64,000 nucleotides of DNA from NCBI RefSeq assembly GCF_017745095.1, contig NZ_JAGHZZ010000003.1, forward strand, positions 1 through 64,000. Direction: 5' to 3'. A program made the translations under genes and the position numbers. Every line of letters begins with the position of its first letter. Within the stretch, counting starts at the first letter, position 1. The DNA is from Sporocytophaga sp. Its GTDB lineage: Bacteria > Bacteroidota > Bacteroidia > Cytophagales > Cytophagaceae. The notes below the pieces were generated by a model. That model saw only the letters and a program-made list of their open reading frames with translations, had not been told where the DNA came from and did not search any database. Shown in pieces: positions 1 through 64,000 of the stretch.

Positions 1-1
1 G

Positions 2-934
2 ATAATGTTGAGATTTAACCTGGGAAGAAGTTATCTTGAAAAGATAAAAAAAATCAAACAGGTAATGGAGGCTGAAGAATCTTTGATACTTGACCATAAA
101 CAACAAACCTCTAATGACGATGTCATGAAAACAATATATGGTGTTTTGATCAGTTTTATCGTCAGCTGCATAGTGGGCTTTTATTTACTGGTATTTATAA
201 TCAGGGATATTTCAAATGAGAAAAAAATCAAAGCCAACCTTATTGAAATAAACGAAAACAAGAATAAATTTTTCTCCATTATTAGTCACGATCTAAAAGG
301 ACCTGTAAGCAATATTTTGAAACTGTCAGAGCTCTCAAGAGAAGCCAAGGACTACGAAGAAATAAGAAAAATCAATGAAATGATTGAAGAGTCAAGCAGG
401 AAGGTAAATTCATTACTAAGCGATCTTCTTAACTGGGCCAGTCTGCAAATGAATTCTATTAAAATATCGCCCCAAAGTATCCAGCTCAACAAACTGGTAG
501 ATGAAAACATTAATATACTCAATGGAATTGCCGTAGATAAAAATATAAAACTTATTAATGAAACTGACCATACCATTTTAGTATGGGCAGACTATGAAAT
601 GCTAAAGACCGTTATTCGTAACCTCATTTCCAATGGAATTAAGTTTACCAACTCAAACGGATATGTCAAAGTGATTTCCAAACAACAAAATGGAAAAGTT
701 GAAATTTACGTGTCTGACAATGGAATTGGAATGTCTCCTGAAGTAAAAAATAAATTGTTTCGAAAAGACATCACCTATTCGAAAACTGGTACAGCCAACG
801 AAAAGGGATCAGGCATGGGACTTAAAATTTCAAAAGATTTTATTGAGAGGAACGGAGGAACCATTTCAGTTGAAAGTGAAGAAGGAAAAGGAACATCCTT
901 CAAAATAGTTCTTAACACGAGGAATCGGGAATAA
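2..934 (+). CDS. Sensor histidine kinase, 5' end outside the window (partial)
   Basis: Membrane sensor kinase that would autophosphorylate on His95 (numbering from the first visible ATG) and pass phosphate to an unseen response regulator. One transmembrane segment lies at about residues 44-66. It is followed by a HisKA dimerisation domain with the H-box SHDLKGP, then a HATPase_c domain with N-box (NLISNGIKFT), G1 (DNGIGM) and G2 (GSGMGLKIS). The stretch before the membrane segment resembles the end of a CHASE3-type periplasmic sensor domain. The reading frame stays open to the window edge, so the ATG at position 5 is probably internal. No partner regulator follows; the next gene starts about 155 bases downstream and is unrelated. 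The kinase assignment is firm; the signal is unknown. Confidence 0.9.
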   Translation: MMLRFNLGRSYLEKIKKIKQVMEAEESLILDHKQQTSNDDVMKTIYGVLISFIVSCIVGFYLLVFIIRDISNEKKIKANLIEINENKNKFFSIISHDLKGPVSNILKLSELSREAKDYEEIRKINEMIEESSRKVNSLLSDLLNWASLQMNSIKISPQSIQLNKLVDENINILNGIAVDKNIKLINETDHTILVWADYEMLKTVIRNLISNGIKFTNSNGYVKVISKQQNGKVEIYVSDNGIGMSPEVKNKLFRKDITYSKTGTANEKGSGMGLKISKDFIERNGGTISVESEEGKGTSFKIVLNTRNRE

Positions 935-1089
935 CCATAATTGCGCTTATACGCATATTGCCCTCCTATATGCTTCATTACTTGAAGTAAATGATAATAA
1001 AAATATTTCCCCAATCGTGTCCAAAACTGGTAAAGTCAATTGTCATAATGTTGAAATCAATATTCAACTTCATTAAAAAAATTACAAAC

Positions 1090-1452
1090 ATGGAACAATA
1101 CGCATTGATTATGAGACATGAGGATGGCAAAAAAGTTGCTTCCCCGGAACAAATTCAAATATGGATGCAACAAACGATGGATTGGATCGGCAGCATTTCA
1201 GCTCAGAACAAATTTGTAAGCGGTACCGGTCTTCCATTTGACAATGCACGTGTGATAACTGCAAGTGATAAAGGAAAGATTGTCACCAATGGTCCGTTCG
1301 GAGATATCAAGGAAACAATCGGAGGTATCATAGTAATTAAAGCAGCCTCAGTAGAAGAAGCTGTTGAATTTGCAAAAGGTAGTCCAGTATTGCAGGGAGA
1401 AGGCAATAGTATTGAGGTCCGAAAAATTGCAAAAGATGATGGTACACATTAA
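1090..1452 (+). CDS. YCII-related (DGPF) domain protein, partner of ECF42-type sigma factor
   Basis: A 120-residue protein of the YCII/DGPF superfamily. The N-terminal strand (YALIMRHEDGKK) and the motif TNGPFGDIKETIGGIIVIKA, which varies the DGPF signature, are visible. An upstream ATG at 991 would add 33 residues unlike the family, so the ATG at 1090 (MEQYALIM) is preferred. The next gene, 45 bases downstream on the same strand, is an ECF sigma factor with a long C-terminal extension. In the ECF42 group such sigma factors are characteristically encoded beside DGPF proteins. The biochemical role of these proteins is not settled; they may be targets or modulators of the sigma factor. Confidence 0.85.
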   Translation: MEQYALIMRHEDGKKVASPEQIQIWMQQTMDWIGSISAQNKFVSGTGLPFDNARVITASDKGKIVTNGPFGDIKETIGGIIVIKAASVEEAVEFAKGSPVLQGEGNSIEVRKIAKDDGTH

Positions 1453-1497
1453 GCAATCGTTAAACCTTCAAGGCATTATTAAAATACATTTAATGTA

Positions 1498-2721
1498 ATG
1501 AAGCAAAATGAATTGATACCACATTTATTCAGAACGGAGTTTAGTAAAATATGCTCCGTTCTCACCAGACTTTTGGGTATTGAACATTGCAATACTGCGG
1601 AAGACATAGCCAGCGAAACTTTCTTATCAGCTTTAGAGACATGGACATACAAAGGAGTACCAGAAAATCCTGTAGCCTGGCTTTATACGGTAGCTAAAAA
1701 CAAAGCCAGAAATCATTTTACCAGAACCCTAGTCTTTTCCGACAAAATCATTCCGCTGTTATCAGGTAATTCTTCAACAACATTTGAATTAGATCTCTCC
1801 GAAAAAAATATTACAGACAGTCAATTGCAAATGCTGTTTGCAATCTGCCATCCTTCAATCCCAAAAGAAGCGCAGATAGCGCTTGCATTGCGCATACTTT
1901 GTGGATTTGGAATAGAAGAAATTGCCAATGCATTTTTAACCAACAAAGAAACTATTAATAAAAGATTATACAGAGCAAAAGAAAAATTAAAAACAGAAAA
2001 AGTCAAAATTGAATTTCCTTCGGAATCTGAAATCAATACAAGTCTGGACACTGTCTTAACAACATTATATCTGCTGTTTAATGAAGGTTATTATTCCGAA
2101 AGCAATGACAGTATAATCCGTGAGGATCTTTGCCAGGAAGCAATGCGACTTACATTACTGCTGATTGAAAACCAAACAACAGATCTTCCTTCCGTTAATG
2201 CCCTTTATTCACTTATGTGTTTTCATACTTCCAGATTTCCTGCTAGGATAAATAATGCCGATGAAATTATTTTATATCATGAACAGAATGAATCTTTATG
2301 GAATTACGAACTTATATCACAAGGAGCGTATTACCTCAACAGAGCTTCTTATGGAGATCAAATTTCACGCTATCACCTTGAAGCTAGTATTGCTTATTGG
2401 CATACTCAAAAGAAGGATACAAATGAAAAATGGGAAAACATATTACAACTTTATAATAGATTACTACAAATAGAATACACTCCTATCATTGCTCTTAATA
2501 GAATCTATGCATTTTCCAAAGTAAAAAGCAATGCTAAGGCAATCGAAGAAGCTGAAAAGCTGCAACTAACCGAAAATCATTTTTATTATATTCTTCTTGG
2601 TGAACTTTATAAAAAAGAAAATAAAGAGAAAGCAAAGGCCTGTCTGGATAAGGCCCTTAAGCTTGCAAAAACCAAGTCAGACAAGTTGTCTATAAAGAGG
2701 CTGCTTGATAGTCTTAAATAA
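1498..2721 (+). CDS. ECF-family sigma factor with C-terminal TPR-like domain (ECF42 type)
   Basis: RNA polymerase sigma factor of 407 residues, about twice the length of a classical ECF sigma. Sigma region 2 is at about residues 10-85 (ASETFLSALETW, PVAWLYTVAKNKARNH). Region 4 is at about 110-170 (GFGIEEIANAF, INKRLYRAKEKL). The rest, about residues 185-407, is helical and contains the conserved LYLLFNEGYYSE segment and TPR-like repeats near the end (FYYILLGELYKKENKEKAKACLD, described by position 360-383). This architecture and the upstream YCII partner fit the ECF42 group, in which the C-terminal extension rather than a membrane anti-sigma factor is thought to control activity. No anti-sigma gene is nearby, in agreement. 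Confidence 0.88.
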   Translation: MKQNELIPHLFRTEFSKICSVLTRLLGIEHCNTAEDIASETFLSALETWTYKGVPENPVAWLYTVAKNKARNHFTRTLVFSDKIIPLLSGNSSTTFELDLSEKNITDSQLQMLFAICHPSIPKEAQIALALRILCGFGIEEIANAFLTNKETINKRLYRAKEKLKTEKVKIEFPSESEINTSLDTVLTTLYLLFNEGYYSESNDSIIREDLCQEAMRLTLLLIENQTTDLPSVNALYSLMCFHTSRFPARINNADEIILYHEQNESLWNYELISQGAYYLNRASYGDQISRYHLEASIAYWHTQKKDTNEKWENILQLYNRLLQIEYTPIIALNRIYAFSKVKSNAKAIEEAEKLQLTENHFYYILLGELYKKENKEKAKACLDKALKLAKTKSDKLSIKRLLDSLK

Positions 2722-2738
2722 AAACTTCCCCAATACAG

Positions 2739-2760
2739 GATATTTTAAAGTTAAAATATC
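2739..2760 (+). terminator. Possible weak terminator hairpin after the ECF gene
   Basis: Two 10-base arms (GATATTTTAA and TTAAAATATC) form an AT-rich dyad 18 bases after the sigma factor stop. There is no clear T-run after it, so intrinsic termination is uncertain. Confidence 0.3.
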
Positions 2761-2882
2761 AACCTTCTACAAAATTTTAAGATTTGCAGCAATTTCTTTT
2801 TAATTCACTTTTAGTTATCCTCTAAACTTCTAACTTGAATCACAAGCAGTCAATTATACTAACCACCTAAACTAGTAAGATT

Positions 2883-3437
2883 ATGAATGCAATTTTTCAC
2901 ACTGACCAAATCTGGTCCATCGAAAATTTCCTAACCAAATCCGAATGTAATGATCTGATAGCACTAAGTGAAAACATCGGATACAAAGAAGCAGAGGTTA
3001 GCCTTCCTTCGGGTGCCAAAATGATCAAAAGTTTAAGAAACAATGAAAGAGTAATTCATTCTGACATGGGCCTTGCCTCTACCCTTTGGGACAGACTCAT
3101 AGACTTTTGTCCGAAAGAAATTGACAACTCATACTCTATGGGATTAAATGAGCAGTTCAGATTTTATAAGTATGAACTTGATCAGAGATTTAAAAGACAT
3201 ATAGATGGGAGATTCAGAAGAAGCGATACGGAAGAAAGTCGGATCACTTTTATGATCTATTTAAATGAAGAGTATGAAGGGGGAGAAACAGCATTTGATG
3301 AAGTCACCATTTTCCCTAGAACCGGTATGGCATTGTGCTTTATTCATGAATTAAAGCATGAAGGATGCCCAGTGAAAAACGGTGTAAAATATGCTCTACG
3401 ATCAGATGTAATGTATAAACAAATGGCTGAATCTTAA
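2883..3437 (+). CDS. 2OG-Fe(II) oxygenase, prolyl 4-hydroxylase-like
   Basis: A 184-residue non-haem iron dioxygenase that would use 2-oxoglutarate and oxygen to hydroxylate a protein or small substrate. The iron-binding facial triad is visible as His106-x-Asp108 (RFKRHIDG) and His159 (LKHEG). Lys169 in the NGVKYALRSDVMY segment sits ten residues after His159, where prolyl 4-hydroxylases hold the 2-oxoglutarate carboxylate. There is no signal peptide, so it is cytoplasmic. It is a single gene flanked by about 160 bases upstream and a strong terminator downstream. The substrate cannot be read from sequence; bacterial homologues include EF-Tu-type prolyl hydroxylases. Confidence 0.85.
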   Translation: MNAIFHTDQIWSIENFLTKSECNDLIALSENIGYKEAEVSLPSGAKMIKSLRNNERVIHSDMGLASTLWDRLIDFCPKEIDNSYSMGLNEQFRFYKYELDQRFKRHIDGRFRRSDTEESRITFMIYLNEEYEGGETAFDEVTIFPRTGMALCFIHELKHEGCPVKNGVKYALRSDVMYKQMAES

Positions 3438-3463
3438 AACCTTTAAATCGTTAATCATTCAAA

Positions 3464-3500
3464 AAAATAGCCCCTAAAATCGGGGCTATTTTCATTTTTT
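3464..3500 (+). terminator. Rho-independent terminator after the 2OG oxygenase
   Basis: Perfect 11-bp stem AAAATAGCCCC / GGGGCTATTTT (3464-3474 and 3482-3492) with a 7-base loop, followed by a T-rich run. It lies 26 bases after the stop codon at 3437. Confidence 0.9.
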
Positions 3501-3657
3501 CTAACAGGAATACAATATCTACTTGAACTTATAAAAACTACATATAAATACCAAGTCCTTAAAAACCAACTAAGTAGTTATTTACCTCACTAACCTTTTC
3601 TATAATTAACATCTTTGTCAAAAAAATATTTTAATGCCTAAAATATTTTACCGAAAT

Positions 3658-3690
3658 TTCGTTTTGAATTCGTTTTGAATTCGTTTTAAA
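3658..3690 (+). repeat. Three tandem copies of an 11-bp unit upstream of a lipoprotein gene
   Basis: The unit TTCGTTTTGAA occurs at 3658-3668 and 3669-3679, then as TTCGTTTTAAA at 3680-3690. It ends 20 bases before the start codon of the lipoprotein gene at 3711, where promoter or leader elements are expected. Confidence 0.8.
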
Positions 3691-3710
3691 TATTTAATTA
3701 ACTTTAACTA

Positions 3711-4442
3711 ATGAAAAATTTTTTACTTGAATTTTTATTTTTAGGAATGCTTTCTTCATGTGCTTTTCACTCAGGTAATGTATCTTCAGGTTCCATAGTT
3801 GATTGCCCTATGAAGACTATTGTAACAGGGAAAGCCTCTACCCGAAAATTTCTTGGCTTAGGAGGGCTAAATAAAACTGCATTGATAGTAGAAGCCAAGC
3901 AGGATCTTTATAGAAAAATAACTGATAAAAAGGATTTAAAGCTCACCAATTTCACAGTTGATTTTAAGACCACTTATATACTTTTTTACTCTTCAACCAT
4001 AGCAACGGTATCTGCAGACCTTTTTGATTGTGGAGACACAGTGAATGTTGTATCTTATAATCCACCAATGATTGGAGGCTTGCTTTTGGGAGACAGCATT
4101 ATTTATGAGTACAATGGCTTCCACAAAGGATTAGTAACAAAACATTTGAGTAAAGAAAGATGTGCAATTACTTTCCTATACAACAATGCTCGTCTTAAAA
4201 AGCAAAAGGTTAGTCAAGATGTTATTTATAAGATTACAGAGCATTCCTCCAACAGAAATTACTTCGGCTATGACATAGGAGAGCAGGCTTCTGTAGAGGT
4301 ATTAAACCTTAAAACAAACACTAAAACTATTAAACCTTGCAGGATTATAGGATTAAATGAAAACAGACTTTTGATATCCTATAGCAAAGAAGACGGACTG
4401 GAAAGAGTTTTAAGTGTGGATAAGAGTCAAATAAGACAGTAG
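3711..4442 (+). CDS. Putative lipoprotein of unknown function
   Basis: I do not recognise a family. The 243-residue product begins with a short hydrophobic segment ending in a lipobox (GMLSSC, Cys17), so it should be lipid-anchored. The mature part is mainly beta-strand in character, with one hydrophobic stretch near residues 84-100 (YILFYSSTIATVSADLF) and a glycine-rich patch (PPMIGGLLLGDS). The C-terminal quarter (EVLNLKTNTKTIKPCRIIGL) could form a small beta-barrel. It is monocistronic: 270 bases of non-coding DNA precede it and it ends against a palindromic element. Coding evidence is the intact long frame and the clear lipobox. Confidence 0.7.
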   Translation: MKNFLLEFLFLGMLSSCAFHSGNVSSGSIVDCPMKTIVTGKASTRKFLGLGGLNKTALIVEAKQDLYRKITDKKDLKLTNFTVDFKTTYILFYSSTIATVSADLFDCGDTVNVVSYNPPMIGGLLLGDSIIYEYNGFHKGLVTKHLSKERCAITFLYNNARLKKQKVSQDVIYKITEHSSNRNYFGYDIGEQASVEVLNLKTNTKTIKPCRIIGLNENRLLISYSKEDGLERVLSVDKSQIRQ

Positions 4443-4450
4443 CTTTATCC

Positions 4451-4612
4451 GTAGAGACGCCATGCATGGCGTCTCTTTTGCAATAACAGATATCAAATAA
4501 ATTTCAGGCTAATTAATTGACAAATAATTTTTTTTATCCAATTGAAAAATTATAAAAAACGAAAGGGTTGCTGAGATTGAACATAATGAGACGCCATGCA
4601 TGGCATCTCTAC
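4451..4612. repeat. REPIN-like pair of inverted palindromes in a convergent intergenic region
   Basis: The left element is a perfect 24-bp palindrome at 4453-4476 (AGAGACGCCATG and its complement). The right element at 4588-4610 is the same palindrome with one base changed. The left copy starts with an outer GT and the right copy ends with an outer AC, so the pair forms inverted termini around about 110 bp of AT-rich DNA. Such palindromes resemble the interspersed REP-like elements of Bacteroidota and cyanobacteria. No transposase is present. The right copy contains the stop codon of the downstream minus-strand gene gpmA (4609-4611). Either palindrome could also act as a transcription terminator. 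Confidence 0.75.
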
Positions 4613-5214
4613 AAATCAAAAACCTTTTCAATTTTCATCTCCTGATTAAACTCATAAACCCTTGGTACACCAGTAGCTAAAGTAACATTTGGAATCTCTT
4701 CAGGACTAATATTTTCCAGAAACATCATTAAGGCTCTAAGGCTGTTACCATGAGCAGAGATAAGTATATTTTTACCTGCTTTTAGTTTAGGTTCTATTTC
4801 TTTCTGATAATAGGGAACCACACGATTCCTTGTATCCTTGAGACTTTCCCCGTTAGGCGGAGCAACCTCATAACTCCTTCTCCATAGCTGAAACTGTTGT
4901 TCACCATATTTTATCTCTGTTTGTTTTTTATTCAATCCCTGCAGATCTCCATAATGTCGCTCATTCAATGCGGGAGAACCAAAGACTGGTATTCTTGTCT
5001 TATCGCACTCTCTTAGGATGATATTTAAGGTTTCTATTGCCCTTCTAAGCACAGAAGTATAGGCTATTTCAAAATTGTAGGACTTTAGCAATATACCTGC
5101 TTGCTTTGCCTCTTCCCTGCCCAGCTGTGTGAGGTCTACATCTGTAATTCCTGTAAACCTGTTTTCAAGATTCCAAACAGATTGCCCGTGTCGAACAATA
5201 ATAAGTTGCGCCAT
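4609..5214 (-). CDS. gpmA: 2,3-bisphosphoglycerate-dependent phosphoglycerate mutase
   Basis: Cytosolic glycolytic enzyme interconverting 3- and 2-phosphoglycerate through a phosphohistidine intermediate. The family start LIIVRHGQSVWN gives the catalytic His9. ENRFTGITDVDLTQLG, LNERHYGDLQG (acid/base Glu85), PPNGESLKD and SAHGNSLR (His155) are all present. At 201 residues it is shorter than the 230-250 residue proteobacterial form; short versions are common in Bacteroidota. The gene starts 22 bases after the ligD stop, so it is probably co-transcribed with ku and ligD, an unexpected place for a glycolytic gene. Its TAG stop lies inside a palindromic repeat. Confidence 0.93.
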   Translation of the reverse strand: MAQLIIVRHGQSVWNLENRFTGITDVDLTQLGREEAKQAGILLKSYNFEIAYTSVLRRAIETLNIILRECDKTRIPVFGSPALNERHYGDLQGLNKKQTEIKYGEQQFQLWRRSYEVAPPNGESLKDTRNRVVPYYQKEIEPKLKAGKNILISAHGNSLRALMMFLENISPEEIPNVTLATGVPRVYEFNQEMKIEKVFDL

Positions 5215-5236
5215 AAGAATAAATAGATATAAGCTA

Positions 5237-7918
5237 TTAACCGTTTTGTCTGAGAAAATTCAGACTTTTATCCATATCATTGACATGGGTTAATACATGC
5301 TTAAATATATCTCCTTTTTCTTTAATCCGCTCAAATATCGTTTTAATATTAAACTTCATAGGATCCAAACCTTTTTTCACTTCGCTCCACTCCAATGGGG
5401 TACTGACAGTTGCTCCTGGCTTAGGCCTCAGACAATAAGGCGCCGCAAGGGTTTGTCCCATCCTGTTCTGAAGATAATCCAGATAGACTTTGTTCTGCCT
5501 GTTTTTGGGCATACGTTCAAGACTTGTAAGTTGAGGGACAAGATTATTCGTAAGGATTGCAATCAGATATGCAAAGTCTTTTCCCTGATCATAAGTATAC
5601 TGAGCTCCTAAAGGAATAAAAATATGAATTCCTTTTGAACCCGATGTCTTGCAAAATCCTTCTATCTTTCCTCTGTCAAGTACGTGCTTCACTGCCTGAG
5701 CAACTTCCACCACAATATCAAATGTGACTTCCACAGGATCGAGGTCTATCACAATATAATCAGGTTTCTCCGGAGTCTGGATCCTGCTACTCCAGGGATT
5801 GATCTCAATACATCCCAGATTTGCCATGTAAAGTAAAGTTGCTTTATCCTGGCATAACATATAGTTCAGTTCCTTTTCATTTGAATCTGAATATATCTTT
5901 ACAGTTTCAACCCATTGAGGAATAGAATCAGGCATATCCTTCTGGAAGAAGCTTGGCTTGTCATAACCATTGGGATTTCTCCTCAGGCTTTCTGGTCTGT
6001 CTTTCAGGTAAGGTAATATAATGGGAGCAATATGATCGTAATATTCAATCAAATCTTGTTTTACATAGCCCTCTTCAGGCCAGAAGACTTTTTTAAGATT
6101 TGTAAACTTTAATGCTTGTCCGTCGATTTCAACTAATGCCTCTTTCTTCTTCTTATCCAGTGTTTCTTCACTGATCACGCTTTCATATGTTTCTCCCAAA
6201 AGTGTAGTAACGGCTTTTGCCTTCTTCTTCCTTTTTCCTTCCAGGGCTTTTTTTCTTGGCACTGCTTCACGCTGCCTTTCCTTAATAGGCGTCTCTTTAG
6301 GTGCATTGATAATAACCTCCGCCTCTTGCTTATTGGTTTCTATCTCTTTCACAACTTCTTCCGGAGACTTATCTTCTCTAAGTCCCATGAAGATAGGTAT
6401 TCTCATCAGCCCCTCTGATGTCCATTCCTGAAATTTTATTTCACATACTATTTCAGGTTTCACCCAATGAATGGTACCCGGAAGCTTTGGAACATTTTTA
6501 AAAGGAGCCTTTTTAATTTCAATATTGGCTAATCTGTCATATATTTCTTGTAAGGCATTATCATCAAAGCCTCCTCCTGAATGCCCTATATAGACAAACT
6601 GGCCGTCCTCATATGCACCAAGAATCAAAGATCCCAGATGCTTGCGTGACCTTCTTGGCTCTGTAAAACCAGCAATAATAGCTTCCTGTCTTTGCGCTGT
6701 TTTAATCTTTACCCAGTCCCGACTTCTTTTATTCCGAAGATAAACACTGTCAGACTTCTTTCCGATAATACCCTCAACGCCTTGCTGTACGGCCTTTTCA
6801 AAGAAGGCAATACCTGCCTCTTTTATATGATCATTATATCTAATCATATTATTTTTTGGCAGAATCTGTTTTAATAGTTCTTTCCTTTTTAATAATGGCA
6901 AAGAAGTAAGATCATATCCGTTGAGGTAAAGAAGATCGAACACATAGTAAACAAGATTACCTTCACCTGTTCTCTTGTAATTCTGTATTAAGCCAAAATC
7001 AGCAATATTATTATTGTTGAGGACTACAATTTCCCCATCAAAAACAGCCTGCAGACCTAGCTTCTTCAGCTCAACAAGAACAGGTTTGAATAGCTGGTTA
7101 AATGAATTATTATTTCTGGAATAAAGTTGAACATCTGTATGATTGATTTCAGCAACTGCCCGATAACCATCCCACTTTATTTCAAAGATCCAGTTTTTAT
7201 TATTAAAGGGTTCCTCCAGGAGTGTGGCCATCATTGGTTGAATTTGATGTGGCATAGGCTGTTCAATGGCATCACTTAGATCAAGAGTATCCTTCGTTGA
7301 TCCAGAGATCCATACATCTCCCTCCTTTTCAGATTGCCTGGCAATTTCTTCCATAGACCTTCCTGAAAGTATAGACCTATCTTGTTCTTTCACATCTGCA
7401 TCTGATGCGTATGCATCATTCTTTTTAATAAGCAGCCATTCATTTCCTTTTCCTCCAGGTCTGTATGTCTTTACCAGAGCGAACTCCCCATTAAGTTTCT
7501 CTCCAATAAGAATAAATTTCAGATTTCCTGCATGAAGCCCGGCTCTTAAAGCCTTTTCATTTTCTTGTCTGTTATCAGGATCTATCTCGGGAGCATAAAA
7601 TTCTCCCCTATCCCATAGCATCACCGTACCTCCTCCATAGTTTCCTTTTGGAATGATGCCTTCAAAACCACCATATTCAATGGGATGGTCCTCCACCATC
7701 ATGGCAAGTCGTTTGTCTTTATTATTAAGTGACGGACCTTTTGGAACAGCCCAACTTTTTAACACTCCATCTATCTCAAGCCGGAAGTCATAATGTAAAT
7801 GAGATGCATCATGCTTTTGCACAACAAAACTGAGCCTGCCTTCCCTCTCCTTTTCATCACCCTGTGGTTCGGGAGTTTCCTCAAAGGCTCTTTTCTTCCT
7901 GTATTCCTGAAGTCCCAT
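5237..7918 (-). CDS. ligD: Multifunctional DNA ligase D for non-homologous end joining
   Basis: An 893-residue repair enzyme that trims, fills and seals double-strand breaks held by Ku. Domain order is phosphoesterase, ligase, polymerase. The 3'-phosphoesterase is at about residues 1-190 (KHDASHLHYDFRLE, EGIIPKGNYGGGT). The ATP-dependent ligase is at about 225-540, with nucleotidyl-acceptor Lys248 in EIKWDGYRAV, FDGEIVV, VEGIIGKKSD and WVKIKT. A Lys/Arg-rich linker at about 545-580 precedes the primase-polymerase domain (about 600-885), with IDLDPVE as the metal-binding aspartates and SGSKGIHIFIPLG. All three activities look intact. The start is four bases after the ku stop, indicating one transcript. 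Confidence 0.96.
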   Translation of the reverse strand: MGLQEYRKKRAFEETPEPQGDEKEREGRLSFVVQKHDASHLHYDFRLEIDGVLKSWAVPKGPSLNNKDKRLAMMVEDHPIEYGGFEGIIPKGNYGGGTVMLWDRGEFYAPEIDPDNRQENEKALRAGLHAGNLKFILIGEKLNGEFALVKTYRPGGKGNEWLLIKKNDAYASDADVKEQDRSILSGRSMEEIARQSEKEGDVWISGSTKDTLDLSDAIEQPMPHQIQPMMATLLEEPFNNKNWIFEIKWDGYRAVAEINHTDVQLYSRNNNSFNQLFKPVLVELKKLGLQAVFDGEIVVLNNNNIADFGLIQNYKRTGEGNLVYYVFDLLYLNGYDLTSLPLLKRKELLKQILPKNNMIRYNDHIKEAGIAFFEKAVQQGVEGIIGKKSDSVYLRNKRSRDWVKIKTAQRQEAIIAGFTEPRRSRKHLGSLILGAYEDGQFVYIGHSGGGFDDNALQEIYDRLANIEIKKAPFKNVPKLPGTIHWVKPEIVCEIKFQEWTSEGLMRIPIFMGLREDKSPEEVVKEIETNKQEAEVIINAPKETPIKERQREAVPRKKALEGKRKKKAKAVTTLLGETYESVISEETLDKKKKEALVEIDGQALKFTNLKKVFWPEEGYVKQDLIEYYDHIAPIILPYLKDRPESLRRNPNGYDKPSFFQKDMPDSIPQWVETVKIYSDSNEKELNYMLCQDKATLLYMANLGCIEINPWSSRIQTPEKPDYIVIDLDPVEVTFDIVVEVAQAVKHVLDRGKIEGFCKTSGSKGIHIFIPLGAQYTYDQGKDFAYLIAILTNNLVPQLTSLERMPKNRQNKVYLDYLQNRMGQTLAAPYCLRPKPGATVSTPLEWSEVKKGLDPMKFNIKTIFERIKEKGDIFKHVLTHVNDMDKSLNFLRQNG

Positions 7919-7922
7919 AGCC

Positions 7923-8774
7923 TTACTCCTTTTTAGTTTTCTTCTTTACAGCAGGTTTCTTTTCCGCTACCTTTTTCTTCTCAGGCTCTCTGTTTTCTGG
8001 GACTCTTTCTTTAGAAGCTGACAGGCTGGCCTTCAATGTTTCCATCAAATCTCTCACCTGCGTAGGTTCAGGAGCTTTTTCAGTTACCTCTATTTTTAAA
8101 CCTTTGGCTTTAGCCTCAATGATATTTTTCAGTTCATCGATATAAGTATCCTTAAATTGCTCTGGCTGAAACTTCTCGGTTAGCTGATCAATTAACTTAA
8201 GTGCCATGGACTTTTCACCTTTACCTATTACATCTGCTGGAGGAAGTTTTAATTCCCTGTAATCTCTCAAATCCGCATAATACCTCAGCTGATTCAAAAT
8301 GATCACATCTCCTACAGCTTTTAATGCACAGATATGTTCCCTGTTCCTAAGAACAAAACTTCCTATGCCCACTTTCTTTGATTCTCTTAGAGCTTCCCTT
8401 AATAAGGCATATGGTTTCTCAGCAAATTTATCAGGCTCCAGAAAATAGGGTTTTTCGTAATAAAGGGGATCTATTTCCTCTTCGCTTACAAATTCCTTTA
8501 TCTCTATAGCTTTTGTCTTGCGGGCATTAGCCTGTTCAAAATCCTTATCTTCCAGAACTACGTATTTGCCCTTATCGATTTCGTACCCTTTGACAATCTC
8601 TTTAAAATCAACTTCTTCACCCGTAATGGTATTAATTTTCGCATACCGGATAGGCGCCAGATTCTTCTTGGCCAGCATATCCAAGTCCAGACTGCTTTCC
8701 CCTGAGGCACTATACAATTTGATCGGAATGTTTACCAAACCAAAACTGATTGCCCCTGACCACATTGATCTCAT
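7923..8774 (-). CDS. ku: Non-homologous end joining protein Ku
   Basis: Homodimeric ring protein that threads onto DNA ends and recruits LigD. The family opening MWSGAISFGLVNIPIKLYSA is present, with core motifs GEEVDFKEIVKGYE, YYEKPYFLEPD, ALREALRESKKVGIG and LRYYADLRD. Length 283 residues fits bacterial Ku (about 260-320). The C-terminus (about 255-283) is a Lys/Glu tail ending in KKPAVKKKTKKE, of the kind that binds DNA in bacterial Ku proteins. It is the first gene of ku-ligD-gpmA. About 230 bases separate it from the divergent glycosyltransferase gene. Confidence 0.96.
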   Translation of the reverse strand: MRSMWSGAISFGLVNIPIKLYSASGESSLDLDMLAKKNLAPIRYAKINTITGEEVDFKEIVKGYEIDKGKYVVLEDKDFEQANARKTKAIEIKEFVSEEEIDPLYYEKPYFLEPDKFAEKPYALLREALRESKKVGIGSFVLRNREHICALKAVGDVIILNQLRYYADLRDYRELKLPPADVIGKGEKSMALKLIDQLTEKFQPEQFKDTYIDELKNIIEAKAKGLKIEVTEKAPEPTQVRDLMETLKASLSASKERVPENREPEKKKVAEKKPAVKKKTKKE

Positions 8775-8971
8775 TTTTCTTCCTCCATTTCCCTTAAGAA
8801 ATTAACTTAACATGAAAATATTTTGTTGAAAAGGGAAGTTTCTTCGTTAATAGTCAGGCAAAATCGGGATGAAGTATTTAAAAAATTATAAAAATCAAAC
8901 AATCCCTCAAGGTAAAAATTCAAGTAATGAATTATTACGATTAACATGATTTTTCAATTGCTAATACTTAA

Positions 8972-8999
8972 TTGGGGTTTAAGAAAAACATTATTTTTG
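8972..8999 (+). promoter_or_regulatory. Candidate Bacteroidota promoter for the GT9 gene
   Basis: TTG at 8972-8974, a 17-base spacer and TATTTTTG at 8992-8999 match the TTG / TAnnTTTG consensus. Transcription would begin around 9004-9006, almost at the translation start, implying a very short leader. Confidence 0.6.
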
Positions 9000-9015
9000 C
9001 CTAATATTGAAGCGC

Positions 9016-10023
9016 GTGAAAAAAGAATTTAAAAGAATATTGATTATTCAGACTGCCTTTCTGGGCGATGTAATCCTTGCAACTCCTCTTGTAGAAAAAC
9101 TGCACAGACACTACCCTCATGCCCAAATTGATTTCCTTGTAAAAAAGGGTAATGAAAGTCTTCTGAATAACAATCCTATCCTGAATGAGGTATTGGTTTT
9201 TGAGAAAAAAGACAAGCTCAAAAAACTGGCTAAAATCATTTCAAAGATTCGGTCTAATAAATATGATCTGCTTATTAATCTTCATCGTTTCGGATCCTCT
9301 GGCATCATAAGTTTTTTATCAGGTGCAAAATATAAAATCGGTTTTGACAAAAACCCATTTGCTTTCTGCTATGACAAAAAGATCACACATCAGATCGGAG
9401 ACAACACGCATGAAGTAAGGCGCAATCTGAGTCTTATTGAAGACATCACAGACAGCAAACCTGAAAAACCAAGACTCTATTACAGCAAAGAAGATGAGCA
9501 AAAGGTACAAACTCTCAAAGGTAATCCATACCTCTGCATGGCACCGGCATCTGTCTGGTTTACCAAGCAATTTCCGGAAGACCAATGGGTGGAGCTCATA
9601 AACAAGATAAATTCAAAATACAAAATTTATCTACTCGGAGGTCCTGGTGATTCAGACCTTTGTAATTCTATTATAAGTAAGACTGAAAATAAAAAAATTG
9701 AAAGCCTTGCTGGAAAGTTTTCTCTGCTTCAGTCATGCGCGCTGATGAAAGATGCAGTCCTTAATTATGTTAATGATTCAGGACCTCTGCACCTTGCCAG
9801 CAGTGTAAATGCCAATGTATGTGCGATATTCTGTTCTACCGTACCATCATTTGGCTTCGGACCGTTAAGTGATTTTTCCAGAATTGTTCAGATGGAAAGC
9901 GAATTGCAATGTCGTCCCTGTAACTTGCATGGATACAAGGCTTGTCCTCAAGGGCATTTTAAATGTGCGAAGGATATTAGAGTGGAACAACTTTTGAAAG
10001 TGCTTTATGAAGTTGAAAGTTGA
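9016..10023 (+). CDS. Glycosyltransferase family 9 (heptosyltransferase-like)
   Basis: Predicted cytoplasmic enzyme adding a heptose or related sugar to the lipopolysaccharide core. N-terminal domain: RILIIQTAFLGDVILATPL, the GT9 opening. C-terminal domain: MAPASVWFTKQFPEDQWVEL, YLLGGPGD, and NDSGPLHLASSVNANVCAIFC, the typical nucleotide-sugar-binding signature. Near the end a Cys-rich segment (LQCRPCNLHGYKACPQGHFKC) is usual in this family. There is no ATG at the 5' end; possible starts are TTG at 9007 and GTG at 9016. I use GTG because the likely transcription start abuts 9007. No other LPS genes are adjacent. Confidence 0.88.
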   Translation: MKKEFKRILIIQTAFLGDVILATPLVEKLHRHYPHAQIDFLVKKGNESLLNNNPILNEVLVFEKKDKLKKLAKIISKIRSNKYDLLINLHRFGSSGIISFLSGAKYKIGFDKNPFAFCYDKKITHQIGDNTHEVRRNLSLIEDITDSKPEKPRLYYSKEDEQKVQTLKGNPYLCMAPASVWFTKQFPEDQWVELINKINSKYKIYLLGGPGDSDLCNSIISKTENKKIESLAGKFSLLQSCALMKDAVLNYVNDSGPLHLASSVNANVCAIFCSTVPSFGFGPLSDFSRIVQMESELQCRPCNLHGYKACPQGHFKCAKDIRVEQLLKVLYEVES

Positions 10024-10148
10024 AAGTAATAAAAGCTATACTCAACTTTTATGAATACTCTCTTTGTGCCTCTGTGGCTCTCTGTGTAATTTATTTCAGT
10101 GAGTTACACAGGGGAAATTGAATAAAAGTATCCGAAACTTTGCTTTGC

Positions 10149-12029
10149 TTAATAAGCACCTGACTTAATAACAACATCAATTATCTCAGGCAATCTTTGC
10201 GGCTTTGAAACAACTCCGGAAGTGTCAGTAAGTGATTTCAGAAAAGAAACAATAGCTTTCTTCTCATACGCATTGAGATCAAGAGAATCAAATGGCAATG
10301 TTTGATTTTCGATAGCAATTCCCAAACCAGCTCCTCCTCCTTTGTGATAGAAGTCTACTACTTCCTCCAATGTATTGTAAATTCCATTGTGCATATAAGG
10401 CGCTGTTATTGCACTATTTCTAACTGTCGGTGTTTTAAAGGCATACATAAATTCCTTTACACCGGTGACATTAAATCTTCCCTTATCAGGATCAACCACT
10501 TTAGCTCCTACATAGGCAGGTACTCCTAGCACTTCAAATTCGGAATCATTATAGAATGGAGGTACGGCACCATTGAATACCGGAAAAAAATGACAACTTC
10601 CACAAAGCGCTTTACCTGCAAATAAATTATACCCATCAACAGCTTCTTTACTAAGCCTGGTGAGATCACCTTGAACATATTTATCAAATGCACTATTAAA
10701 AGTAACAAGAGTTTTTTCGTATTCTGAAATGGCTTTCTGAATATTATACGCAGTGATACCAGACTTATCTTCGAATGCTTTATCAAATAGCATTCTATAT
10801 TCAACACTTTTATTAAGTTTGCTTATTGCTTCATCCAAAGTGCTGTGCATCTCATTTTTATTATGAACTACATCAAACACCTGCTGTTCCAGCTGATAAG
10901 CTCTTCCATCATAGAAGAAAGCTTTCTGGAAAGCAACATCCAATAGAGACGGAGTATTTCTGGTATTATCCCTAATCAATCCTGTCGTTACTGTTAAATT
11001 CCTTCCGTCAGTAAATCCCTTTTCCGGATTGTGACAAGTAGCACAAGACATGTTATTTCCGCCTGAAAGCCTTGGATCAAAAAACAATAATTTACCTAAT
11101 GCAGCCTGCTTTGCATTAAACAAAGTATCATCATAATAAATGGAGAAATGCTGCAAATTAAAATTTTTCCTACTGAACAAAGAAATATTATTCAAGTTCA
11201 AAGCCTGCTTTCTTCTTGACCAGGAAAGATGAGCTGCATTGTGAAACTTAACAATATTCTCATTAAGAGGATTAATATATTTTACTATAAAACCCAGCCT
11301 GTCAAATGAATTGAAATCCGTATTAGCAATCAGTTGCTTACTAGCAGATTTAAACAAAGCCATACATCGCTGATACATTGGCAGCGTTGAAGGATCTCTT
11401 TCTGCATAAATATTAAAAAAAGTAAATGCTTTATTCACCCCTTCCAGACTCCACTCTGATTCTTTAATTCCATCAAGAGAAATTGTAGCATCATAGCCAT
11501 TGAAGCTCATTGTGGCTAATCTAAAAAGTTGCAGCTGCATCATCTCAAGCAGCTGACCATCATTTAATTCCACATCTTTATAATAATCCTGAAGTGTACT
11601 TAACTGATCTTTTAAACTGCTAACCTGATCTTTAAGCAATTGAAACTGATTAACCTCTCCATCATAAATAATCTCTTCAATCTTCTGAAACCCCTGAGGA
11701 TAAAAAACTTCACTACCCATATCTGCATCATACTTTGGCACCAGCGGACCATTTATATAGTATTTTGCTTCTTTAGGTGAAACATATTCGAGGATAAATT
11801 CAATATGTTTATAATGCTTTCTAGCACTTATAAAGTGTTTCTTTAATTTGCTTTGGTTAAAAGATTTTTCTTTCAAAATACTGGAAAGTTGCTCGTTGCA
11901 TTTTGATATCTCTTCCAGTAAATAAGGTCTGTATCGTTCGGAGACTTCATTTGGAGATGTCTTATAAAGGCTCACTCCTGTAGAAGCTATAAAACATACT
12001 ATTGAGAGAATAAATATCCAGAATCTCAT
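10149..12029 (-). CDS. Di-haem cytochrome c peroxidase / MauG family protein with long N-terminal domain
   Basis: Periplasmic c-type haem enzyme of 626 residues, about 300 longer than a usual di-haem peroxidase. An N-terminal hydrophobic segment (residues 3-20) is a signal peptide or anchor. Residues about 25-300 form an alpha-helical domain, similar to the unknown N-terminal half seen in Bacteroidota cytochrome c peroxidase-like proteins. The C-terminal half has two haem sites, CATCH (NMSCATCHNPEKGF) and CGSCH, plus FYDGRAYQLEQQV and MHNGIYNTLEEVVDFY. It would reduce hydrogen peroxide or oxidise a protein partner. It is followed on the same strand by no close gene and is separated from the upstream phosphatase gene by a terminator. 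Confidence 0.87.
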   Translation of the reverse strand: MRFWIFILSIVCFIASTGVSLYKTSPNEVSERYRPYLLEEISKCNEQLSSILKEKSFNQSKLKKHFISARKHYKHIEFILEYVSPKEAKYYINGPLVPKYDADMGSEVFYPQGFQKIEEIIYDGEVNQFQLLKDQVSSLKDQLSTLQDYYKDVELNDGQLLEMMQLQLFRLATMSFNGYDATISLDGIKESEWSLEGVNKAFTFFNIYAERDPSTLPMYQRCMALFKSASKQLIANTDFNSFDRLGFIVKYINPLNENIVKFHNAAHLSWSRRKQALNLNNISLFSRKNFNLQHFSIYYDDTLFNAKQAALGKLLFFDPRLSGGNNMSCATCHNPEKGFTDGRNLTVTTGLIRDNTRNTPSLLDVAFQKAFFYDGRAYQLEQQVFDVVHNKNEMHSTLDEAISKLNKSVEYRMLFDKAFEDKSGITAYNIQKAISEYEKTLVTFNSAFDKYVQGDLTRLSKEAVDGYNLFAGKALCGSCHFFPVFNGAVPPFYNDSEFEVLGVPAYVGAKVVDPDKGRFNVTGVKEFMYAFKTPTVRNSAITAPYMHNGIYNTLEEVVDFYHKGGGAGLGIAIENQTLPFDSLDLNAYEKKAIVSFLKSLTDTSGVVSKPQRLPEIIDVVIKSGAY

Positions 12030-12052
12030 GCCAGGGATCTTATAATGGAAAA

Positions 12053-12086
12053 AGGAACTGCCCTAAAAAGGCAGTTCCTAAAAGTT
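12053..12086 (-). terminator. Terminator after the large T9SS phosphatase gene
   Basis: 10-bp stem AGGAACTGCC / GGCAGTTCCT (12053-12062, 12070-12079). Read on the minus strand it is followed by TTTTT. It sits between the phosphatase stop (12100) and the start of the peroxidase gene (12029), so the two genes are separate units. Confidence 0.85.
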
Positions 12087-12099
12087 TTTTATTACGTAA

Positions 12100-15000
12100 C
12101 TACTCTGAAATATGGTTCATTCTTACCATACTTTTTTGTTTGGATGTCCCAACTTTCAAAAGGTAAATACCTGATTTCAAACCTAATGTTTTTCCATAAA
12201 TAACAAATGAATATTGGCCTTCAGCTCTCCATTCATTATCAACTGGTTTTGCAACCACAGTACCATCAAGAGCTAAAATCTCTACATTAAGATTTTCGCT
12301 TTCCTTTAACGAATAGGATACAGTTACTTCGCTACTGAATGGATTCGGATAAACATTTACACTAAAAGCAGAAGAATTGCTTTCTGTAATATCTGTTACG
12401 GAACCAGGGGTAGTAACGCTTACCTCGTCAGATTCAATTGTACAACCGTTAGAACCGGTAACTTTAACTTTATATACACCACCTTCTATTATAGGTAAAA
12501 TCTGAGCAGTTGCGCCAGGTATCTCAACTCCGTTTTTATACCACTGATTTCCTGTAGCAGCACTTGAAGATAAGATTTCTGTTCCTGTTATAACAGGCTT
12601 TTGAGGAAGTGCATTGGTTATATTTTTCAGATAAACAGTATTAGAACAACCTAACTCTGACGTTCCTTTTACTGAAATCAATTCTGAACCTACGGCGGTA
12701 AACTTCTTGCTGAATGTAGCTTTTTCAGATGACTCTCCTTGAGAAACTTCATTTACAAAAAATTCATATTTAACAGCACCGGAAGCAGTAAATGTCACTT
12801 CATCATCAGGACATACTTTTAAAGAGCTGCTTTCAAGGACTACCTGAGGCATATTTACAAGTGCAAAAGGAGCTGAAGCTTCGCCTTCAACAAAAGGCTC
12901 TGAACCAACAAGACGTATTCTGTAAGCATAACCCTCTTCAACCAGTTCAGGAATCCATTCGTTAATAAAGCCACTTTCTGTACCACTGAAAGATCCTAAA
13001 TTAATAGCATTAGTAAAGTCTCCTTGAGCATCACTTAACTGCCATACGAATTTATTATTTGCTGAAAACTTGCCATCTACCACATAAGTAAGATTGATTT
13101 CAGATCCTGCACAGTAGGCGGCAGCCATATCAACAAACTTAACAGTAGGAAGAACAACATTGATTTTAAATGTATCTGATATACACTGGAACACGTCAGT
13201 TACAACAATAGTATCGCTCTTTGAAGGAGTATATATAACCTTACTTCCTTTTTCTGATGTGGAATGTGACCATACATAATCACCTTTCCATGAAGCTTCA
13301 AGTTGTACAGATTCGCCAAGGGCAACATCAAAAGATTTTACTTTGCTTGCATCTTTAATGATTGTAAATTGATCACGAATTTGTCCGTCCGCGTTAATCC
13401 ATTTGGCATCCAGACGAGAACCGTCGAACTCCAGAACCATAGAACCACCATTTGTAGCATTTGAGTAACCTCTCATTGCTTCATGTGGGAAGCTTGACTG
13501 TTGTCCGCCTAATTGACCCGCAGAACCTGATACGACATAAACAGTTCCATCCAATGTATGGAGAGAATCTTTAAGATAAGTACATGAATTTTCAGTACCA
13601 TCGTAACGACCATTAGATTGGCTAAGATTGTGTACGTTTTCATCAAAAGTAGCTTCTTTGCCATAATGACCTTTCATCAGCTTGCTGCGCTCATAGTCGT
13701 GGCTATGTCCGCAAAGAATCAAGTCCACACCATAACGCTCAAGAATTCTGATAAAGTTTGTACGAATGCTAGCAAGCTCCCCTTCAGAATCTGAATTATG
13801 AGATCCCATTGTATATGGAGGGTGATGCCAGTAAGCAACTATCCATTTGCTCTTGTTTGCTTCAAGATCTTTCTTGATCCATTGAACCTGTGCACCAGTA
13901 GTATCATATAATCTGGTTGCCTGATCTTCTTTTCCGTATGAATCAAGAGAAAGGAAGTGGATATTACCATAGTCATATGAATAAAATGCTTCTGTATTTG
14001 AAGGAACTCCACCGGCTTCTCCATTTGTAGGAGTTTCGAAAATTTTATAATAAGGTATAGCATGATCTAACTGGCGGGCAGAACTACCATTATCATAATC
14101 ATGGTTACCCGGCGCAGGCCATAGAGGAATATTTTTTGACGCATTACCATCATATATGGCAAAGAACTCATCTCTGAATTGATCATCAGAGCCATTGCTG
14201 TAAGCATTGTCTCCTAGTAACAGCCATCCGTTTGTCACATTATCACCTCTGTAAGAATAAAATTTATCTCTTACATTTTTCTGATTTGTAGAGTTGTTAC
14301 CACAATCTCCCACAACCCAGAAAGAATATTTCCCTTCTGAGCCTTTAACTGGAGCTGTAAGAAAATAATTTTGTGCATCACCCTGCAATAAAGAATCTCC
14401 AAAACCAATTGAATAGTAATATTTAGTATAAGGAGTAAGTCCTGTAACAGTTGCCAAATGTTCGGTAGTGTCTTTTGAATCAGTAACTGCTTCATCAAGA
14501 TTTGCGGGATCAAGCCCATATCTTACCACACTATTCACCTTCTTGTCAGTTCTCCAGCGTAATACTATCGAAGTAGAAGTTGATTTTTGAAGATAAGGAC
14601 CTCTTGTCAGCTTTGTTCTAGAGACTACAGGATCTGTAGGAGTTGTAGGATCGGTTGGAGTTGTAGTTCCTGATTTTGTTTTACCTAAAATCTCCATATC
14701 CAGCACTATATCACTGCTGCTTCCACCACTTTGGTGAACTTCAACAGCTATGGTATTTGCACCAGCAACTATTTTACTCTGTGCCTTGGTCAATTTTCCA
14801 GTATGCACATTCTTACCATCATCTCCGCTGTTTGCAGTAGTGGTATAATTGACAGCTCCTGAAGGGATATTATAACGGTACACTTCAGAACCATTAATAT
14901 AAACTACAAGTCCATCATCAAATTTATTATTTAAAATAAGTGTATCAATGAAGCTGATATCTGCAATATTAAGTGTAGTCCTGAAATAAGATGTGATGTA

Positions 15001-15771
15001 TTTGTTAGCTTCATCCGGACCATAGCTTAATTCTGTAACTATAGGAGTTTTGCCATTTGTGCTATATCCGAGAGTTGCAGCGCCACTTTTCCATTGAGAA
15101 TCATCAAAAGTAGATGCTGTCCAGGCAGTTCCCTGATCTGAACCATTGTCTAGGTATTTCCATACGGAACCGTATGGAAAAAGTGTAAACGGCGCAGCAG
15201 TTACACTTCCTGTAATTTCAACATCCAGGGTAATGTCACTGCTTCCGGCAGAACGCTGATGCACTTCAATAGCAATTGAATTGGAGCCTGCAACTATTTT
15301 ACTTTCAGCCACAGAAAGTGTTTTTGTAAAGACTGTATTTCCATCATCTGCGCATTCTATAATTGAATATGACTTATAATCAATTCCTGAAGCTGCAACA
15401 TTATCTCTGAAAATCTCTGATCCGTTGATGTAAACAATGATACCATCATCTCGTTTATAATTAATGTCAAATCCTGTAAACATTGATGGATCTTTTACAT
15501 CAAATGTTGTTCTAAAGTAAGTGGTTGGATATTTATCACTTGAATTAGGGCCAAAACCAACAACAGTTTTGGTATCAGTTTCTCCATAACCAATTTCGGC
15601 GGGACCGCTTTTCCATTGAGAATCATCAAAATCTTTTGCATACCAGGAAGCTCCCTGATCACTGCCGTCGTCCAGATATTTCCAGACGGCTCCGAAAGGC
15701 ATAAGGGTAGCCTTTTGGGCATAAGAATGCATGGTGAGCACCAGCATTAATAATGTGAGTATTTTTTTCAT
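12100..15771 (-). CDS. Secreted purple-acid-phosphatase-like metallophosphoesterase with T9SS sorting domain
   Basis: A 1223-residue exported enzyme. Residues 1-18 are a signal peptide. Two copies of a roughly 175-residue beta-sandwich module follow (about 20-190 and 195-365); each opens with PFGxVWKYLDxGSDQG and holds FDDSQWKSG, YFRTT and VVYINGSEV/I. A purple-acid-phosphatase N-terminal Fn3-like domain (TRGPYLQKSTSTSIVLRW) leads into the catalytic domain, with metal ligands in VVGDCG, LLGDNAY, PGNHDYD, WHHPPYTMG and CGHSHDYERS. Ig/PKD-like segments occupy about 790-1140. The end (VYPNPFSSEVTVSYSL to SMVRMNHISE) is a type A T9SS signal, so the protein should be surface-bound or released. It likely frees phosphate from organic esters. 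Confidence 0.9.
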   Translation of the reverse strand: MKKILTLLMLVLTMHSYAQKATLMPFGAVWKYLDDGSDQGASWYAKDFDDSQWKSGPAEIGYGETDTKTVVGFGPNSSDKYPTTYFRTTFDVKDPSMFTGFDINYKRDDGIIVYINGSEIFRDNVAASGIDYKSYSIIECADDGNTVFTKTLSVAESKIVAGSNSIAIEVHQRSAGSSDITLDVEITGSVTAAPFTLFPYGSVWKYLDNGSDQGTAWTASTFDDSQWKSGAATLGYSTNGKTPIVTELSYGPDEANKYITSYFRTTLNIADISFIDTLILNNKFDDGLVVYINGSEVYRYNIPSGAVNYTTTANSGDDGKNVHTGKLTKAQSKIVAGANTIAVEVHQSGGSSSDIVLDMEILGKTKSGTTTPTDPTTPTDPVVSRTKLTRGPYLQKSTSTSIVLRWRTDKKVNSVVRYGLDPANLDEAVTDSKDTTEHLATVTGLTPYTKYYYSIGFGDSLLQGDAQNYFLTAPVKGSEGKYSFWVVGDCGNNSTNQKNVRDKFYSYRGDNVTNGWLLLGDNAYSNGSDDQFRDEFFAIYDGNASKNIPLWPAPGNHDYDNGSSARQLDHAIPYYKIFETPTNGEAGGVPSNTEAFYSYDYGNIHFLSLDSYGKEDQATRLYDTTGAQVQWIKKDLEANKSKWIVAYWHHPPYTMGSHNSDSEGELASIRTNFIRILERYGVDLILCGHSHDYERSKLMKGHYGKEATFDENVHNLSQSNGRYDGTENSCTYLKDSLHTLDGTVYVVSGSAGQLGGQQSSFPHEAMRGYSNATNGGSMVLEFDGSRLDAKWINADGQIRDQFTIIKDASKVKSFDVALGESVQLEASWKGDYVWSHSTSEKGSKVIYTPSKSDTIVVTDVFQCISDTFKINVVLPTVKFVDMAAAYCAGSEINLTYVVDGKFSANNKFVWQLSDAQGDFTNAINLGSFSGTESGFINEWIPELVEEGYAYRIRLVGSEPFVEGEASAPFALVNMPQVVLESSSLKVCPDDEVTFTASGAVKYEFFVNEVSQGESSEKATFSKKFTAVGSELISVKGTSELGCSNTVYLKNITNALPQKPVITGTEILSSSAATGNQWYKNGVEIPGATAQILPIIEGGVYKVKVTGSNGCTIESDEVSVTTPGSVTDITESNSSAFSVNVYPNPFSSEVTVSYSLKESENLNVEILALDGTVVAKPVDNEWRAEGQYSFVIYGKTLGLKSGIYLLKVGTSKQKSMVRMNHISE

Positions 15772-15825
15772 GTACTTTAAATTTTGACATAAAAAAATAC
15801 TTTCAATATTAGCTGTCGATTATAA

Positions 15826-15833
15826 CAAAGTTA
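15826..15833 (-). promoter_or_regulatory. Candidate -7 element for the large phosphatase gene
   Basis: Reads TAACTTTG on the minus strand (TAnnTTTG consensus), about 55 bases before the ATG at 15771. A TTG lies about 25 bases further upstream, longer than usual spacing, so only the -7 box is well supported. Confidence 0.4.
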
Positions 15834-16001
15834 AGAGTCTGTTAAGGTCCGCTCATGACAAGAGTTCAGTCATTCATTTAAACAAATTTTAAACACAAAA
15901 AAATATATTAACTCACTATATTTTAAAGCAATGACTGAGTAAAAAATTAGTTACATGATTTTAATTTATTTTATTAATTTTTAGTTAATGCTCAACTAAC
16001 C

Positions 16002-17909
16002 CTACTCTGAAATATAATTAAGACGGACGATTTTACTTCTGTGTTCATTTTCCATTTTAAGTATATAAATGCCGGTTGGAATTTCTGATGCCTTTGCATT
16101 TAAGGTAAAAGTTTTTTTCCCAGGCGTGGAAGATCTTGCAATGACAATATTCTTCACAACTGTTCCGTCAAGATTGAACAACTCTATTCTGGTTGGGTCG
16201 GGACCATTATAAGAGACTGTTATTTCCTCATTAAAAGGATTAGGAAAGACTTTAACCTCTTCTTCAAAAGTAGGGGCGTGTACATCAGTAATTAATTCTA
16301 TAGTTGCCTCCACTTGTATTTTAAAGGTATCTGCTATACACTGAAATTGGTCAGACACTACAACTACCTGGTCTTCTTCAGGGTAGAAACTGACATTTTG
16401 TTCCTTACTGCTATCATGAGACCAGACATAATCACCTTTCCAGGATGCGCTTAAAGAAACAGAATCACCGAGGCTGACTTTAATATTATTGATTCTTCCA
16501 GCGTCTTTTATAATTGTAAACCTGTCCCTGATCGCACCATCTGCATTAAGCCATTGAGCATCTAGCCGAGATCCTTCTATTTCCAAGATTAAAGATCCTC
16601 CGTTGGTTATATCATTAAATGCTTCCATTGCATTATGAGGATAAGCTACATGTGGATTTCCACCAACACACCCTGATGCTCCAGAAACAACATAAACAGT
16701 TCCATCAACTTTATGGAGAGAGTCCTTCAGATAGGTACATGAATTTGGCGAGCCATCATACCTTCCGCTTGAATGGCTCAGGTTATGAACATCCGGATCA
16801 AAAGTCGATTCCGCACCATAATGACCTTTGATAAGTTTGCTGCGTTCATAAGAATGGCTATGACCGCAAATAATGAGATCCACACCATATCGTTCAAGTA
16901 TCCTAATAAAGTTACTTCTGATCAAAGCCAGTTCTGTTTCGGTATCAGAATTGTGATGTCCCATGGTGTATGGAGCATGATGCCAAAAAGCAACAATCCA
17001 TTTACTCTTATTAGCTTCAAGGTCCCTTTTCACCCATTCTACCTGAGCACCTAAGGTATCATACAGTCTGGTGGCATTGTCCTCTTTACCATAGGAATCA
17101 AGAGAAAGAAAATGGATATTTCCATAATCAAAAGAGTAAAAAGCTTCTGTCCCGGAAGGTACTCCACCAGCTTCACCATTTGAAGGTGTATCAAATATAT
17201 CATAGTAAGCAATTTTATGATCCGCTTGCCGCTCACTGTTCATGGCATAATCATGATTTCCAGGAGCCGGATATAAAGGTATATTTTTCAGTGCATCTCT
17301 TTCATATATTGAAAAAAAACCAGTTTTGTATTCATCATCAGAACCACTCCAATAAGCATTGTCTCCAAGCAAAAGCATTCCATTGGTAAGATTACTTCCT
17401 CTATATCTAAAAAACTGATCCCTGACCTTTATTTGATTTATTGAATTATTACCACAATCTCCTATCACCCAAAAGGAATACTTCCCTTGAGAATCTTTAA
17501 CAGGAGGTGTCAGAAAATAATTCTGATCATTTCCTTGTAAAATACTATCTCCAAACCCAATTGAATAATAGTATTTTGTATAAGGCTTAAGATCAGAAAG
17601 TAACACTGTATGTTCTGTAGTTTCAAAAAGATCAATAGTGCTTTGGGTCAAATCAGTGGGAGACAGTCCATACTTAACAATACTATTAACTTTATTATTA
17701 GTTCTCCAGCGAAGTATCATGGAAGTTGGAGTAGGCTTTTGAAGGTAAGGTCCCCTTACCAAAGATGTTTTATCCTCATTAGCAATATCTATCTCATTTT
17801 TATTCCTTTCAGTGACATTAGCATACCCAGCAATATTGACGGCACTAAACAGAACTATCAGCATCAAATTAAAAAAAGCAACAGTACTCCGCTTCTTCCT
17901 GAAGTTCAT
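16002..17909 (-). CDS. Second T9SS-exported purple-acid-phosphatase-like metallophosphoesterase (paralogue)
   Basis: A close paralogue of the downstream gene, sharing nearly every catalytic block: RGPYLQKPTPTSMILRWRT, VIGDCGNNS, LLLGDNAYWSGSDDE, PAPGNHDYAM, WHHAPYTMGHHNSD and ICGHSHSYERSKL. It lacks the two N-terminal beta modules and most Ig-like segments, giving 635 residues. The start is set at 17909 (MNFRKKRSTVAFFN), which yields a proper signal peptide; the frame stays open to 18053, but those 48 residues read as non-coding. The C-terminus (VFPNPFNEEITVSYN to SKIVRLNYISE) is a T9SS type A signal. The pair looks like a tandem duplication separated by about 230 bases. Confidence 0.88.
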   Translation of the reverse strand: MNFRKKRSTVAFFNLMLIVLFSAVNIAGYANVTERNKNEIDIANEDKTSLVRGPYLQKPTPTSMILRWRTNNKVNSIVKYGLSPTDLTQSTIDLFETTEHTVLLSDLKPYTKYYYSIGFGDSILQGNDQNYFLTPPVKDSQGKYSFWVIGDCGNNSINQIKVRDQFFRYRGSNLTNGMLLLGDNAYWSGSDDEYKTGFFSIYERDALKNIPLYPAPGNHDYAMNSERQADHKIAYYDIFDTPSNGEAGGVPSGTEAFYSFDYGNIHFLSLDSYGKEDNATRLYDTLGAQVEWVKRDLEANKSKWIVAFWHHAPYTMGHHNSDTETELALIRSNFIRILERYGVDLIICGHSHSYERSKLIKGHYGAESTFDPDVHNLSHSSGRYDGSPNSCTYLKDSLHKVDGTVYVVSGASGCVGGNPHVAYPHNAMEAFNDITNGGSLILEIEGSRLDAQWLNADGAIRDRFTIIKDAGRINNIKVSLGDSVSLSASWKGDYVWSHDSSKEQNVSFYPEEDQVVVVSDQFQCIADTFKIQVEATIELITDVHAPTFEEEVKVFPNPFNEEITVSYNGPDPTRIELFNLDGTVVKNIVIARSSTPGKKTFTLNAKASEIPTGIYILKMENEHRSKIVRLNYISE

Positions 17910-18167
17910 ATTAAAAAAATCAAATAGATTTAACCGTAAATAAATCATGAAGCCGTTGTACTTTTTTTTTAGAAAACGTGAGTGAGCACGTTCTATAAAA
18001 GCAAACGGTAAAACTAACGATATAGTTACTAAAACCTCTAAAACCCTTATCAATTAAGGGCTACAAAAACTATCAAGTATTTCAAAAAAAATATTAAATC
18101 TAAAAAAATTAAAAAAAACTATTTATTCCAAAAGAACGTATAATCACCTCTCTCAATAAAAGAGCAT

Positions 18168-18446
18168 TCACAAAACATCCTCATATCCCTTATATTTTTC
18201 AAATACTGACTTTGCAAAAGGACATAAGGGGATAATTTTAATATGCTTTTCTCTTGCAAATGCCACAGCATGGTCAACCAATTGTTTCCCTATACCTTTT
18301 CCCTTAAGCTTATCAGAAACTTCCGTATGCTCTATGATGATTCTATCCTCACCTCTCCATCTGTAATACATAGTTGCTAATCTTTCATTTCCTTCATCAA
18401 TGAAAAATATTCCTTCCTGATATGTTTCTGCATTTTGAATATTCAT
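18168..18446 (-). CDS. Small GNAT-type N-acetyltransferase (YjdJ-like)
   Basis: A 92-residue single-domain acetyltransferase-fold protein. The acetyl-CoA loop region is visible as KGKGIGKQLVDHAVAFARE, preceded by IIEHTEVSDKL and followed by IIPLCPFAKSVFEKY, the hallmark of the short N-acetyltransferase family found beside stress genes. The substrate is unknown. It stands alone, 44 bases after the DUF6702 gene's stop is read in the opposite sense of transcription order, and may be the first gene upstream of nothing else on this strand. Confidence 0.82.
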   Translation of the reverse strand: MNIQNAETYQEGIFFIDEGNERLATMYYRWRGEDRIIIEHTEVSDKLKGKGIGKQLVDHAVAFAREKHIKIIPLCPFAKSVFEKYKGYEDVL

Positions 18447-18490
18447 AACCTATTTTTTTAAAACTTTACGCTTGTTCATTAAGCTTTTTC

Positions 18491-19003
18491 CTAAAGCAGT
18501 AAATTTTCTTTCGTTTTATCAATCTCAAATTTAACAGTCCTTTTAACCTTATCATTAATATTCAGATGAAACATATTCACCTGTTCTTTAAAACTCTCCA
18601 TCATAATGAAGTTATATATTTGAATTGAAGTAATTTTAGACAGGTCCACTTTTTCTGTTTCATAATAAATTATAATACCCATCTGATTCTTCTGCTCCGT
18701 CCTTACATACTTCAGGTTTGCCTTTGATGCATTAAACATCATTGAAAAATTCTTTTGAAAGAATTCATTAACAAACTTCTGTGTAATCTGATTCTTCTGA
18801 TTAATAAAAACATCACCCCCTGAATAATGATAATTGTCATGAAGTGTGTTTTCAAAATCATCCTGAAAGACTCTGTGAGTGATTTCAAATACTTTCTTTA
18901 CTGCGTCATACTTTACAGAAGTATAAGCCATCTTCAAGGGATGCGCAGAGGACACACCTGGCAGGAGATAAAAAACAAGGAGGTATAAAAAAATCTTCTT
19001 CAT
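18491..19003 (-). CDS. DUF6702 family secreted protein
   Basis: A 170-residue exported protein of unknown function. It has a signal peptide (residues 1-20, ending VSSA) followed by HPLKMAYTSVKYDAVKKVFEI, a start typical of Bacteroidota DUF6702 proteins found with HupE/UreJ-like membrane proteins. The mature part is a predicted beta-rich domain with a basic/acidic end. Its ATG overlaps the stop of the HupE gene by four bases (ATGA arrangement), so translation is probably coupled. The order pirin-HupE-DUF6702 suggests a shared envelope or metal-related function, but none is demonstrated. Confidence 0.8.
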   Translation of the reverse strand: MKKIFLYLLVFYLLPGVSSAHPLKMAYTSVKYDAVKKVFEITHRVFQDDFENTLHDNYHYSGGDVFINQKNQITQKFVNEFFQKNFSMMFNASKANLKYVRTEQKNQMGIIIYYETEKVDLSKITSIQIYNFIMMESFKEQVNMFHLNINDKVKRTVKFEIDKTKENLLL

Positions 19004-19626
19004 TTAAACAGAACGTCTATTATCATCATCAGAGAAAGTCCTGCACCGGCACCTGAAAAGAAGACTGTCCACTCCCTGTGCAATACATTAAAAACCCTTG
19101 TTGAAGTATATAAGAGGGCAAGAAACAGTATTACAATTGTTACCTGTCCAAGTTCAAGACCTGAATTAAATGCGAAGAGTTGCTTAATAATACTGGAATC
19201 CTCTCCCATCATAAATTTAAAATTATTAGCGAAACCCAAACCATGTATGAGTCCGAAGGATAATGCGATAAAGTAATTTACCACAACCGCTTTATCAAAC
19301 GTTTTTTCCCCTGCTTCTTTTTTCTTCCTTACGATATTTGTCATCGCTGTAAAAAAGATTGTCATAGGAATTAAAACTTCTATCCAATCCGGAGGTAGCA
19401 GTATGTAATCAAGGGTCGACAGTGCCAATGTCAAAGAATGGCCGATGGTAAAAGCCGTAATGATCACCAATATTTTCCTCCACTCATTGAAGGTAAACAA
19501 AGCGCATAAAGTCATAACAAACAACAGATGATCATAGGCTTTAACATCTATGATATGATCCCAACCAAGTTTTATGTAGTCACAAAACTCAGCATCAAAT
19601 ATATGAGTATAAACATGTAGGTACAT
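19000..19626 (-). CDS. HupE/UreJ family membrane protein
   Basis: A 208-residue integral membrane protein with about six or seven transmembrane segments. Family features include the His-containing first half (GWDHIIDVKAYDHLLFVMTL), FTIGHSLTLALSTLD and the second conserved helix SFGLIHGLGFANNF. HupE and UreJ proteins are linked to nickel uptake in hydrogenase and urease operons. No such enzyme is encoded here, so the transported metal is unclear. Its start codon overlaps the pirin gene stop by one base (TAATG), and its stop overlaps the DUF6702 start. Confidence 0.88.
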   Translation of the reverse strand: MYLHVYTHIFDAEFCDYIKLGWDHIIDVKAYDHLLFVMTLCALFTFNEWRKILVIITAFTIGHSLTLALSTLDYILLPPDWIEVLIPMTIFFTAMTNIVRKKKEAGEKTFDKAVVVNYFIALSFGLIHGLGFANNFKFMMGEDSSIIKQLFAFNSGLELGQVTIVILFLALLYTSTRVFNVLHREWTVFFSGAGAGLSLMMIIDVLFK

Positions 19627-20414
19627 TAGTCGATCATTGGAACGTCCATCAATAAAATCTGAAGATCTTCAGAAGCTTCTATAGAGATCTTATCTGTATT
19701 CCATATACCGAGTCCGTCTCTTAGAGTAAGATCTATTCCATTTATCCTTGCTTTGCCTTTAATTATAAAGGCATATACGCCATTCCCTTTAAAAGCTAAT
19801 GGATAAGTAACTTTGTGGTTCTTTTTAAACTTTCCTACAGAGAATACAGCATTCTGATATAGAAAAAGAGCATTAGTATCATTAGGAGAAACTACTTTTA
19901 CCAAAGTATTAACAGGTTGATCTTTTAATACGCCATTTTTCTGCTGATACCTTGGTTGAACATTTTGCTGATTAGGGAATACCCAGATCTGCAGAAGTCT
20001 TAATGTGTCTGTTTTAGAGTAGTTATATTCAGAGTGAGTAATACCAGTTCCCGCTGACATTATCTGAACATCTCCTGCATTAATCAGGCCTCTGTTTTTC
20101 ATATTGTCTTTATGTTCAACGGTCCCCGCTAAAGGAATTGTAATGATCTCCATATTATTATGAGGGTGTGTACCAAAACCCTTTCCACCATCTATCCTGT
20201 CATCATTCAATACTCTGAGAGCGCCAAAATTCATTCTATCAGGGTCATAATAGTCACTGAACGAAAATGTATGGTAACTAAGTAACCAGGCTATTTCAGA
20301 AGTTCCTCTTGTATTTGCCTTATGAAGAACATATTTAAACTGACCTTCTGGTTTTGTCTGGGCATTAGCACTTAAAACAAGTGTAGATAGCAAGCATATA
20401 ATCAGATATTTCAT
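19626..20414 (-). CDS. Pirin family protein with a signal peptide
   Basis: Bicupin of 262 residues. The pirin signature is clear: LNDDRIDGGKGFGTHPHNNM, PLAGTVEHKDN and MSAGTGITHSEYN, with the His/Glu metal ligands. The C-terminal cupin is also present (YAFIIKGKARING). Pirins are normally cytoplasmic (YhhW has quercetin 2,3-dioxygenase activity), but this one begins with MKYLIICLLSTLVLSANAQ, a standard signal peptide, so it should act in the periplasm. It is first in the pirin-HupE-DUF6702 operon. The substrate is unknown; a flavonoid or other aromatic is a plausible inference. Confidence 0.88.
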   Translation of the reverse strand: MKYLIICLLSTLVLSANAQTKPEGQFKYVLHKANTRGTSEIAWLLSYHTFSFSDYYDPDRMNFGALRVLNDDRIDGGKGFGTHPHNNMEIITIPLAGTVEHKDNMKNRGLINAGDVQIMSAGTGITHSEYNYSKTDTLRLLQIWVFPNQQNVQPRYQQKNGVLKDQPVNTLVKVVSPNDTNALFLYQNAVFSVGKFKKNHKVTYPLAFKGNGVYAFIIKGKARINGIDLTLRDGLGIWNTDKISIEASEDLQILLMDVPMID

Positions 20415-20638
20415 ATCAGCGGTGGTTAATCTGTAAACGATATAAAATTAGGAATTTATATACGGAAACAGATTGACCTGTATCAAGAAAAGAGAAGGGA
20501 ATTTTTAAAATAAAAAATATAAAACAGAGCATTGACTAATGTGCTTGAAGATAGCTAAATACTTATAGCTTATGGGCGAGAGAAGTCCTTCTCCTTCAGA
20601 AAAGGATTATAGATGATATCTAAAATGCATAAAAATTT

Positions 20639-20992
20639 TTATGGTAGCGTTATAAAAATTGATTTCCTCCTAATAGGAGTAAGATTCCTGGTTCTATGCC
20701 CTTTTCCCTCTATGTCTTCCATGAGAAGAATATCTCCTCCCTTAAAACTTCTTTTTATACCCAGAGATGTTTCTATTTCAATTTCCCCATCAAGTAAAAT
20801 AATATATTGCTTTTGAGGAGCAGTATGAAAATCAAAATCATAAGAAGGTTCCACCTCTCTGAATATCACCCCCTTTGCGGGTTGAGTTTCAGAAAGTCTC
20901 CCAATAGTACCCGCTTCTTTCAAATCAATGGAGACATCTTCAAAATGACTGTCTCCATTGGCATCACTATATACTTTTGTTACACTAAACAT
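20639..20992 (-). CDS. Cupin domain protein
   Basis: A 117-residue single cupin barrel. It reads YDFDFHTAPQKQYIILLDGE (motif 1, with His and a Gln instead of the second His) and GGDILLMEDIEGKGHRT (motif 2). This suggests a small-molecule-binding or metal-dependent role, but not a specific reaction. Its start overlaps the end of the esterase gene by eight bases, making it the third gene of a dioxygenase-esterase-cupin operon. It may bind an aromatic or hydroquinone intermediate; that is inference from context. Confidence 0.8.
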   Translation of the reverse strand: MFSVTKVYSDANGDSHFEDVSIDLKEAGTIGRLSETQPAKGVIFREVEPSYDFDFHTAPQKQYIILLDGEIEIETSLGIKRSFKGGDILLMEDIEGKGHRTRNLTPIRRKSIFITLP

Positions 20993-21623
20993 TTTGATTA
21001 TTATTTAAAACCCATTTATTCGCCCAATCTATCTCTTCCTGAATAATGGTGTGTCCCATATCCTTGTAGACAATTTCTTTTACATTCGCATTTATTTTTG
21101 TCAATAAAGATGTGCTATCCTTTACCCTTTGAACAGGAACGTGAAAATCAGGATCGCTCGTGCCGATAAAGATTGGAGTACCTGCAAAATCTCCCTTGTA
21201 TTTTTCGGCATATAATTTATCGCCAATCAATCCTCCAGTGAATGCTATGGCTCCCCCCCATCTGGTTGCGTATCTTGCAACAAACTCTAGAGTAAGACAC
21301 GCCCCTTGTGAAAAACCGAGAAAATATATCTTCTCTTTTGCTATTCCCTTTGAAACAACATCATTTACAATCCCATTCAATAATTCAATCGCTGAAGAAA
21401 GGAATGGTTCATTCTGCGAAGGTTCTGCCAGAAAAGAATAAGGATACCAAGTATGATTAGTTGCCTGAGGAGCGATAATTGCAAAATCATCGTTCAACTT
21501 GAAATAAGAAGACAGGGAAAGGATGTCTTCAGCCGATGCCCCTCTCCCGTGTAACATTATAAGCACCTTCCCTGCCTCTTCAAGTTTTTTACCTCTATAT
21601 ACTATATTATTATTCTGATGCAT
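20985..21623 (-). CDS. Phospholipase/carboxylesterase family alpha/beta hydrolase (MhqD-like)
   Basis: A 212-residue cytoplasmic serine hydrolase. It has MLHGRGASAEDILSLS (oxyanion region), the nucleophile elbow GFSQGAC, the acid in GTSDPDFHVP and the catalytic His in DMGHTI. The best-known relative by context is MhqD of Bacillus, encoded with ring-cleaving dioxygenases in methylhydroquinone resistance. Here it sits 11 bases after the dioxygenase stop and overlaps the cupin gene. It likely hydrolyses an ester or acts on ring-cleavage products. Confidence 0.86.
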   Translation of the reverse strand: MHQNNNIVYRGKKLEEAGKVLIMLHGRGASAEDILSLSSYFKLNDDFAIIAPQATNHTWYPYSFLAEPSQNEPFLSSAIELLNGIVNDVVSKGIAKEKIYFLGFSQGACLTLEFVARYATRWGGAIAFTGGLIGDKLYAEKYKGDFAGTPIFIGTSDPDFHVPVQRVKDSTSLLTKINANVKEIVYKDMGHTIIQEEIDWANKWVLNNNQNV

Positions 21624-21634
21624 AATCTTAGGTA

Positions 21635-22570
21635 TTAAGCTTCCACAAGTTTAGGCAAAACTTTTTCTATCTGACTTCTCTTTGATTCATATTGAGCAGG
21701 CAGTTTCAAGTTCTTACCTAATTCATTCACATCCTCATCCACTGCAAAACCAGGATTATCTGTTGCTATTTCAAAGAGCACTCCACCTGGCTCCCTGAAG
21801 TACAAGGAATAGAAATATTTTCTGTCAATCTTAGGAGTAATATTAAAACCTTTGCCTACTACGATATCCCTATATTTCATCAATGTCTCTTCATCTTTTA
21901 CCCTGAATGCAACATGGTGAACAGTACCACCGGCAACATGGCCACGACCTTCTCCTGCTGCTTCTACAAGATCTACTATATTGGCATTTTCTACTGCATC
22001 AGTTTTAAATCTGAAACGATTTACATTTTCAGCATCCAATTTAAATCCGAAAATATCAGTTAATACTGCAGCAGTATCTTTAATAGAGCTTAAGGTAAGG
22101 GTAACATTATGAAACCCTCTTGTTGCAATATCTGCAGCTACATCTCCTGAAACATAAGGAGTGCGGCTATCAGTTGTTTCATACAATTCAAGCTTTAATC
22201 CATCCGGATCAAGAAATGTCAGATACTTTTCTCCAAATCTTTCTGAAGGCTTATTATAAGTAACATTAAGCTTATCAAACCTTTTAACCCAGAAATCCAG
22301 ACTACCCTTCGGAACAGCATAACCTATCTCAGTAGCCATCCCTGTGCCTCTTCTTCCTGGAGTAATTCCTTCCCAGGGAAAGAATGTCAAGATAGAACCC
22401 GGAGTACCAACCTGATCACCAAAATAAAAATGATAAGTGCCAGGATCGTCAAAGTTCACTGTCTTTTTTATAAGTTTCAGACCTAATACTTTTGTATAGA
22501 AGTCAAGATTGCGTTGTGCAGAACCTGCAATAGCGGTTATATGATGTAAACCTGATATAACGTCTTTCAT
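21635..22570 (-). CDS. Ring-cleaving dioxygenase of the glyoxalase/VOC superfamily (MhqO-like)
   Basis: A 311-residue double VOC-module protein that would open hydroquinone or catechol-type rings using a divalent metal. Module 1 begins GLHHITAIAGSAQRNLDFYT; module 2 begins RGFHNVTLTLS. Metal ligands are suggested by the His in HHIT and HHVAFRV and the Glu in LFEIATDNPGF. The ATG at 22570 (MKDVISGLHHIT) is preferred; the frame runs to 22714 but the added 48 residues do not look like protein. It leads an operon with an esterase and a cupin, the layout known from quinone-responsive mhq genes. Confidence 0.9.
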   Translation of the reverse strand: MKDVISGLHHITAIAGSAQRNLDFYTKVLGLKLIKKTVNFDDPGTYHFYFGDQVGTPGSILTFFPWEGITPGRRGTGMATEIGYAVPKGSLDFWVKRFDKLNVTYNKPSERFGEKYLTFLDPDGLKLELYETTDSRTPYVSGDVAADIATRGFHNVTLTLSSIKDTAAVLTDIFGFKLDAENVNRFRFKTDAVENANIVDLVEAAGEGRGHVAGGTVHHVAFRVKDEETLMKYRDIVVGKGFNITPKIDRKYFYSLYFREPGGVLFEIATDNPGFAVDEDVNELGKNLKLPAQYESKRSQIEKVLPKLVEA

Positions 22571-22653
22571 AACTTTAGTGTTAATAGTATAAGTATAACT
22601 TTCTTCAATTGTTCTCAGAAACAGAAACCTGATTCTGCCCTGAACTAATAACA

Positions 22654-22661
22654 CAAAGATA
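22654..22661 (-). promoter_or_regulatory. Candidate -7 element for the dioxygenase operon
   Basis: TATCTTTG on the minus strand, matching TAnnTTTG, about 84 bases before the ATG at 22570. Its position downstream of the alternative start at 22714 supports the shorter gene. No clear TTG lies at the expected -33 spacing. Confidence 0.45.
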
Positions 22662-22907
22662 CACTGCCTCATTCCTAATCTTCCTTGATCCAGATTAAGA
22701 AAGGATCTTGACACAGATCAATAAAATTAGGGATGGCTTATTATACAATTATCATGAGGTGAGAATCAACCAAGGGGCCGAAAGCAGTAAAATGCTTATT
22801 TATTTTGATGAATTTAAGTCCTCTTCTTCAGGAAATGGTCAACTTAGCAACAAGACTAGTAAAAGCTAAATTTTCTTTATTTAAAATAAAAGTAATAAGA
22901 GAAAAGG

Positions 22908-22979
22908 AGAGCAACAGTTTGAGCAACAGCAAGAAATTGCTGAATTAATGCTGTTGCTGTTGCTGTTGCTCTTGCTGTT
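22908..22979. repeat. Hexamer-repeat hairpin (GCAACA/CTGTTG) downstream of yiaA
   Basis: The left side contains GAGCAACAG twice and the right side contains several CTGTTG units in a row. AGAGCAACAG (22908-22917) pairs with CTGTTGCTCT (22963-22972), and GCAACAGCA (22923-22931) pairs with TGCTGTTGC (22949-22957). It begins three bases after the minus-strand yiaA stop and may serve as its terminator, although no long T-run follows. Confidence 0.7.
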
Positions 22980-22981
22980 TT

Positions 22982-23383
22982 CTATAATCCGCCCTTATTG
23001 GCCGCTTGAACATCTCTGGTATTTTTTTGAACAGTTATAGCGCCGAAAATAGCTAACAGGAATGCGAAAGCGTAAAATCCTTTTTCACTGGGCAATAACA
23101 CTGCATTCCAAAGTCCTATTGCAAGCAGTACTATCGACAATAGAGTGGCAAACCAACTTAAACCATAATACAGATCCGTCACAGGTACCCCTTCCAGTTT
23201 GTCTCTCACGCTTTTCTGTACTGATATTACCGAAAACAAACCAAACATGAGGACTGTAAAATAATATCCTTTTTCATTAAGAAGCATTTCTGCTCTCCAT
23301 AGACCAATTAAATACCCACATATTCCCGCACCTAAAGCAATCCATGAAGCAGCGATAAATGCATTTGAAGGTTTTTGATTCAT
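22982..23383 (-). CDS. YiaA/YiaB-type inner membrane protein
   Basis: A 133-residue membrane protein made of two similar two-helix units. The first is at about 8-60 ([37 protein letters not shown]). The second is at about 72-125 ([37 protein letters not shown]). Each ends in VQKxxRD. This duplicated pattern is the YiaAB domain. Function is unknown in the family. The gene is monocistronic with 530 bases of non-coding DNA upstream and the hexamer hairpin downstream. Confidence 0.88.
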
Positions 23384-23694
23384 AATAATTCATTATTTAG
23401 GTAAATAAAAATTGAAGTGATTCATTAAAAGCTTAAAATTTAACCAACAATATTCCCCCATGTGGAAAATCCTGACAGTCAATAATTACATAGCGTCTAT
23501 TCATTCTTTTAAAGTTTTAAATGACTGTCATTCAAAGATTGAACCACTTTTCAGACCTTCTTTAAATCTCTCTTTTATTCAGCCGACTTTGTATAGGAGC
23601 GAAAAGATTAGTGTTTTTTAATGACATTTTAATGTTCCTTTAACCACATTTTAACTCCTTTGCTAATGTATTAAGGGTTTTAAAATCAATACAA

Positions 23695-23713
23695 TTGTCT
23701 TTTATTAAGACAA
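23695..23713. promoter_or_regulatory. Dyad upstream of the RND efflux operon
   Basis: TTGTCTT-TTATT-AAGACAA: perfect 7-bp arms and a 5-base spacer, 203 bases before the operon. It shares AATTGTCTT with the hairpin at 23844. The size and symmetry fit a dimeric regulator site; none is proven. Confidence 0.45.
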
Positions 23714-23843
23714 AAGAGTATCTAAGAGCAAGATATTTATTACAATTCCAAGATAAATAATCTAACAGCCCCCTATTGACATTTACAAAACATTGAAATA
23801 TATTTATTCAACACCTATAAATTACCTCAGGGTTTAAAATACG

Positions 23844-23879
23844 AATTGTCTTATTCTAATAGAGGAGAATCAGACAATT
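23844..23879. promoter_or_regulatory. 14-bp-armed inverted repeat just upstream of the efflux operon
   Basis: AATTGTCTTATTCT (23844-23857) and AGAATCAGACAATT (23866-23879) pair with one mismatch around an 8-base loop, ending 36 bases before the ATG at 23916. It could be an operator or a leader-RNA hairpin. No T-run follows, which argues against termination. Confidence 0.55.
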
Positions 23880-23915
23880 TTGAACTATTCTAATATTTAA
23901 TTTTAATTTTTAACA

Positions 23916-25115
23916 ATGAGACTAAAAGTGAAAATACTCCTTTATGGAGGGTTATTCTTGCTTTACAGGCTGGGTTATAGCCAGAAAAGCATATCCCCTG
24001 ATTCTGCTATCCAGATAGCATTAATTAATCATCCACAAATAAAAGTCTCAAACCTTCAGGTAGAACAACAACAACTTTTAAAAGGAAGTAGTCTTCAGAT
24101 TTATAATACTGAATTGTTATTTGAAGCTCCTCAGGGCAATGAACTGAGACCAGGCATACTTCAATCTATTGATTTTCCGACTGTTTATATGCAACAGTAC
24201 AAAACACAAAAGGCCAATATCAATCTGATGAAAGCAGACAGGGCTGTTAATACAAACCTCATAAAATACAATGTTCGAAACACTTATATCAGTTACCAAT
24301 ACTGGAGAGAGCGGTTTCAAATACTGAAAAATCAAGACTCTATATTGCGTGGGTTACTGAAGATCAATGAGGTGAGGTACAATGTGGGACAAATAAGCAT
24401 TCTTGAGAAAATAAGTGGAGAAGCAAAGTATAAAGGTATTGAATTACAGCTATTGCAGGCTTCTGCAGAGTTCAGAAATTCAAGAAAACAATTCTTACTC
24501 GCCATTGGCACACCAGAGGATACAACTTATATACCCGATAGAAGTATAGAAAAATTTCCACCACTGATTATTAACAGCTCTACAGCTGAGCATATAACCA
24601 ATAACCCTGTATATCATTACTATCAAAGACAACAGGATCTCAGCAAAAGACTTTTAAAACTTGAGAGGGCAAGGAGAATGCCTGGATTGCTTGTTGGTTA
24701 TTTAAATCAGGGAGATGAACATACAGCATTTAAATACAGGCTGAGAATGGGAGTTACCTTACCTATCTTTTATTGGGGCTATCATTCAAGAATAAAGGCA
24801 GCAGACAAAGGTATTGAAATAGCAGAGAATCAGTTAGTGCTAGGCAAATACAAACTAAATGGAGAATACGTTCAAGCAGTAAGCAGATACAGGCAGTTTA
24901 CACAAGAATTAAACTACTATGAATCTGCTGGCCTTCTGGAAGCTGCACAGACATTGAAATCTGCTTCTGAAAGCTACAGACTTGGAAGCATCACATATTA
25001 TGTATACTTGTTAAATATCGAGCAGGCCTTTTCAATAGAGCTCAATTATCTTGAAGCGCTGAAAAACTACAACCAGTCCATTACTCACCTTAATTATCTT
25101 TTAGGAGACATTTAA
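23916..25115 (+). CDS. TolC-family outer membrane efflux protein (CusC/CzcC-like)
   Basis: Outer-membrane channel of the tripartite pump encoded by this operon. A signal peptide occupies about residues 1-22 (ending GYSQ). Two OEP-type repeats of long alpha-helices follow; recognisable segments are SPDSAIQIALINHPQIKVS, RNTYISYQYW, YNVGQISILEKISGEAKYK, LRMGVTLPIFYWGYHSR and SYRLGSITYYVYLLNIEQAF. Length 399 is slightly below the 420-480 typical of the family. The stop is two bases before the RND pump ATG. The gene order outer channel, pump, adaptor is common in Bacteroidota heavy-metal efflux operons. Confidence 0.88.
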   Translation: MRLKVKILLYGGLFLLYRLGYSQKSISPDSAIQIALINHPQIKVSNLQVEQQQLLKGSSLQIYNTELLFEAPQGNELRPGILQSIDFPTVYMQQYKTQKANINLMKADRAVNTNLIKYNVRNTYISYQYWRERFQILKNQDSILRGLLKINEVRYNVGQISILEKISGEAKYKGIELQLLQASAEFRNSRKQFLLAIGTPEDTTYIPDRSIEKFPPLIINSSTAEHITNNPVYHYYQRQQDLSKRLLKLERARRMPGLLVGYLNQGDEHTAFKYRLRMGVTLPIFYWGYHSRIKAADKGIEIAENQLVLGKYKLNGEYVQAVSRYRQFTQELNYYESAGLLEAAQTLKSASESYRLGSITYYVYLLNIEQAFSIELNYLEALKNYNQSITHLNYLLGDI

Positions 25116-25117
25116 TC

Positions 25118-28100
25118 ATGATTGAAAAGATTATAAGCTTCAGCGTCCGCAATTACATAGTTGTACTGGTTTTAACATTGATATTGATTTTATGGGGAAG
25201 TTACTCATTGTCTGAACTCCCAGTAGATGCAGTACCAGATGTAACAAGCAACCAGGTAGATGTGATTACCAATAGTCCGAGCCTTGCATCTCTTGAGATT
25301 GAGAAATTCATTACTGCGCCTATAGAGATGTCCATGTCCAACATTCCTGGCCTTATTGAAATGAGGTCAACTTCAAAATTCGGACTAAGCGTTGTGAAAC
25401 TGGTCTTTACAGACAACACAGATGTATACTGGGCCAGGCAGCAGGTATTCGAAAGGATTCAGGCTGTTCAGGCTGAGATTCCGGAAGAACTTGGAAAACC
25501 TTATATGGGACCAGTTTCCACAGGACTTGGTGAAGTATTTCAATATGTAGTAAGACCTGAAAATCCAAAAGACAAAAGCTTTTCCTTAATGGAAATCAGA
25601 ACCTTACAGGATTGGAATATAAGAAAACAATTGCTTGGAATACCTGGAATCGCTGAGGTGAGCGGCTTCGGGGGATATAAAAAAGAATACCAGGCTAAGA
25701 TAAAACCAGACAGAATGAAAGCGCTAGGCGTTTCTATAGACGAGTTGTTTGATGCCCTTAGCCGGGGAAACAGCAATACAGGAGGAGCTTATATTGAAAA
25801 AAACAATAAAGCCTTTACCATCAGAGGAATCGGTCTTGCTACTACACTTGAAGAAATTGGTAAGTCTGTTGTTAAAAACAACGTGGGAGCTCCTGTATTA
25901 ATAAGAGATGTAGCAGAAGTTGATTATGGTAATAGTATCCGCTATGGCGCAATGACCATGAACGGAAACGGTGAGGTGGTCGGAGGTATCATCATGATGA
26001 TGAAAGGAGAAAACGGAAGTGATGTAATTGAAAGAATAAAAACAAGGATGAAACAAATAGAGGCCTCTCTTCCGGAAGGCTTGATTATTGAACCTTTCAT
26101 CGACAGAGAGAAACTTGTTTCTAAGGCTATAAAAACAGTCTACACGAATTTAATTGAAGGTGCAGTAATAGTAGTTTTGGTAATTCTCTTCTTTCTTGGC
26201 AATTGGAGAGCCAGCTTGCTTGCAGCTTCTGTTATTCCACTATCTATGCTTTTTGCTTTTGGTCTAATGAAAGAATTTGGTGTGGTTGGAAACCTGATGA
26301 GTCTGGGAGCTATAGACTTCGGCTTACTTGTCGATCCGGCCATCATCGTTGTAGAAGCAGCCGTTTTACATCTTTCTCTGAAAATGATTGGGAAACAAAA
26401 TGAAAAGATGCGTTATAAAGAACGACAAGAAATTGTAATCAATGCGGCATCAGACGTAAAAAAATCAGTAGTATTCGGAGGTTTAATTATCCTCATTGTT
26501 TATTTCCCTATACTTACACTTACTGGTATAGAAGGGAAGATGTTCACGCCTATGGCCAAAACAGTAAGCTTTGCGATCATTGGAGCATTGCTTCTATCCA
26601 TCACTTATGTACCCATGATGTCTGCTCTGATTATAAAGCCTTCTTCTCACGAAGATCATGGAATCTCGCAAAAGCTGATTGATGCTGTATATAACTTTCT
26701 CAGAAAAATCCTTGTTTGGGGTATGGAAAAGAAAGCAGCTATCATAGGATTTGCTCTTACTGTACTTGGTGCAGGGATTTTCGGTTTTGCTATCATTGGA
26801 GGAGAGTTTATACCAAAACTGCAAGAAGGAGATCTTGTAATAGAAGTAAATCTTCCTGTTGGAACTTCACTTTCTGAATCTTTAAAACTTAGTGATAAGA
26901 TTCAGGCAGAACTTCTCAGAGAGTTTCCAGAGGAGATTGAACGTATTGTTTCGAAAATAGGAACGTCTGAAGTGCCAGTAGATCCAATGCCTCTGGAAGC
27001 TCAGGAAATTGTAGTAGTGCTGAAAGATAAGGATCATTGGAAAAAAGCAAAGACCCAGGAAGGTCTGGCAGACCTAGTATCTGAGGTAATGCAAAAATTT
27101 CCTGGAATTGTAGTTTCAATTCAGCAGCCTATAGAAAACAGAGTAAATGAATTGATGAGTGGAGCAAGAACAGATGTTGTAGTTAAGGTATTCGGCCCTG
27201 ACCTTGATACGCTGGTAAGCAAAAGCAACCAGATCATCGGAATTATAAAGGAGGTGGAAGGAGCTGCCGATGTTCAGGAAAACAAAATTTATGGATTACC
27301 TCAGATCAACATTAAGTATAACAGAGACCATATGGCTTATTACGGTGTAACTGTTTCCCAAATCAACAGAGCTATTCAGACGGCATTCGCTGGAGGTATC
27401 GCAGGGATTATCTACGAAAACAACAAACGTTTTGATCTTAGTGTCAGATTATCCAGTGATGAAAGAAGTAAAACTGAAAACATCAATAATCTTCTCATCA
27501 GTGATAAAGACGGAAATCCGCTTCCATTGCATCACCTTGCTGAAATCAGCGAAGATGTAGGGCCATCAGAAATAGGTCATGAAAATTTACAGAGGAAATC
27601 CAACATAGGTTTTAATGTAAGGGGCAGAGATCTTGCTTCTGTCGTAACTGACGTTCGTACAAGAATAAACAATGAGATATTTATACCTCAAGGTTATACT
27701 GTGGAATATGGTGGTGAATTCGAAAATTTTGAAAGAGCCAAAAGCAGGTTAGCTATAGTAGTACCTATTGCTCTATTGATCATCTTTATTCTGCTGTTTA
27801 TTTCATTCGGCACCTTCAGAGACAGCTTCCTGATATTTTCTGTTGTTCCCCTTTCTGCAGTGGGAGGTGTGTTCTCATTATTGATTAGAGATATGAACTT
27901 CAGTATCTCTGCGGGTGTAGGATTTATTGCGCTATTCGGTGTAGCTGTGCTGAATGGAATTTTGCTTGTTAGTAAATTTAACGACTTACTTCAAGAAGGA
28001 ATTATAGACCCTAAACAACGTGTGTTAATAGGACTTAAAGACAGATTAAGACCTGTTTTAATGACCAGCTTTGTGGCAGCCTTAGGTTTTCTTCCAATGG

Positions 28101-28273
28101 CCATGTCTTCCAGTGCAGGTGCAGAAGTACAAAAGCCGCTTGCAACAGTAGTGATCGGAGGTCTGTTTACTGCCACATTCCTCACACTAATTGTGCTGCC
28201 AGTATTTTATACAATATTTAAAAAAGATCAATCAGAAAGCTGGTATAAAAAATACCTGCCCGAAAACAATTAA
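25118..28273 (+). CDS. CzcA/CusA-family RND efflux pump
   Basis: Proton-driven inner membrane pump of 1051 residues. There is one N-terminal and five central transmembrane helices, two large periplasmic loops (about 35-340 and 560-860) and six C-terminal helices. Family marks include the heavy-metal-type opening, DAVPDVTSNQVDVITNSP, and TM4 AIDFGLLVDPAIIVVEAAV with the proton-relay Asp pair of the heavy-metal group (in many CzcA proteins VDGAV; here VDP). LARRFPE-like porter segments are replaced by LREFPEEIERIVSKIGTSEVP. The substrate is probably a divalent or monovalent metal, but the sequence alone cannot fix which. Confidence 0.93.
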   Translation: MIEKIISFSVRNYIVVLVLTLILILWGSYSLSELPVDAVPDVTSNQVDVITNSPSLASLEIEKFITAPIEMSMSNIPGLIEMRSTSKFGLSVVKLVFTDNTDVYWARQQVFERIQAVQAEIPEELGKPYMGPVSTGLGEVFQYVVRPENPKDKSFSLMEIRTLQDWNIRKQLLGIPGIAEVSGFGGYKKEYQAKIKPDRMKALGVSIDELFDALSRGNSNTGGAYIEKNNKAFTIRGIGLATTLEEIGKSVVKNNVGAPVLIRDVAEVDYGNSIRYGAMTMNGNGEVVGGIIMMMKGENGSDVIERIKTRMKQIEASLPEGLIIEPFIDREKLVSKAIKTVYTNLIEGAVIVVLVILFFLGNWRASLLAASVIPLSMLFAFGLMKEFGVVGNLMSLGAIDFGLLVDPAIIVVEAAVLHLSLKMIGKQNEKMRYKERQEIVINAASDVKKSVVFGGLIILIVYFPILTLTGIEGKMFTPMAKTVSFAIIGALLLSITYVPMMSALIIKPSSHEDHGISQKLIDAVYNFLRKILVWGMEKKAAIIGFALTVLGAGIFGFAIIGGEFIPKLQEGDLVIEVNLPVGTSLSESLKLSDKIQAELLREFPEEIERIVSKIGTSEVPVDPMPLEAQEIVVVLKDKDHWKKAKTQEGLADLVSEVMQKFPGIVVSIQQPIENRVNELMSGARTDVVVKVFGPDLDTLVSKSNQIIGIIKEVEGAADVQENKIYGLPQINIKYNRDHMAYYGVTVSQINRAIQTAFAGGIAGIIYENNKRFDLSVRLSSDERSKTENINNLLISDKDGNPLPLHHLAEISEDVGPSEIGHENLQRKSNIGFNVRGRDLASVVTDVRTRINNEIFIPQGYTVEYGGEFENFERAKSRLAIVVPIALLIIFILLFISFGTFRDSFLIFSVVPLSAVGGVFSLLIRDMNFSISAGVGFIALFGVAVLNGILLVSKFNDLLQEGIIDPKQRVLIGLKDRLRPVLMTSFVAALGFLPMAMSSSAGAEVQKPLATVVIGGLFTATFLTLIVLPVFYTIFKKDQSESWYKKYLPENN

Positions 28274-28296
28274 TATACTCCTAAACATACTTTATC

Positions 28297-29487
28297 ATGA
28301 CAAATTCGGTTCCACATAAATTAATATCAGGTTATCTATGTTGCATGCTCATTGTTGTATTTCAAGCGTGCCACAAAGATAATAAAAGTGCATCAGCACC
28401 GGTCATTGAAGAGAACTCCGTTGAACTAACCGAGGACCAAATGAGAAGGCTTGATATAAATCTGGTATCACCAGAGAAAAAGGCCTTGGAATCATATATA
28501 CATTTTAATGGGAAGATTGTAGCATTGCCAAATTATCGCGCAGAAGTAAGCTCCAATGTACAGGGAAAAATAGAAAAAGTATTTGTCCATGAAGGTGATT
28601 ACGTAGAGAAAGGAAAACCTCTTATTGAATTAAGTAGCATGAGGTTGGTAGAACTTCAAGAAGAATATTTTGCAGCAAAAAACGAAACTGATTTCCTAAC
28701 TATAGAATTGAACAGACAGGAAGAGCTCAGAAAAAATAATGTCGGAGCTCTTGTGGATCTTCAAACTGTGCAGACCAAACACAGGTCTTCTATGAATAGA
28801 CAAGCATCTCTGAAAGCTAAACTTGCTTTACTTGGCATTGATATGGAAGGTAATGGATCAGATGTGATAAGAACAAAATTATCCATAAAAGCTCCTATCT
28901 CTGGTTACATTCATGCTTTGCCAGTGAGCGTGGGTATGATTGCTTCGGCAGAAACAATCCTCGCTGAACTGATAGATGTGAGTCAGTTGCTTGCGGAAAT
29001 TTATGTCTATGAAAAAGATATTGACCTTATTAAATCTGGCCAGTCTGTTACCCTTTACTTTATCAATCATTCATTTGGGGAAGTGCAGGGAACAGTATTT
29101 AATATAGACAAAGTAATTGATGAAAGTACAAAAGCCATCAATGTCTTTGTTAAATTCTCTGCTCCTGACAAAAGCATCATACTTCCAGATATGAACATCA
29201 TGGCGACATTAGAGAACAAGAGTAATAATACTCCTGCTCCAACGGTACCACGTTCCAGCTTATTACAGGAAGATGATCTCTACTATATTTTCTTAACCGA
29301 TAAGAAAGTAAAAGATGGTAAGATTAAACTAAGTAAACATAAAGTAGATCTGGGCGATAAAAATGAAAAAATGGCTGAGGTTATTTTCCCAAATCCTGTA
29401 GAGAATGAAATATTCGTAGCAGCTAACAATGTAATGGCAATAGAAATGGAAAGGAAGAAGAAAACAGGCGGCGTTTTTGCTGATTAA
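28297..29487 (+). CDS. Efflux RND periplasmic adaptor subunit (CusB/CzcB-like lipoprotein)
   Basis: Membrane fusion protein of 396 residues linking pump and outer channel. A hydrophobic N-terminus ends in VVFQAC, a plausible lipobox with Cys25. It continues with the lipoyl-like half (EVSSNVQGKIEKVFVHEGDYVEKGKPLIEL), an alpha-hairpin (about 115-175), the second lipoyl half (IKAPISGYIHALPVSVGMI) and beta-barrel/membrane-proximal domains (VPRSSLLQEDDLYYIFL). There is no long His-rich metal-binding extension. It is the third gene of the efflux operon, ending at a strong terminator. Confidence 0.9.
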   Translation: MTNSVPHKLISGYLCCMLIVVFQACHKDNKSASAPVIEENSVELTEDQMRRLDINLVSPEKKALESYIHFNGKIVALPNYRAEVSSNVQGKIEKVFVHEGDYVEKGKPLIELSSMRLVELQEEYFAAKNETDFLTIELNRQEELRKNNVGALVDLQTVQTKHRSSMNRQASLKAKLALLGIDMEGNGSDVIRTKLSIKAPISGYIHALPVSVGMIASAETILAELIDVSQLLAEIYVYEKDIDLIKSGQSVTLYFINHSFGEVQGTVFNIDKVIDESTKAINVFVKFSAPDKSIILPDMNIMATLENKSNNTPAPTVPRSSLLQEDDLYYIFLTDKKVKDGKIKLSKHKVDLGDKNEKMAEVIFPNPVENEIFVAANNVMAIEMERKKKTGGVFAD

Positions 29488-29510
29488 GTCAAACTTCCAC
29501 TTAATATAAA

Positions 29511-29553
29511 AAGAAAGCCCTTTGATCCAAATGGATCAAAGGGCTTTCTTTCG
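29511..29553 (+). terminator. Strong terminator of the efflux operon
   Basis: Perfect 18-bp stem: AAGAAAGCCCTTTGATCC at 29511-29528 with its complement at 29533-29550, and a 4-base loop. It starts 24 bases after the adaptor gene stop and isolates the efflux operon from the next one. Confidence 0.95.
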
Positions 29554-29873
29554 AAATAAGGAAATTCACTAATAATGTAGTTTATAATTCTGCTCTTTTA
29601 TAAAAAGCATAATTGATATATTTAGATCAATTTCATTTCTACCTATCTTCTCAATTATCTTAATAGGCAGAGTCAGCAATTATTTCAACATTGACTTCTT
29701 AAAATACCAATTACCCATAACATTAAAATCTTTATCGCCGAAACAGCAAGCAATTACGACGTATTTTAATTTCCTAAAACCCAAACATTTAAAGGCATCT
29801 ACCCCTTTACTGCATTTTTAATTTCAAAAGCAAAAAAAGCATTTCAAAAATTTTTAGATATTTTTTTATTATA

Positions 29874-29881
29874 TACTTTTG
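29874..29881 (+). promoter_or_regulatory. Possible -7 element for the isonitrile-like operon
   Basis: TACTTTTG matches TAnnTTTG but no TTG stands at the usual distance upstream. It would leave a leader of about 235 bases. Confidence 0.3.
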
Positions 29882-30122
29882 ATCCGGGTTATGGTCATAA
29901 ACATTAGCTACGTTTTTGACAAAGGTCCTTCTGTAACCCTTTTGTATCTAGGAATAACAAGCGCGCTTCATTCTTAAACCACCAACCTATTATGTCTTAA
30001 AGGACATAATAATTAGTAACACTTAGGCTTTATCAATTTCATCATCCAGATAAAATGAATCTGGGCCAGGCCGAACTATATCCTTTATAATATTCAAGTA
30101 AAACTTATTTAAAAAGATTTTT

Positions 30123-31040
30123 ATGAAAACAGAAAAAATTGCTATCGGCTGTAATATATACGGCGTTGACGTAAAAAATATTTCAGATGCTGAAATCAGT
30201 GCATTACAAGATGAGCTATACAAAAACAGGATTATTATTCTGAAAAATCAGGATATATCAGATGAAGCTTATTGCAACTTTGCTACTAAATTCGGTACTC
30301 CTATACCTTACCTACAGGAAAACTACCATCACCCTAAGTTCCCATTGATCTTCGTATCATCTAATGTAAAAAAAGATGGAAAACAAATAGGCGTACCTCG
30401 CACAGGTGGCTATTGGCACTCCGATACTTCATTTGAAAAGGATCCTAAAGTATTAACAATGCTACTGCCTAAGGTGCTACCGTCCACTGTAAAAAGAACA
30501 ACTAAGTTCATTGACATGAACGCTGTATATAAAGCGCTTCCAAAGGATCTTCTTGACGAAATAGAAGGTGAAGAATTTATCCATAGCGGAAGATGGAAAT
30601 ATAAAATCCGTCCGGAAGATGCAGGTATAGACATCTCTGAAATGCTGGAAATGATAGACTTCTATGCTCCTCCTGTTAATCATCCTGCCATACTTGAGCA
30701 TCCATATACGAAAGAAAAAATTGTATATGGCACAAGAGGCTTTACAGTAGGAATTAAAAATAAATCTCTGGATGATTCTCAAAGGATACTAAATGAAATA
30801 TTTGACTTTGCAGAAACTGATCAGTTTATAAGAGAAGTTACCTGGTCTCTTGGTGACCTTATTATATGGGATAATCGCTTTCTTGCTCATTGCTCTGGAA
30901 GGAAAAAAGCCATCACTGAAAACATCCATGAAGATGTAAAGAAAGAAGAAGAAACTATGATGTACAGAATTACTTTAAAGGATGCATTTCCTTTGTGTGC
31001 CTCTCAACTCCACGAAAATGTTAACATACTACAAAACTGA
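30123..31040 (+). CDS. TauD-family non-haem iron oxygenase resembling isonitrile-forming ScoE/Rv0097
   Basis: A 305-residue Fe(II)/2-oxoglutarate oxygenase. The triad is His99-x-Asp101 (GGYWHSDTSF) and His256 (DNRFLAHCSG), with Arg282 (MMYRITL) for the 2-oxoglutarate carboxylate. It resembles ScoE and Rv0097, recalled from memory, beyond generic TauD: NYHHPKFPLIFVSS, GVPRTGGYWH, KFIDMNAVYKALP, KYKIRPED and LGDLIIWDNR all have close counterparts. Those enzymes convert an N-carboxymethyl-3-amino acyl acid into a 3-isocyano acid by oxidation and decarboxylation. Substrate-site residues corresponding to Tyr96, Tyr101 and Lys193 of ScoE appear as Tyr63, Tyr68 and Lys161; the ScoE Tyr97 position is Leu64. 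First gene of a four-gene operon. Family confidence is high, isonitrile chemistry moderate. Confidence 0.85.
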   Translation: MKTEKIAIGCNIYGVDVKNISDAEISALQDELYKNRIIILKNQDISDEAYCNFATKFGTPIPYLQENYHHPKFPLIFVSSNVKKDGKQIGVPRTGGYWHSDTSFEKDPKVLTMLLPKVLPSTVKRTTKFIDMNAVYKALPKDLLDEIEGEEFIHSGRWKYKIRPEDAGIDISEMLEMIDFYAPPVNHPAILEHPYTKEKIVYGTRGFTVGIKNKSLDDSQRILNEIFDFAETDQFIREVTWSLGDLIIWDNRFLAHCSGRKKAITENIHEDVKKEEETMMYRITLKDAFPLCASQLHENVNILQN

Positions 31041-31047
31041 AACGAAT

Positions 31048-31629
31048 ATGACTACTGCAATAAACAACACTTATAAAACCGAGACTCCTACAATAGAAAT
31101 TTCTCCGGACTTCCTTGATCTTATATTAAAGCCATATAGAAATCATGCGAAATATCTGCATGAAGCCAAGATCACTCATTTTCTGGAAAAGTTAGAGCCT
31201 AACTCTACCTCTAGCTTAATCACTGCCAGAGGAAAATTTTCAATCCCAGAAAGTTGTTATATTGATGATACCGGACATTTCAATGCAGTCGAGTTCAATA
31301 TTTGCTTTAATCAACTGGCATATGTAATGTTTGGAAAATGCCTTCAGGAAGGGATCTTTCAAAGACTCATTCCAATATGGGAAAGTAAAATAAAACTTGA
31401 CTATGACATCTTCCTTAAACAACAGCTTTCCTCAATGCTAATTGTAAAGATCGAAGGAAAATTCCTAAAACAACTTGACAGCGATGGTTTTTATGGAGAA
31501 ATATCAATTGATAAAGTTATATCTTCTAATGATGCTCACTTCGCGTACACGACTGTCTCCTTCTCAGATGAGGATGGTATTAAATGCAAAGGTTCTGTTG
31601 TACTTGCCTTCAATCCGATTCATGAATAA
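31048..31629 (+). CDS. FcoT-type thioesterase, homologue of ScoD/Rv0098
   Basis: A 193-residue single hot-dog-fold protein. The segment CYIDDTGHFNAVEFNICFNQ (residues 70-89) is the FcoT signature. Tyr30, Tyr71, Asn79 and Asn88 correspond to Tyr33, Tyr66, Asn74 and Asn83 of M. tuberculosis FcoT, as recalled. KQQLSSMLIVK also matches. In isonitrile lipopeptide pathways this protein adds glycine to an enoyl-carrier and releases N-carboxymethyl-3-aminoacyl acid, the substrate of the ScoE-type oxidase encoded just upstream. The start is the ATG at 31048, seven bases after the previous stop; the open frame from 30982 only overlaps that gene. The 3' end overlaps the methyltransferase start by eight bases, so translation is probably coupled. 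Confidence 0.87.
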   Translation: MTTAINNTYKTETPTIEISPDFLDLILKPYRNHAKYLHEAKITHFLEKLEPNSTSSLITARGKFSIPESCYIDDTGHFNAVEFNICFNQLAYVMFGKCLQEGIFQRLIPIWESKIKLDYDIFLKQQLSSMLIVKIEGKFLKQLDSDGFYGEISIDKVISSNDAHFAYTTVSFSDEDGIKCKGSVVLAFNPIHE

Positions 31630-32509
31630 ACAAAAAAGCAATGCAATCCGCTCTGCGGAAACCGTGGCTGCACTCAGGGCAGCCACGGCTAAAGAGGAGG
31701 ATGCCTTAATTCAGTGCGAAGATTACCTTGCAAAATTTTTCATTGGATATAAGTACCGTCTTATCACAAGCATAAGACCTCAATGGCTTCTCCAAAAAAT
31801 CATTGAAGCCAGATCTCCCGGAAGTTACTGCTTCGCTATCATCAGAACTAAGTTCTTTGACGAGATTCTTCTCAAAGAAATTTCAGGAGATATAGATCAA
31901 GTAGTGATGCTTGGTGCAGGATACGATACAAGGGGAATAAGATTTAAAGTTCATCTAAAAAAAATAAAAGTATTTGAAATTGACTTTCCAGGAACCCAGA
32001 GAAATAAAAGAAAGAAGTTGGTTCACCTTCCTGAAGAAATTCCTTCTAATATTCATTTTATTCCGCTAGACTTTAATGAAAGGCCTTTTCACGAAGCTTT
32101 AATGGAAGCCGGATTCTCCAAAAATAAACGTACCCTGTTTTTGTGGGAAGGCGTCTCTTATTATCTGCCAGAGAAGGTCGTTGTACAAGTTCTTAGCTTT
32201 ATCTCTCAATGTGCAGCCGGAAGCTCTATCGCATTTGACTATGCTACAAAAAAATTTGTAAAGGGTGACCATAGTTCGCATGGAGGAAAAGAAATTGCTA
32301 AATGGCTGGCAAAAATTAAAGAACCGTTTTTGTTTGGTCTAAATGCTGATGAAATAAGCCCATTTTTATCCAAAATAAACTTGTCTGTAGTAACTGATTG
32401 TGGACCAGAAGAACAAGAGAATTTGTATTTAAAAAACAGGAATGGAAAGATTATAGGCAAGACACTCGGACATGTAAGAATGGTCCATGCTAGAGTTTCA
32501 AATAAATAA
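31622..32509 (+). CDS. Leucine carboxyl methyltransferase-type (LCMT/TIGR00027-like) SAM methyltransferase
   Basis: A 295-residue class I methyltransferase. SAM-binding motif I reads VVMLGAGYDTRGIRF; then VFEIDFPGTQRNKRKK, FIPLDFNERP and TLFLWEGVSYYLPEKVV follow the order of the LCMT family. The upstream part (SAETVAALRAATAKEED) fits the family too. The start is the ATG at 31622 (MNKQKSNAIRS); the longer frame from 31475 lies inside the preceding gene. LCMT relatives in secondary metabolism often methylate carboxyl or hydroxyl groups, so this enzyme may cap the pathway product as a methyl ester; that is inference. Confidence 0.85.
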   Translation: MNKQKSNAIRSAETVAALRAATAKEEDALIQCEDYLAKFFIGYKYRLITSIRPQWLLQKIIEARSPGSYCFAIIRTKFFDEILLKEISGDIDQVVMLGAGYDTRGIRFKVHLKKIKVFEIDFPGTQRNKRKKLVHLPEEIPSNIHFIPLDFNERPFHEALMEAGFSKNKRTLFLWEGVSYYLPEKVVVQVLSFISQCAAGSSIAFDYATKKFVKGDHSSHGGKEIAKWLAKIKEPFLFGLNADEISPFLSKINLSVVTDCGPEEQENLYLKNRNGKIIGKTLGHVRMVHARVSNK

Positions 32510-32521
32510 AATTGACCTCAT

Positions 32522-33574
32522 ATGAAAAAACATAATTGCGAAGAGTCCGATATACTTAGATTTCCTCATCCAGTACTAGTGTCTTCTTCATTAAAGAAAA
32601 AAATAAAAGAGGTAACTATAAATGGGAAAAAATATGTACTCTATAGAGACAACAATGGTAAACCTGTTGCCTTTCCCATAGCCTGTCCTCATCGGGGAGC
32701 TCTTTTATCAAAGGGTAAAATAAACAAAGAAGGAGAACTGGTATGTGCCTATCATGCCTGGAAGATCAATGCATCAGGACAAGCTCAGAGTCCCTCTGTA
32801 TCCAATAAAACCTGCGAAGTACATAGCTTAAAAACTTGGGACAAATATGGCTTTATCTGGATTGCGAATAAAAATACTCCCGACGAAGCCTTTCCTGATT
32901 TTATCAAGCCTGGATATGACCTTATAGATAATTTTTCCTCACATTTTGATGCTCCCGTAAAAGTTGCACTGGATAATTTTGGTGAAATTGAACATGCGTT
33001 CAAAGTACATACATTTATAGGTCCTGGTCTTAATGATCTTAATACAGTAGACTTTAAAGTTAAAATTGAAGAAGAACAGACTTATGGTTTTCTCGACTGC
33101 AAATACAGAAATTTGCCTTTGTTTCTAAGTTCATTTTTCGGAATAAAAAAAGGCGATCACTATCACAATGATTGGGTATTCAAGTTCAAACCATTGCATG
33201 GATCATACAAAAACTATTGGACTGATAAAGATAGTACGACAGAACGGGCTGTTTCCTTTATTATAACAAGCTTTCTTGTCCCTGTAAATTCTAATGAGAC
33301 AAAAATTCAGGTGTTTGTTCAAATGGCTATTAAAAACAAATGGTTAAAACTTTTGACGCCTATTTTAAAATTATCTACAATACTAATAACAAGATATGAA
33401 ATTTGGGCTGATGCAGGTATTGCCCAATATGCTGCTGAAGATCCTGAAGATGGATCCAACTGGAAACTTACCTATCTTGACAAACAAATTATGCCTAACA
33501 GGAAATTGATGGATAAATTATATTTCCAAATACAGGACAAAAAAGTATTAACAGAAGAAGAAATTGAACAATAA
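32522..33574 (+). CDS. Rieske non-haem iron oxygenase
   Basis: A 350-residue aromatic-ring-hydroxylating-type oxygenase. The Rieske [2Fe-2S] ligands are Cys55, His57, Cys75 and His78 (CPHRGALLSKG and CAYHAWK). The catalytic iron site is His158 and His163 (GEIEHAFKVH). The residue that is usually the bridging Asp before the first His is a Glu (Glu155), a variant seen in some subgroups. No ferredoxin or reductase partner is encoded nearby, so it must borrow electrons. Twelve bases after the methyltransferase stop, it closes the operon before a two-way terminator. It probably hydroxylates, desaturates or demethylates the pathway product. Confidence 0.87.
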   Translation: MKKHNCEESDILRFPHPVLVSSSLKKKIKEVTINGKKYVLYRDNNGKPVAFPIACPHRGALLSKGKINKEGELVCAYHAWKINASGQAQSPSVSNKTCEVHSLKTWDKYGFIWIANKNTPDEAFPDFIKPGYDLIDNFSSHFDAPVKVALDNFGEIEHAFKVHTFIGPGLNDLNTVDFKVKIEEEQTYGFLDCKYRNLPLFLSSFFGIKKGDHYHNDWVFKFKPLHGSYKNYWTDKDSTTERAVSFIITSFLVPVNSNETKIQVFVQMAIKNKWLKLLTPILKLSTILITRYEIWADAGIAQYAAEDPEDGSNWKLTYLDKQIMPNRKLMDKLYFQIQDKKVLTEEEIEQ

Positions 33575-33575
33575 A

Positions 33576-33611
33576 AAAGTCAGGAGTATTACTATTAATA
33601 CTCTTGACTTT
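33576..33611. terminator. Bidirectional terminator between convergent genes
   Basis: 16-bp stem with one G-T wobble (33576-33591 with 33596-33611) and a 4-base loop, A-rich before and T-rich after. It starts right after the Rieske gene stop and ends four bases before the 3' end of the minus-strand membrane gene. Confidence 0.9.
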
Positions 33612-33614
33612 ACA

Positions 33615-34079
33615 TCAGAAGCTTCTGTAGTATGGTCTTGATATAAAAGGTGAAAAAGGCCATGGTACAGCGAGAAAAATGATAAGTATCACGACTCCAA
33701 AATAGATCAAAACATATTTCCTTTTTAGTTCATACGTCTGAGCTCTTTTAATTATAGAAGATCCTATTGTTAATACAAACACAGCGATAGTCATCATTGA
33801 CACATGATATAAACCAAAAAAAGCCATTTCAGGAATAGCCAGCCCCTCTTTTATATTAGCCCTGAAATATTTTACCATCGGGCTTTCAAAATAAAGATAG
33901 TAGCCTAGAATAAGCTGTATATGAGCAAAAGAGACTGTTGCTGATTTAAATATATCACCCAGCTTAAAAGCAGGCTTCCCACTTTTTCTATTGATTGCGA
34001 AAATTATGGTAGTTCCTATAAGTCCGAAAACCAATAACCACCTTATTATTGAATGAAATGAAAATATTATTGGGTACAT
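33615..34079 (-). CDS. Conserved four-helix membrane protein
   Basis: A 154-residue integral membrane protein with four predicted transmembrane helices (about 9-28, 47-64, 83-105, 122-140). It opens MYPIIFSFHSIIRWLLVFGL; conserved-looking HSIIRW and SFAHIQLILGYYLYF contain His residues that might hold a cofactor, as in cytochrome b-like proteins, but the pattern is not diagnostic. Such proteins are common in Bacteroidota and are usually listed as hypothetical or cytochrome B. Eight bases after the acidic small gene. Confidence 0.75.
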   Translation of the reverse strand: MYPIIFSFHSIIRWLLVFGLIGTTIIFAINRKSGKPAFKLGDIFKSATVSFAHIQLILGYYLYFESPMVKYFRANIKEGLAIPEMAFFGLYHVSMMTIAVFVLTIGSSIIKRAQTYELKRKYVLIYFGVVILIIFLAVPWPFSPFISRPYYRSF

Positions 34080-34087
34080 AACTTAAA

Positions 34088-34318
34088 CTACAATTCTTCA
34101 ATATTATACTTTAACGAATTTTTATCGAGATACATCTTAAGCTCTTCAAGACCTTCCCAAACTTCGCGTTTAATACTTTTGCATACATAAATCCCTTCTT
34201 CTTCCACCTCGATTACATCTCCCCAGTTTTCATCATCAGATTCAAAGTCTACCAATTGTCTTAGCTTTTCCTTGTTGTCTTCCGAAAGTTCTACATGAAT
34301 AAAATACTCAAATCCCAT
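34088..34318 (-). CDS. Small acidic hypothetical protein
   Basis: 76 residues, rich in Glu and Asp (VELSEDNKEKLRQLVDFESD, DVIEVEEEGIYV). It has no signal peptide or membrane segment and is predicted to be a small alpha/beta protein. No family is recognised. The tight spacing to the membrane gene (8 bases) and the plausible composition support coding. Confidence 0.6.
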   Translation of the reverse strand: MGFEYFIHVELSEDNKEKLRQLVDFESDDENWGDVIEVEEEGIYVCKSIKREVWEGLEELKMYLDKNSLKYNIEEL

Positions 34319-34411
34319 ATATTTAATTTAATTACCAATTAACAACAAATTTTAAATGTTTTTAATAAGTGAAGATGTACTCGATTTATTTTTTTATCAG
34401 ATGATAATCAT

Positions 34412-34867
34412 TTATGATCGCATTAACTTCTGCTTATAAAGATTTATCCATGCTTCTGGAGTCATTTTAGATGCAAGCTCCCCTATAAGTTTAAAGGGAA
34501 TCTGATCTATTTTCTTAAATCTAATACAGCTTTTACCCATATCCAACTTTGCTTTGCATACTTTTGCATATTCTTCAACAAACCAATTCAGTAGAACATC
34601 ATCAGCATATATGCCCATATGATAAAGCGCTATAAAGTTTTTCTGGGAAGCTATACTGATAAAAGGAAGTGGTAATTTAGGATCACAATGATATCCTTGT
34701 GGGAATAAAGAATGTGGAACTACATAACCAGGTATCCCATAACTTATTACTTCTTCAAAACCTTTTGGTAGATTCTTAACTATAACATTCCTAAGTTCTG
34801 TCATTGCCACTTTTCTATCTTCTGGTAATGAATTTAAATAAATTTGTACTCCCTGATCTTTTATCAT
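34412..34867 (-). CDS. DUF1801 family protein
   Basis: A 151-residue cytoplasmic protein. GFEEVISYGIPGYV, PLPFISIASQKNFIALY and DMGKSCIRFKK are typical of the DUF1801/YdhG-like fold, a structural relative of the frataxin-like iron chaperone Fra. No catalytic role is known. It is transcribed alone: 93 bases separate it from the small acidic gene downstream and 207 bases lie between it and the ATPase gene upstream. Confidence 0.85.
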   Translation of the reverse strand: MIKDQGVQIYLNSLPEDRKVAMTELRNVIVKNLPKGFEEVISYGIPGYVVPHSLFPQGYHCDPKLPLPFISIASQKNFIALYHMGIYADDVLLNWFVEEYAKVCKAKLDMGKSCIRFKKIDQIPFKLIGELASKMTPEAWINLYKQKLMRS

Positions 34868-35074
34868 ATGCTGAAAGACCGAAAAATCTATATTTCATGA
34901 TAAATCCTGTAGATTATTTGCAAGATATAATTTTTTCATTTACTGATTAAACCACAATAATCTGTCAATCTAAAATTTGAATGTCGCAATGTCACTGTTT
35001 CATCAGAGCAGCTTATTCAAAACTTCTTCTAAATTTAAAGGCCTATTTAAAAGAACATCTATTTCTTATAAATA

Positions 35075-36421
35075 TTAAACACCTGTTTTACCCTCCTTTG
35101 CAAATTCTCTGTTTATACCTGTCAGTAAATCTCCAGCCATTATTCTATTTGAGCTTCGTGAGACAGCCTTGAGACAGCAATGACGCAGTACATTCGTTAC
35201 GGAACCGCCACAAATTTTATAACGTTCTGCAAGATTAGTCAGGTCTACATCTTCATCATAAACAAACCCTTCCGGTTTTGATTTCTCCCACAACAGCAGC
35301 CTTTCTGAATAGTCCGGTAGTGAAAAATTTACGATCGACTGAAGTCTTCTGTAAAAAGCCTGATCAATATTTTTTTTATAATTGCTGGCAAGTATTACAA
35401 GTCCATCATACTGTTCGACACGCTGCAGCAAGTACGCTACCTCTTGATTCGCATACCTGTCATGAGCATCTTTAGTTTCAGACCTTTTTCCAAATAATGC
35501 ATCTGCTTCATCAAAAAACAGAATCCAGTTTTGACCTTGTGCTCTGCTAAATATTTTTGAAAGATTTTTTTCTGTTTCTCCTACATACTTGGATACTATC
35601 ATAGACAGATCGATCTTATATGTTTCCCTTCCCGTAGCCTTTCCGATTAATGAAGCTGTTAAAGTTTTCCCCGTTCCGGGAGGCCCCGCAAATAATGCCC
35701 TATAGCCAGGCATTGTCTTTCGAGCATAGTCCTTATTACTTAGCAACTGCTTTTCGAAACGAACCCAGTCAAGAATATCTTCAACCTGATCCAATGTTTC
35801 CTTATTAAGCACCAGATCATTCCATTCCAGTGAAGTTGATATTTTTTCCGCGGGAAAATCAGACGAAAAATGAGGTTCCAGCGCCTTACCATTAATCAGA
35901 CAATCTATGATTTCCTTTGAAGGATTAAGTAACTGGCTTGTGAAAGGCTCATCAGGCTGGGCTACATATAAAGATATAAGATGATATGCGTTTAGCTTCT
36001 CTTCAGGATTAAACAAATACAACCAGTCGAGTACGTTCCCCTGTCTTCCAGCAAGCAAATAAAGGGCAGTTTGTATTGTAGGTATAAAACCTCTGTAGGC
36101 CTTACCAAGAGCACCGCCTATTTCTGACGGTACCATTTCCAATTGATTTTTTACAGAGAGAAATCTATTACTTAACTCTGGTTTCAGAAATGGGCTAAGA
36201 CTCAATACAAGTATCAGCCTTTCTGCCGGTGAAAGATTACATTTTTCAATAATAGAACTATAGATATCCCCTTTCACTAATTTAGGTGCGGGAACAAGAG
36301 AGAGCAAATCTCCTTCAAAAACCTGGAATGATACTCTCAGATCAAGAACAGATTCCAGCCAGGAGATATCCATATTTAAAGCAGCATAAGTCCGCTGGAT
36401 AACCTCAGTTTGCATTGTCAT
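35075..36421 (-). CDS. AAA-family ATPase
   Basis: A 448-residue ATPase. Residues about 1-210 form a helical N-terminal domain without a known function. The AAA core is at about 220-440, with Walker A AGPPGTGKT, Walker B ILFFDEADALFG, sensor-like LASNYKKNIDQAFYRRLQ (arginine finger region) and C-terminal helical lid (YKICGGSVTNVLRHC). This architecture is close to the AAA ATPases encoded with extracellular contractile injection systems, but no sheath, tube or baseplate genes are in the window, and orphan copies are common in Bacteroidota. The role is therefore open; it may remodel a protein complex. Confidence 0.85.
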   Translation of the reverse strand: MTMQTEVIQRTYAALNMDISWLESVLDLRVSFQVFEGDLLSLVPAPKLVKGDIYSSIIEKCNLSPAERLILVLSLSPFLKPELSNRFLSVKNQLEMVPSEIGGALGKAYRGFIPTIQTALYLLAGRQGNVLDWLYLFNPEEKLNAYHLISLYVAQPDEPFTSQLLNPSKEIIDCLINGKALEPHFSSDFPAEKISTSLEWNDLVLNKETLDQVEDILDWVRFEKQLLSNKDYARKTMPGYRALFAGPPGTGKTLTASLIGKATGRETYKIDLSMIVSKYVGETEKNLSKIFSRAQGQNWILFFDEADALFGKRSETKDAHDRYANQEVAYLLQRVEQYDGLVILASNYKKNIDQAFYRRLQSIVNFSLPDYSERLLLWEKSKPEGFVYDEDVDLTNLAERYKICGGSVTNVLRHCCLKAVSRSSNRIMAGDLLTGINREFAKEGKTGV

Positions 36422-36686
36422 TTTCCTGGTATTATTAAGTTCAAGGGAAAGAGCGGGAGACTCTTTTAATGGAATTGTATTGGGTAAAAATAAAACTTAT
36501 TTAATTATTTCAAACTATCTTAAAAAAGATTCTGTTGAAAAAACATATTCCAAAGTCTTTTAAAATCTCTTAAAATCAAGGGCCTATACAATCACTAACG
36601 GTTTGAGAGTTTAAGTTTTTGCTCGAAATCATAAAAAGTTTCAAGGGAAATTTTCTTTATACTAAAAAATAAAAAAGAACGGTAAG

Positions 36687-36694
36687 TATATTTG
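36687..36694 (+). promoter_or_regulatory. Candidate -7 element for the response regulator gene
   Basis: TATATTTG (TAnnTTTG) 18 bases before the ATG at 36713. It overlaps the alternative TTG start at 36692, which argues for the ATG. No TTG at -33 spacing. Confidence 0.45.
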
Positions 36695-36712
36695 AATTTA
36701 GATTTACAAAAA

Positions 36713-37393
36713 ATGAAAATTCTAATCATTGAAGATGAAGTAAATGTCGCTTCTTTTATTATGAGAGGCTTTCAGGAAGAAGGACATTCCGCAAGCATAG
36801 CTATGGACGGAGCCACCGGTCTTCAGATGATGACTGATCACACATTTGATCTGGTAATACTTGATCTGATGCTTCCAGGTATTAATGGTATGGAGGTTTG
36901 CAGACGAATAAGAGAGGACAATTCCGATGTACCTATCATTATGCTAACAGCACTTGGAACTACAGAAAACGTAGTGTCTGGCCTTAATGCAGGCGCTGAT
37001 GACTATATGATAAAACCATTTAAATTTTCCGAGCTGTTGGCACGTATAGAAGCGATTAAAAGGAGAACCCAGAAAAACAATCCCAAAAACTTTATTTTAA
37101 AATTTTCCAATTTGGAAATAAACACCTCCAATAAAACAGTCAAAAGAGGAGATGAAAAAATAACACTCACAGCTACAGAATTTAAGCTTCTGGAATATCT
37201 CATGATAAACCAGGGAAGAGTATTATCGAGGGTGAGCATACTTGAAAATGTATGGGATATTAATTTTGACATGAATACTAATGTGGTGGATGTATACATT
37301 AACTATTTAAGAAAAAAAATAGACAAAGGCTTTGAAGAAAAGTTAATACACACTGTAGTGGGTATGGGCTACGTTATGAGAAAAGACGACTGA
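36713..37393 (+). CDS. OmpR/PhoB-family response regulator
   Basis: A 226-residue DNA-binding regulator. The receiver domain has the acidic pair in IIEDE, phospho-acceptor Asp51 (LVILDLMLPG) and Lys of KPF (YMIKPFKF). The C-terminal winged helix reads LTATEFKLLEYLMINQGRVLSR and VVDVYINYLRKKIDKG. The ATG at 36713 is used rather than a TTG seven codons upstream. It is followed after one base by its kinase, with which it should form a pair; the sequence resembles CusR/CopR-like regulators. Targets are unknown. The efflux operon is 7 kb away, so a link is speculative. Confidence 0.92.
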   Translation: MKILIIEDEVNVASFIMRGFQEEGHSASIAMDGATGLQMMTDHTFDLVILDLMLPGINGMEVCRRIREDNSDVPIIMLTALGTTENVVSGLNAGADDYMIKPFKFSELLARIEAIKRRTQKNNPKNFILKFSNLEINTSNKTVKRGDEKITLTATEFKLLEYLMINQGRVLSRVSILENVWDINFDMNTNVVDVYINYLRKKIDKGFEEKLIHTVVGMGYVMRKDD

Positions 37394-37394
37394 C

Positions 37395-38771
37395 ATGACC
37401 ATACGTAATAAAATTATTATTCTTTATATTTCTCTGACTGCAGCAACTTTGCTGTTGCTAAGTATATTTATATTTTTATTTACCTCTCATTTCGCTACCA
37501 GAAATTTTTATACAAGACTTAAAGCCAGAGCCTCCATTGCAGCGCATAAGCATATGGAGGAAGATCTAAGCGCAAAACCTGTATATGAAGAAGTCCGAAA
37601 AAAGCATCTTGTACCTTTGACCGGTGAAAGAGAATATTTAATTAAAACAGATACCATTTATTCCAAATCAAAAGGAAGTTTTTTAAGTGCTTTGCCTTCA
37701 ACCTTCCTTGACGAAATCATAAAGACAGGATATGCTGAATATAAAGATGGAGATGACTTTTTTGTTGGAGTTTATTATAAAGATCAGTACCCAGATCATA
37801 TAGTAATCCTTACTGCTATTGACCAGGAAGGAAATGAGCTTCTTTCATCTCTAAGAAATTTACTTATAGTAGGTTTCATAGCATGTTGTGTAATTATACT
37901 CGTAGCAGCAATATTATTTTCAAATCAAATCTTAAACCCAATAGCCCGAATTGTAAAAGAGGTTGATCAAATTCGTGCATCTAATCTCCACCTTCGCCTT
38001 GATCCAGGAAATGGAAAGGATGAATTGTCTCACCTTGCAAATATCTTTAACAACATGCTTGACAGATTGGAAGCGTCTTTTGAAATGCAGAGCCATTTTG
38101 TAAGCAACGCTTCTCATGAATTAAGAACTCCTCTTACCACGATACTAGGTGAGTCTGAGATAATCCTCAAAAGACCCAGAAGTACAGATGAATATATCCA
38201 GTCTTTAAATACAATTGCTTTGGAAGCAAGTAAACTGGACCAACTCATAACCAGTTTACTAAAAATGTCTCAACTGGGCTTTGATGGTAAAAAGCTGATC
38301 ACAGAAAAAGTTCAGATGGATGAGCTCTTACTTGCAGTGAAAGCAGATCTCACCAGAAGGATACCTGACAATCAGGTAAGTCTTGAATTTTCTGAGATGC
38401 CTGAAAACATTGAATGGATATCCCTTTCAGTAAACAGAATGTGGATGAAACTCGCTATCATCAATATTATTCATAATGCCATTAAATACTCTGAAAATCA
38501 AAAAGTAATTGTAAAACTTTTTGCTAATGAAAAGCTTCTTGAAATAAGCGTAACAGACTCTGGTATCGGAATACCCGCTGAGGATATCACTCACGTATTT
38601 GAGCCGTTTTATAGAGGTAGTAATACAACAAACTTTGTAGGGCATGGCATTGGCCTTCCCCTTTCACTCAAGATTATCCGTCTGCATCACGGAAAAATTT
38701 CTATTAACTCAGAAAAGGATAAAGGAACAACTATTAGTATATACTTTAACCGTGAAGAGCTAAGTGAATAA
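37395..38771 (+). CDS. Sensor histidine kinase, partner of the adjacent regulator
   Basis: A 458-residue membrane kinase. TM1 is at about 8-30, the periplasmic sensor at about 31-155 and TM2 at about 156-178. A HAMP domain (NPIARIVKEVDQIRASNLHL) leads to HisKA (NASHELRTPLTTILGESE) and HATPase_c (NIIHNAIKYS, TDSGIGIP, GHGIGLPLSLKI). All catalytic boxes look intact. It belongs to the CusS/heavy-metal-type sensor group by HAMP-HisKA style, but the periplasmic domain lacks a recognisable metal motif. The start is one base after the regulator stop. Next genes belong to another unit. Confidence 0.92.
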   Translation: MTIRNKIIILYISLTAATLLLLSIFIFLFTSHFATRNFYTRLKARASIAAHKHMEEDLSAKPVYEEVRKKHLVPLTGEREYLIKTDTIYSKSKGSFLSALPSTFLDEIIKTGYAEYKDGDDFFVGVYYKDQYPDHIVILTAIDQEGNELLSSLRNLLIVGFIACCVIILVAAILFSNQILNPIARIVKEVDQIRASNLHLRLDPGNGKDELSHLANIFNNMLDRLEASFEMQSHFVSNASHELRTPLTTILGESEIILKRPRSTDEYIQSLNTIALEASKLDQLITSLLKMSQLGFDGKKLITEKVQMDELLLAVKADLTRRIPDNQVSLEFSEMPENIEWISLSVNRMWMKLAIINIIHNAIKYSENQKVIVKLFANEKLLEISVTDSGIGIPAEDITHVFEPFYRGSNTTNFVGHGIGLPLSLKIIRLHHGKISINSEKDKGTTISIYFNREELSE

Positions 38772-38944
38772 TAATTCAACATTAATACTCTCTAATATCT
38801 TTCTAATTTCGTTCTAATCTTAACGTCTGTCATTAATAAAACATACAGTATATATGGGGAATTGATAGATGATGTGTTAACTTTTCCCCAGAAATTATAA
38901 TCATTTTTTTATAACCGTCTCAGCTCATTTTAATTTCCGTATTT

Positions 38945-38952
38945 TACTTTTG
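38945..38952 (+). promoter_or_regulatory. Candidate -7 element for the UspA-like gene
   Basis: TACTTTTG, 18 bases before the ATG at 38971, a spacing giving a leader of about 12 bases. No clear TTG at -33. Confidence 0.45.
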
Positions 38953-38970
38953 TAAGGAAACAGAGCAGAT

Positions 38971-39681
38971 ATGCTAACATTTCTGATTCCAACTGATTTT
39001 TCGGAAGAAACATTTATTACAATTAAGAACCTTAAAGCATTGGTTAATTCCAGTTCTTTGAAGATTATTCTATTGTATTCTGTACCTCTTCCGAATTCCA
39101 TCATTGAAACATTATTTCTCCCTAAATACAAAGACTACCCAAGGAGTGACTTTCAAGAGGAATTAGATAAAATTAAGGCTGAAGCAATTGATACCGATAT
39201 GCATATTCACATACACTGTCAATATGGGATATCTGAACCTATACTTGATCATATCATCTGTGAATATGGAATACATTTTTCTGTAATATCAGACATACAA
39301 CCCAAGAAAGAACAGGAGGAATTGTTTGACATAATAAAAAAAAGCTATGCTCCGGTACTTCATATTCCACAAGGCTGCAGAATCGATGCTAATCCTTCTG
39401 TCGGAATTATTATGCCAAAAGGTTACAAAACAATACCATCAGACCTTCAGAACTTATTGCCATTACAGCGGCTTTGCATATATAACGAGTCAGATAGTTT
39501 GGTAAACATTAATGATAAATCAGTTTCAATTTCCAAAGCTGCTTCACTGTTAAAAGAACTGCAGATTAATTTATTGATAGAGATGAATGCAAAAAGAAAA
39601 AAATCATTGCTCAAAAAAAGAACGTCTGCTCATTCCAAATTCGAAATAGGTATTCCTCTATTAAGAGTTAATTATAATTAA
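38971..39681 (+). CDS. Divergent universal stress protein-like protein
   Basis: A 236-residue protein opening MLTFLIPTDFSEETFITIKNL, the usual strand and turn of UspA proteins. The first domain ends near 130 (YAPVLHIPQ). The second half (about 135-236) has only weak UspA similarity and a Lys/Arg-rich end. The ATP-binding G-x2-G-x9-G-S/T motif is not seen, so it probably does not bind ATP in the usual manner. It is followed 22 bases later by the bestrophin gene and probably co-transcribed. Confidence 0.7.
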   Translation: MLTFLIPTDFSEETFITIKNLKALVNSSSLKIILLYSVPLPNSIIETLFLPKYKDYPRSDFQEELDKIKAEAIDTDMHIHIHCQYGISEPILDHIICEYGIHFSVISDIQPKKEQEELFDIIKKSYAPVLHIPQGCRIDANPSVGIIMPKGYKTIPSDLQNLLPLQRLCIYNESDSLVNINDKSVSISKAASLLKELQINLLIEMNAKRKKSLLKKRTSAHSKFEIGIPLLRVNYN

Positions 39682-39703
39682 AACGAATGCTTAATATAAA
39701 CCT

Positions 39704-40612
39704 ATGCTTCTAAAGAAAAATATCCCTATAAAATATGTACTGGGCAAGATCAAATATGAACTTGTCTTTATTGTTATCTATGCATCGATAATTGGTTACC
39801 TTGATTCATCATTGCACCTGGAGAACATTTCTGTATCTACTGGTGTACCTACAATCTTAGGTACCATAATTTCTTTACTCCTCGCCTTCAGATCAAACCA
39901 GGCTTATGACAGATGGTGGGAAGCCAGAGTCATTTGGGGCGCGATTGTAAATGATTCAAGAACACTTTCCAGACTAGTGTATTCTTTCATAAACGATCCA
40001 GAATTTTCAGTTGAAAAACATTCATTCAAAGAAAAGTTTATCAAACGTCAGATCGCTTGGTGTTACTGCCTTGGAGACTCGCTGCGTAATCAGGTAAACC
40101 TTAGTAGAATAAAACCTTTTCTTTCTGATAAAGAAGTAGACTATGTTTCTAAACATGATAATAAACCTAACGCACTATTGTACCTACATAGCCAGGATAT
40201 AAATCAGGCATTGGAAAAGGGTTGGATCAATGCCTATCAACAGGTAAAAATCGAACATATTATTACCAATTTATGTGACTCTATGGGTAAATGTGAAAGA
40301 ATAAAAAACACTATCTTTCCTACTACTTATAGCATGTACATTAACTTTACCCTTTGGATATTTATTCTTCTGTTTCCTTTTGCGCTTACAAGCTACTTCG
40401 GCTTGTTCGAGATTCCTCTGATGATCGCTATTACTGCGGCATTACTTCTTGTTGAAAAAATGGCAATCCATTTACAGGATCCTTTTGAAAACAGGCCAAC
40501 AGATATTCCGGTAACAGCTTTGGCTAATACTATTGAAAAAAATCTTATGCAAATACTAAGTGAAGATTCAACAACAGCAAAAGCTCAAGTAGAGTCCTAC
40601 TATGTATTATAA
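39704..40612 (+). CDS. Bestrophin family membrane channel-like protein
   Basis: A 302-residue membrane protein. The segments PTILGTIISLLLAFRSNQAYDRWWEAR and FALTSYFGLFEIPLMIAITA (described by 49-76 and 224-245) with DPFENRPTDIPVTALANTIE are hallmarks of the bestrophin/UPF0187 family, a pentameric ion channel fold; bacterial members conduct cations or anions depending on the pore. The ion is not predictable here. Co-directional with the upstream stress-protein gene; ends before a GC-rich hairpin and a terminator. Confidence 0.9.
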   Translation: MLLKKNIPIKYVLGKIKYELVFIVIYASIIGYLDSSLHLENISVSTGVPTILGTIISLLLAFRSNQAYDRWWEARVIWGAIVNDSRTLSRLVYSFINDPEFSVEKHSFKEKFIKRQIAWCYCLGDSLRNQVNLSRIKPFLSDKEVDYVSKHDNKPNALLYLHSQDINQALEKGWINAYQQVKIEHIITNLCDSMGKCERIKNTIFPTTYSMYINFTLWIFILLFPFALTSYFGLFEIPLMIAITAALLLVEKMAIHLQDPFENRPTDIPVTALANTIEKNLMQILSEDSTTAKAQVESYYVL

Positions 40613-40633
40613 TCTTGTAAGTGTGGTTATTTC

Positions 40634-40669
40634 TACTCCGGGCTTCATAGTATCCGAAGCTCCGGAGTA
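40634..40669 (+). repeat. GC-rich hairpin after the bestrophin gene
   Basis: TACTCCGGGCTTC (40634-40646) pairs with GAAGCTCCGGAGTA (40656-40669), leaving a one-base bulge and a 9-base loop. No T-run follows; it may be an RNA-stability element or a relic repeat. Confidence 0.55.
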
Positions 40670-40699
40670 AAATAGCTTTATTGGTGGGGTGTTTAAAAT

Positions 40700-40726
40700 A
40701 AAAAGGGGAAGTATATTCCCCTTTTT
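40700..40726. terminator. Bidirectional terminator
   Basis: 11-bp stem AAAAAGGGGAA / TTCCCCTTTTT with a 5-base loop, between the 3' ends of the bestrophin gene and the minus-strand small membrane gene. A-run before and T-run after serve both strands. Confidence 0.9.
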
Positions 40727-40741
40727 TATTTTAATGATATT

Positions 40742-41047
40742 TTATCTTTTAAATGGTTTCCCAAACCTTCCGAAAGTCTTTTTTGTCACCCCCCAAAAGA
40801 ATGGAAACTGACGAAAAATAAATCCATAGGTTAACAGAAACACATAATAAAATGGGAAAATCACAAAAAGCCAAAGAAGGAATTTTATATAAAATGGAGT
40901 TTCTGCAACCACTCCCATCAATGGAAATAAAATCTTTCTAATTTGAACTGCAGATATTCCAGTTAATCCAAAAACGATAAAAATAATCGTCATCTGCCAA
41001 TTGCTTGTTATCCCCCACTTGTCTTTCAATTTGAACCAAAAGCTCAT
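40742..41047 (-). CDS. Small membrane protein, DUF6787-like
   Basis: A 101-residue protein with two transmembrane helices (about 17-38 and 55-78). It opens with KDKWGITSNWQMTIIFIVFGLTG, closely matching a Bacteroidota family often listed as DUF6787. The C-terminus (FPFFWGVTKKTFGRFGKPFKR) is basic and probably cytoplasmic. Function unknown. It is 58 bases after the pseudouridine synthase gene stops in transcription order and may be read alone. Confidence 0.72.
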   Translation of the reverse strand: MSFWFKLKDKWGITSNWQMTIIFIVFGLTGISAVQIRKILFPLMGVVAETPFYIKFLLWLFVIFPFYYVFLLTYGFIFRQFPFFWGVTKKTFGRFGKPFKR

Positions 41048-41105
41048 ACTTTATAAAATTTTATTAAACCGAAAATTAAATATGAATTATGAACACATTC
41101 TGAAG

Positions 41106-41810
41106 TTATTCAAACATTTTGAACTTCCCCCAAGCTCCCGAACCCGGCAAATCTGCAATTAGTTCAATTGGCTCTTTTTTTACTGGGTGAATAAATTTTA
41201 ATTTCCTTGCATGAAGACAAATACTATGATCTCCATTCTTTTCAGAAAATCCATATTTCACGTCTCCTTTAATCGGACATCCCATAGATGACAATTGAGA
41301 TCTTATCTGATGATGTCTCCCAGTATGAGGATTCACTTCAAGCAGATACAGCTCACCTGACTTACCGACCATTTGATAATCCAACTCAGCTCGTAAACTA
41401 TCCTTTATTTGGTTATCATAAGTCTTGGAGACGTTAATTTTTCCGTCTTTTTTCATCCAATGCACCAGCTTGCCGCTAAGTTCCGGAGGCTTATTTCCAA
41501 CAATAGCCCAGTATACTTTCTCTACCTTTCTTTCTCTGAAGACCTCATTCATTCTTTCCAGAGCTTTGGAAGTTTTGGCAATCACTACAAGCCCGCTTAC
41601 AGGTCTGTCAAGCCGATGAACAACACCGGCAAAAATATTCCCCGGCTTATTGTATTTAGCCCTTAAATAATCTTTGATATAATCCGGTAATGCTTTATCT
41701 CCTGTCTCATCTCCCTGCACGAGTATGCCGCTTCTTTTATTTACTATGATGAGATGGTTGTCTTCGAAAACAACTTGAAATTTATCTGAGAAATCCACTT
41801 TGGTAAGCAC
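41106..41810 (-). CDS. RluA-family pseudouridine synthase
   Basis: A 234-residue RNA-modifying enzyme that isomerises uridine to pseudouridine in rRNA or tRNA. The catalytic Asp is in GVVHRLDRPVSGLVVIAKT. ILVQGDETGDK, GRHHQIRSQLSSMGCPIKGD and HARKLKF are family motifs. It has no N-terminal S4 domain, so it belongs to the short RluA/RluC-like class. The exact target base cannot be read. It lies 41 bases after panB in transcription order. Confidence 0.92.
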   Translation of the reverse strand: MLTKVDFSDKFQVVFEDNHLIIVNKRSGILVQGDETGDKALPDYIKDYLRAKYNKPGNIFAGVVHRLDRPVSGLVVIAKTSKALERMNEVFRERKVEKVYWAIVGNKPPELSGKLVHWMKKDGKINVSKTYDNQIKDSLRAELDYQMVGKSGELYLLEVNPHTGRHHQIRSQLSSMGCPIKGDVKYGFSEKNGDHSICLHARKLKFIHPVKKEPIELIADLPGSGAWGKFKMFE

Positions 41811-41851
41811 TTAAAGTCAGGCCTTGAATTTGGCCCGACTGATGGTAAATT

Positions 41852-42670
41852 TTAATAATATTCTTCTTGTCCGGGAAAGTCTACAGACTTTACATCTTTA
41901 ATATACTCTTCGACAGCATTGGTAATGATATTATCCAGCTCCGCATATCTTCTCAAAAATCTTGGTTTAAACTCTTTCGTAATTCCAAGCATATCATGAG
42001 TAACAAGTACCTGCCCGTCAACAAATGGTCCTGCACCAATACCGATTACCGGAATAGTAAGCTCTTCAGCAACTGTCTTAGCTAATTCAGCAGGAATCTT
42101 TTCTAAAACGATAGCAAAGCACCCACAGTCTTCTAAAAGTCTGGCATCTTCTATAAGTTTCTTAGCTTCTGCCTCTTCTCTTGCTCTTACGGTATATGTT
42201 CCGAATTTATAAATACTTTGAGGAGTAAGTCCGAGGTGTCCCATAACCGGTACACCAGCACTTAATATTCTCAGAATACTTTCTCTTATTTCTATCCCTC
42301 CTTCTATCTTCACAGAATGCGCTCCGGATTCTTTCATGATCCTGATGGCTGATCTTAAAGCTTCAGAAGAGTTTCCCTGATAAGATCCAAAAGGAAGATC
42401 TACAACGACTAATGCCCTGCTTACCGCTCTTATTACAGAACTCGCATGATATATCATCTGATCAAGGGTGATTGGCAAGGTAGTTTCGTGTCCTGCTATC
42501 ACATTCGAGGCAGAATCTCCTACCAGCAGAACATCAACACCTGCTGTGTCCAGAATTTTTGCCATTGAATAATCGTAAGCCGTAAGCATGGAAATCTTCT
42601 CTTTACGATTCTTCATTTCTTGTAACTGGTGCGTAGTTACTTTTCTAATTTCTGATTTGTGAACAGACAT
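41852..42670 (-). CDS. panB: 3-methyl-2-oxobutanoate hydroxymethyltransferase
   Basis: First committed enzyme of pantothenate and coenzyme A synthesis; it transfers a hydroxymethyl group from methylene-tetrahydrofolate to ketoisovalerate. Hallmarks in order: [81 protein letters not shown] and [16 protein letters not shown]. The 272-residue length is standard and the metal- and substrate-binding residues are present. It starts a short unit with the pseudouridine synthase gene. Confidence 0.96.
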
Positions 42671-42855
42671 CTTACTTTATAATGCTCTGTAAAAACGGTT
42701 ATTTAAAATGATAATTTTCTTAAAGGTATGTAATTAATCCAAATAGGCCAATTTTATTCCCTTTCCTATTATTGAAATCTGTGAGTTACAGGGAGTATTA
42801 CAACCTAAATAACTATTCATTTTTCACCCCTGTTGTATTGATATATGTAAAAAAC

Positions 42856-43371
42856 ATGCTAAAAACTATATCAATATTATTAATTCTTTTTTCAATCAAT
42901 ATATTAGATGAGGAAGTGGACATTGAAAAAAGAGGCGCTACAAAACGTAAGGAGATCACAGGTGCATTAGCCAGCGCCTTAAAGATGAACAATTTTGATA
43001 TGCTCACTTCTTACATTCCGGATGAAAATGAAATTTTATACTTAAAAAATCATGCTTCCCAGAAAGATAAATACATTTATGACCAAATAGATGTGGAAAC
43101 TTTTAAAAATCAAACGAAAGAAAACTTTGCAACTGTTGAAGAAGCGGGCATAAGTCATCAGCTAAACTGGTCTGAAACTGAGCTTGTAGACCAACAGGAG
43201 TTGAAAAAAAATGAGAATAACTTTACAGTGTTTATGGCTGTACAGGACATGAATGGGAAAACAATGAAACTATCCTATGATGCTATCAAAATAAAGGAAA
43301 AATGGTTTCTGTTTCAAGGCATTAGAGTGGAACAATGCCTTACAGTAAGGAAAGACTGCCCCAAACAATAA
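42856..43371 (+). CDS. Putative secreted protein of unknown function
   Basis: No family recognised. With the ATG at 42856 the product has 171 residues and begins MLKTISILLILFSINILD, a signal-peptide-like stretch. A TTG at 42772 would add 28 residues and is less likely. The mature part is charged and alpha/beta, with a Cys pair at the end (EQCLTVRKDCPKQ). The last codons form one arm of the terminator. It is divergent from panB and convergent with proS. Confidence 0.65.
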   Translation: MLKTISILLILFSINILDEEVDIEKRGATKRKEITGALASALKMNNFDMLTSYIPDENEILYLKNHASQKDKYIYDQIDVETFKNQTKENFATVEEAGISHQLNWSETELVDQQELKKNENNFTVFMAVQDMNGKTMKLSYDAIKIKEKWFLFQGIRVEQCLTVRKDCPKQ

Positions 43372-43386
43372 TTTGGGACAGTCTTT
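43351..43386. terminator. Bidirectional terminator overlapping the end of the secreted-protein gene
   Basis: 15-base arms (43351-43365 and 43372-43386) pair with one mismatch around a 6-base loop. The left arm is the last coding sequence of the plus-strand gene and the loop holds most of its stop codon. It also lies 12 bases after the proS stop on the minus strand. Confidence 0.85.
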
Positions 43387-43397
43387 AAATTAAATAA

Positions 43398-44873
43398 TTA
43401 ATATGCTCTGGCAAATACTACCCTCTTCGTACTAGGTTTGCCTGTGTAAATACATTTACCAGCTTCATCTTTGGCATCAAGAGGAATGCACCTGATAGTC
43501 GCTTTTGTTTCTTCTTTTATTTTCTCCTCAGTTTCAGAAGAACCATCCCAGTGAGCTAAAATGAAACCACCTTTTGTATCCAGTACTTTTACAAATTCAT
43601 CAAAAGAATCAACCTTAGTTGTGTTTTCTTCTCTGAATTTTAAAGCTTTATTAAAAATATTCTGCTGAATATCTGCCAATAAGGATTCTACCTGAGTAAC
43701 GGCTTCCTCTATTTTAAAAGACTTTTTCTCTTTAGTATCTCTACGAGCAATTTCAATTGTTCCATTTTCAAGGTCTCTTGCTCCAAGTGCCAGACGAACA
43801 GGGACCCCTTTAAGTTCGTATTCTGCAAATTTAAAGCCCGGAGTCTGAGTATCTCTGTCATCAAACTTCACTGAAATCCCTTTTGCAAGAAGCTGTTTTC
43901 TTATCACTTCAGCTTTTTCCCTTATAAGTTCAAGTTGTTCTTTTCCTTTGAAAATAGGTACAATTACCACCTGAATCGGTGCCAAAGCTGGAGGTAAAAC
44001 CAAGCCTTCATCATCCGAGTGAGCCATAATAAGCGCTCCCATCAATCGGGTACTTACCCCCCACGAGGTTCCCCAGACAAAATCCAACTGACCTGCCTGA
44101 TTTGCAAATTTTACATCAAATGCTTTTGCAAAATTTTGTCCTAAAAAATGCGAAGTTCCTGCCTGCAAAGCTTTTCCATCTTGCATTAAAGCTTCAATAC
44201 AATAAGTATCCTCTGCGCCAGCAAAACGCTCATTTGCAGTCTTTTTACCTTTCACAACAGGCATCGCCATAAATTGCTCAGCAAAATTTGCATATACCTC
44301 AAGCATTTGTTCTGTCTCTCTGATCGCTTCCTGAGAAGTAGAATGCGCTGTGTGCCCCTCTTGCCATAAAAATTCCGCTGTACGCAGGAATAAACGAGTT
44401 CTCATTTCCCAACGAACTACGTTAGCCCACTGATTTACAAGCAATGGCAGATCTCTATATGACTGAACCCAGTTTTTATATGTGCTCCAGATGACAGTTT
44501 CAGAAGTAGGTCTTACAATAAGTTCTTCTTCTAGTTTTGCTTCCGGATCTACAATAACACCTTTTCCATCCGGAGAATTTTTTAATCTGTAATGCGTTAC
44601 TACCGCGCATTCTTTTGCAAACCCTTCAACGTGGCTTGCTTCTTTGCTTAAATAAGATTTTGGGATAAAAAGAGGGAAATAGGCATTAGAGTGTCCTGTA
44701 TCTTTAAACATTTTATCTAAAACCGACTGCATTTTTTCCCAAATGGAAAAACCATAGGGTTTAATAACCATACAACCTCTAACCGCCGAATTTTCAGCCA
44801 GATCTGCTCTTTTGACCAGTTCATTATACCATGCTGAATAATCTTCACTTCTTTTTGGCAATCCTTTGCTCAT
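43398..44873 (-). CDS. proS: Proline-tRNA ligase, archaeal/eukaryotic-like type
   Basis: Class II aminoacyl-tRNA synthetase of 491 residues that charges tRNA-Pro. It has the short architecture without the insertion (editing) domain of bacterial-type ProS: catalytic core (about 1-285), anticodon-binding domain (about 290-400) and a C-terminal zinc-binding-like region. Class II motifs include [48 protein letters not shown] and [24 protein letters not shown]. This form is standard in Bacteroidota. Monocistronic. Confidence 0.95.
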
Positions 44874-45071
44874 TATTTTTATTTATTTTGGTATACCTTT
44901 TGATCTTTAATTTTTGAAGTGGCAAATATACTATAAGACTAGAAAATTGTTTTTAAAAGTTGAATAAAACGGTTTTTCATAGTCCTTTAGCTAAAAATAA
45001 ATTAATTTGCTTAAAGATAATGGACTAAAGGTCCGTTTCGTTAGTTATTAATACAGATAAATAGTATTACT

Positions 45072-46406
45072 ATGAAATCATTTGGACTCAAAAATTTACT
45101 GGTATTGACTGTGTTAGGAATGATGGGAGCTTGCACCAGTAATCAGTTCACGTCATCTTCTCCTGAAAATGATGACCTTTATTTTTCTTCTAAGGATAAA
45201 AGGAAAGTACAACCTGTTGCTACCAATAACCAAACTTACTCAGGAAATGATATGCCTCAGAATTACAATTCTGACAATAATCAAAACTATTCAAATAATA
45301 ATAATCAATCTTCCACCAACGAATACAGTTATTCTTCAAGTGATAAACCTGTAGACTATTCGAGATATACTTATAAAAGTAACACCTCTTCTTCTACAAG
45401 TTCTGGAGGTGATACCTATATCACGAATAATAATTATTACGACAATGACGATTATATCTACAATAGTAATTCCTCTAGGAGATATAATTGGGGAATGGGT
45501 TATACAACAGGCTGGAACCCATATGCCTCCTTTGGACCTACTTCAAGAATTACTGTTAGTTTCGGCTACAATACAGGTTGGGGGTGGAATAGCTATTATG
45601 GCTACAATTCCTTTTATCCTGGATATGGTTTTGGATATGGAAGTCCATATTATTCTTGCATGAGCTGGGGCTCCCCTTATTACTATTATGATTATTATTC
45701 GCCTTGGTATAGTTATAATAGCTGGTACTCTCCATACTGGGCTACTACTTGGGGAGGATATCCTTATTGGGGAGGATATGGTGGATACTATGGCTATCCA
45801 TATAGCAGCTTTGACAGAGGATATAGCTATGGATACATGCAGGGATATAACAATGCAAATGTAAAATCCAGACCTGTTAATAATGGTCCAAGACAAGACA
45901 GAACGGCAGGAAGAGTTAATACTCCTCAAAACAGTAATGACCCAAGAACACAGAGGTATTCCAACGGAAATACTCAGGATTCTTATAACAATGGTCAGGG
46001 TAGAGTAATCAAAGAAGACGCAAATGGTAGAAAACAAATCTATTATCCGGGAAATAATTCCGGCAGCAATAGCCAACAATCTACATCATCTACGCCTACT
46101 ACGACTCCTGACAACCGTTCGACCTATCAATCTAACGATCAATATTCTTCACCTTCAAATAATTCCGGAAACTCAGGAGGTGGAAACAATAGCAATAGAA
46201 GACAAATTTATAATAATCAGAGGAGCTCTTCCTATGATAATAACAATAGCAACAATAGTTATAATAACCATAATTATAACAATAGCAATAACTACAATAA
46301 TCATAACAACTACAGTTCGCCCTCTCCAAGAGGTGGTGGCGGTGGTGGTGGCGGAGGTTCTGCTCCATCCCATAACAGCTCTCCTGCTGGCAGAAGAAGG
46401 TTTTAG
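45072..46406 (+). CDS. Low-complexity Gly/Tyr/Asn/Ser-rich lipoprotein
   Basis: A 444-residue secreted lipoprotein with a lipobox (LGMMGAC, Cys21). The rest is of biased composition: residues about 30-110 are Asn/Ser-rich, 140-265 Gly/Tyr/Trp-rich (GWGWNSYYGYNSFYPGYGFG) and 300-444 Asn/Ser-rich again with an RGGGGGGGGG run near the end. No globular domain is recognised. It ends nine bases before the OMPP1/FadL-type gene, so the two are likely co-transcribed. A surface coat, adhesive or T9SS-linked role is possible; the sequence does not decide. Confidence 0.8.
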   Translation: MKSFGLKNLLVLTVLGMMGACTSNQFTSSSPENDDLYFSSKDKRKVQPVATNNQTYSGNDMPQNYNSDNNQNYSNNNNQSSTNEYSYSSSDKPVDYSRYTYKSNTSSSTSSGGDTYITNNNYYDNDDYIYNSNSSRRYNWGMGYTTGWNPYASFGPTSRITVSFGYNTGWGWNSYYGYNSFYPGYGFGYGSPYYSCMSWGSPYYYYDYYSPWYSYNSWYSPYWATTWGGYPYWGGYGGYYGYPYSSFDRGYSYGYMQGYNNANVKSRPVNNGPRQDRTAGRVNTPQNSNDPRTQRYSNGNTQDSYNNGQGRVIKEDANGRKQIYYPGNNSGSNSQQSTSSTPTTTPDNRSTYQSNDQYSSPSNNSGNSGGGNNSNRRQIYNNQRSSSYDNNNSNNSYNNHNYNNSNNYNNHNNYSSPSPRGGGGGGGGGSAPSHNSSPAGRRRF

Positions 46407-46415
46407 TACAATACT

Positions 46416-47969
46416 ATGAAAATATCAAAATACATTTTTACAACAGGCTTTTTAAGCCTGTTTTCTATTTCTGCTTTTTCTCAAGGTCCATTTGGTTACT
46501 ACAATGATGCCGTGAGATTTTCTCAAACCACATTTGGGGGTACTGCACGCTTCCAGGGTATTGCAGGAGCTACAACAGCTCTTGGTGCCGATATGGGAAC
46601 ACTTAATAGTAACCCTGCAGGTCTGGGATTTTATAGAAAGTCTGATGTTAGCATTACGCCCGGTCTAAATTTCGCAGGAACCCGAACCAATATGCTTGGT
46701 ACAGAGACTAGAGACAATAAAGTTAGCTTTAATATCGCCAATATCGGAATTGTCTTTTCTGGCGCAAAAGATGATATAGTGCCGGGGAAATACAGAGGAG
46801 GTTCATTTGGTATCAGCATGACTAGAACCAATAACTTTCAAAACCAATTTAGCTATAGTGGTTTTAATAAATCAAACACATTCGGCCAATATGTAGCTGA
46901 ATCAGCAAGAGGCTATACTTATGACGAAGTTGCCAACCAAGACCTTAATGCTCTTACTGATATCGTAGGTCTAGCCTACAATGCCTACCTTATTGACCCA
47001 ATATATTGTGGTGAAGATGCAAATGGACCAATCCAATGTCCTGGAAATCCATGGCACTCATTGATGAGTGATAACATCGTAAAGCAAAAGGAAATAGTTG
47101 CTACCAAAGGAAACCAAAGTCAATGGGACATTGCATACGGTGGAAATATTGATGATAAAATTTATCTCGGCGCCTCGCTTGGAATTGCTACTATCAAATA
47201 TGAGTCTAGTAAAGTATTTACAGAAACCAATACCCAGACTAGTGATACTATTGATAGCTATTCTTTATATGATAATTTAACATTAAGGGGTACCGGTATT
47301 AACTTTAAAGTAGGAGCAATTATTAAACCTGCTGATTGGATAAGAATAGGACTTACCGGTCAGACTCCAACATATTATTCAATCAGGACTACTTATGAGT
47401 ACAAAATCAAGATGAATCTAAATTCAGATTTTGTAAACGCATTTGGTATTGATGACTCATTCCAATCCTTCTCTACGCTCCCTGGGACATATAATTATAA
47501 TCTGACAACACCTGCAAGAGCAAAAGCAGGAATTGCCTTATTTGCAGGGAAAGCTGGATTTATTTCCGGAGATGTCGAAGTTGTAGGCTATAGTGGAGCG
47601 AGATTAAAAGGGGCCGATCCTCAGGAATTGGACGCAGATAATGATGTTATAAAAAATCTTTATAAGACTACATATAATTTTAACCTTGGAGCAGAAGCCA
47701 GACTTGGTGACTATAGGTTAAGAGCCGGATATGCAAGATTAGGCGATCCATATAGACATGGGATTGTCGATGATCTCGATAGGACCATTAATACCTTTAC
47801 CTTCGGTGCTGGTTTGAAATCTGAAGGCTTTTATGCTGATGTTGCTTTTGTAAATACATTCTACAAAAGTAATTACTACTCTTATCACTTAAACAGCGGC
47901 AAAGAACCAATGGCAATTGTCAATAACAGAAATACAAGCTTTGTAATTACAATAGGCACAAGCTTTTAA
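46416..47969 (+). CDS. OmpP1/FadL/TodX-family outer membrane protein
   Basis: A 517-residue beta-barrel protein. A signal peptide (1-22, ending SAFS) is followed by the family hallmark ALGADMGTLNSNPAGLGFY (residues 55-73), then strands of alternating hydrophobic pattern to the final VITIGTSF. FadL relatives transport hydrophobic compounds across the outer membrane; Bacteroidota members are often misnamed hemin receptor. The close gene behind the low-complexity lipoprotein suggests they work at the same surface. Transported substrate unknown. Confidence 0.85.
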   Translation: MKISKYIFTTGFLSLFSISAFSQGPFGYYNDAVRFSQTTFGGTARFQGIAGATTALGADMGTLNSNPAGLGFYRKSDVSITPGLNFAGTRTNMLGTETRDNKVSFNIANIGIVFSGAKDDIVPGKYRGGSFGISMTRTNNFQNQFSYSGFNKSNTFGQYVAESARGYTYDEVANQDLNALTDIVGLAYNAYLIDPIYCGEDANGPIQCPGNPWHSLMSDNIVKQKEIVATKGNQSQWDIAYGGNIDDKIYLGASLGIATIKYESSKVFTETNTQTSDTIDSYSLYDNLTLRGTGINFKVGAIIKPADWIRIGLTGQTPTYYSIRTTYEYKIKMNLNSDFVNAFGIDDSFQSFSTLPGTYNYNLTTPARAKAGIALFAGKAGFISGDVEVVGYSGARLKGADPQELDADNDVIKNLYKTTYNFNLGAEARLGDYRLRAGYARLGDPYRHGIVDDLDRTINTFTFGAGLKSEGFYADVAFVNTFYKSNYYSYHLNSGKEPMAIVNNRNTSFVITIGTSF

Positions 47970-47994
47970 TTTTATAATATAAATTAATATCAAG

Positions 47995-48888
47995 ATGAAG
48001 AGCAAATGGCTTAAAACAATCATTTTATTAGCAATTTTATCTTCATCTTTCTTTTTCTCTTTTGCCCAACCCAAAGTAGGACAAAAAGCGCCAGATTTTG
48101 AAATTGAAGATCCTAACGGGAAAACAATTCATCTGTCAGATCTTACTGGCAAAGTCGTATTGCTTGATTTTTGGGCTTCCTGGTGCATGCCATGCCGCGA
48201 AGCCAATCCAGAAGTAGTTGCTATCTATCAGAAATACCACGATAAAGGATTTGAAATTTTCAGCGTTTCGTTGGATACCAAAAGAGAAGCCTGGCTTAAT
48301 GCTATAAAAAAAGATCAACTCTCATGGCCCAACCATGGGAGTGATTTAAAGGGTTGGGAAAATGCAGTAGCTGAACTCTACGAAGTGTCAGGAATTCCCG
48401 CTACTTTTTTAATAGACGAAAAAGGATTTATCATCGGAACTGATCTTGACGAATACGATCTTGACAAAAAACTGAATTTCCTGTTTAACGAGCAAGTTCA
48501 GTTTTATCCTCAAACCGCTGCTGGCAAACTTTTTTTCACTACAAAAGCCAAGTATCAGATAGAAGACTTAAAAGGGAATATTTTACTGAAAGGTAAAAGT
48601 GAAGAAGTTGACATTACTGGATTAGCAGCTTCGGAATACGTTGTCAGATATGAAGATAAAACATCGCACTTCCTCAAAAAAGTGAGCGATCAGTCCCTTG
48701 TTACTTTTTATCCGCAACGAGTAGATGACAAACTTACTTTATCTAAAAACGCTAATTTCGAAATATATAATCAAAGAGGCAAACTGATCAAGAAAGGGGC
48801 AGGCGCATTTATTATGGTACAGGATCTTGCATCCGGCAATTACTACCTCAGTCTGGAAGGCACAGTTAGTACTTTTTTCAAAAAATAA
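47995..48888 (+). CDS. TlpA/ResA-like thioredoxin with two C-terminal T9SS-like repeats
   Basis: A 297-residue exported thiol-disulfide protein. A signal peptide (1-24, ending FAQ) precedes an AhpC-TSA/Redoxin domain at about 26-165 with the redox pair Cys64/Cys67 (WASWCMPCREAN) and the cis-Pro in SGIPATFLID. Two aligned 62-residue repeats follow: 168-229 (VQFYPQTAAGKLFF to SHFLKK) and 236-297 (VTFYPQRVDDKLTL to STFFKK). They have the order FYP-x-K-L, I/Y-G, GxY and a final KK, like T9SS type A sorting domains but with YPQ in place of YPN. The 3' end overlaps aroK by 11 bases on the opposite strand. Confidence 0.86.
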   Translation: MKSKWLKTIILLAILSSSFFFSFAQPKVGQKAPDFEIEDPNGKTIHLSDLTGKVVLLDFWASWCMPCREANPEVVAIYQKYHDKGFEIFSVSLDTKREAWLNAIKKDQLSWPNHGSDLKGWENAVAELYEVSGIPATFLIDEKGFIIGTDLDEYDLDKKLNFLFNEQVQFYPQTAAGKLFFTTKAKYQIEDLKGNILLKGKSEEVDITGLAASEYVVRYEDKTSHFLKKVSDQSLVTFYPQRVDDKLTLSKNANFEIYNQRGKLIKKGAGAFIMVQDLASGNYYLSLEGTVSTFFKK

Positions 48889-49393
48889 CTTCCTTTTCTT
48901 TTAGCAATTTTATTACTTCTTCAGCTGAAGTTACCCCGTTTATTTCAAGGTTTGCTTTATTGTAAAAACCAGTTCTCTCTTTGCACTTTTGAATCAGAAA
49001 AGCTAACATATCCTCTTTGGTTTTCCCCTTCACCATTGGTCTGCTCTGATCATTTACTGCATATAATCTTTCAGTAATTATTTCCGGAGAGACATTAAGA
49101 TATATACTAAATCCCATGGATAATATTAAATTCATATTATCATAAAAACATGGCAAGCCTCCTCCTGTCGAAATGACAGTATTATCGAGATTATTAAGCT
49201 GCTTAAGGGTTGCTTCTTCGAGTCTTCTAAAATGGTCCTCTCCGAACTGATGAAATATTTCATTGATCGTCATTCCTTCTGTTTTGACAATTAATTCATC
49301 CGTATCTAAAAATTCAAAATTAAGTAGTTCCGCAAGTTTAACGCCAAGGGTAGATTTCCCCGAACCGGGGAGTCCGATTAAAAAAAGCTTCAT
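48878..49393 (-). CDS. aroK: Shikimate kinase
   Basis: Cytosolic enzyme that phosphorylates shikimate at the 3-OH in aromatic amino acid synthesis. P-loop GLPGSGKSTLGVKLAE, shikimate-binding Asp/Arg region (FLDTDELIV, FRRLEEAT), VISTGGGLPC and the lid LYAVNDQSRPMV are all present. 171 residues is typical. The gene is oriented head-to-head away from the permease gene and ends convergently with the TlpA-like gene, overlapping it by 11 bases. Confidence 0.94.
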   Translation of the reverse strand: MKLFLIGLPGSGKSTLGVKLAELLNFEFLDTDELIVKTEGMTINEIFHQFGEDHFRRLEEATLKQLNNLDNTVISTGGGLPCFYDNMNLILSMGFSIYLNVSPEIITERLYAVNDQSRPMVKGKTKEDMLAFLIQKCKERTGFYNKANLEINGVTSAEEVIKLLKEKEVIF

Positions 49394-49522
49394 GCAGCAA
49401 AATTAACAGGGATTAAGCATTAAAAAAAATATCAGTGTTAATCAATCCATTAGAACTTATAATCAAATGGTGGATTTTAATAATTAACAGGATTTTTTCA
49501 AAGGCGAATGCTTATTTAGGAG

Positions 49523-50575
49523 TTAATGCAATCTTACCCTTGGGTCAATGGCTGCATATAAAATATCTACACAAATATTGATAACTATGAAAACAAGGGC
49601 TACAAACAATGTTGTACCCATTACTACAGGAAAATCAAGCTTATAAACCGCATCAATAGTAACAGATCCTATCCCCTTCCAATTAAATATGTATTCTATA
49701 AAGAATGCACCAGCCATTAAAGAAGCTAGCCATCCGGAAACTGCAGTAATAACTGGATTCAAAGCATTTTTCAAAGCATGCTTAAGTATTATTTTATAAT
49801 ATCGTAGACCTTTTGCTCTGGCTGTTCTTATATAATCCTGAGATAATACATCCAGCATACTGCTTCTTGTAAGCTGAATAATAATAGCTAAAGGTCTAAG
49901 TCCTAAGGTAAATGCAGGTAAAATAAGGTTTTTCAATACCAACTTTCTCCCAGTTAGATCATCCTCCCATAACTGGCCAGATGTATTCAAGCCCGTATAA
50001 TCAGAAAGGTAATATCCAAAAACCATGGCAATTAACGCTCCCATCACAAACGGTGGTGCTGAAATGCCCAAAACTGAAAGAGAAATTGTCGAATGATCTA
50101 GAAGGCTGTTGGGTTTAACGGAAGCCATCATTCCAAAGAGTATTCCAAAAACAGTGGCAAATAACATAGCTGCAAATGCAAGCCAGAAGGTGCCTTCAAG
50201 ATTCTCGAAAATGATTTCACTAACTTTTTTATTGGTTTGAAATGATCTTCGCAGATATGGATATTTAACCACTACTACTTTATCATTTACTGTGAAAAGT
50301 TTTTTATACTCATAATTCTTTTCATTTGCTTCAGTATTCTTATGAATAGAAACAGGAGAAAGATCATTCAAATAATAGCCCAACTGCACAGGAAGTGGCT
50401 GGTCGAGGCCCAGCTCCCGGGTAATAGCTTCTCGGGTAGAAACGTCTGTTCTCTGCCCTGCCATCATGGCTACAGGATCGCCAGGCAATACATTAAAAAG
50501 AAAAAATACAACTATCAAAGCACCGAACAGTACCAGAAAGCCATATAAAAACCTCGTCGATATAAATTTTATCAT
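49523..50575 (-). CDS. ABC transporter permease, DppB/OppB type
   Basis: A 350-residue inner-membrane permease with six transmembrane helices. N-terminal family start: FLFNVLPGDPVAMMAGQR. The EAA loop is LSQDYIRTARAKGLRYYKIILKHALKNALNPVI (around residues 238-270), the site that contacts the ATPase. The genes for the second permease, the ATPases and the binding protein are not in the window, so the substrate (peptide, nickel or other) cannot be read. An insert at about 80-130 is longer than in OppB of enterobacteria. It is four bases after the DoxX-like gene. Confidence 0.9.
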   Translation of the reverse strand: MIKFISTRFLYGFLVLFGALIVVFFLFNVLPGDPVAMMAGQRTDVSTREAITRELGLDQPLPVQLGYYLNDLSPVSIHKNTEANEKNYEYKKLFTVNDKVVVVKYPYLRRSFQTNKKVSEIIFENLEGTFWLAFAAMLFATVFGILFGMMASVKPNSLLDHSTISLSVLGISAPPFVMGALIAMVFGYYLSDYTGLNTSGQLWEDDLTGRKLVLKNLILPAFTLGLRPLAIIIQLTRSSMLDVLSQDYIRTARAKGLRYYKIILKHALKNALNPVITAVSGWLASLMAGAFFIEYIFNWKGIGSVTIDAVYKLDFPVVMGTTLFVALVFIVINICVDILYAAIDPRVRLH

Positions 50576-50579
50576 TTAT

Positions 50580-51707
50580 CTACTTCTGCAGCATTTTTAA
50601 ATTATCACTATCTGGAATGTCATTATAGTGCCACTTCCCTATCACAGTCCCATCTTTTAATACCATTATTCCAGGATTTGACCTAACCATCATTTTCAAA
50701 ATGACATCATCCATGTAATAATATGGTACCGGAAGCTGTAATTCATGCCTAAATGCTTCCATAACGTCTGAAGAACCAGGTACAGTCAAAATGACTGGTG
50801 AAAAACCCATTTTTTCAGATTGGGCTATCAAAGTCTTTAATTTTTCAACACAACTTCCTTCACAATTCTTAAAAGCTTTCTCCACATCAGGTATTGTAAT
50901 TAGCAATCTTTTTCCTGTCAGAATTTCCTTTGTTTTATCCCCTTCATCACTATCAACATTAAATCCAATAATTTTAGGAACTAGTTTGGTTGTGTCTTTA
51001 TTTAAAAGCTCATACCTGACAAACTTATACGAGGTATCAGTAGGATAGTTTTCTTGCAAAAACTCGAATTCCTTACCTCCTTTAGACAGAATAAATTTAT
51101 ATCTAGGAGCTTCTTCTGCCTTCATTAGTTGAGGTATATTATTTCCTATCTTAAAATTAAGCAGATCAAAGAATGGCAAATGATTGGCTGCATGATATCC
51201 AGTATAAAAAGTCACAAACGAAACTATAAGCATTAATAAATCTCCTTTGAAAGAATTTAAAACTGAAACTTGATTTCTTCCTAAGAAAAATATTATCAGT
51301 ACAAAAATTAGAAGAATAAGATCTTTTATAAACGACTGTTTAGGAGTTAAAACTATCAAAGTTCCGAAGCAGCCACACTCTTTAACCTTATCAAAATAAA
51401 AGGAATAAAATGTTAAAAATGTAAAAAACAGTATTAGAAGCAAAAGGACCCAGGTAGTCTGCTTCATTCTGTAATTCAGTAATACAGCTATGCCCAGAAT
51501 TACTTCCAACCCTACTATTGCGATAGATAGGAATAGAGAATATGGGATAAAAACTTCAAAAAAAGATCCAAAATCTGCACTAAATACATGAAAGTACTCC
51601 TCAAGCTTAAAAGCAGTTCCGTAAGGATCATTCAGTTTTACCAAACCAGAAAAAATAAACAAGCAGCCAACAAGAATTCTGCTTATTGTATTAATGATTT
51701 TACCCAT
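50580..51707 (-). CDS. DoxX-like membrane protein with C-terminal thioredoxin-like domain (BT_3928-type)
   Basis: A 375-residue membrane protein. The N-terminal half has four or five transmembrane helices of the DoxX/MauE kind (GCLFIFSGLVKLNDPYGTAFKLEEYF, described by 14-39) and the CGCFG motif seen in such proteins. The C-terminal half (about 225-375) looks like a thioredoxin-fold domain (LLITIPDVEKAF, MVLKDGTVIGKWHY) without a CxxC pair. This domain pairing is conserved in Bacteroidota (BT_3928-type). It overlaps the DUF1599 gene by eight bases and precedes the permease, all read in one direction. Confidence 0.82.
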   Translation of the reverse strand: MGKIINTISRILVGCLFIFSGLVKLNDPYGTAFKLEEYFHVFSADFGSFFEVFIPYSLFLSIAIVGLEVILGIAVLLNYRMKQTTWVLLLLILFFTFLTFYSFYFDKVKECGCFGTLIVLTPKQSFIKDLILLIFVLIIFFLGRNQVSVLNSFKGDLLMLIVSFVTFYTGYHAANHLPFFDLLNFKIGNNIPQLMKAEEAPRYKFILSKGGKEFEFLQENYPTDTSYKFVRYELLNKDTTKLVPKIIGFNVDSDEGDKTKEILTGKRLLITIPDVEKAFKNCEGSCVEKLKTLIAQSEKMGFSPVILTVPGSSDVMEAFRHELQLPVPYYYMDDVILKMMVRSNPGIMVLKDGTVIGKWHYNDIPDSDNLKMLQK

Positions 51708-52248
51708 CTATAAAGTTGGATTTGATTAAAGAAAACACACTGTAATTTAGCATATCCTGATAATTCGCATTAACCCCTTCAGAAACCAAGGTCTTACCGC
51801 TATTATCCTCTATCTGCTTAACCCTCAACAACTTCATAAGAATAATATCTGTTATCGAACTCACTCGCATATCTCTCCAAGCTTCCCCATAATCATGATT
51901 TTTATTGGTCAGAAGCTCAAGGGTTTCTTCTGAATATTTATCATATAGTTCAGCTACCTTTTCTGCAGGTAATTCCATAGGATCCGTATCTTTAAGTCCT
52001 AGCTGCATCATTGCGATAAGACAATAATTTATGATTCCGATAAATTCCGAATTGATATCTTCAGCAACTTTCTGAGTTCCTTTGTCTTGAATTGATCTGA
52101 TTCTTTGGGCTTTTATAAATATCTGATCAGTTATTGAAGGCAAACGCAAAATTCTCCATGCTGTTCCATAATCCTGCGTCTTTTTGATAAATAAGTCCTT
52201 ACACTTCTTTATAACCTGCCTATACTCATTTTCTGTCCTGTTTGCCAA
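51700..52248 (-). CDS. DUF1599 domain protein
   Basis: A 182-residue cytoplasmic protein containing two copies of the DUF1599 unit. The first (about 8-75) reads KKTQDYGTAWRILRLPSITD and QRIRSIQD; the second (about 100-170) reads NKNHDYGEAWRDMRVSSITD and LRVKQIED. Function unknown. No ATG is available; the start is TTG at 52248, 53 bases from the divergent folP start. First gene of the DUF1599-DoxX-permease unit. The neighbourhood with folP and dacA is a recurring Bacteroidota arrangement. Confidence 0.85.
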   Translation of the reverse strand: MANRTENEYRQVIKKCKDLFIKKTQDYGTAWRILRLPSITDQIFIKAQRIRSIQDKGTQKVAEDINSEFIGIINYCLIAMMQLGLKDTDPMELPAEKVAELYDKYSEETLELLTNKNHDYGEAWRDMRVSSITDIILMKLLRVKQIEDNSGKTLVSEGVNANYQDMLNYSVFSLIKSNFIDG

Positions 52249-52273
52249 TTTTAATTTCTATTTAGTAGTTTTG
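52242..52273 (+). promoter_or_regulatory. Candidate promoter of folP-dacA
   Basis: TTG at 52242-52244, a 21-base spacer and TAGTTTTG at 52266-52273. It gives a leader of about 22 bases before the TTG start at 52301. The -33 box overlaps the first codons of the divergent DUF1599 gene. Confidence 0.55.
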
Positions 52274-52300
52274 TTTAGGTCAAATTTACAATACTAGAAT

Positions 52301-53155
52301 TTGAAACATAGAATTTTTGAGACAAAAAAAACACTGCTGGTCCGAGGGAAATTAATTGATTTATCTATCAGTCCACTGGTTATGGGTATCTTAAATGTAA
52401 CCCCTGATTCATTTTATGATGGAGGAAAATATCTTACTCCTGATGATATTGTCAGAAGAGCTGCATCAATGCTAGAAAATGGAGCTGATATTATAGACAT
52501 TGGGGGGTACTCATCCAGACCTGGAGCAGAAAATATACCAATCGAAGAAGAAATAGCCCGAGTAGCAAGTGCCTTAAAAATCATAAAAAAAGAGTTTTCT
52601 GAATGCATTGTTTCTGTGGATACATTCAGATCCGAAGTTGCCAAGATCGCAGCGGCAGAAGGAGCAGAAATTATTAATGACATTTCTGGAGGCGAATTAG
52701 ATAAAAAAATGTTTGAAACTGTGGCAGAGTTGAAACTCCCTTATGTATTAATGCACATGAAAGGTTCTCCCGCAACTATGGCAAAACTTAACCAATACGA
52801 TAACTTGATTGGAGATATGCTTCAATATTTCCAACAGAAAATTCATCGTTTGAATGAACTGGGAGTCTGGGATATAATTATAGATCCAGGGATAGGCTTT
52901 TCTAAAAATAGTTTACAAAACTTTCATTTGATTACACAGTTAGATATCTTCAGTGCCTTAAATCTACCTGTCCTTTTAGGAGTTTCCAGGAAATCCTTCA
53001 TATACAAAACTTTAAATGTTTCTCAGGAAGAAGCTTTAAACGGCACTACTATTGTTAATACTATAAGCCTCTTAAAAAATCTTAGTATTATCAGAGTCCA
53101 TGATGTCCGAGAGGCTAAGCAAATTATATCTTTATTAGAAAAATTAAAGAATTGA
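52301..53155 (+). CDS. folP: Dihydropteroate synthase
   Basis: Condenses 6-hydroxymethyl-dihydropterin diphosphate with p-aminobenzoate in folate synthesis; the target of sulfonamides. Signatures: VMGILNVTPDSFYDGG, DIIDIGGYSSRPGAENIP, VDTFRSEVA, INDISGG, VLMHMKGSP, IIDPGIGFSKN and LLGVSRKSF. Length 284 residues is normal. No ATG occurs before the conserved core; the start is TTG at 52301, preceded by a stop codon two codons upstream. Its stop overlaps the dacA start (TTGA), so the two are translationally coupled. Confidence 0.94.
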   Translation: MKHRIFETKKTLLVRGKLIDLSISPLVMGILNVTPDSFYDGGKYLTPDDIVRRAASMLENGADIIDIGGYSSRPGAENIPIEEEIARVASALKIIKKEFSECIVSVDTFRSEVAKIAAAEGAEIINDISGGELDKKMFETVAELKLPYVLMHMKGSPATMAKLNQYDNLIGDMLQYFQQKIHRLNELGVWDIIIDPGIGFSKNSLQNFHLITQLDIFSALNLPVLLGVSRKSFIYKTLNVSQEEALNGTTIVNTISLLKNLSIIRVHDVREAKQIISLLEKLKN

Positions 53156-53994
53156 CGTTATTATATAAAATAGGATTTTTAGAAATTAGCTGGATTGATA
53201 TCCTTGATATCCTGCTCGTTAGTTTTTTGCTTTATCAATTATACAAATTATTAAAGGGAAGTATTGCAGTAAAAATCTTTCTTGGTTTTCTCTCTATATA
53301 TCTTATTTATCTTGTTGTAAAAGCTGCCAAAATGGAATTGCTGACTGCCATATTGGGTCAGTTTATTGGAGTTGGTGTCATTGCAGCATTAATCTTATTT
53401 CAGCAGGAAATCCGAAAGTTTTTAATCATTATCGGCAAAACGACAGCATTTAATAAATCCTTTTTGAAAGGACTTCTCTGGAAAAAGAGTTCTCAACCCA
53501 ATTCTGATGGTCTCAATCTGAATCCAGTAATTGAAAGCGCTAAAATATTAGGAGGAACTAATACAGGAGCTTTGATTGTATTTGCCAAAAGTTCAGAATT
53601 GAAATTTTATGCAGAATCTGGAGATATGATGGATGCCCTAATCTCCAAGAGATTACTGATTGCTATATTTCAAAAAAACAGTCCACTTCATGATGGTGCA
53701 GTTATTATCGCCAATAATCGAATAAAGGCTGCCAGATGTATTCTTCCTGTGAGCGAAAATACAGATTTACCTGCTCATTTAGGTCTTAGACACAGAGCTG
53801 CAATTGGCCTTACGGAAGTTACAGATAGTATTGTTTTAATTGTTTCGGAAGAAACCGGTCAAATATCGTTGGCCATAAATGGTAAAATACATACCAATCT
53901 TTCCAAATCTGAATTGAAGCAAAAACTTCACTTTTACCTGTTTGAGGATGAAGAAAAAATAAAGGAGGGAGAAAAAGAGGAAATAGAAAATTAG
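53152..53994 (+). CDS. dacA: Diadenylate cyclase (CdaA/DacA type)
   Basis: Makes cyclic di-AMP from two ATP at the inner membrane. Three transmembrane helices in the first 90 residues (WIDILDILLVSFLLYQLYKL and following) are followed by the DAC domain (about 100-255) with the catalytic LHDGAVII (DGA) and LRHRAAIG (RHR) motifs. The short C-terminus is acidic (EEKIKEGEKEEIEN). Length 280 fits CdaA. Start TTG at 53152 overlaps the folP stop by four bases. Cyclic di-AMP in related bacteria governs osmolyte and potassium balance. Confidence 0.95.
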   Translation: MTLLYKIGFLEISWIDILDILLVSFLLYQLYKLLKGSIAVKIFLGFLSIYLIYLVVKAAKMELLTAILGQFIGVGVIAALILFQQEIRKFLIIIGKTTAFNKSFLKGLLWKKSSQPNSDGLNLNPVIESAKILGGTNTGALIVFAKSSELKFYAESGDMMDALISKRLLIAIFQKNSPLHDGAVIIANNRIKAARCILPVSENTDLPAHLGLRHRAAIGLTEVTDSIVLIVSEETGQISLAINGKIHTNLSKSELKQKLHFYLFEDEEKIKEGEKEEIEN

Positions 53995-53997
53995 AGT

Positions 53998-54246
53998 CTA
54001 TTCCTTCTTTTTCATAAAAGGTAGTGATACCTTTTTGGCAACGGTTTCTTCAGTTTTCTTTTCCTGTACTTCGTGAAGTAAAAAACGTCTCCGAATATCA
54101 TTAATTAAAAACTTCTTTTGTTCTGTAAAGCTATTCGGATGAACTTGCTCAAAGATATCTTTCAATTCTTGCCATTTCGAAGGTTCTTTTTCCTTAAATA
54201 CCTTTGAATCAATCTTTTTACTAATACAGTATTCTTCCCAAGTCAT
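53998..54246 (-). CDS. Small hypothetical cytoplasmic protein
   Basis: 82 residues from the ATG at 54246 (MTWEEYCISKKIDSK); the frame stays open to 54309 but the added residues are unlikely protein. It is charged and helical, with no membrane part. KEPSKWQELKDIFEQVHPNS and INDIRRRF suggest a conserved small Bacteroidota protein, but I cannot name a family. The stop is four bases from the dacA stop, convergent. Confidence 0.65.
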   Translation of the reverse strand: MTWEEYCISKKIDSKVFKEKEPSKWQELKDIFEQVHPNSFTEQKKFLINDIRRRFLLHEVQEKKTEETVAKKVSLPFMKKKE

Positions 54247-54289
54247 TTGACAAAAATACAAGAAAGAAATGATAGATTTCTGATATAAA

Positions 54290-54484
54290 TTAAAAACCCT
54301 CAAACACATTCACGTTTTGCTGGGCTTCGATATATTTCTTCAAATACCTTAAGGGATAACTGAATTTATACCTTCCAAAAGAAAGTACTCGAAGCAAAAT
54401 CGAAAGGCCCACAATAAATACAAAAAGAGCAACGAACGAAATTAGCGAGAAAAAAAATGAGGAGGTAATTTTAGTTTCTTTCAT
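54290..54484 (-). CDS. Small single-pass membrane protein
   Basis: 64 residues with one strong transmembrane helix (about 10-33: FFFSLISFVALFVFIVGLSI) followed by a basic segment (SFGRYKFSYPLRYLKKYI), suggesting a cytoplasmic tail. No family recognised. Spacing from the downstream small gene is 43 bases, so they may be co-transcribed. Confidence 0.5.
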   Translation of the reverse strand: MKETKITSSFFFSLISFVALFVFIVGLSILLRVLSFGRYKFSYPLRYLKKYIEAQQNVNVFEGF

Positions 54485-54639
54485 TTTTATCCTTGGTTAG
54501 TTTACAAGTATTTACAAGTTTAATTCGTTTTTGTTTAAAATATATAACTATTTCAATAAAAAACAAAACAAAAGCAATAAGAATTAAATTATTAACCTAA
54601 CCAAACCAGCTCTTTCTTTTTATTTAAATTATTAAAATT

Positions 54640-54647
54640 TATCTTTG
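54640..54647 (+). promoter_or_regulatory. Candidate -7 element for the secreted DUF4468-like gene
   Basis: TATCTTTG, 24 bases before the ATG at 54672, consistent with a leader of about 18 bases. No TTG at -33. Confidence 0.45.
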
Positions 54648-54671
54648 TTAAATCCACAAACAGGTATTAAA

Positions 54672-55220
54672 ATGAAAAAAGTCGTATTCTCATTTGTTAT
54701 TTTATTGCTGATGACCAGCAATTTGATAGCTCAGAATCAGCTTCCTATAGATGCTGAAACTAAAAAAATAACTTATACAGAGGTAGTCCAGGTAGATGGC
54801 GCCAAAAAAGATGATCTATATCTTAAAGCTAAAAATTGGGCACTTGCAAACGGCTTCAAACAAGTAACAGACTCTAAGGCAGAAGGCAAATTTGTCGCAA
54901 AAGGACATTTTGGAGTTCAATATCCTAGTCCAATGAGAGGTATGAATCATTCAGGGACCGTCAACTATTTATTTTCTATCTCAGTGAAAGACGGGAAATA
55001 TAAATATGAGCTGGTAGACTTTGTACACGAATCTCCGAAAGGGAATGGTGGTAAACTTGAAAATGAGACTCCACAATGTGGAAAATACACTTTAGTTCCT
55101 GCTGGCTGGAGTACAATAAAAACTAAATCGGCAGAATCCGCTCAGGCTACAGTCAATAGCCTTAAACAAGAACTTGCTGGAGCTCCTGCTGCGGTAGAAA
55201 AGAAATCAGAAGATTGGTAA
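54672..55220 (+). CDS. Secreted DUF4468-like protein
   Basis: A 182-residue exported protein from the ATG at 54672 (MKKVVFSFVILLLMTSNLIA); a TTG 27 bases upstream is less likely because it overlaps the -7 box. The mature region begins QNQLPIDAETKKITYTEVVQVDG, and the order TYTEVV, LYLKAKNWAL, LFSISVKDGKYKYEL resembles the DUF4468 (TBP-like fold) domain of Bacteroidota. Two Cys-free beta-alpha units are expected. Function unknown. Terminator follows directly. Confidence 0.72.
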   Translation: MKKVVFSFVILLLMTSNLIAQNQLPIDAETKKITYTEVVQVDGAKKDDLYLKAKNWALANGFKQVTDSKAEGKFVAKGHFGVQYPSPMRGMNHSGTVNYLFSISVKDGKYKYELVDFVHESPKGNGGKLENETPQCGKYTLVPAGWSTIKTKSAESAQATVNSLKQELAGAPAAVEKKSEDW

Positions 55221-55231
55221 TAAGCTCTCAA

Positions 55232-55259
55232 GAGCAAATGGGAATTACCCCATTTGCTC
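55232..55259. terminator. Bidirectional terminator
   Basis: 11-bp stem GAGCAAATGGG / CCCATTTGCTC (55232-55242 with 55249-55259) and a 6-base loop. It lies 11 bases after the DUF4468-like gene and directly next to the stop of the convergent small basic protein gene (55260). Confidence 0.75.
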
Positions 55260-55514
55260 CTATCTAAAATTATTTGAGTAGTTTCTTCTGCCTTTATTAG
55301 GACCTTTTCCACTCCTTTTAATTTTTACAACTGTGTTATTTTTATATCTTTTCTTTCTTTTAAAAAGATTCTTTTTCATTTTTTTGGGACCTTTTAATGG
55401 GTAAACTTCACTCGCTTTTTCTTTTGAAAATGCAAACGATTGAGTTGCTCCCGCCAAGCCTAATGAAAGAGCAATCAGTAATCCAATAACTATATTATTT
55501 TTCATAATTCTCAT
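55260..55514 (-). CDS. Small basic exported protein
   Basis: 84 residues: a signal peptide of about 28 residues (GLLIALSLGLAGATQSFAFS) and a mature part of about 55 residues rich in Lys, Arg and Asn (KKNLFKRKKRYKNNTVVKIK, GKGPNKGRRNYSN). Strong positive charge with no Cys suggests a cationic surface or nucleic-acid/polymer-binding peptide; none of this is proven. A start three codons downstream (55505) is equally possible. No family recognised. Confidence 0.6.
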   Translation of the reverse strand: MRIMKNNIVIGLLIALSLGLAGATQSFAFSKEKASEVYPLKGPKKMKKNLFKRKKRYKNNTVVKIKRSGKGPNKGRRNYSNNFR

Positions 55515-55757
55515 CCCTTCATTTCTCCTTCCAAAAAGAACTTTAGAAAATCACGAATGTTTTTTTATAACAATTTGCCATCAATAATTATTTCCCCCAA
55601 TTCTCCCTTTAATAGAAATCAATCTGGCTTATAATAAAATAATTCGGGATAAAAATAAAAAGGAAACAATTCTCTCAAACGCCATCAGCTAAAGAACAAC
55701 TATACAGGCCTTTATAACTTTCTTACAGAATATTGAGTTATTTTTTTAAAAGGAAAC

Positions 55758-55766
55758 GGAGGAGGG
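55758..55766 (+). promoter_or_regulatory. Strong Shine-Dalgarno-like site before a small gene
   Basis: GGAGGAGGG ends four bases before the ATG at 55771. Such a purine-rich site is unusual among the genes of this window, most of which have none, and supports real translation of the small gene. Confidence 0.6.
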
Positions 55767-55770
55767 CATT

Positions 55771-55971
55771 ATGCACCACTATTATGATAGAGATTATTTG
55801 TCTGAAAGATTGTTCTCAAAACTATGCATAAATAATAAAGGAGAATTATGTGAAATGATCGCCTTTGAAGGGGAAACAGTAGAAATAAAATTTAATTGTC
55901 TTCGTGAACATCTGATTTACGGGATTTGCTTTGCCTTTAATCCTAAGTTTGAGACAAAACGGAAAAAATGA
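55771..55971 (+). CDS. Small protein A of a tandem paralogous pair
   Basis: 66 residues, no signal peptide or membrane segment. The core NNKGELCEMI, GETVEIKFN, LREHLIYGICFAFNPKF aligns with the second protein: NYKGQLCEIL, GETIFVHLFN, LREDYYAGVCFSFNPSY. Two Cys residues are conserved between them (in LCEx and GxCF). The family is unknown to me. The strong ribosome binding site and duplication indicate a real gene. Its role cannot be read. Confidence 0.65.
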   Translation: MHHYYDRDYLSERLFSKLCINNKGELCEMIAFEGETVEIKFNCLREHLIYGICFAFNPKFETKRKK

Positions 55972-56014
55972 CACCTTCTTTTCTATGACAATGTTTATAG
56001 AGAAAAGGGTGACT

Positions 56015-56200
56015 ATGGAGAAAGATAAGAAGAGAGAATTGTCTGATATCGTTGTTAATTATAAAGGACAATTGTGCGAAATCCTTGAATTAGGAGAAAC
56101 AATCTTCGTACATCTGTTTAATTCTCTGAGGGAAGATTATTATGCAGGTGTTTGCTTTAGCTTTAATCCTTCGTACGTTACGAAAGATAAAAATTGGTAA
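56015..56200 (+). CDS. Small protein B of a tandem paralogous pair
   Basis: 61 residues from the ATG at 56015 (MEKDKKRELSD); a longer frame (from 55931) overlaps the first gene, with other in-frame Met codons at 55985 and 55991. Similarity to protein A over about 45 residues includes KGQLCEIL, NSLRED and VCFSFNPS. A terminator follows four bases after the stop. The pair is probably one transcript and arose by duplication. Confidence 0.62.
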   Translation: MEKDKKRELSDIVVNYKGQLCEILELGETIFVHLFNSLREDYYAGVCFSFNPSYVTKDKNW

Positions 56201-56203
56201 AAA

Positions 56204-56242
56204 AAAGAGGCTGATGAAATTTCAAATCAGCCTCTTTCTTTT
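56204..56242. terminator. Bidirectional terminator
   Basis: 12-bp stem AAAGAGGCTGAT / ATCAGCCTCTTT (56204-56215 with 56226-56237), A-rich before and T-rich after. It separates the small gene pair from the convergent OmpA-family gene. Confidence 0.9.
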
Positions 56243-56256
56243 TAGAAAATCAAAAT

Positions 56257-58677
56257 CTATTCGCCTATTACAATAAACTCAACCCTTCTGTTTACTAGGT
56301 TCTCTTTTTTATCATTACTTTGAACAACACCCTTTTTCTCTCCAAGACTTTCAATTGTAAGTCTATCCTTTTCAATACCCTCTTTAACCATAAAATTCAT
56401 GATCGTTTGGGCCCTTTTTTCAGATAGTTGCTGATTGTAGGTAGCACTTCCAATAGGATCAGCATAAGCACGAATCTTAATCTTCATTTTAGGATATTCC
56501 TTCATCAACTTCACTACTTCCATTACTTTTTGGGTAGAATATTCAGTAAGTGCCTGATAGGAGTTGTATGTAAAATGAACTTTAGGCTTCAAAACACTAC
56601 CTACTGCTGGAGAATTTTTAGCTTGAACTTCAGCAGGCTTCACTTCTGTTGCAGATGGATTATTTTCTGGTGCCTGGTTCTGAACAGCATAACTTATTTG
56701 GATATCTTGATATCTATTTAAAACCACCATATTATTATCAAGAATCTTCATTTCAGTTCTTCTGTTCAACTGACGTCCCCTTTCATTTTCATTGGTGCTT
56801 ACAGGCATATTAGAACCATAACCTTTGGCAACCATTCTTTTTTTACCGATTCCTTTTGCAGCAAGATACTTTAACACTGCAGTAGCTCTTTTGTCAGACA
56901 GCTTTTTATTATACTTCGCTTTACCAACATTATCGGTATGTCCTGATAATTCAATTTTCAATTCAGGATGTTCTTTTAAAAAAGTGACTAATCTTTCCAA
57001 TTCTGACTTAGACTCCTTTTTCAGATCTGATTTATTAAAGTCAAAGAACATGTTGTTCAGCACTATAGAATTTCCAGCTTTGAGTGATTCCAATCTTACA
57101 TTTTTGGTAGCCTCAAAAAATGGGTTTTTAGTATCTATATTGATATTTTCAGAATGGAACATATATCCATTTGCTTCTACTGCAATGCCATAATTTGTCC
57201 CGTGCGGCAATGCTAGAGTATATTGTCCAGTAAGTGAGTTAGAATTATAAAAACCTATTTTTTCCTGAGTTATGTTATTAACAACAGATATTGTTGCTGA
57301 AACTGGCTTTCCTGTTTCATTATCTAAAACAGTTCCTTTTACCAAAGCAAGGTTAGAGGTTGGATGAGGTCTATTGATAACATAAATATCAGATTCGCCA
57401 TAACTATCAGGTCTTGATGAAGAAAAATAACCTTTGGTTCCATCTGCAGACCAGATAAAATTTTCTTCATCGTCTGCGGTATTAATAGGGTATCCTGCAT
57501 TTTCAGGAGTTGACCACTCTTTATTTACATCATCATAAACAGATGTGAGTATGTCAAACCCACCCATTGATTTATGCCCATTTGAGGAGAAAAAAAGTGT
57601 TTTATTATCTATGCTTAAGTAAGTAGGTTTTTCGTCGTATTCGGAATTAATCTTTCTTCCAAGGTTATACGGTTGTCCCCATTTACCTGTAGGATCCACT
57701 CTTACACCATAAATGTCACTACCTCCAAATCCTCCAAGTTGGTTACTGCTGAAGAAAATTGTTTTTTCATCTGCAGCAATTGCAATAGTTGCACCCGGTT
57801 CCCATGTAATATTGTTAAAACTCTCATCTAGAAGTATGGGCTCAGACCAATGATTCCCCTCAAGAATGCTCACCATTATACTGCCACTTCTCACCTTACC
57901 TATATGAGATCTGTAAAGAAATAGTTTATGTCCATCTGGAGATATTCCAATACAGGCATCATGCAACTCTGTATTCAGTGATACAAGATCTTTTGGAGTC
58001 TTCCATCTTCCTAACGAATCTTTGTTACTTATATAAATATCTTCATAATAATGATTATCCTGAAGATCAATTTTCCCACCTGTAGTGCTAGCTCTTCTAG
58101 AAGTAAACACAAGAGTAGAACCATCAGCTGATGTCAATGGTACAATATCCGGATAAGAACTATTAATTCCTGGTCCCATATTTTTAACCACCAGAGATAA
58201 TGTATCTTTTACAAGCTCCTTACCGATTTGACACATTTCAATGTATTCTTCTACCGGAAGCCTATCTTTAACTTTAGTTTTTGCAGTAAGCGTGTCGCCC
58301 AAGGCTGTCTGATAAGTTTTGTAAAAATTTATAGCTTCGTCAAACTGATGATTTAAATGAGAAATTCTTCCCAAATAATAATTTAAATCTAAAAATGAAA
58401 AACCTTGGCTTTGAGCTTTCTTGAAATAAGGCAATGACTCCCTTCGATGCTGAAGATTAAACATACAGACACCTATACGGAATGGTATTTCGGCATCTCC
58501 GGGTTTTAAACTGTCCAATCTTTCATACAATACCAAAGCTTTCTGGAATTGCTCCGTTTGGTAGTAACTAATTGCCTCTTGCTCTAGTTTTTTCACTGCA
58601 CGACTTTGAGCATTCGCTTTTGTAAAAGATGCGAAAAACACAATAATACAGATCAGACTGTAAAAGTTCCTTTTCAT
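56257..58677 (-). CDS. PorE-like envelope protein: TPR, WD40-like propeller, regulatory domain and two OmpA domains
   Basis: An 806-residue cell-envelope protein. Order: signal peptide (1-23, ending NAQ), TPR-like repeats (about 30-150), a PD40-type beta-propeller (about 175-440, with repeated FSSNGH, IYVSN-like and TIFFSSNQLGG motifs), a carboxypeptidase-regulatory-like domain (about 445-535, VKGTVLDNETGKPV), then OmpA domain 1 (about 540-650; NMFFDFNKSDLK, LSGHTDNVG, NRRTEMKIL) and a second OmpA domain (about 695-806; IRAYADPIGSATYNQQLSEKRAQ, NRRVEFIV). The first four domains are those of the T9SS-associated protein PorE; the second OmpA domain is extra. It would anchor to peptidoglycan. 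A good promoter lies just upstream. Confidence 0.88.
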   Translation of the reverse strand: MKRNFYSLICIIVFFASFTKANAQSRAVKKLEQEAISYYQTEQFQKALVLYERLDSLKPGDAEIPFRIGVCMFNLQHRRESLPYFKKAQSQGFSFLDLNYYLGRISHLNHQFDEAINFYKTYQTALGDTLTAKTKVKDRLPVEEYIEMCQIGKELVKDTLSLVVKNMGPGINSSYPDIVPLTSADGSTLVFTSRRASTTGGKIDLQDNHYYEDIYISNKDSLGRWKTPKDLVSLNTELHDACIGISPDGHKLFLYRSHIGKVRSGSIMVSILEGNHWSEPILLDESFNNITWEPGATIAIAADEKTIFFSSNQLGGFGGSDIYGVRVDPTGKWGQPYNLGRKINSEYDEKPTYLSIDNKTLFFSSNGHKSMGGFDILTSVYDDVNKEWSTPENAGYPINTADDEENFIWSADGTKGYFSSSRPDSYGESDIYVINRPHPTSNLALVKGTVLDNETGKPVSATISVVNNITQEKIGFYNSNSLTGQYTLALPHGTNYGIAVEANGYMFHSENINIDTKNPFFEATKNVRLESLKAGNSIVLNNMFFDFNKSDLKKESKSELERLVTFLKEHPELKIELSGHTDNVGKAKYNKKLSDKRATAVLKYLAAKGIGKKRMVAKGYGSNMPVSTNENERGRQLNRRTEMKILDNNMVVLNRYQDIQISYAVQNQAPENNPSATEVKPAEVQAKNSPAVGSVLKPKVHFTYNSYQALTEYSTQKVMEVVKLMKEYPKMKIKIRAYADPIGSATYNQQLSEKRAQTIMNFMVKEGIEKDRLTIESLGEKKGVVQSNDKKENLVNRRVEFIVIGE

Positions 58678-58715
58678 AGTAAGATTAATCGTTAAAAATT
58701 TTTAATTGGTAGATA

Positions 58716-58744
58716 CAAACTTACAAACCATCAAAAATGGACAA
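58716..58744 (-). promoter_or_regulatory. Candidate promoter of the PorE-like gene
   Basis: On the minus strand TTG (58742-58744), an 18-base spacer and TAAGTTTG (58716-58723), with about 32 bases to the ATG at 58677. It matches the TTG / TAnnTTTG consensus in both boxes. Confidence 0.6.
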
Positions 58745-58851
58745 AATCTACCAATCAATAGCGAAATTAACTCACTTTGAACAATTAAAAAAGGAAATTC
58801 AACTCAAAGAATTGTACTATTAAATTAAAAATTTAAACATTATTACAAAAT

Positions 58852-61143
58852 TCAATAAAAATCTTCTGGGTCTTCTACTTCCATTAAAGAATCAGATACA
58901 ATACTATCTGCTAATATTGGCTCTGGTCTGGGTGGACAATTTATGTTTATAGACAGCTTTTTAGGTCTCTTGAAATAGCCTTTAGGGATGTTCAAACTAT
59001 CATCTGAATAAACTTTTTCCATGTATAGGCCAAAAATTGGCAAGGCAATTTTTGATCCTTCGCCCAATTGAGAAGTTCTAAAGTGAATACTTCTATCTTC
59101 TCCTCCAACCCATACACCCGAAACTAGATTTTTAGTAATCCCCATATACCATCCATCAGAGTGATTGGAAGTTGTTCCTGTTTTTCCCCCAACCTCATTT
59201 CCTCTGAAAATATTGTATTTAAATAAAGCCTGAGAGGTTCCTCCCCTTTCTTCAACTCCACCTTTCAGCATGTGTACCATAACATAAGCAACATCTTCAG
59301 ACAGTGCGTCACGGGTTTTTGGAATTACCTCATGAAGAATATTTCCATTGCGATCTTCTATTCTTGAAATAAAATACGGCTCTACCCAGACTCCGCTATT
59401 TACAAAGGCACTGTATGCACCCACCATTTCATAAACACTAACATCACTAGATCCAAGACATATAGATGGCACTGGTTCAAGCTTGCTTGTTATTCCCAGT
59501 TTTTTCGCTTCATTAATAACGGCATCAATACCGATCAATTTAAGTACTTGTGCTGCTATAGAATTAATAGACCGGCCTATAGCCTGCCTCAAAGTCATGC
59601 TGTCACCAGTAAATACCCAATCTGCATTTTTCGGTGACCAGGTTTTCATTTCGCCATTTTCTTCGTATCTAAAGGTAATTGGAGCATCAGGTAAGAGATA
59701 ACAAGGTGTGTATCCCTTCTCAATAGCAGCGGCATATACAAAAGGTTTAAATGAACTCCCTGGTTGCCTTTTTCCCTGTTTTACATGATCATATTTAAAG
59801 TACTTATAATTGATTCCTCCAACCCATGCTTTAATTTCTCCACTTGATGGATCCATTGACATGAAGCCAGAATGAAGAAAATGCTTATAGTACTTTAAAG
59901 AATCTAAAGGGCTCATTATTGTATCTTTCTCCCCTTCCCAGCTGAATACGGTCATTTGTACAGGTGTATTCATCACAATATTTATTGAATCATGACCTTC
60001 TCCAAATTTCTTTACAAGCATTTTATAAGTCAATGTTTTTTTGGATGCATCCTCAATAAAATTGGTTATTTCTTTCTTATTTTCATACCTCCATGGATTT
60101 TGCCCTTTCCAATGTTCAAAAAACTTCTTTTGAACAACTTTCATGTGCTCAGCTACTGCATCTTCTGCATGTTTCTGCATTCTTGAATCAATAGTAGTGT
60201 ATATTTTTAATCCATCTCCATACAAATCTTTCCCATTCTCTTTACACCATTTCAATAAGTATTTATTTAAAACTCCTCTGAAATAGGTAGCAATACCGTC
60301 TGTTGAATTTTCTACTTTGAAATCTACTTTAAGTGGAATTTTCCTAATAGAATCATAGTCTTTTGCATCCAGAATATTATTCTGAACCATTAAATCAAGC
60401 ACAACATTTCTTCTCTCCAAAGAATTTTCAGGTCTGTACACCGGATTATAGAGAGTGGTTGCTTTTAATGCTCCTACCAAAGTGGCAGATTGTTCTATTG
60501 TGAGGCTATCTGGTGAGGTATTGAAAAATGTTCTTGCAGCTACTTTAATTCCAAAAGCATTACTTCCGAAATCAACAGTATTCAGATACATATTAATAAT
60601 TTCTTCCTTCGTATAATTTCGTTCTAATTTTATTGCCAACATCCACTCTTTAGCTTTATATAAAAGGACATTAACTACAGGTACATAGCCCAGTATACCT
60701 TGAAATTCATCATTTCTTGTTTTAAAAAGATTTTTGGCCAACTGTTGACTCAATGTACTTGACCCTCGCTGATCCCCCTTAACCATATACCAGAATATTG
60801 CAAAAAATCCCTTCGCATCTATTCCAGAATGTTCATAGAATCGGACATCTTCCGTTGATACCAGCGCATTGACAACATTAGGCGAAATTTGAGTTAAATC
60901 AACCGGACTCCTGTTCTCTCTGAAGTATTTTCCAAGTAAAATATTATCTGCTGAATAAATTTCAGAAGCTTGATCTGAAGACGGATTTTCAAGATCTTCA
61001 ACACCAGGCATTTGCCCAAATAACCACAAAAAATTCATTTGTAACAGTATTACAAATCCAATAATATAATAAAGAATTCCACCAGCTATAATCCAAACGT
61101 ATTTGGCTATTTGTTGAAAATCGAACTTCCTGTTATTCTCCAT
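58852..61143 (-). CDS. Penicillin-binding protein 1A (class A, bifunctional)
   Basis: A 763-residue peptidoglycan synthase. One N-terminal transmembrane helix (about 15-37) leads to the glycosyltransferase domain (about 60-240; EDVRFYEHSGID, GSSTLSQQLAKNLF, RNYTKEEIINMYLN). The transpeptidase domain (about 430-720) has SxxK in RQPGSSFKPFVYA, SxN in GRSINS and KTG in GGKTGTTSNHSDGWYMG. The tail is rich in Pro/Asp/Glu. It polymerises glycan and cross-links peptides. The gene lies 51 bases after the FtsB/DivIC-type gene, so division and wall genes may be co-transcribed. Confidence 0.95.
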   Translation of the reverse strand: MENNRKFDFQQIAKYVWIIAGGILYYIIGFVILLQMNFLWLFGQMPGVEDLENPSSDQASEIYSADNILLGKYFRENRSPVDLTQISPNVVNALVSTEDVRFYEHSGIDAKGFFAIFWYMVKGDQRGSSTLSQQLAKNLFKTRNDEFQGILGYVPVVNVLLYKAKEWMLAIKLERNYTKEEIINMYLNTVDFGSNAFGIKVAARTFFNTSPDSLTIEQSATLVGALKATTLYNPVYRPENSLERRNVVLDLMVQNNILDAKDYDSIRKIPLKVDFKVENSTDGIATYFRGVLNKYLLKWCKENGKDLYGDGLKIYTTIDSRMQKHAEDAVAEHMKVVQKKFFEHWKGQNPWRYENKKEITNFIEDASKKTLTYKMLVKKFGEGHDSINIVMNTPVQMTVFSWEGEKDTIMSPLDSLKYYKHFLHSGFMSMDPSSGEIKAWVGGINYKYFKYDHVKQGKRQPGSSFKPFVYAAAIEKGYTPCYLLPDAPITFRYEENGEMKTWSPKNADWVFTGDSMTLRQAIGRSINSIAAQVLKLIGIDAVINEAKKLGITSKLEPVPSICLGSSDVSVYEMVGAYSAFVNSGVWVEPYFISRIEDRNGNILHEVIPKTRDALSEDVAYVMVHMLKGGVEERGGTSQALFKYNIFRGNEVGGKTGTTSNHSDGWYMGITKNLVSGVWVGGEDRSIHFRTSQLGEGSKIALPIFGLYMEKVYSDDSLNIPKGYFKRPKKLSININCPPRPEPILADSIVSDSLMEVEDPEDFY

Positions 61144-61194
61144 GACCCCGCAGCTAACTTCTAATCTTAATGACTGACTGTTATTGGTTGAAAT

Positions 61195-61488
61195 TTACTC
61201 TTCATCTACGATGATAAAAACGTCCTCGTTCTTCTTTTTCATTAAATAATTTTCACGAGCAAATCTTTCCAATTCTTTAGGATTATTTAAAAATGCTTCC
61301 CGTTCTTTCTTCACTTCCTCTATCTTCTCTTCATAAAAGGTTTTCTGACTTTCCAAATCTTTAATCTTTCTACTAGCTCTGAATTGATTAATAAAATCAT
61401 TTGAATCGAAAAATATCATCCATATTAAAAAAATGATACTTGAAATAAAAAAGAAGTTTTTTGTAAATGGCGGAAGTTTTGATAACAT
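61195..61488 (-). CDS. FtsB/DivIC-family septum formation protein
   Basis: A 97-residue bitopic protein: a short cytosolic start, one transmembrane helix (about 12-28, FISSIIFLIWMIFF) and a periplasmic coiled coil (about 40-75, ASRKIKDLESQKTFYEEKIE). The conserved ending FARENYLMKKKNEDVFI fits the FtsB/DivIC family, which scaffolds the divisome with FtsL and FtsQ. It is 51 bases upstream of the PBP1A gene in transcription order, and separated from eno by a terminator. Confidence 0.85.
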   Translation of the reverse strand: MLSKLPPFTKNFFFISSIIFLIWMIFFDSNDFINQFRASRKIKDLESQKTFYEEKIEEVKKEREAFLNNPKELERFARENYLMKKKNEDVFIIVDEE

Positions 61489-61533
61489 GTTCTTTGCAGG
61501 AGATATTTTGCTAAAAATAGAAAATGAGAGGGT

Positions 61534-61563
61534 AAAAAAAAAGTCCCTGTTAAAAGGGACTTT
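61534..61563 (-). terminator. Terminator of the carA-eno transcript
   Basis: 8-bp stem AAAGTCCC / GGGACTTT (61540-61547 with 61556-61563) with an 8-base loop. On the minus strand it is followed by a run of Ts (positions 61534-61542), seven bases after the eno stop at 61570. Confidence 0.9.
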
Positions 61564-61569
61564 CTAATA

Positions 61570-62871
<1,302 letters not shown>

Positions 62872-62883
62872 TTAATTAAAAAT

Positions 62884-63984
62884 TTATTTTCTAAGTAATG
62901 AAATAAATTCCTCAAATAAGTAATGGGAATCATGCGGTCCCGGAGATGACTCAGGATGATACTGAACTGAAAACGCTTTCTTATCTTTAATCCTAATCCC
63001 TTCTACCGTGTTATCATTAAGGTTAATATGAGTAACCTCAACTGATGCGCTATTCTTAACTGCGTCAGCATCAACGCTAAATCCGTGATTTTGTGAAGTA
63101 ATTTCACTTTTACCTGTCAATAGATTCTTAACCGGATGGTTTAACCCTCTGTGCCCATGGTGCATTTTATAGGTTGGAATTCCGTTGGCTTCCGCCAAAA
63201 TCTGATGCCCTAGACAAATACCAAACAAAGGTAAATCTAAATTCAAGATCTTCTTAACAGTATCAATTGCATATTTAGTAGCAGCAGGATCTCCAGGGCC
63301 ATTAGAAATAAAATAACCATCAGGCCCCCATTCCTGCATTTCTTCAAAAGAAGTAGTTGCAGGGAATACTTTACAAAATACATCTCTACTGGTAAAATTA
63401 TTCAAAATACTTCTCTTAATACCTAAGTCGAGCACTGCAACTTTTAAAGTAGCATTTTCATTACCTGCAAAATATGCATTTTGTGTACTAACAATACTGG
63501 ATAACTCTAAGCCATTCATAGAAGGAATATTTTTTACCTCTTCCAGTAATCTATCTGCATCAAGTATTTCGGAAGAAATAATGGCATTCATTCCACCTTT
63601 ACTTCTAATGTGTCTTACCAGTTCTCTTGTATCAATCTCACTGATACCTACAATATTTTGCTTTTCAAAATACTCCTGAAGCGTGCCCTCTCCATTTTTT
63701 CGAGAATAAATATCTGAAAAAGTTTTGCAAACGAGGCCACTAAATTTAACAGAATCCGACTCCTGCTCATCATCAACAACACCATAATTTCCTATGTGAG
63801 CAGTAGTATTAACTATAATCTGACCATAATAAGACGGGTCAGTATAAATCTCCTGGTACCCAGTCATTCCTGTGTTAAAACAGATTTCGCCACGGGTTGT
63901 ACCAATTTTACCCACGGCCAGGCCTTTATAGAGAGTGCCATCTTCAAGAACAAGGAGAGCCTCCTTGCGAGTGTTGTATTTCAT
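62884..63984 (-). CDS. carA: Carbamoyl-phosphate synthase small subunit
   Basis: Glutaminase subunit that feeds ammonia to CarB for arginine and pyrimidine synthesis. The N-terminal CPSase domain (GEICFNTGMTGYQEIYTDPSY) and the class I amidotransferase domain (GPDGYFISNGPGDP, LFGICLGHQILAEAN with the catalytic Cys, HHGHRGLNHP, SVQYHPESSPGPHD with His and Glu) are complete. 366 residues is normal. The ATG is 16 bases from the window edge. It stands 27 bases before eno on the same strand; carB is not in the window. Confidence 0.96.
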   Translation of the reverse strand: MKYNTRKEALLVLEDGTLYKGLAVGKIGTTRGEICFNTGMTGYQEIYTDPSYYGQIIVNTTAHIGNYGVVDDEQESDSVKFSGLVCKTFSDIYSRKNGEGTLQEYFEKQNIVGISEIDTRELVRHIRSKGGMNAIISSEILDADRLLEEVKNIPSMNGLELSSIVSTQNAYFAGNENATLKVAVLDLGIKRSILNNFTSRDVFCKVFPATTSFEEMQEWGPDGYFISNGPGDPAATKYAIDTVKKILNLDLPLFGICLGHQILAEANGIPTYKMHHGHRGLNHPVKNLLTGKSEITSQNHGFSVDADAVKNSASVEVTHINLNDNTVEGIRIKDKKAFSVQYHPESSPGPHDSHYLFEEFISLLRK

Positions 63985-64000
63985 TGAGGAATATATTTGC

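Follow-up and report, generated by a model that had tools for sequence, protein, structure and literature searches.

A TlpA-like thioredoxin of Sporocytophaga sp. that ends in two tandem repeats related to T9SS sorting domains

The window analyzed here, a stretch of 64,000 nucleotides, comes from a Sporocytophaga sp., a member of a genus noted for gliding and for degrading cellulose. An open reading frame at 47995–48888 (+) encodes a protein of 297 aa that combines a thioredoxin domain with two repeats resembling the C-terminal domains (CTDs) of type IX secretion system (T9SS) substrates. Residues 1–24 (48066 being the last nucleotide; 47995–48066, +) were recognized by eye as a Sec-type signal peptide, with a basic N-terminus, a hydrophobic stretch, SFAQ ahead of the mature part, and no lipobox Cys; the AlphaFold model places a low-confidence helix (3–19) in this region. 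A TlpA/ResA-like thioredoxin domain follows (residues 25–165; 48067–48489, +), then the first CTD-like repeat, copy 1 (residues 168–229; 48496–48681, +), a linker between the copies (residues 230–235; 48682–48699, +), and the second repeat, copy 2 (residues 236–297; 48700–48885, +), with which the protein ends in FFKK.

Positioned 25 bp upstream of the thioredoxin gene is a gene for a putative outer-membrane barrel, a remote relative of FadL and possible operon partner (46416–47969, +). This gene gave no Pfam or NCBIfam match at E up to 1, PorP/SprF included; a profile search returned 3dwo, a probable outer membrane protein that is presumably a FadL homologue (E 2.5e-5), and TbuX (3bry, E 0.0042). 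Located 9 bp before the barrel gene is a Tyr/Gly/Asn-rich putative lipoprotein (45072–46406, +), with a GAC lipobox seen by eye and no Pfam or NCBIfam family match. The region 45072–47969 may hold a lipoprotein and barrel operon whose barrel is unrecognized by Pfam and NCBIfam, and similar low-complexity ORFs precede the barrel in five other loci (L031, L032, L033, L167, and L173).

A TlpA-like thioredoxin had been proposed for this gene in a first-pass annotation, and that assignment agrees with Pfam, Foldseek, and the invariant CxxC and Pro residues. The thioredoxin part matched AhpC-TSA (79.3 bits), Redoxin (73.3 bits), and Thioredoxin_8 (71.5 bits), and its closest solved folds were Bacteroides thiol-disulfide oxidoreductases and ResA (Foldseek matches 4grf, 3fkf_C, and ResA 1st9_A, with TM 0.88–0.91 by target length). 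The active site is W63-C64-M-P-C67 (CMPC), and Pro-135 occupies what we take to be the cis-Pro position of the thioredoxin fold; Cys-64, Cys-67, and Pro-135 were invariant in 19/19 rows of the full-length alignment (A1). Scores fell below the NCBIfam cut-offs for ResA (99.2 bits, cut-off 170) and TlpA (79.1 bits, cut-off 230), so we assign the domain to the superfamily without naming an orthologue. Four further thioredoxin matches occur in the same genome at E 1e-15, and neither of the two that were placed coincides with the TIGR04183 matches listed.

The two 62-residue repeats described earlier at 168–229 and 236–297 were recovered by direct alignment, by profiles, and in the predicted structure. 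Copies 1 and 2 aligned without a gap over 62 residues (20/62 identical, 31/62 positive, E 6e-11), and comparison of a copy 1 profile (19 sequences) with a copy 2 profile (18 sequences) gave a probability of 99.2% (E 1.1e-19). AlphaFold modelled the whole protein (19 sequences) with a mean pLDDT of 90.9 and the tandem alone (17 sequences) with a pLDDT of 94.8 and a pTM of 0.84. In the tandem model, each of the four long strands of the first repeat returns 68 residues later in the second (13–25/81–93, 31–41/99–109, 48–54/116–122, and 57–63/125–131).

The suggestion that both repeats look like sorting domains was supported by PF18962, TIGR04183, and profile comparison. Against PF18962 (cut-off 27), the whole protein scored 35.8 bits, copy 2 alone missed the cut-off narrowly (25.4 bits), and copy 1 alone reached 15.6 bits. 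TIGR04183 (cut-off 23) gave 31.7 bits for the whole protein and 25.0 bits for copy 2 alone, in a match spanning model positions 14–61 of 72, short of the C-terminal motif; it did not match copy 1 alone. Among the rows of A1, PF18962 matched 19/19 and TIGR04183 18/19 (E up to 10). An hhalign comparison with 20 type A CTDs, drawn from the best-scoring CTDs of the same genome, returned 96.9% (E 1.7e-10) for copy 1 and 97.4% (E 1.5e-11) for copy 2. The comparison with type A models proposed at the outset places copy 2 above the TIGR04183 cut-off and copy 1 as a relative at the profile level; the type B model proposed alongside it, TIGR04131, found no match, being absent from the NCBIfam lists for the tandem and for each copy (E up to 10), and a type B assignment was set aside. 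Failure of both repeats to score together with differing structures, the contrary case named in the first-pass annotation, was not observed.

Copy 2 terminates at residue 297 of 297, and no C-terminal extension occurs in any of the 18 rows of A1 that carry both copies; 17 of these rows end KK directly after the CTD fold. Copy 1 is internal in 18/19 rows and C-terminal only in the single-copy gene of genome G020. Both repeats are related to the T9SS type A CTD, in the case of copy 1 by profile comparison only. Copy 2 is a divergent relative that passes one curated model without the YPNP opening, and copy 1, below the cut-offs and not C-terminal, is best left unclassed as a CTD.

Among solved structures, the tandem model came closest to 8glk_D, the NucA CTD in the Flavobacterium johnsoniae T9SS translocon, which matched copy 2 (Z 9.6, 63/75 residues, rmsd 1.6 Å). 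It was followed at ranks 2–4 by an endoglucanase (Z 8.2, the best unrelated fold), the RgpB CTD (Z 7.3), and the PorU CTD (Z 7.2); with the endoglucanase at 8.2, the NucA match of this predicted structure is not far above background. Searched as a profile against solved structures, copy 2 found the C-terminal part of 7pzj, a lipase, first (E 9.4e-9) and 6fwv, a collagen adhesin with Ig-like repeats, second (E 1.5e-6); copy 1 found 6fwv first (E 1.1e-6) and 7pzj at E 9.3e-6. Foldseek with the tandem ranked CD22 and complement C4 ahead of the RgpB C-terminal region (5ag8, third, E 3.2e-4), and superposition of the whole tandem on 5ag8 gave an rmsd of 11.8 Å. With this third rank and this rmsd, no likeness to the two-domain arrangement of RgpB is established.

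To compare the repeats with known CTDs, motif positions were taken from passages of PMC11969387 (section 3.5) and PMC10994853. The motif B Gly is present in 19/19 copy 1 rows, which include the single-copy gene of G020, and in 18/18 copy 2 rows. The motif D Gly is kept in 16/19 copy 1 rows, the losses being the window's protein and its two nearest relatives, and the motif D GxY of copy 2 is kept in 18/18. The C-terminal Lys occurs in 18/19 copy 1 rows (Arg in the remaining row) and in 18/18 copy 2 rows, as Lys-296 in the protein studied. In the passages of PMC10994853 on type A CTDs, a Lys near the C-terminus is described as the one nearly invariant, functionally important residue and as touching PorV; Lys-296 would be its equivalent.

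YPQ in place of YPN had been singled out in both copies. YPQ is indeed present in both, and its reading as a meaningful change did not hold, since the position is variable. The residue after YP is Q, N, F, E, H, T, I, V, K, or L in copy 1 and Q, E, L, T, V, A, S, M, or N in copy 2; Asn follows YP in 1/19 copy 1 rows (L004), and FYP opens copy 2 in 17/18 rows, with Asn next in 0/17. With the third residue free among relatives, YPQ is uninformative, and we rejected it as a signature. The second Pro of YPNP is absent from both copies. This is a real departure from the models, because 19/20 of the sampled own-genome CTDs, a set taken from the best scorers, open YPNP or FPNP. YPNP is the consensus of the models and of these CTDs, and the passages available of the motif papers do not report it as needed for export.

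A search for other tandem copies had also been proposed, and it covered the order, a phylum sample, and the window's own genome. The tandem profile (A4) matched 70 of 390 genomes of the order at E 1e-14, and 22 of these were matched over copy 1 and copy 2 alike, namely G029, G079, G104, and G130 together with 18 of the 19 members of the window's family. One of the 18, G003, belongs to the same genus as the window, and its frame is broken within copy 1; this orthologue (L031:3001-3892) reflects either a real change or an assembly error. In a phylum sample of 395 genomes, the 394 besides the window's own gave no A1 match at E 1e-60, a strict threshold that could miss distant cases in samples that contain genomes of the window's order. 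Three A4 matches in that sample (E 1e-10), two proteases with YPNP and one protein like F2 (a short-CTD family described below), were rejected as tandems, each having a single C-terminal CTD. Within the same genome, 1 of 43 A4 matches covers the whole profile, and the one weak partial match across the junction that was checked (G000:C1, 31–122) is a single CTD. TIGR04183 yielded 396 candidates there, of which 150 were scored, all over the cut-off; no same-strand pairs within 1 kb were seen by eye among these 150, a set that does not contain the studied gene itself. The alignments omit the frame-broken gene of G003 (from A1), L019 with an altered copy 2 (from A4), and L020 with one copy (from A4 and A3). 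L004, L007, L014, and L018 have no clear ATG and were trimmed by hand at the N-terminus, which leaves the domains unaffected. At L169:2012-3533 (G029), two TlpA-like genes are adjacent; the tandem CTDs are present in the second and absent from the first.

The history of the repeats was examined with a tree of 73 domains over 68 columns, built by a quick search and including the 20 own-genome CTDs as generic representatives from the best scorers. All 22 copy 1 rows grouped together with one F2 row (SH-aLRT 95), and 17/21 copy 2 rows formed a clade (SH-aLRT 97). The other four copy 2 rows fell outside it; L019, L153, and L161 were flagged as long branches, and L019 and L153, both altered in copy 2, lay on the generic CTD side. 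This grouping by position dates the duplication to before the origin of the family, with both copies retained since then. We considered that the protein might instead be an ordinary T9SS thioredoxin of the type of HBP35, in which the preceding domain resembles a CTD because both are Ig-like, with no duplication involved. In its favor, most entries in the fold-search lists are Ig-like, and for the copy 1 profile the Ig-like adhesin 6fwv comes ahead of 7pzj. Set against it, copy 1 matches copy 2 (E 1e-19) far better than either copy matches the own-genome CTDs (E 1.7e-10 and 1.5e-11), and the tree splits copy 1, 19/21 copy 2 rows, and F2 from the 20 own-genome CTDs with an SH-aLRT of 99, which leaves an origin without duplication highly improbable.

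The first-pass annotation had further asked whether one copy is a functional signal and the other degenerate. The better model match of copy 2 fits the first half of this idea, and decay of one copy, the second half, was rejected on similar column identity and low dN/dS in both, though the motif D Gly is missing from copy 1 in the window and its two nearest relatives. Averaged over columns, identity amounts to 58% in copy 1 and 59% in copy 2. Comparison of the window's gene with those two relatives gave dN/dS values of 0.057 and 0.070 for the thioredoxin part, with 0.014 and 0.061 in copy 1 and 0.041 and 0.076 in copy 2. Over nine pairs, in some of which dS was saturated, finite ratios were obtained in 7/9 for copy 1 (0.014–0.140), 6/9 for copy 2 (0.018–0.076), and 6/9 for the thioredoxin part (0.012–0.150), and copy 1 changed faster than copy 2 in 5/9. 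Both copies are under purifying selection.

Several relatives lack part or all of the tail. The G015 gene at this locus (L173:2118-2606:+), behind the same barrel gene, stops directly after the thioredoxin part and encodes 162 aa with no CTD, although G015 has SprA. The frame of G020 ends after its one copy, copy 1; copy 2 lacks FYP in G012 and the terminal Lys in G104. These variants indicate that the enzyme can persist without the tail. They would suit a periplasmic oxidoreductase whose two domains descend from T9SS signals and now serve as Ig-like adaptor or dimerization domains, as would the absence of YPNP from both copies and the usual location of TlpA-like proteins, which are generally periplasmic or membrane-bound. 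On the other hand, 17 of the 18 two-copy rows end KK after the CTD fold with no extension, as a signal would, copy 2 passes TIGR04183, and its motif B, motif D, and C-terminal positions are invariant in 18 rows, so that we find a purely periplasmic role distinctly unlikely.

The genome encodes the T9SS, with the following components over cut-off: SprA (2525.9 bits), PorV (497.3 bits), and PorU-type sortases (1342.7 and 1303.1 bits). The two sortases are full-length and lie approximately 2 kb apart (G000:C5:101675-105037 and 107376-110732), the second directly before porV. SprA is present in 357/380 genomes of the order, which makes a co-occurrence test with the T9SS uninformative. The window itself holds a further TIGR04183 sorting domain at 16026–16250 (-), in a frame of 683 aa. 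The PorU-type dipeptide [TEDN][GAS] is absent from the window's own linker. Within the 10 residues before the CTD, it occurred in 7/18 copy 2 rows, 2/19 copy 1 rows, 9/20 own-genome CTDs, and 6/9 F2 proteins (L132 excluded from the count), so the groups are poorly separated.

Taken with the genome's T9SS, these observations are best explained, with moderate probability in our judgement, by copy 2 acting as the export signal and copy 1 being a duplicated signal that is now an Ig-like domain before copy 2. The protein is predicted to be a secreted or surface-attached thiol-disulfide oxidoreductase. Its signal peptide suggests that it would enter the periplasm by Sec and fold there; SprA and PorV may then recognize copy 2 and carry the folded protein across the outer membrane, copy 2 probably serving as the export tag. 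Copy 1 would have originated long ago, when the same short CTD was duplicated, and would persist as a permanent Ig-like domain joining thioredoxin to signal, probably as a fixed spacer. It could also offer copy 2 a folded neighbor for docking, comparable to the preceding domain in RgpB, where, in the passages of PMC11285876, a point mutation that breaks the contact of the CTD with that domain stops secretion. In the whole-protein model, copy 1 starts almost directly after the last thioredoxin helix (153–166), and the linker is less certain (mean pLDDT 84 for residues 231–240, vs. 93–96 in the flanking blocks). Given this arrangement, a sortase cut would probably leave copy 1 on the enzyme: any cut by PorU would fall in the linker and place thioredoxin and copy 1 outside. 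Without a cut, copy 2 would stay on a barrel, as in PorU and PorZ.

In favor of this reading, we counted the place of copy 2 at the exact C-terminus, its TIGR04183 pass, the kept CTD positions, the NucA-like fold, the profile match to 7pzj, and the T9SS of the genome, as well as the selection on copy 1, its position after the helix, the confident tandem model, and the RgpB contact mutation. Counted against it were the missing YPNP, the copy 2 score under the PF18962 cut-off, its TIGR04183 match ending short of the C-terminal motif, the linker without the dipeptide, the relatives with an altered or missing tail, a fold match not far above background, 6fwv ranking above 7pzj for copy 1 and second for copy 2, and the rmsd of 11.8 Å to 5ag8.

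The neighboring barrel gene raises the alternative of a surface anchor, in which the protein crosses the outer membrane uncut and the tandem is clamped to PorV, as PorU is, or to the upstream barrel, with the thioredoxin working at the surface. The barrel gene, 25 bp upstream in the window, lies on the same strand and no more than approximately 260 bp upstream in 14/24 genomes, including G015 without CTDs; in G029 it is upstream with one other thioredoxin gene between. A window linker without the reported dipeptide also fits an uncut protein, and CTDs that remain uncut on barrels are known from passages of PMC10202324, namely PorU on PorV and PorZ on PorQ. Substrates of type B, according to passages of PMC12618676, are often encoded beside their carrier barrel. 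Conversely, the repeats gave no match to the type B model, and hhalign aligned the barrel with PorV only weakly (65.7% over 65 columns near the N-terminus). The barrel is on another contig in four of the 24 genomes (G006, G009, G011, and G020) and had no match at E 1e-15 in five, all two-copy (G010, G014, G017, G079, and G130). The link between barrel and thioredoxin is common and not needed, and obligate pairing as a general rule was rejected on the five genomes without a match. An anchor has some chance of being correct and is, on balance, unlikely. A mixed arrangement, in which copy 2 exports the protein and copy 1, as a second and lasting domain of the signal type, tethers the thioredoxin after export to a dedicated barrel from the same operon, seems to us quite improbable; if true, the protein would be a cargo akin to type A whose CTD is duplicated and which has a carrier to itself, resembling the type B/SprF pairs and separately evolved.

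Returning to copy 2 as an export signal, the notion that a redox enzyme exported by the T9SS would be without precedent is contradicted by HBP35 of Porphyromonas gingivalis, for which passages of PMC2907840 and PMC3120885 describe a thioredoxin motif, insulin-reducing activity in vitro, and a T9SS-dependent surface location via its CTD. Compared by description, both proteins have an N-terminal thioredoxin motif and a C-terminal T9SS CTD; HBP35 is described in those passages with one CTD, whereas the protein here pairs a TlpA/ResA-type thioredoxin with two CTD-like domains. Copy 2 resembles the type A CTD (TIGR04183, PF18962) in score, C-terminal place, motif B Gly, GxY, Lys, and NucA-like fold, and the repeats differ from it in being approximately 60 residues long, opening with FYPx for YPNP, and being doubled, with copy 1 internal and under the cut-offs. 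Type B CTDs with a PorP/SprF barrel share the placement of a barrel gene beside the CTD gene, but TIGR04131 has no match here and the barrel matches no NCBIfam model. PorA of P. gingivalis, as described in PMC7712824, signals to PorXY-SigP, and its CTD reportedly interacts with PorV; it is likewise a small CTD protein and differs in having no thioredoxin.

A thioredoxin exported by the T9SS is thus already known, and two CTDs in tandem were not found described in the open-access literature, where a search for tandem or duplicated CTDs returned no description. Passages of the Cytophaga and Sporocytophaga proteomics papers name no protein like this one; the thiol-disulfide isomerase CHU_0134 that they list is larger (55.2 kDa) and given without a CTD. 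In the literature cited here, the CTD features as one signal at the terminus, and the preceding domain matters in RgpB, where loss of its contact with the CTD stops secretion (PMC11285876). Here, a signal copy is seemingly used as a front domain, and relatives with two, one, and no copies form a series for probing what the translocon needs. At the Bacteroidota cell surface, the protein could represent a second type of thiol-disulfide enzyme.

F2 is an unnamed short-CTD family of the same order with proteins of approximately 260–290 aa (alignment A6), represented in the window's genome at L131:1596-2378:- (G000:C61). Its compact C-terminal domain, with an FYPx opening and a KK end, is closely related to the tandem domains; in contrast to the thioredoxin studied here, F2 proteins have one CTD-like domain, no thioredoxin, and two invariant Cys in an uncharacterized N-terminal part. 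The family matched only Por_Secre_tail models, just under cut-offs, and its profile searched against the PDB found only 7pzj, via its CTD, and no PorA chain. A paralogue in the same genome (L132:804-1586:-, G000:C44) has a C-terminal domain without FYP and without the FFKK end. G015 had no F2 match at E 1e-5, though SprA is present, and its losses of the CTDs and of F2 are possibly linked.
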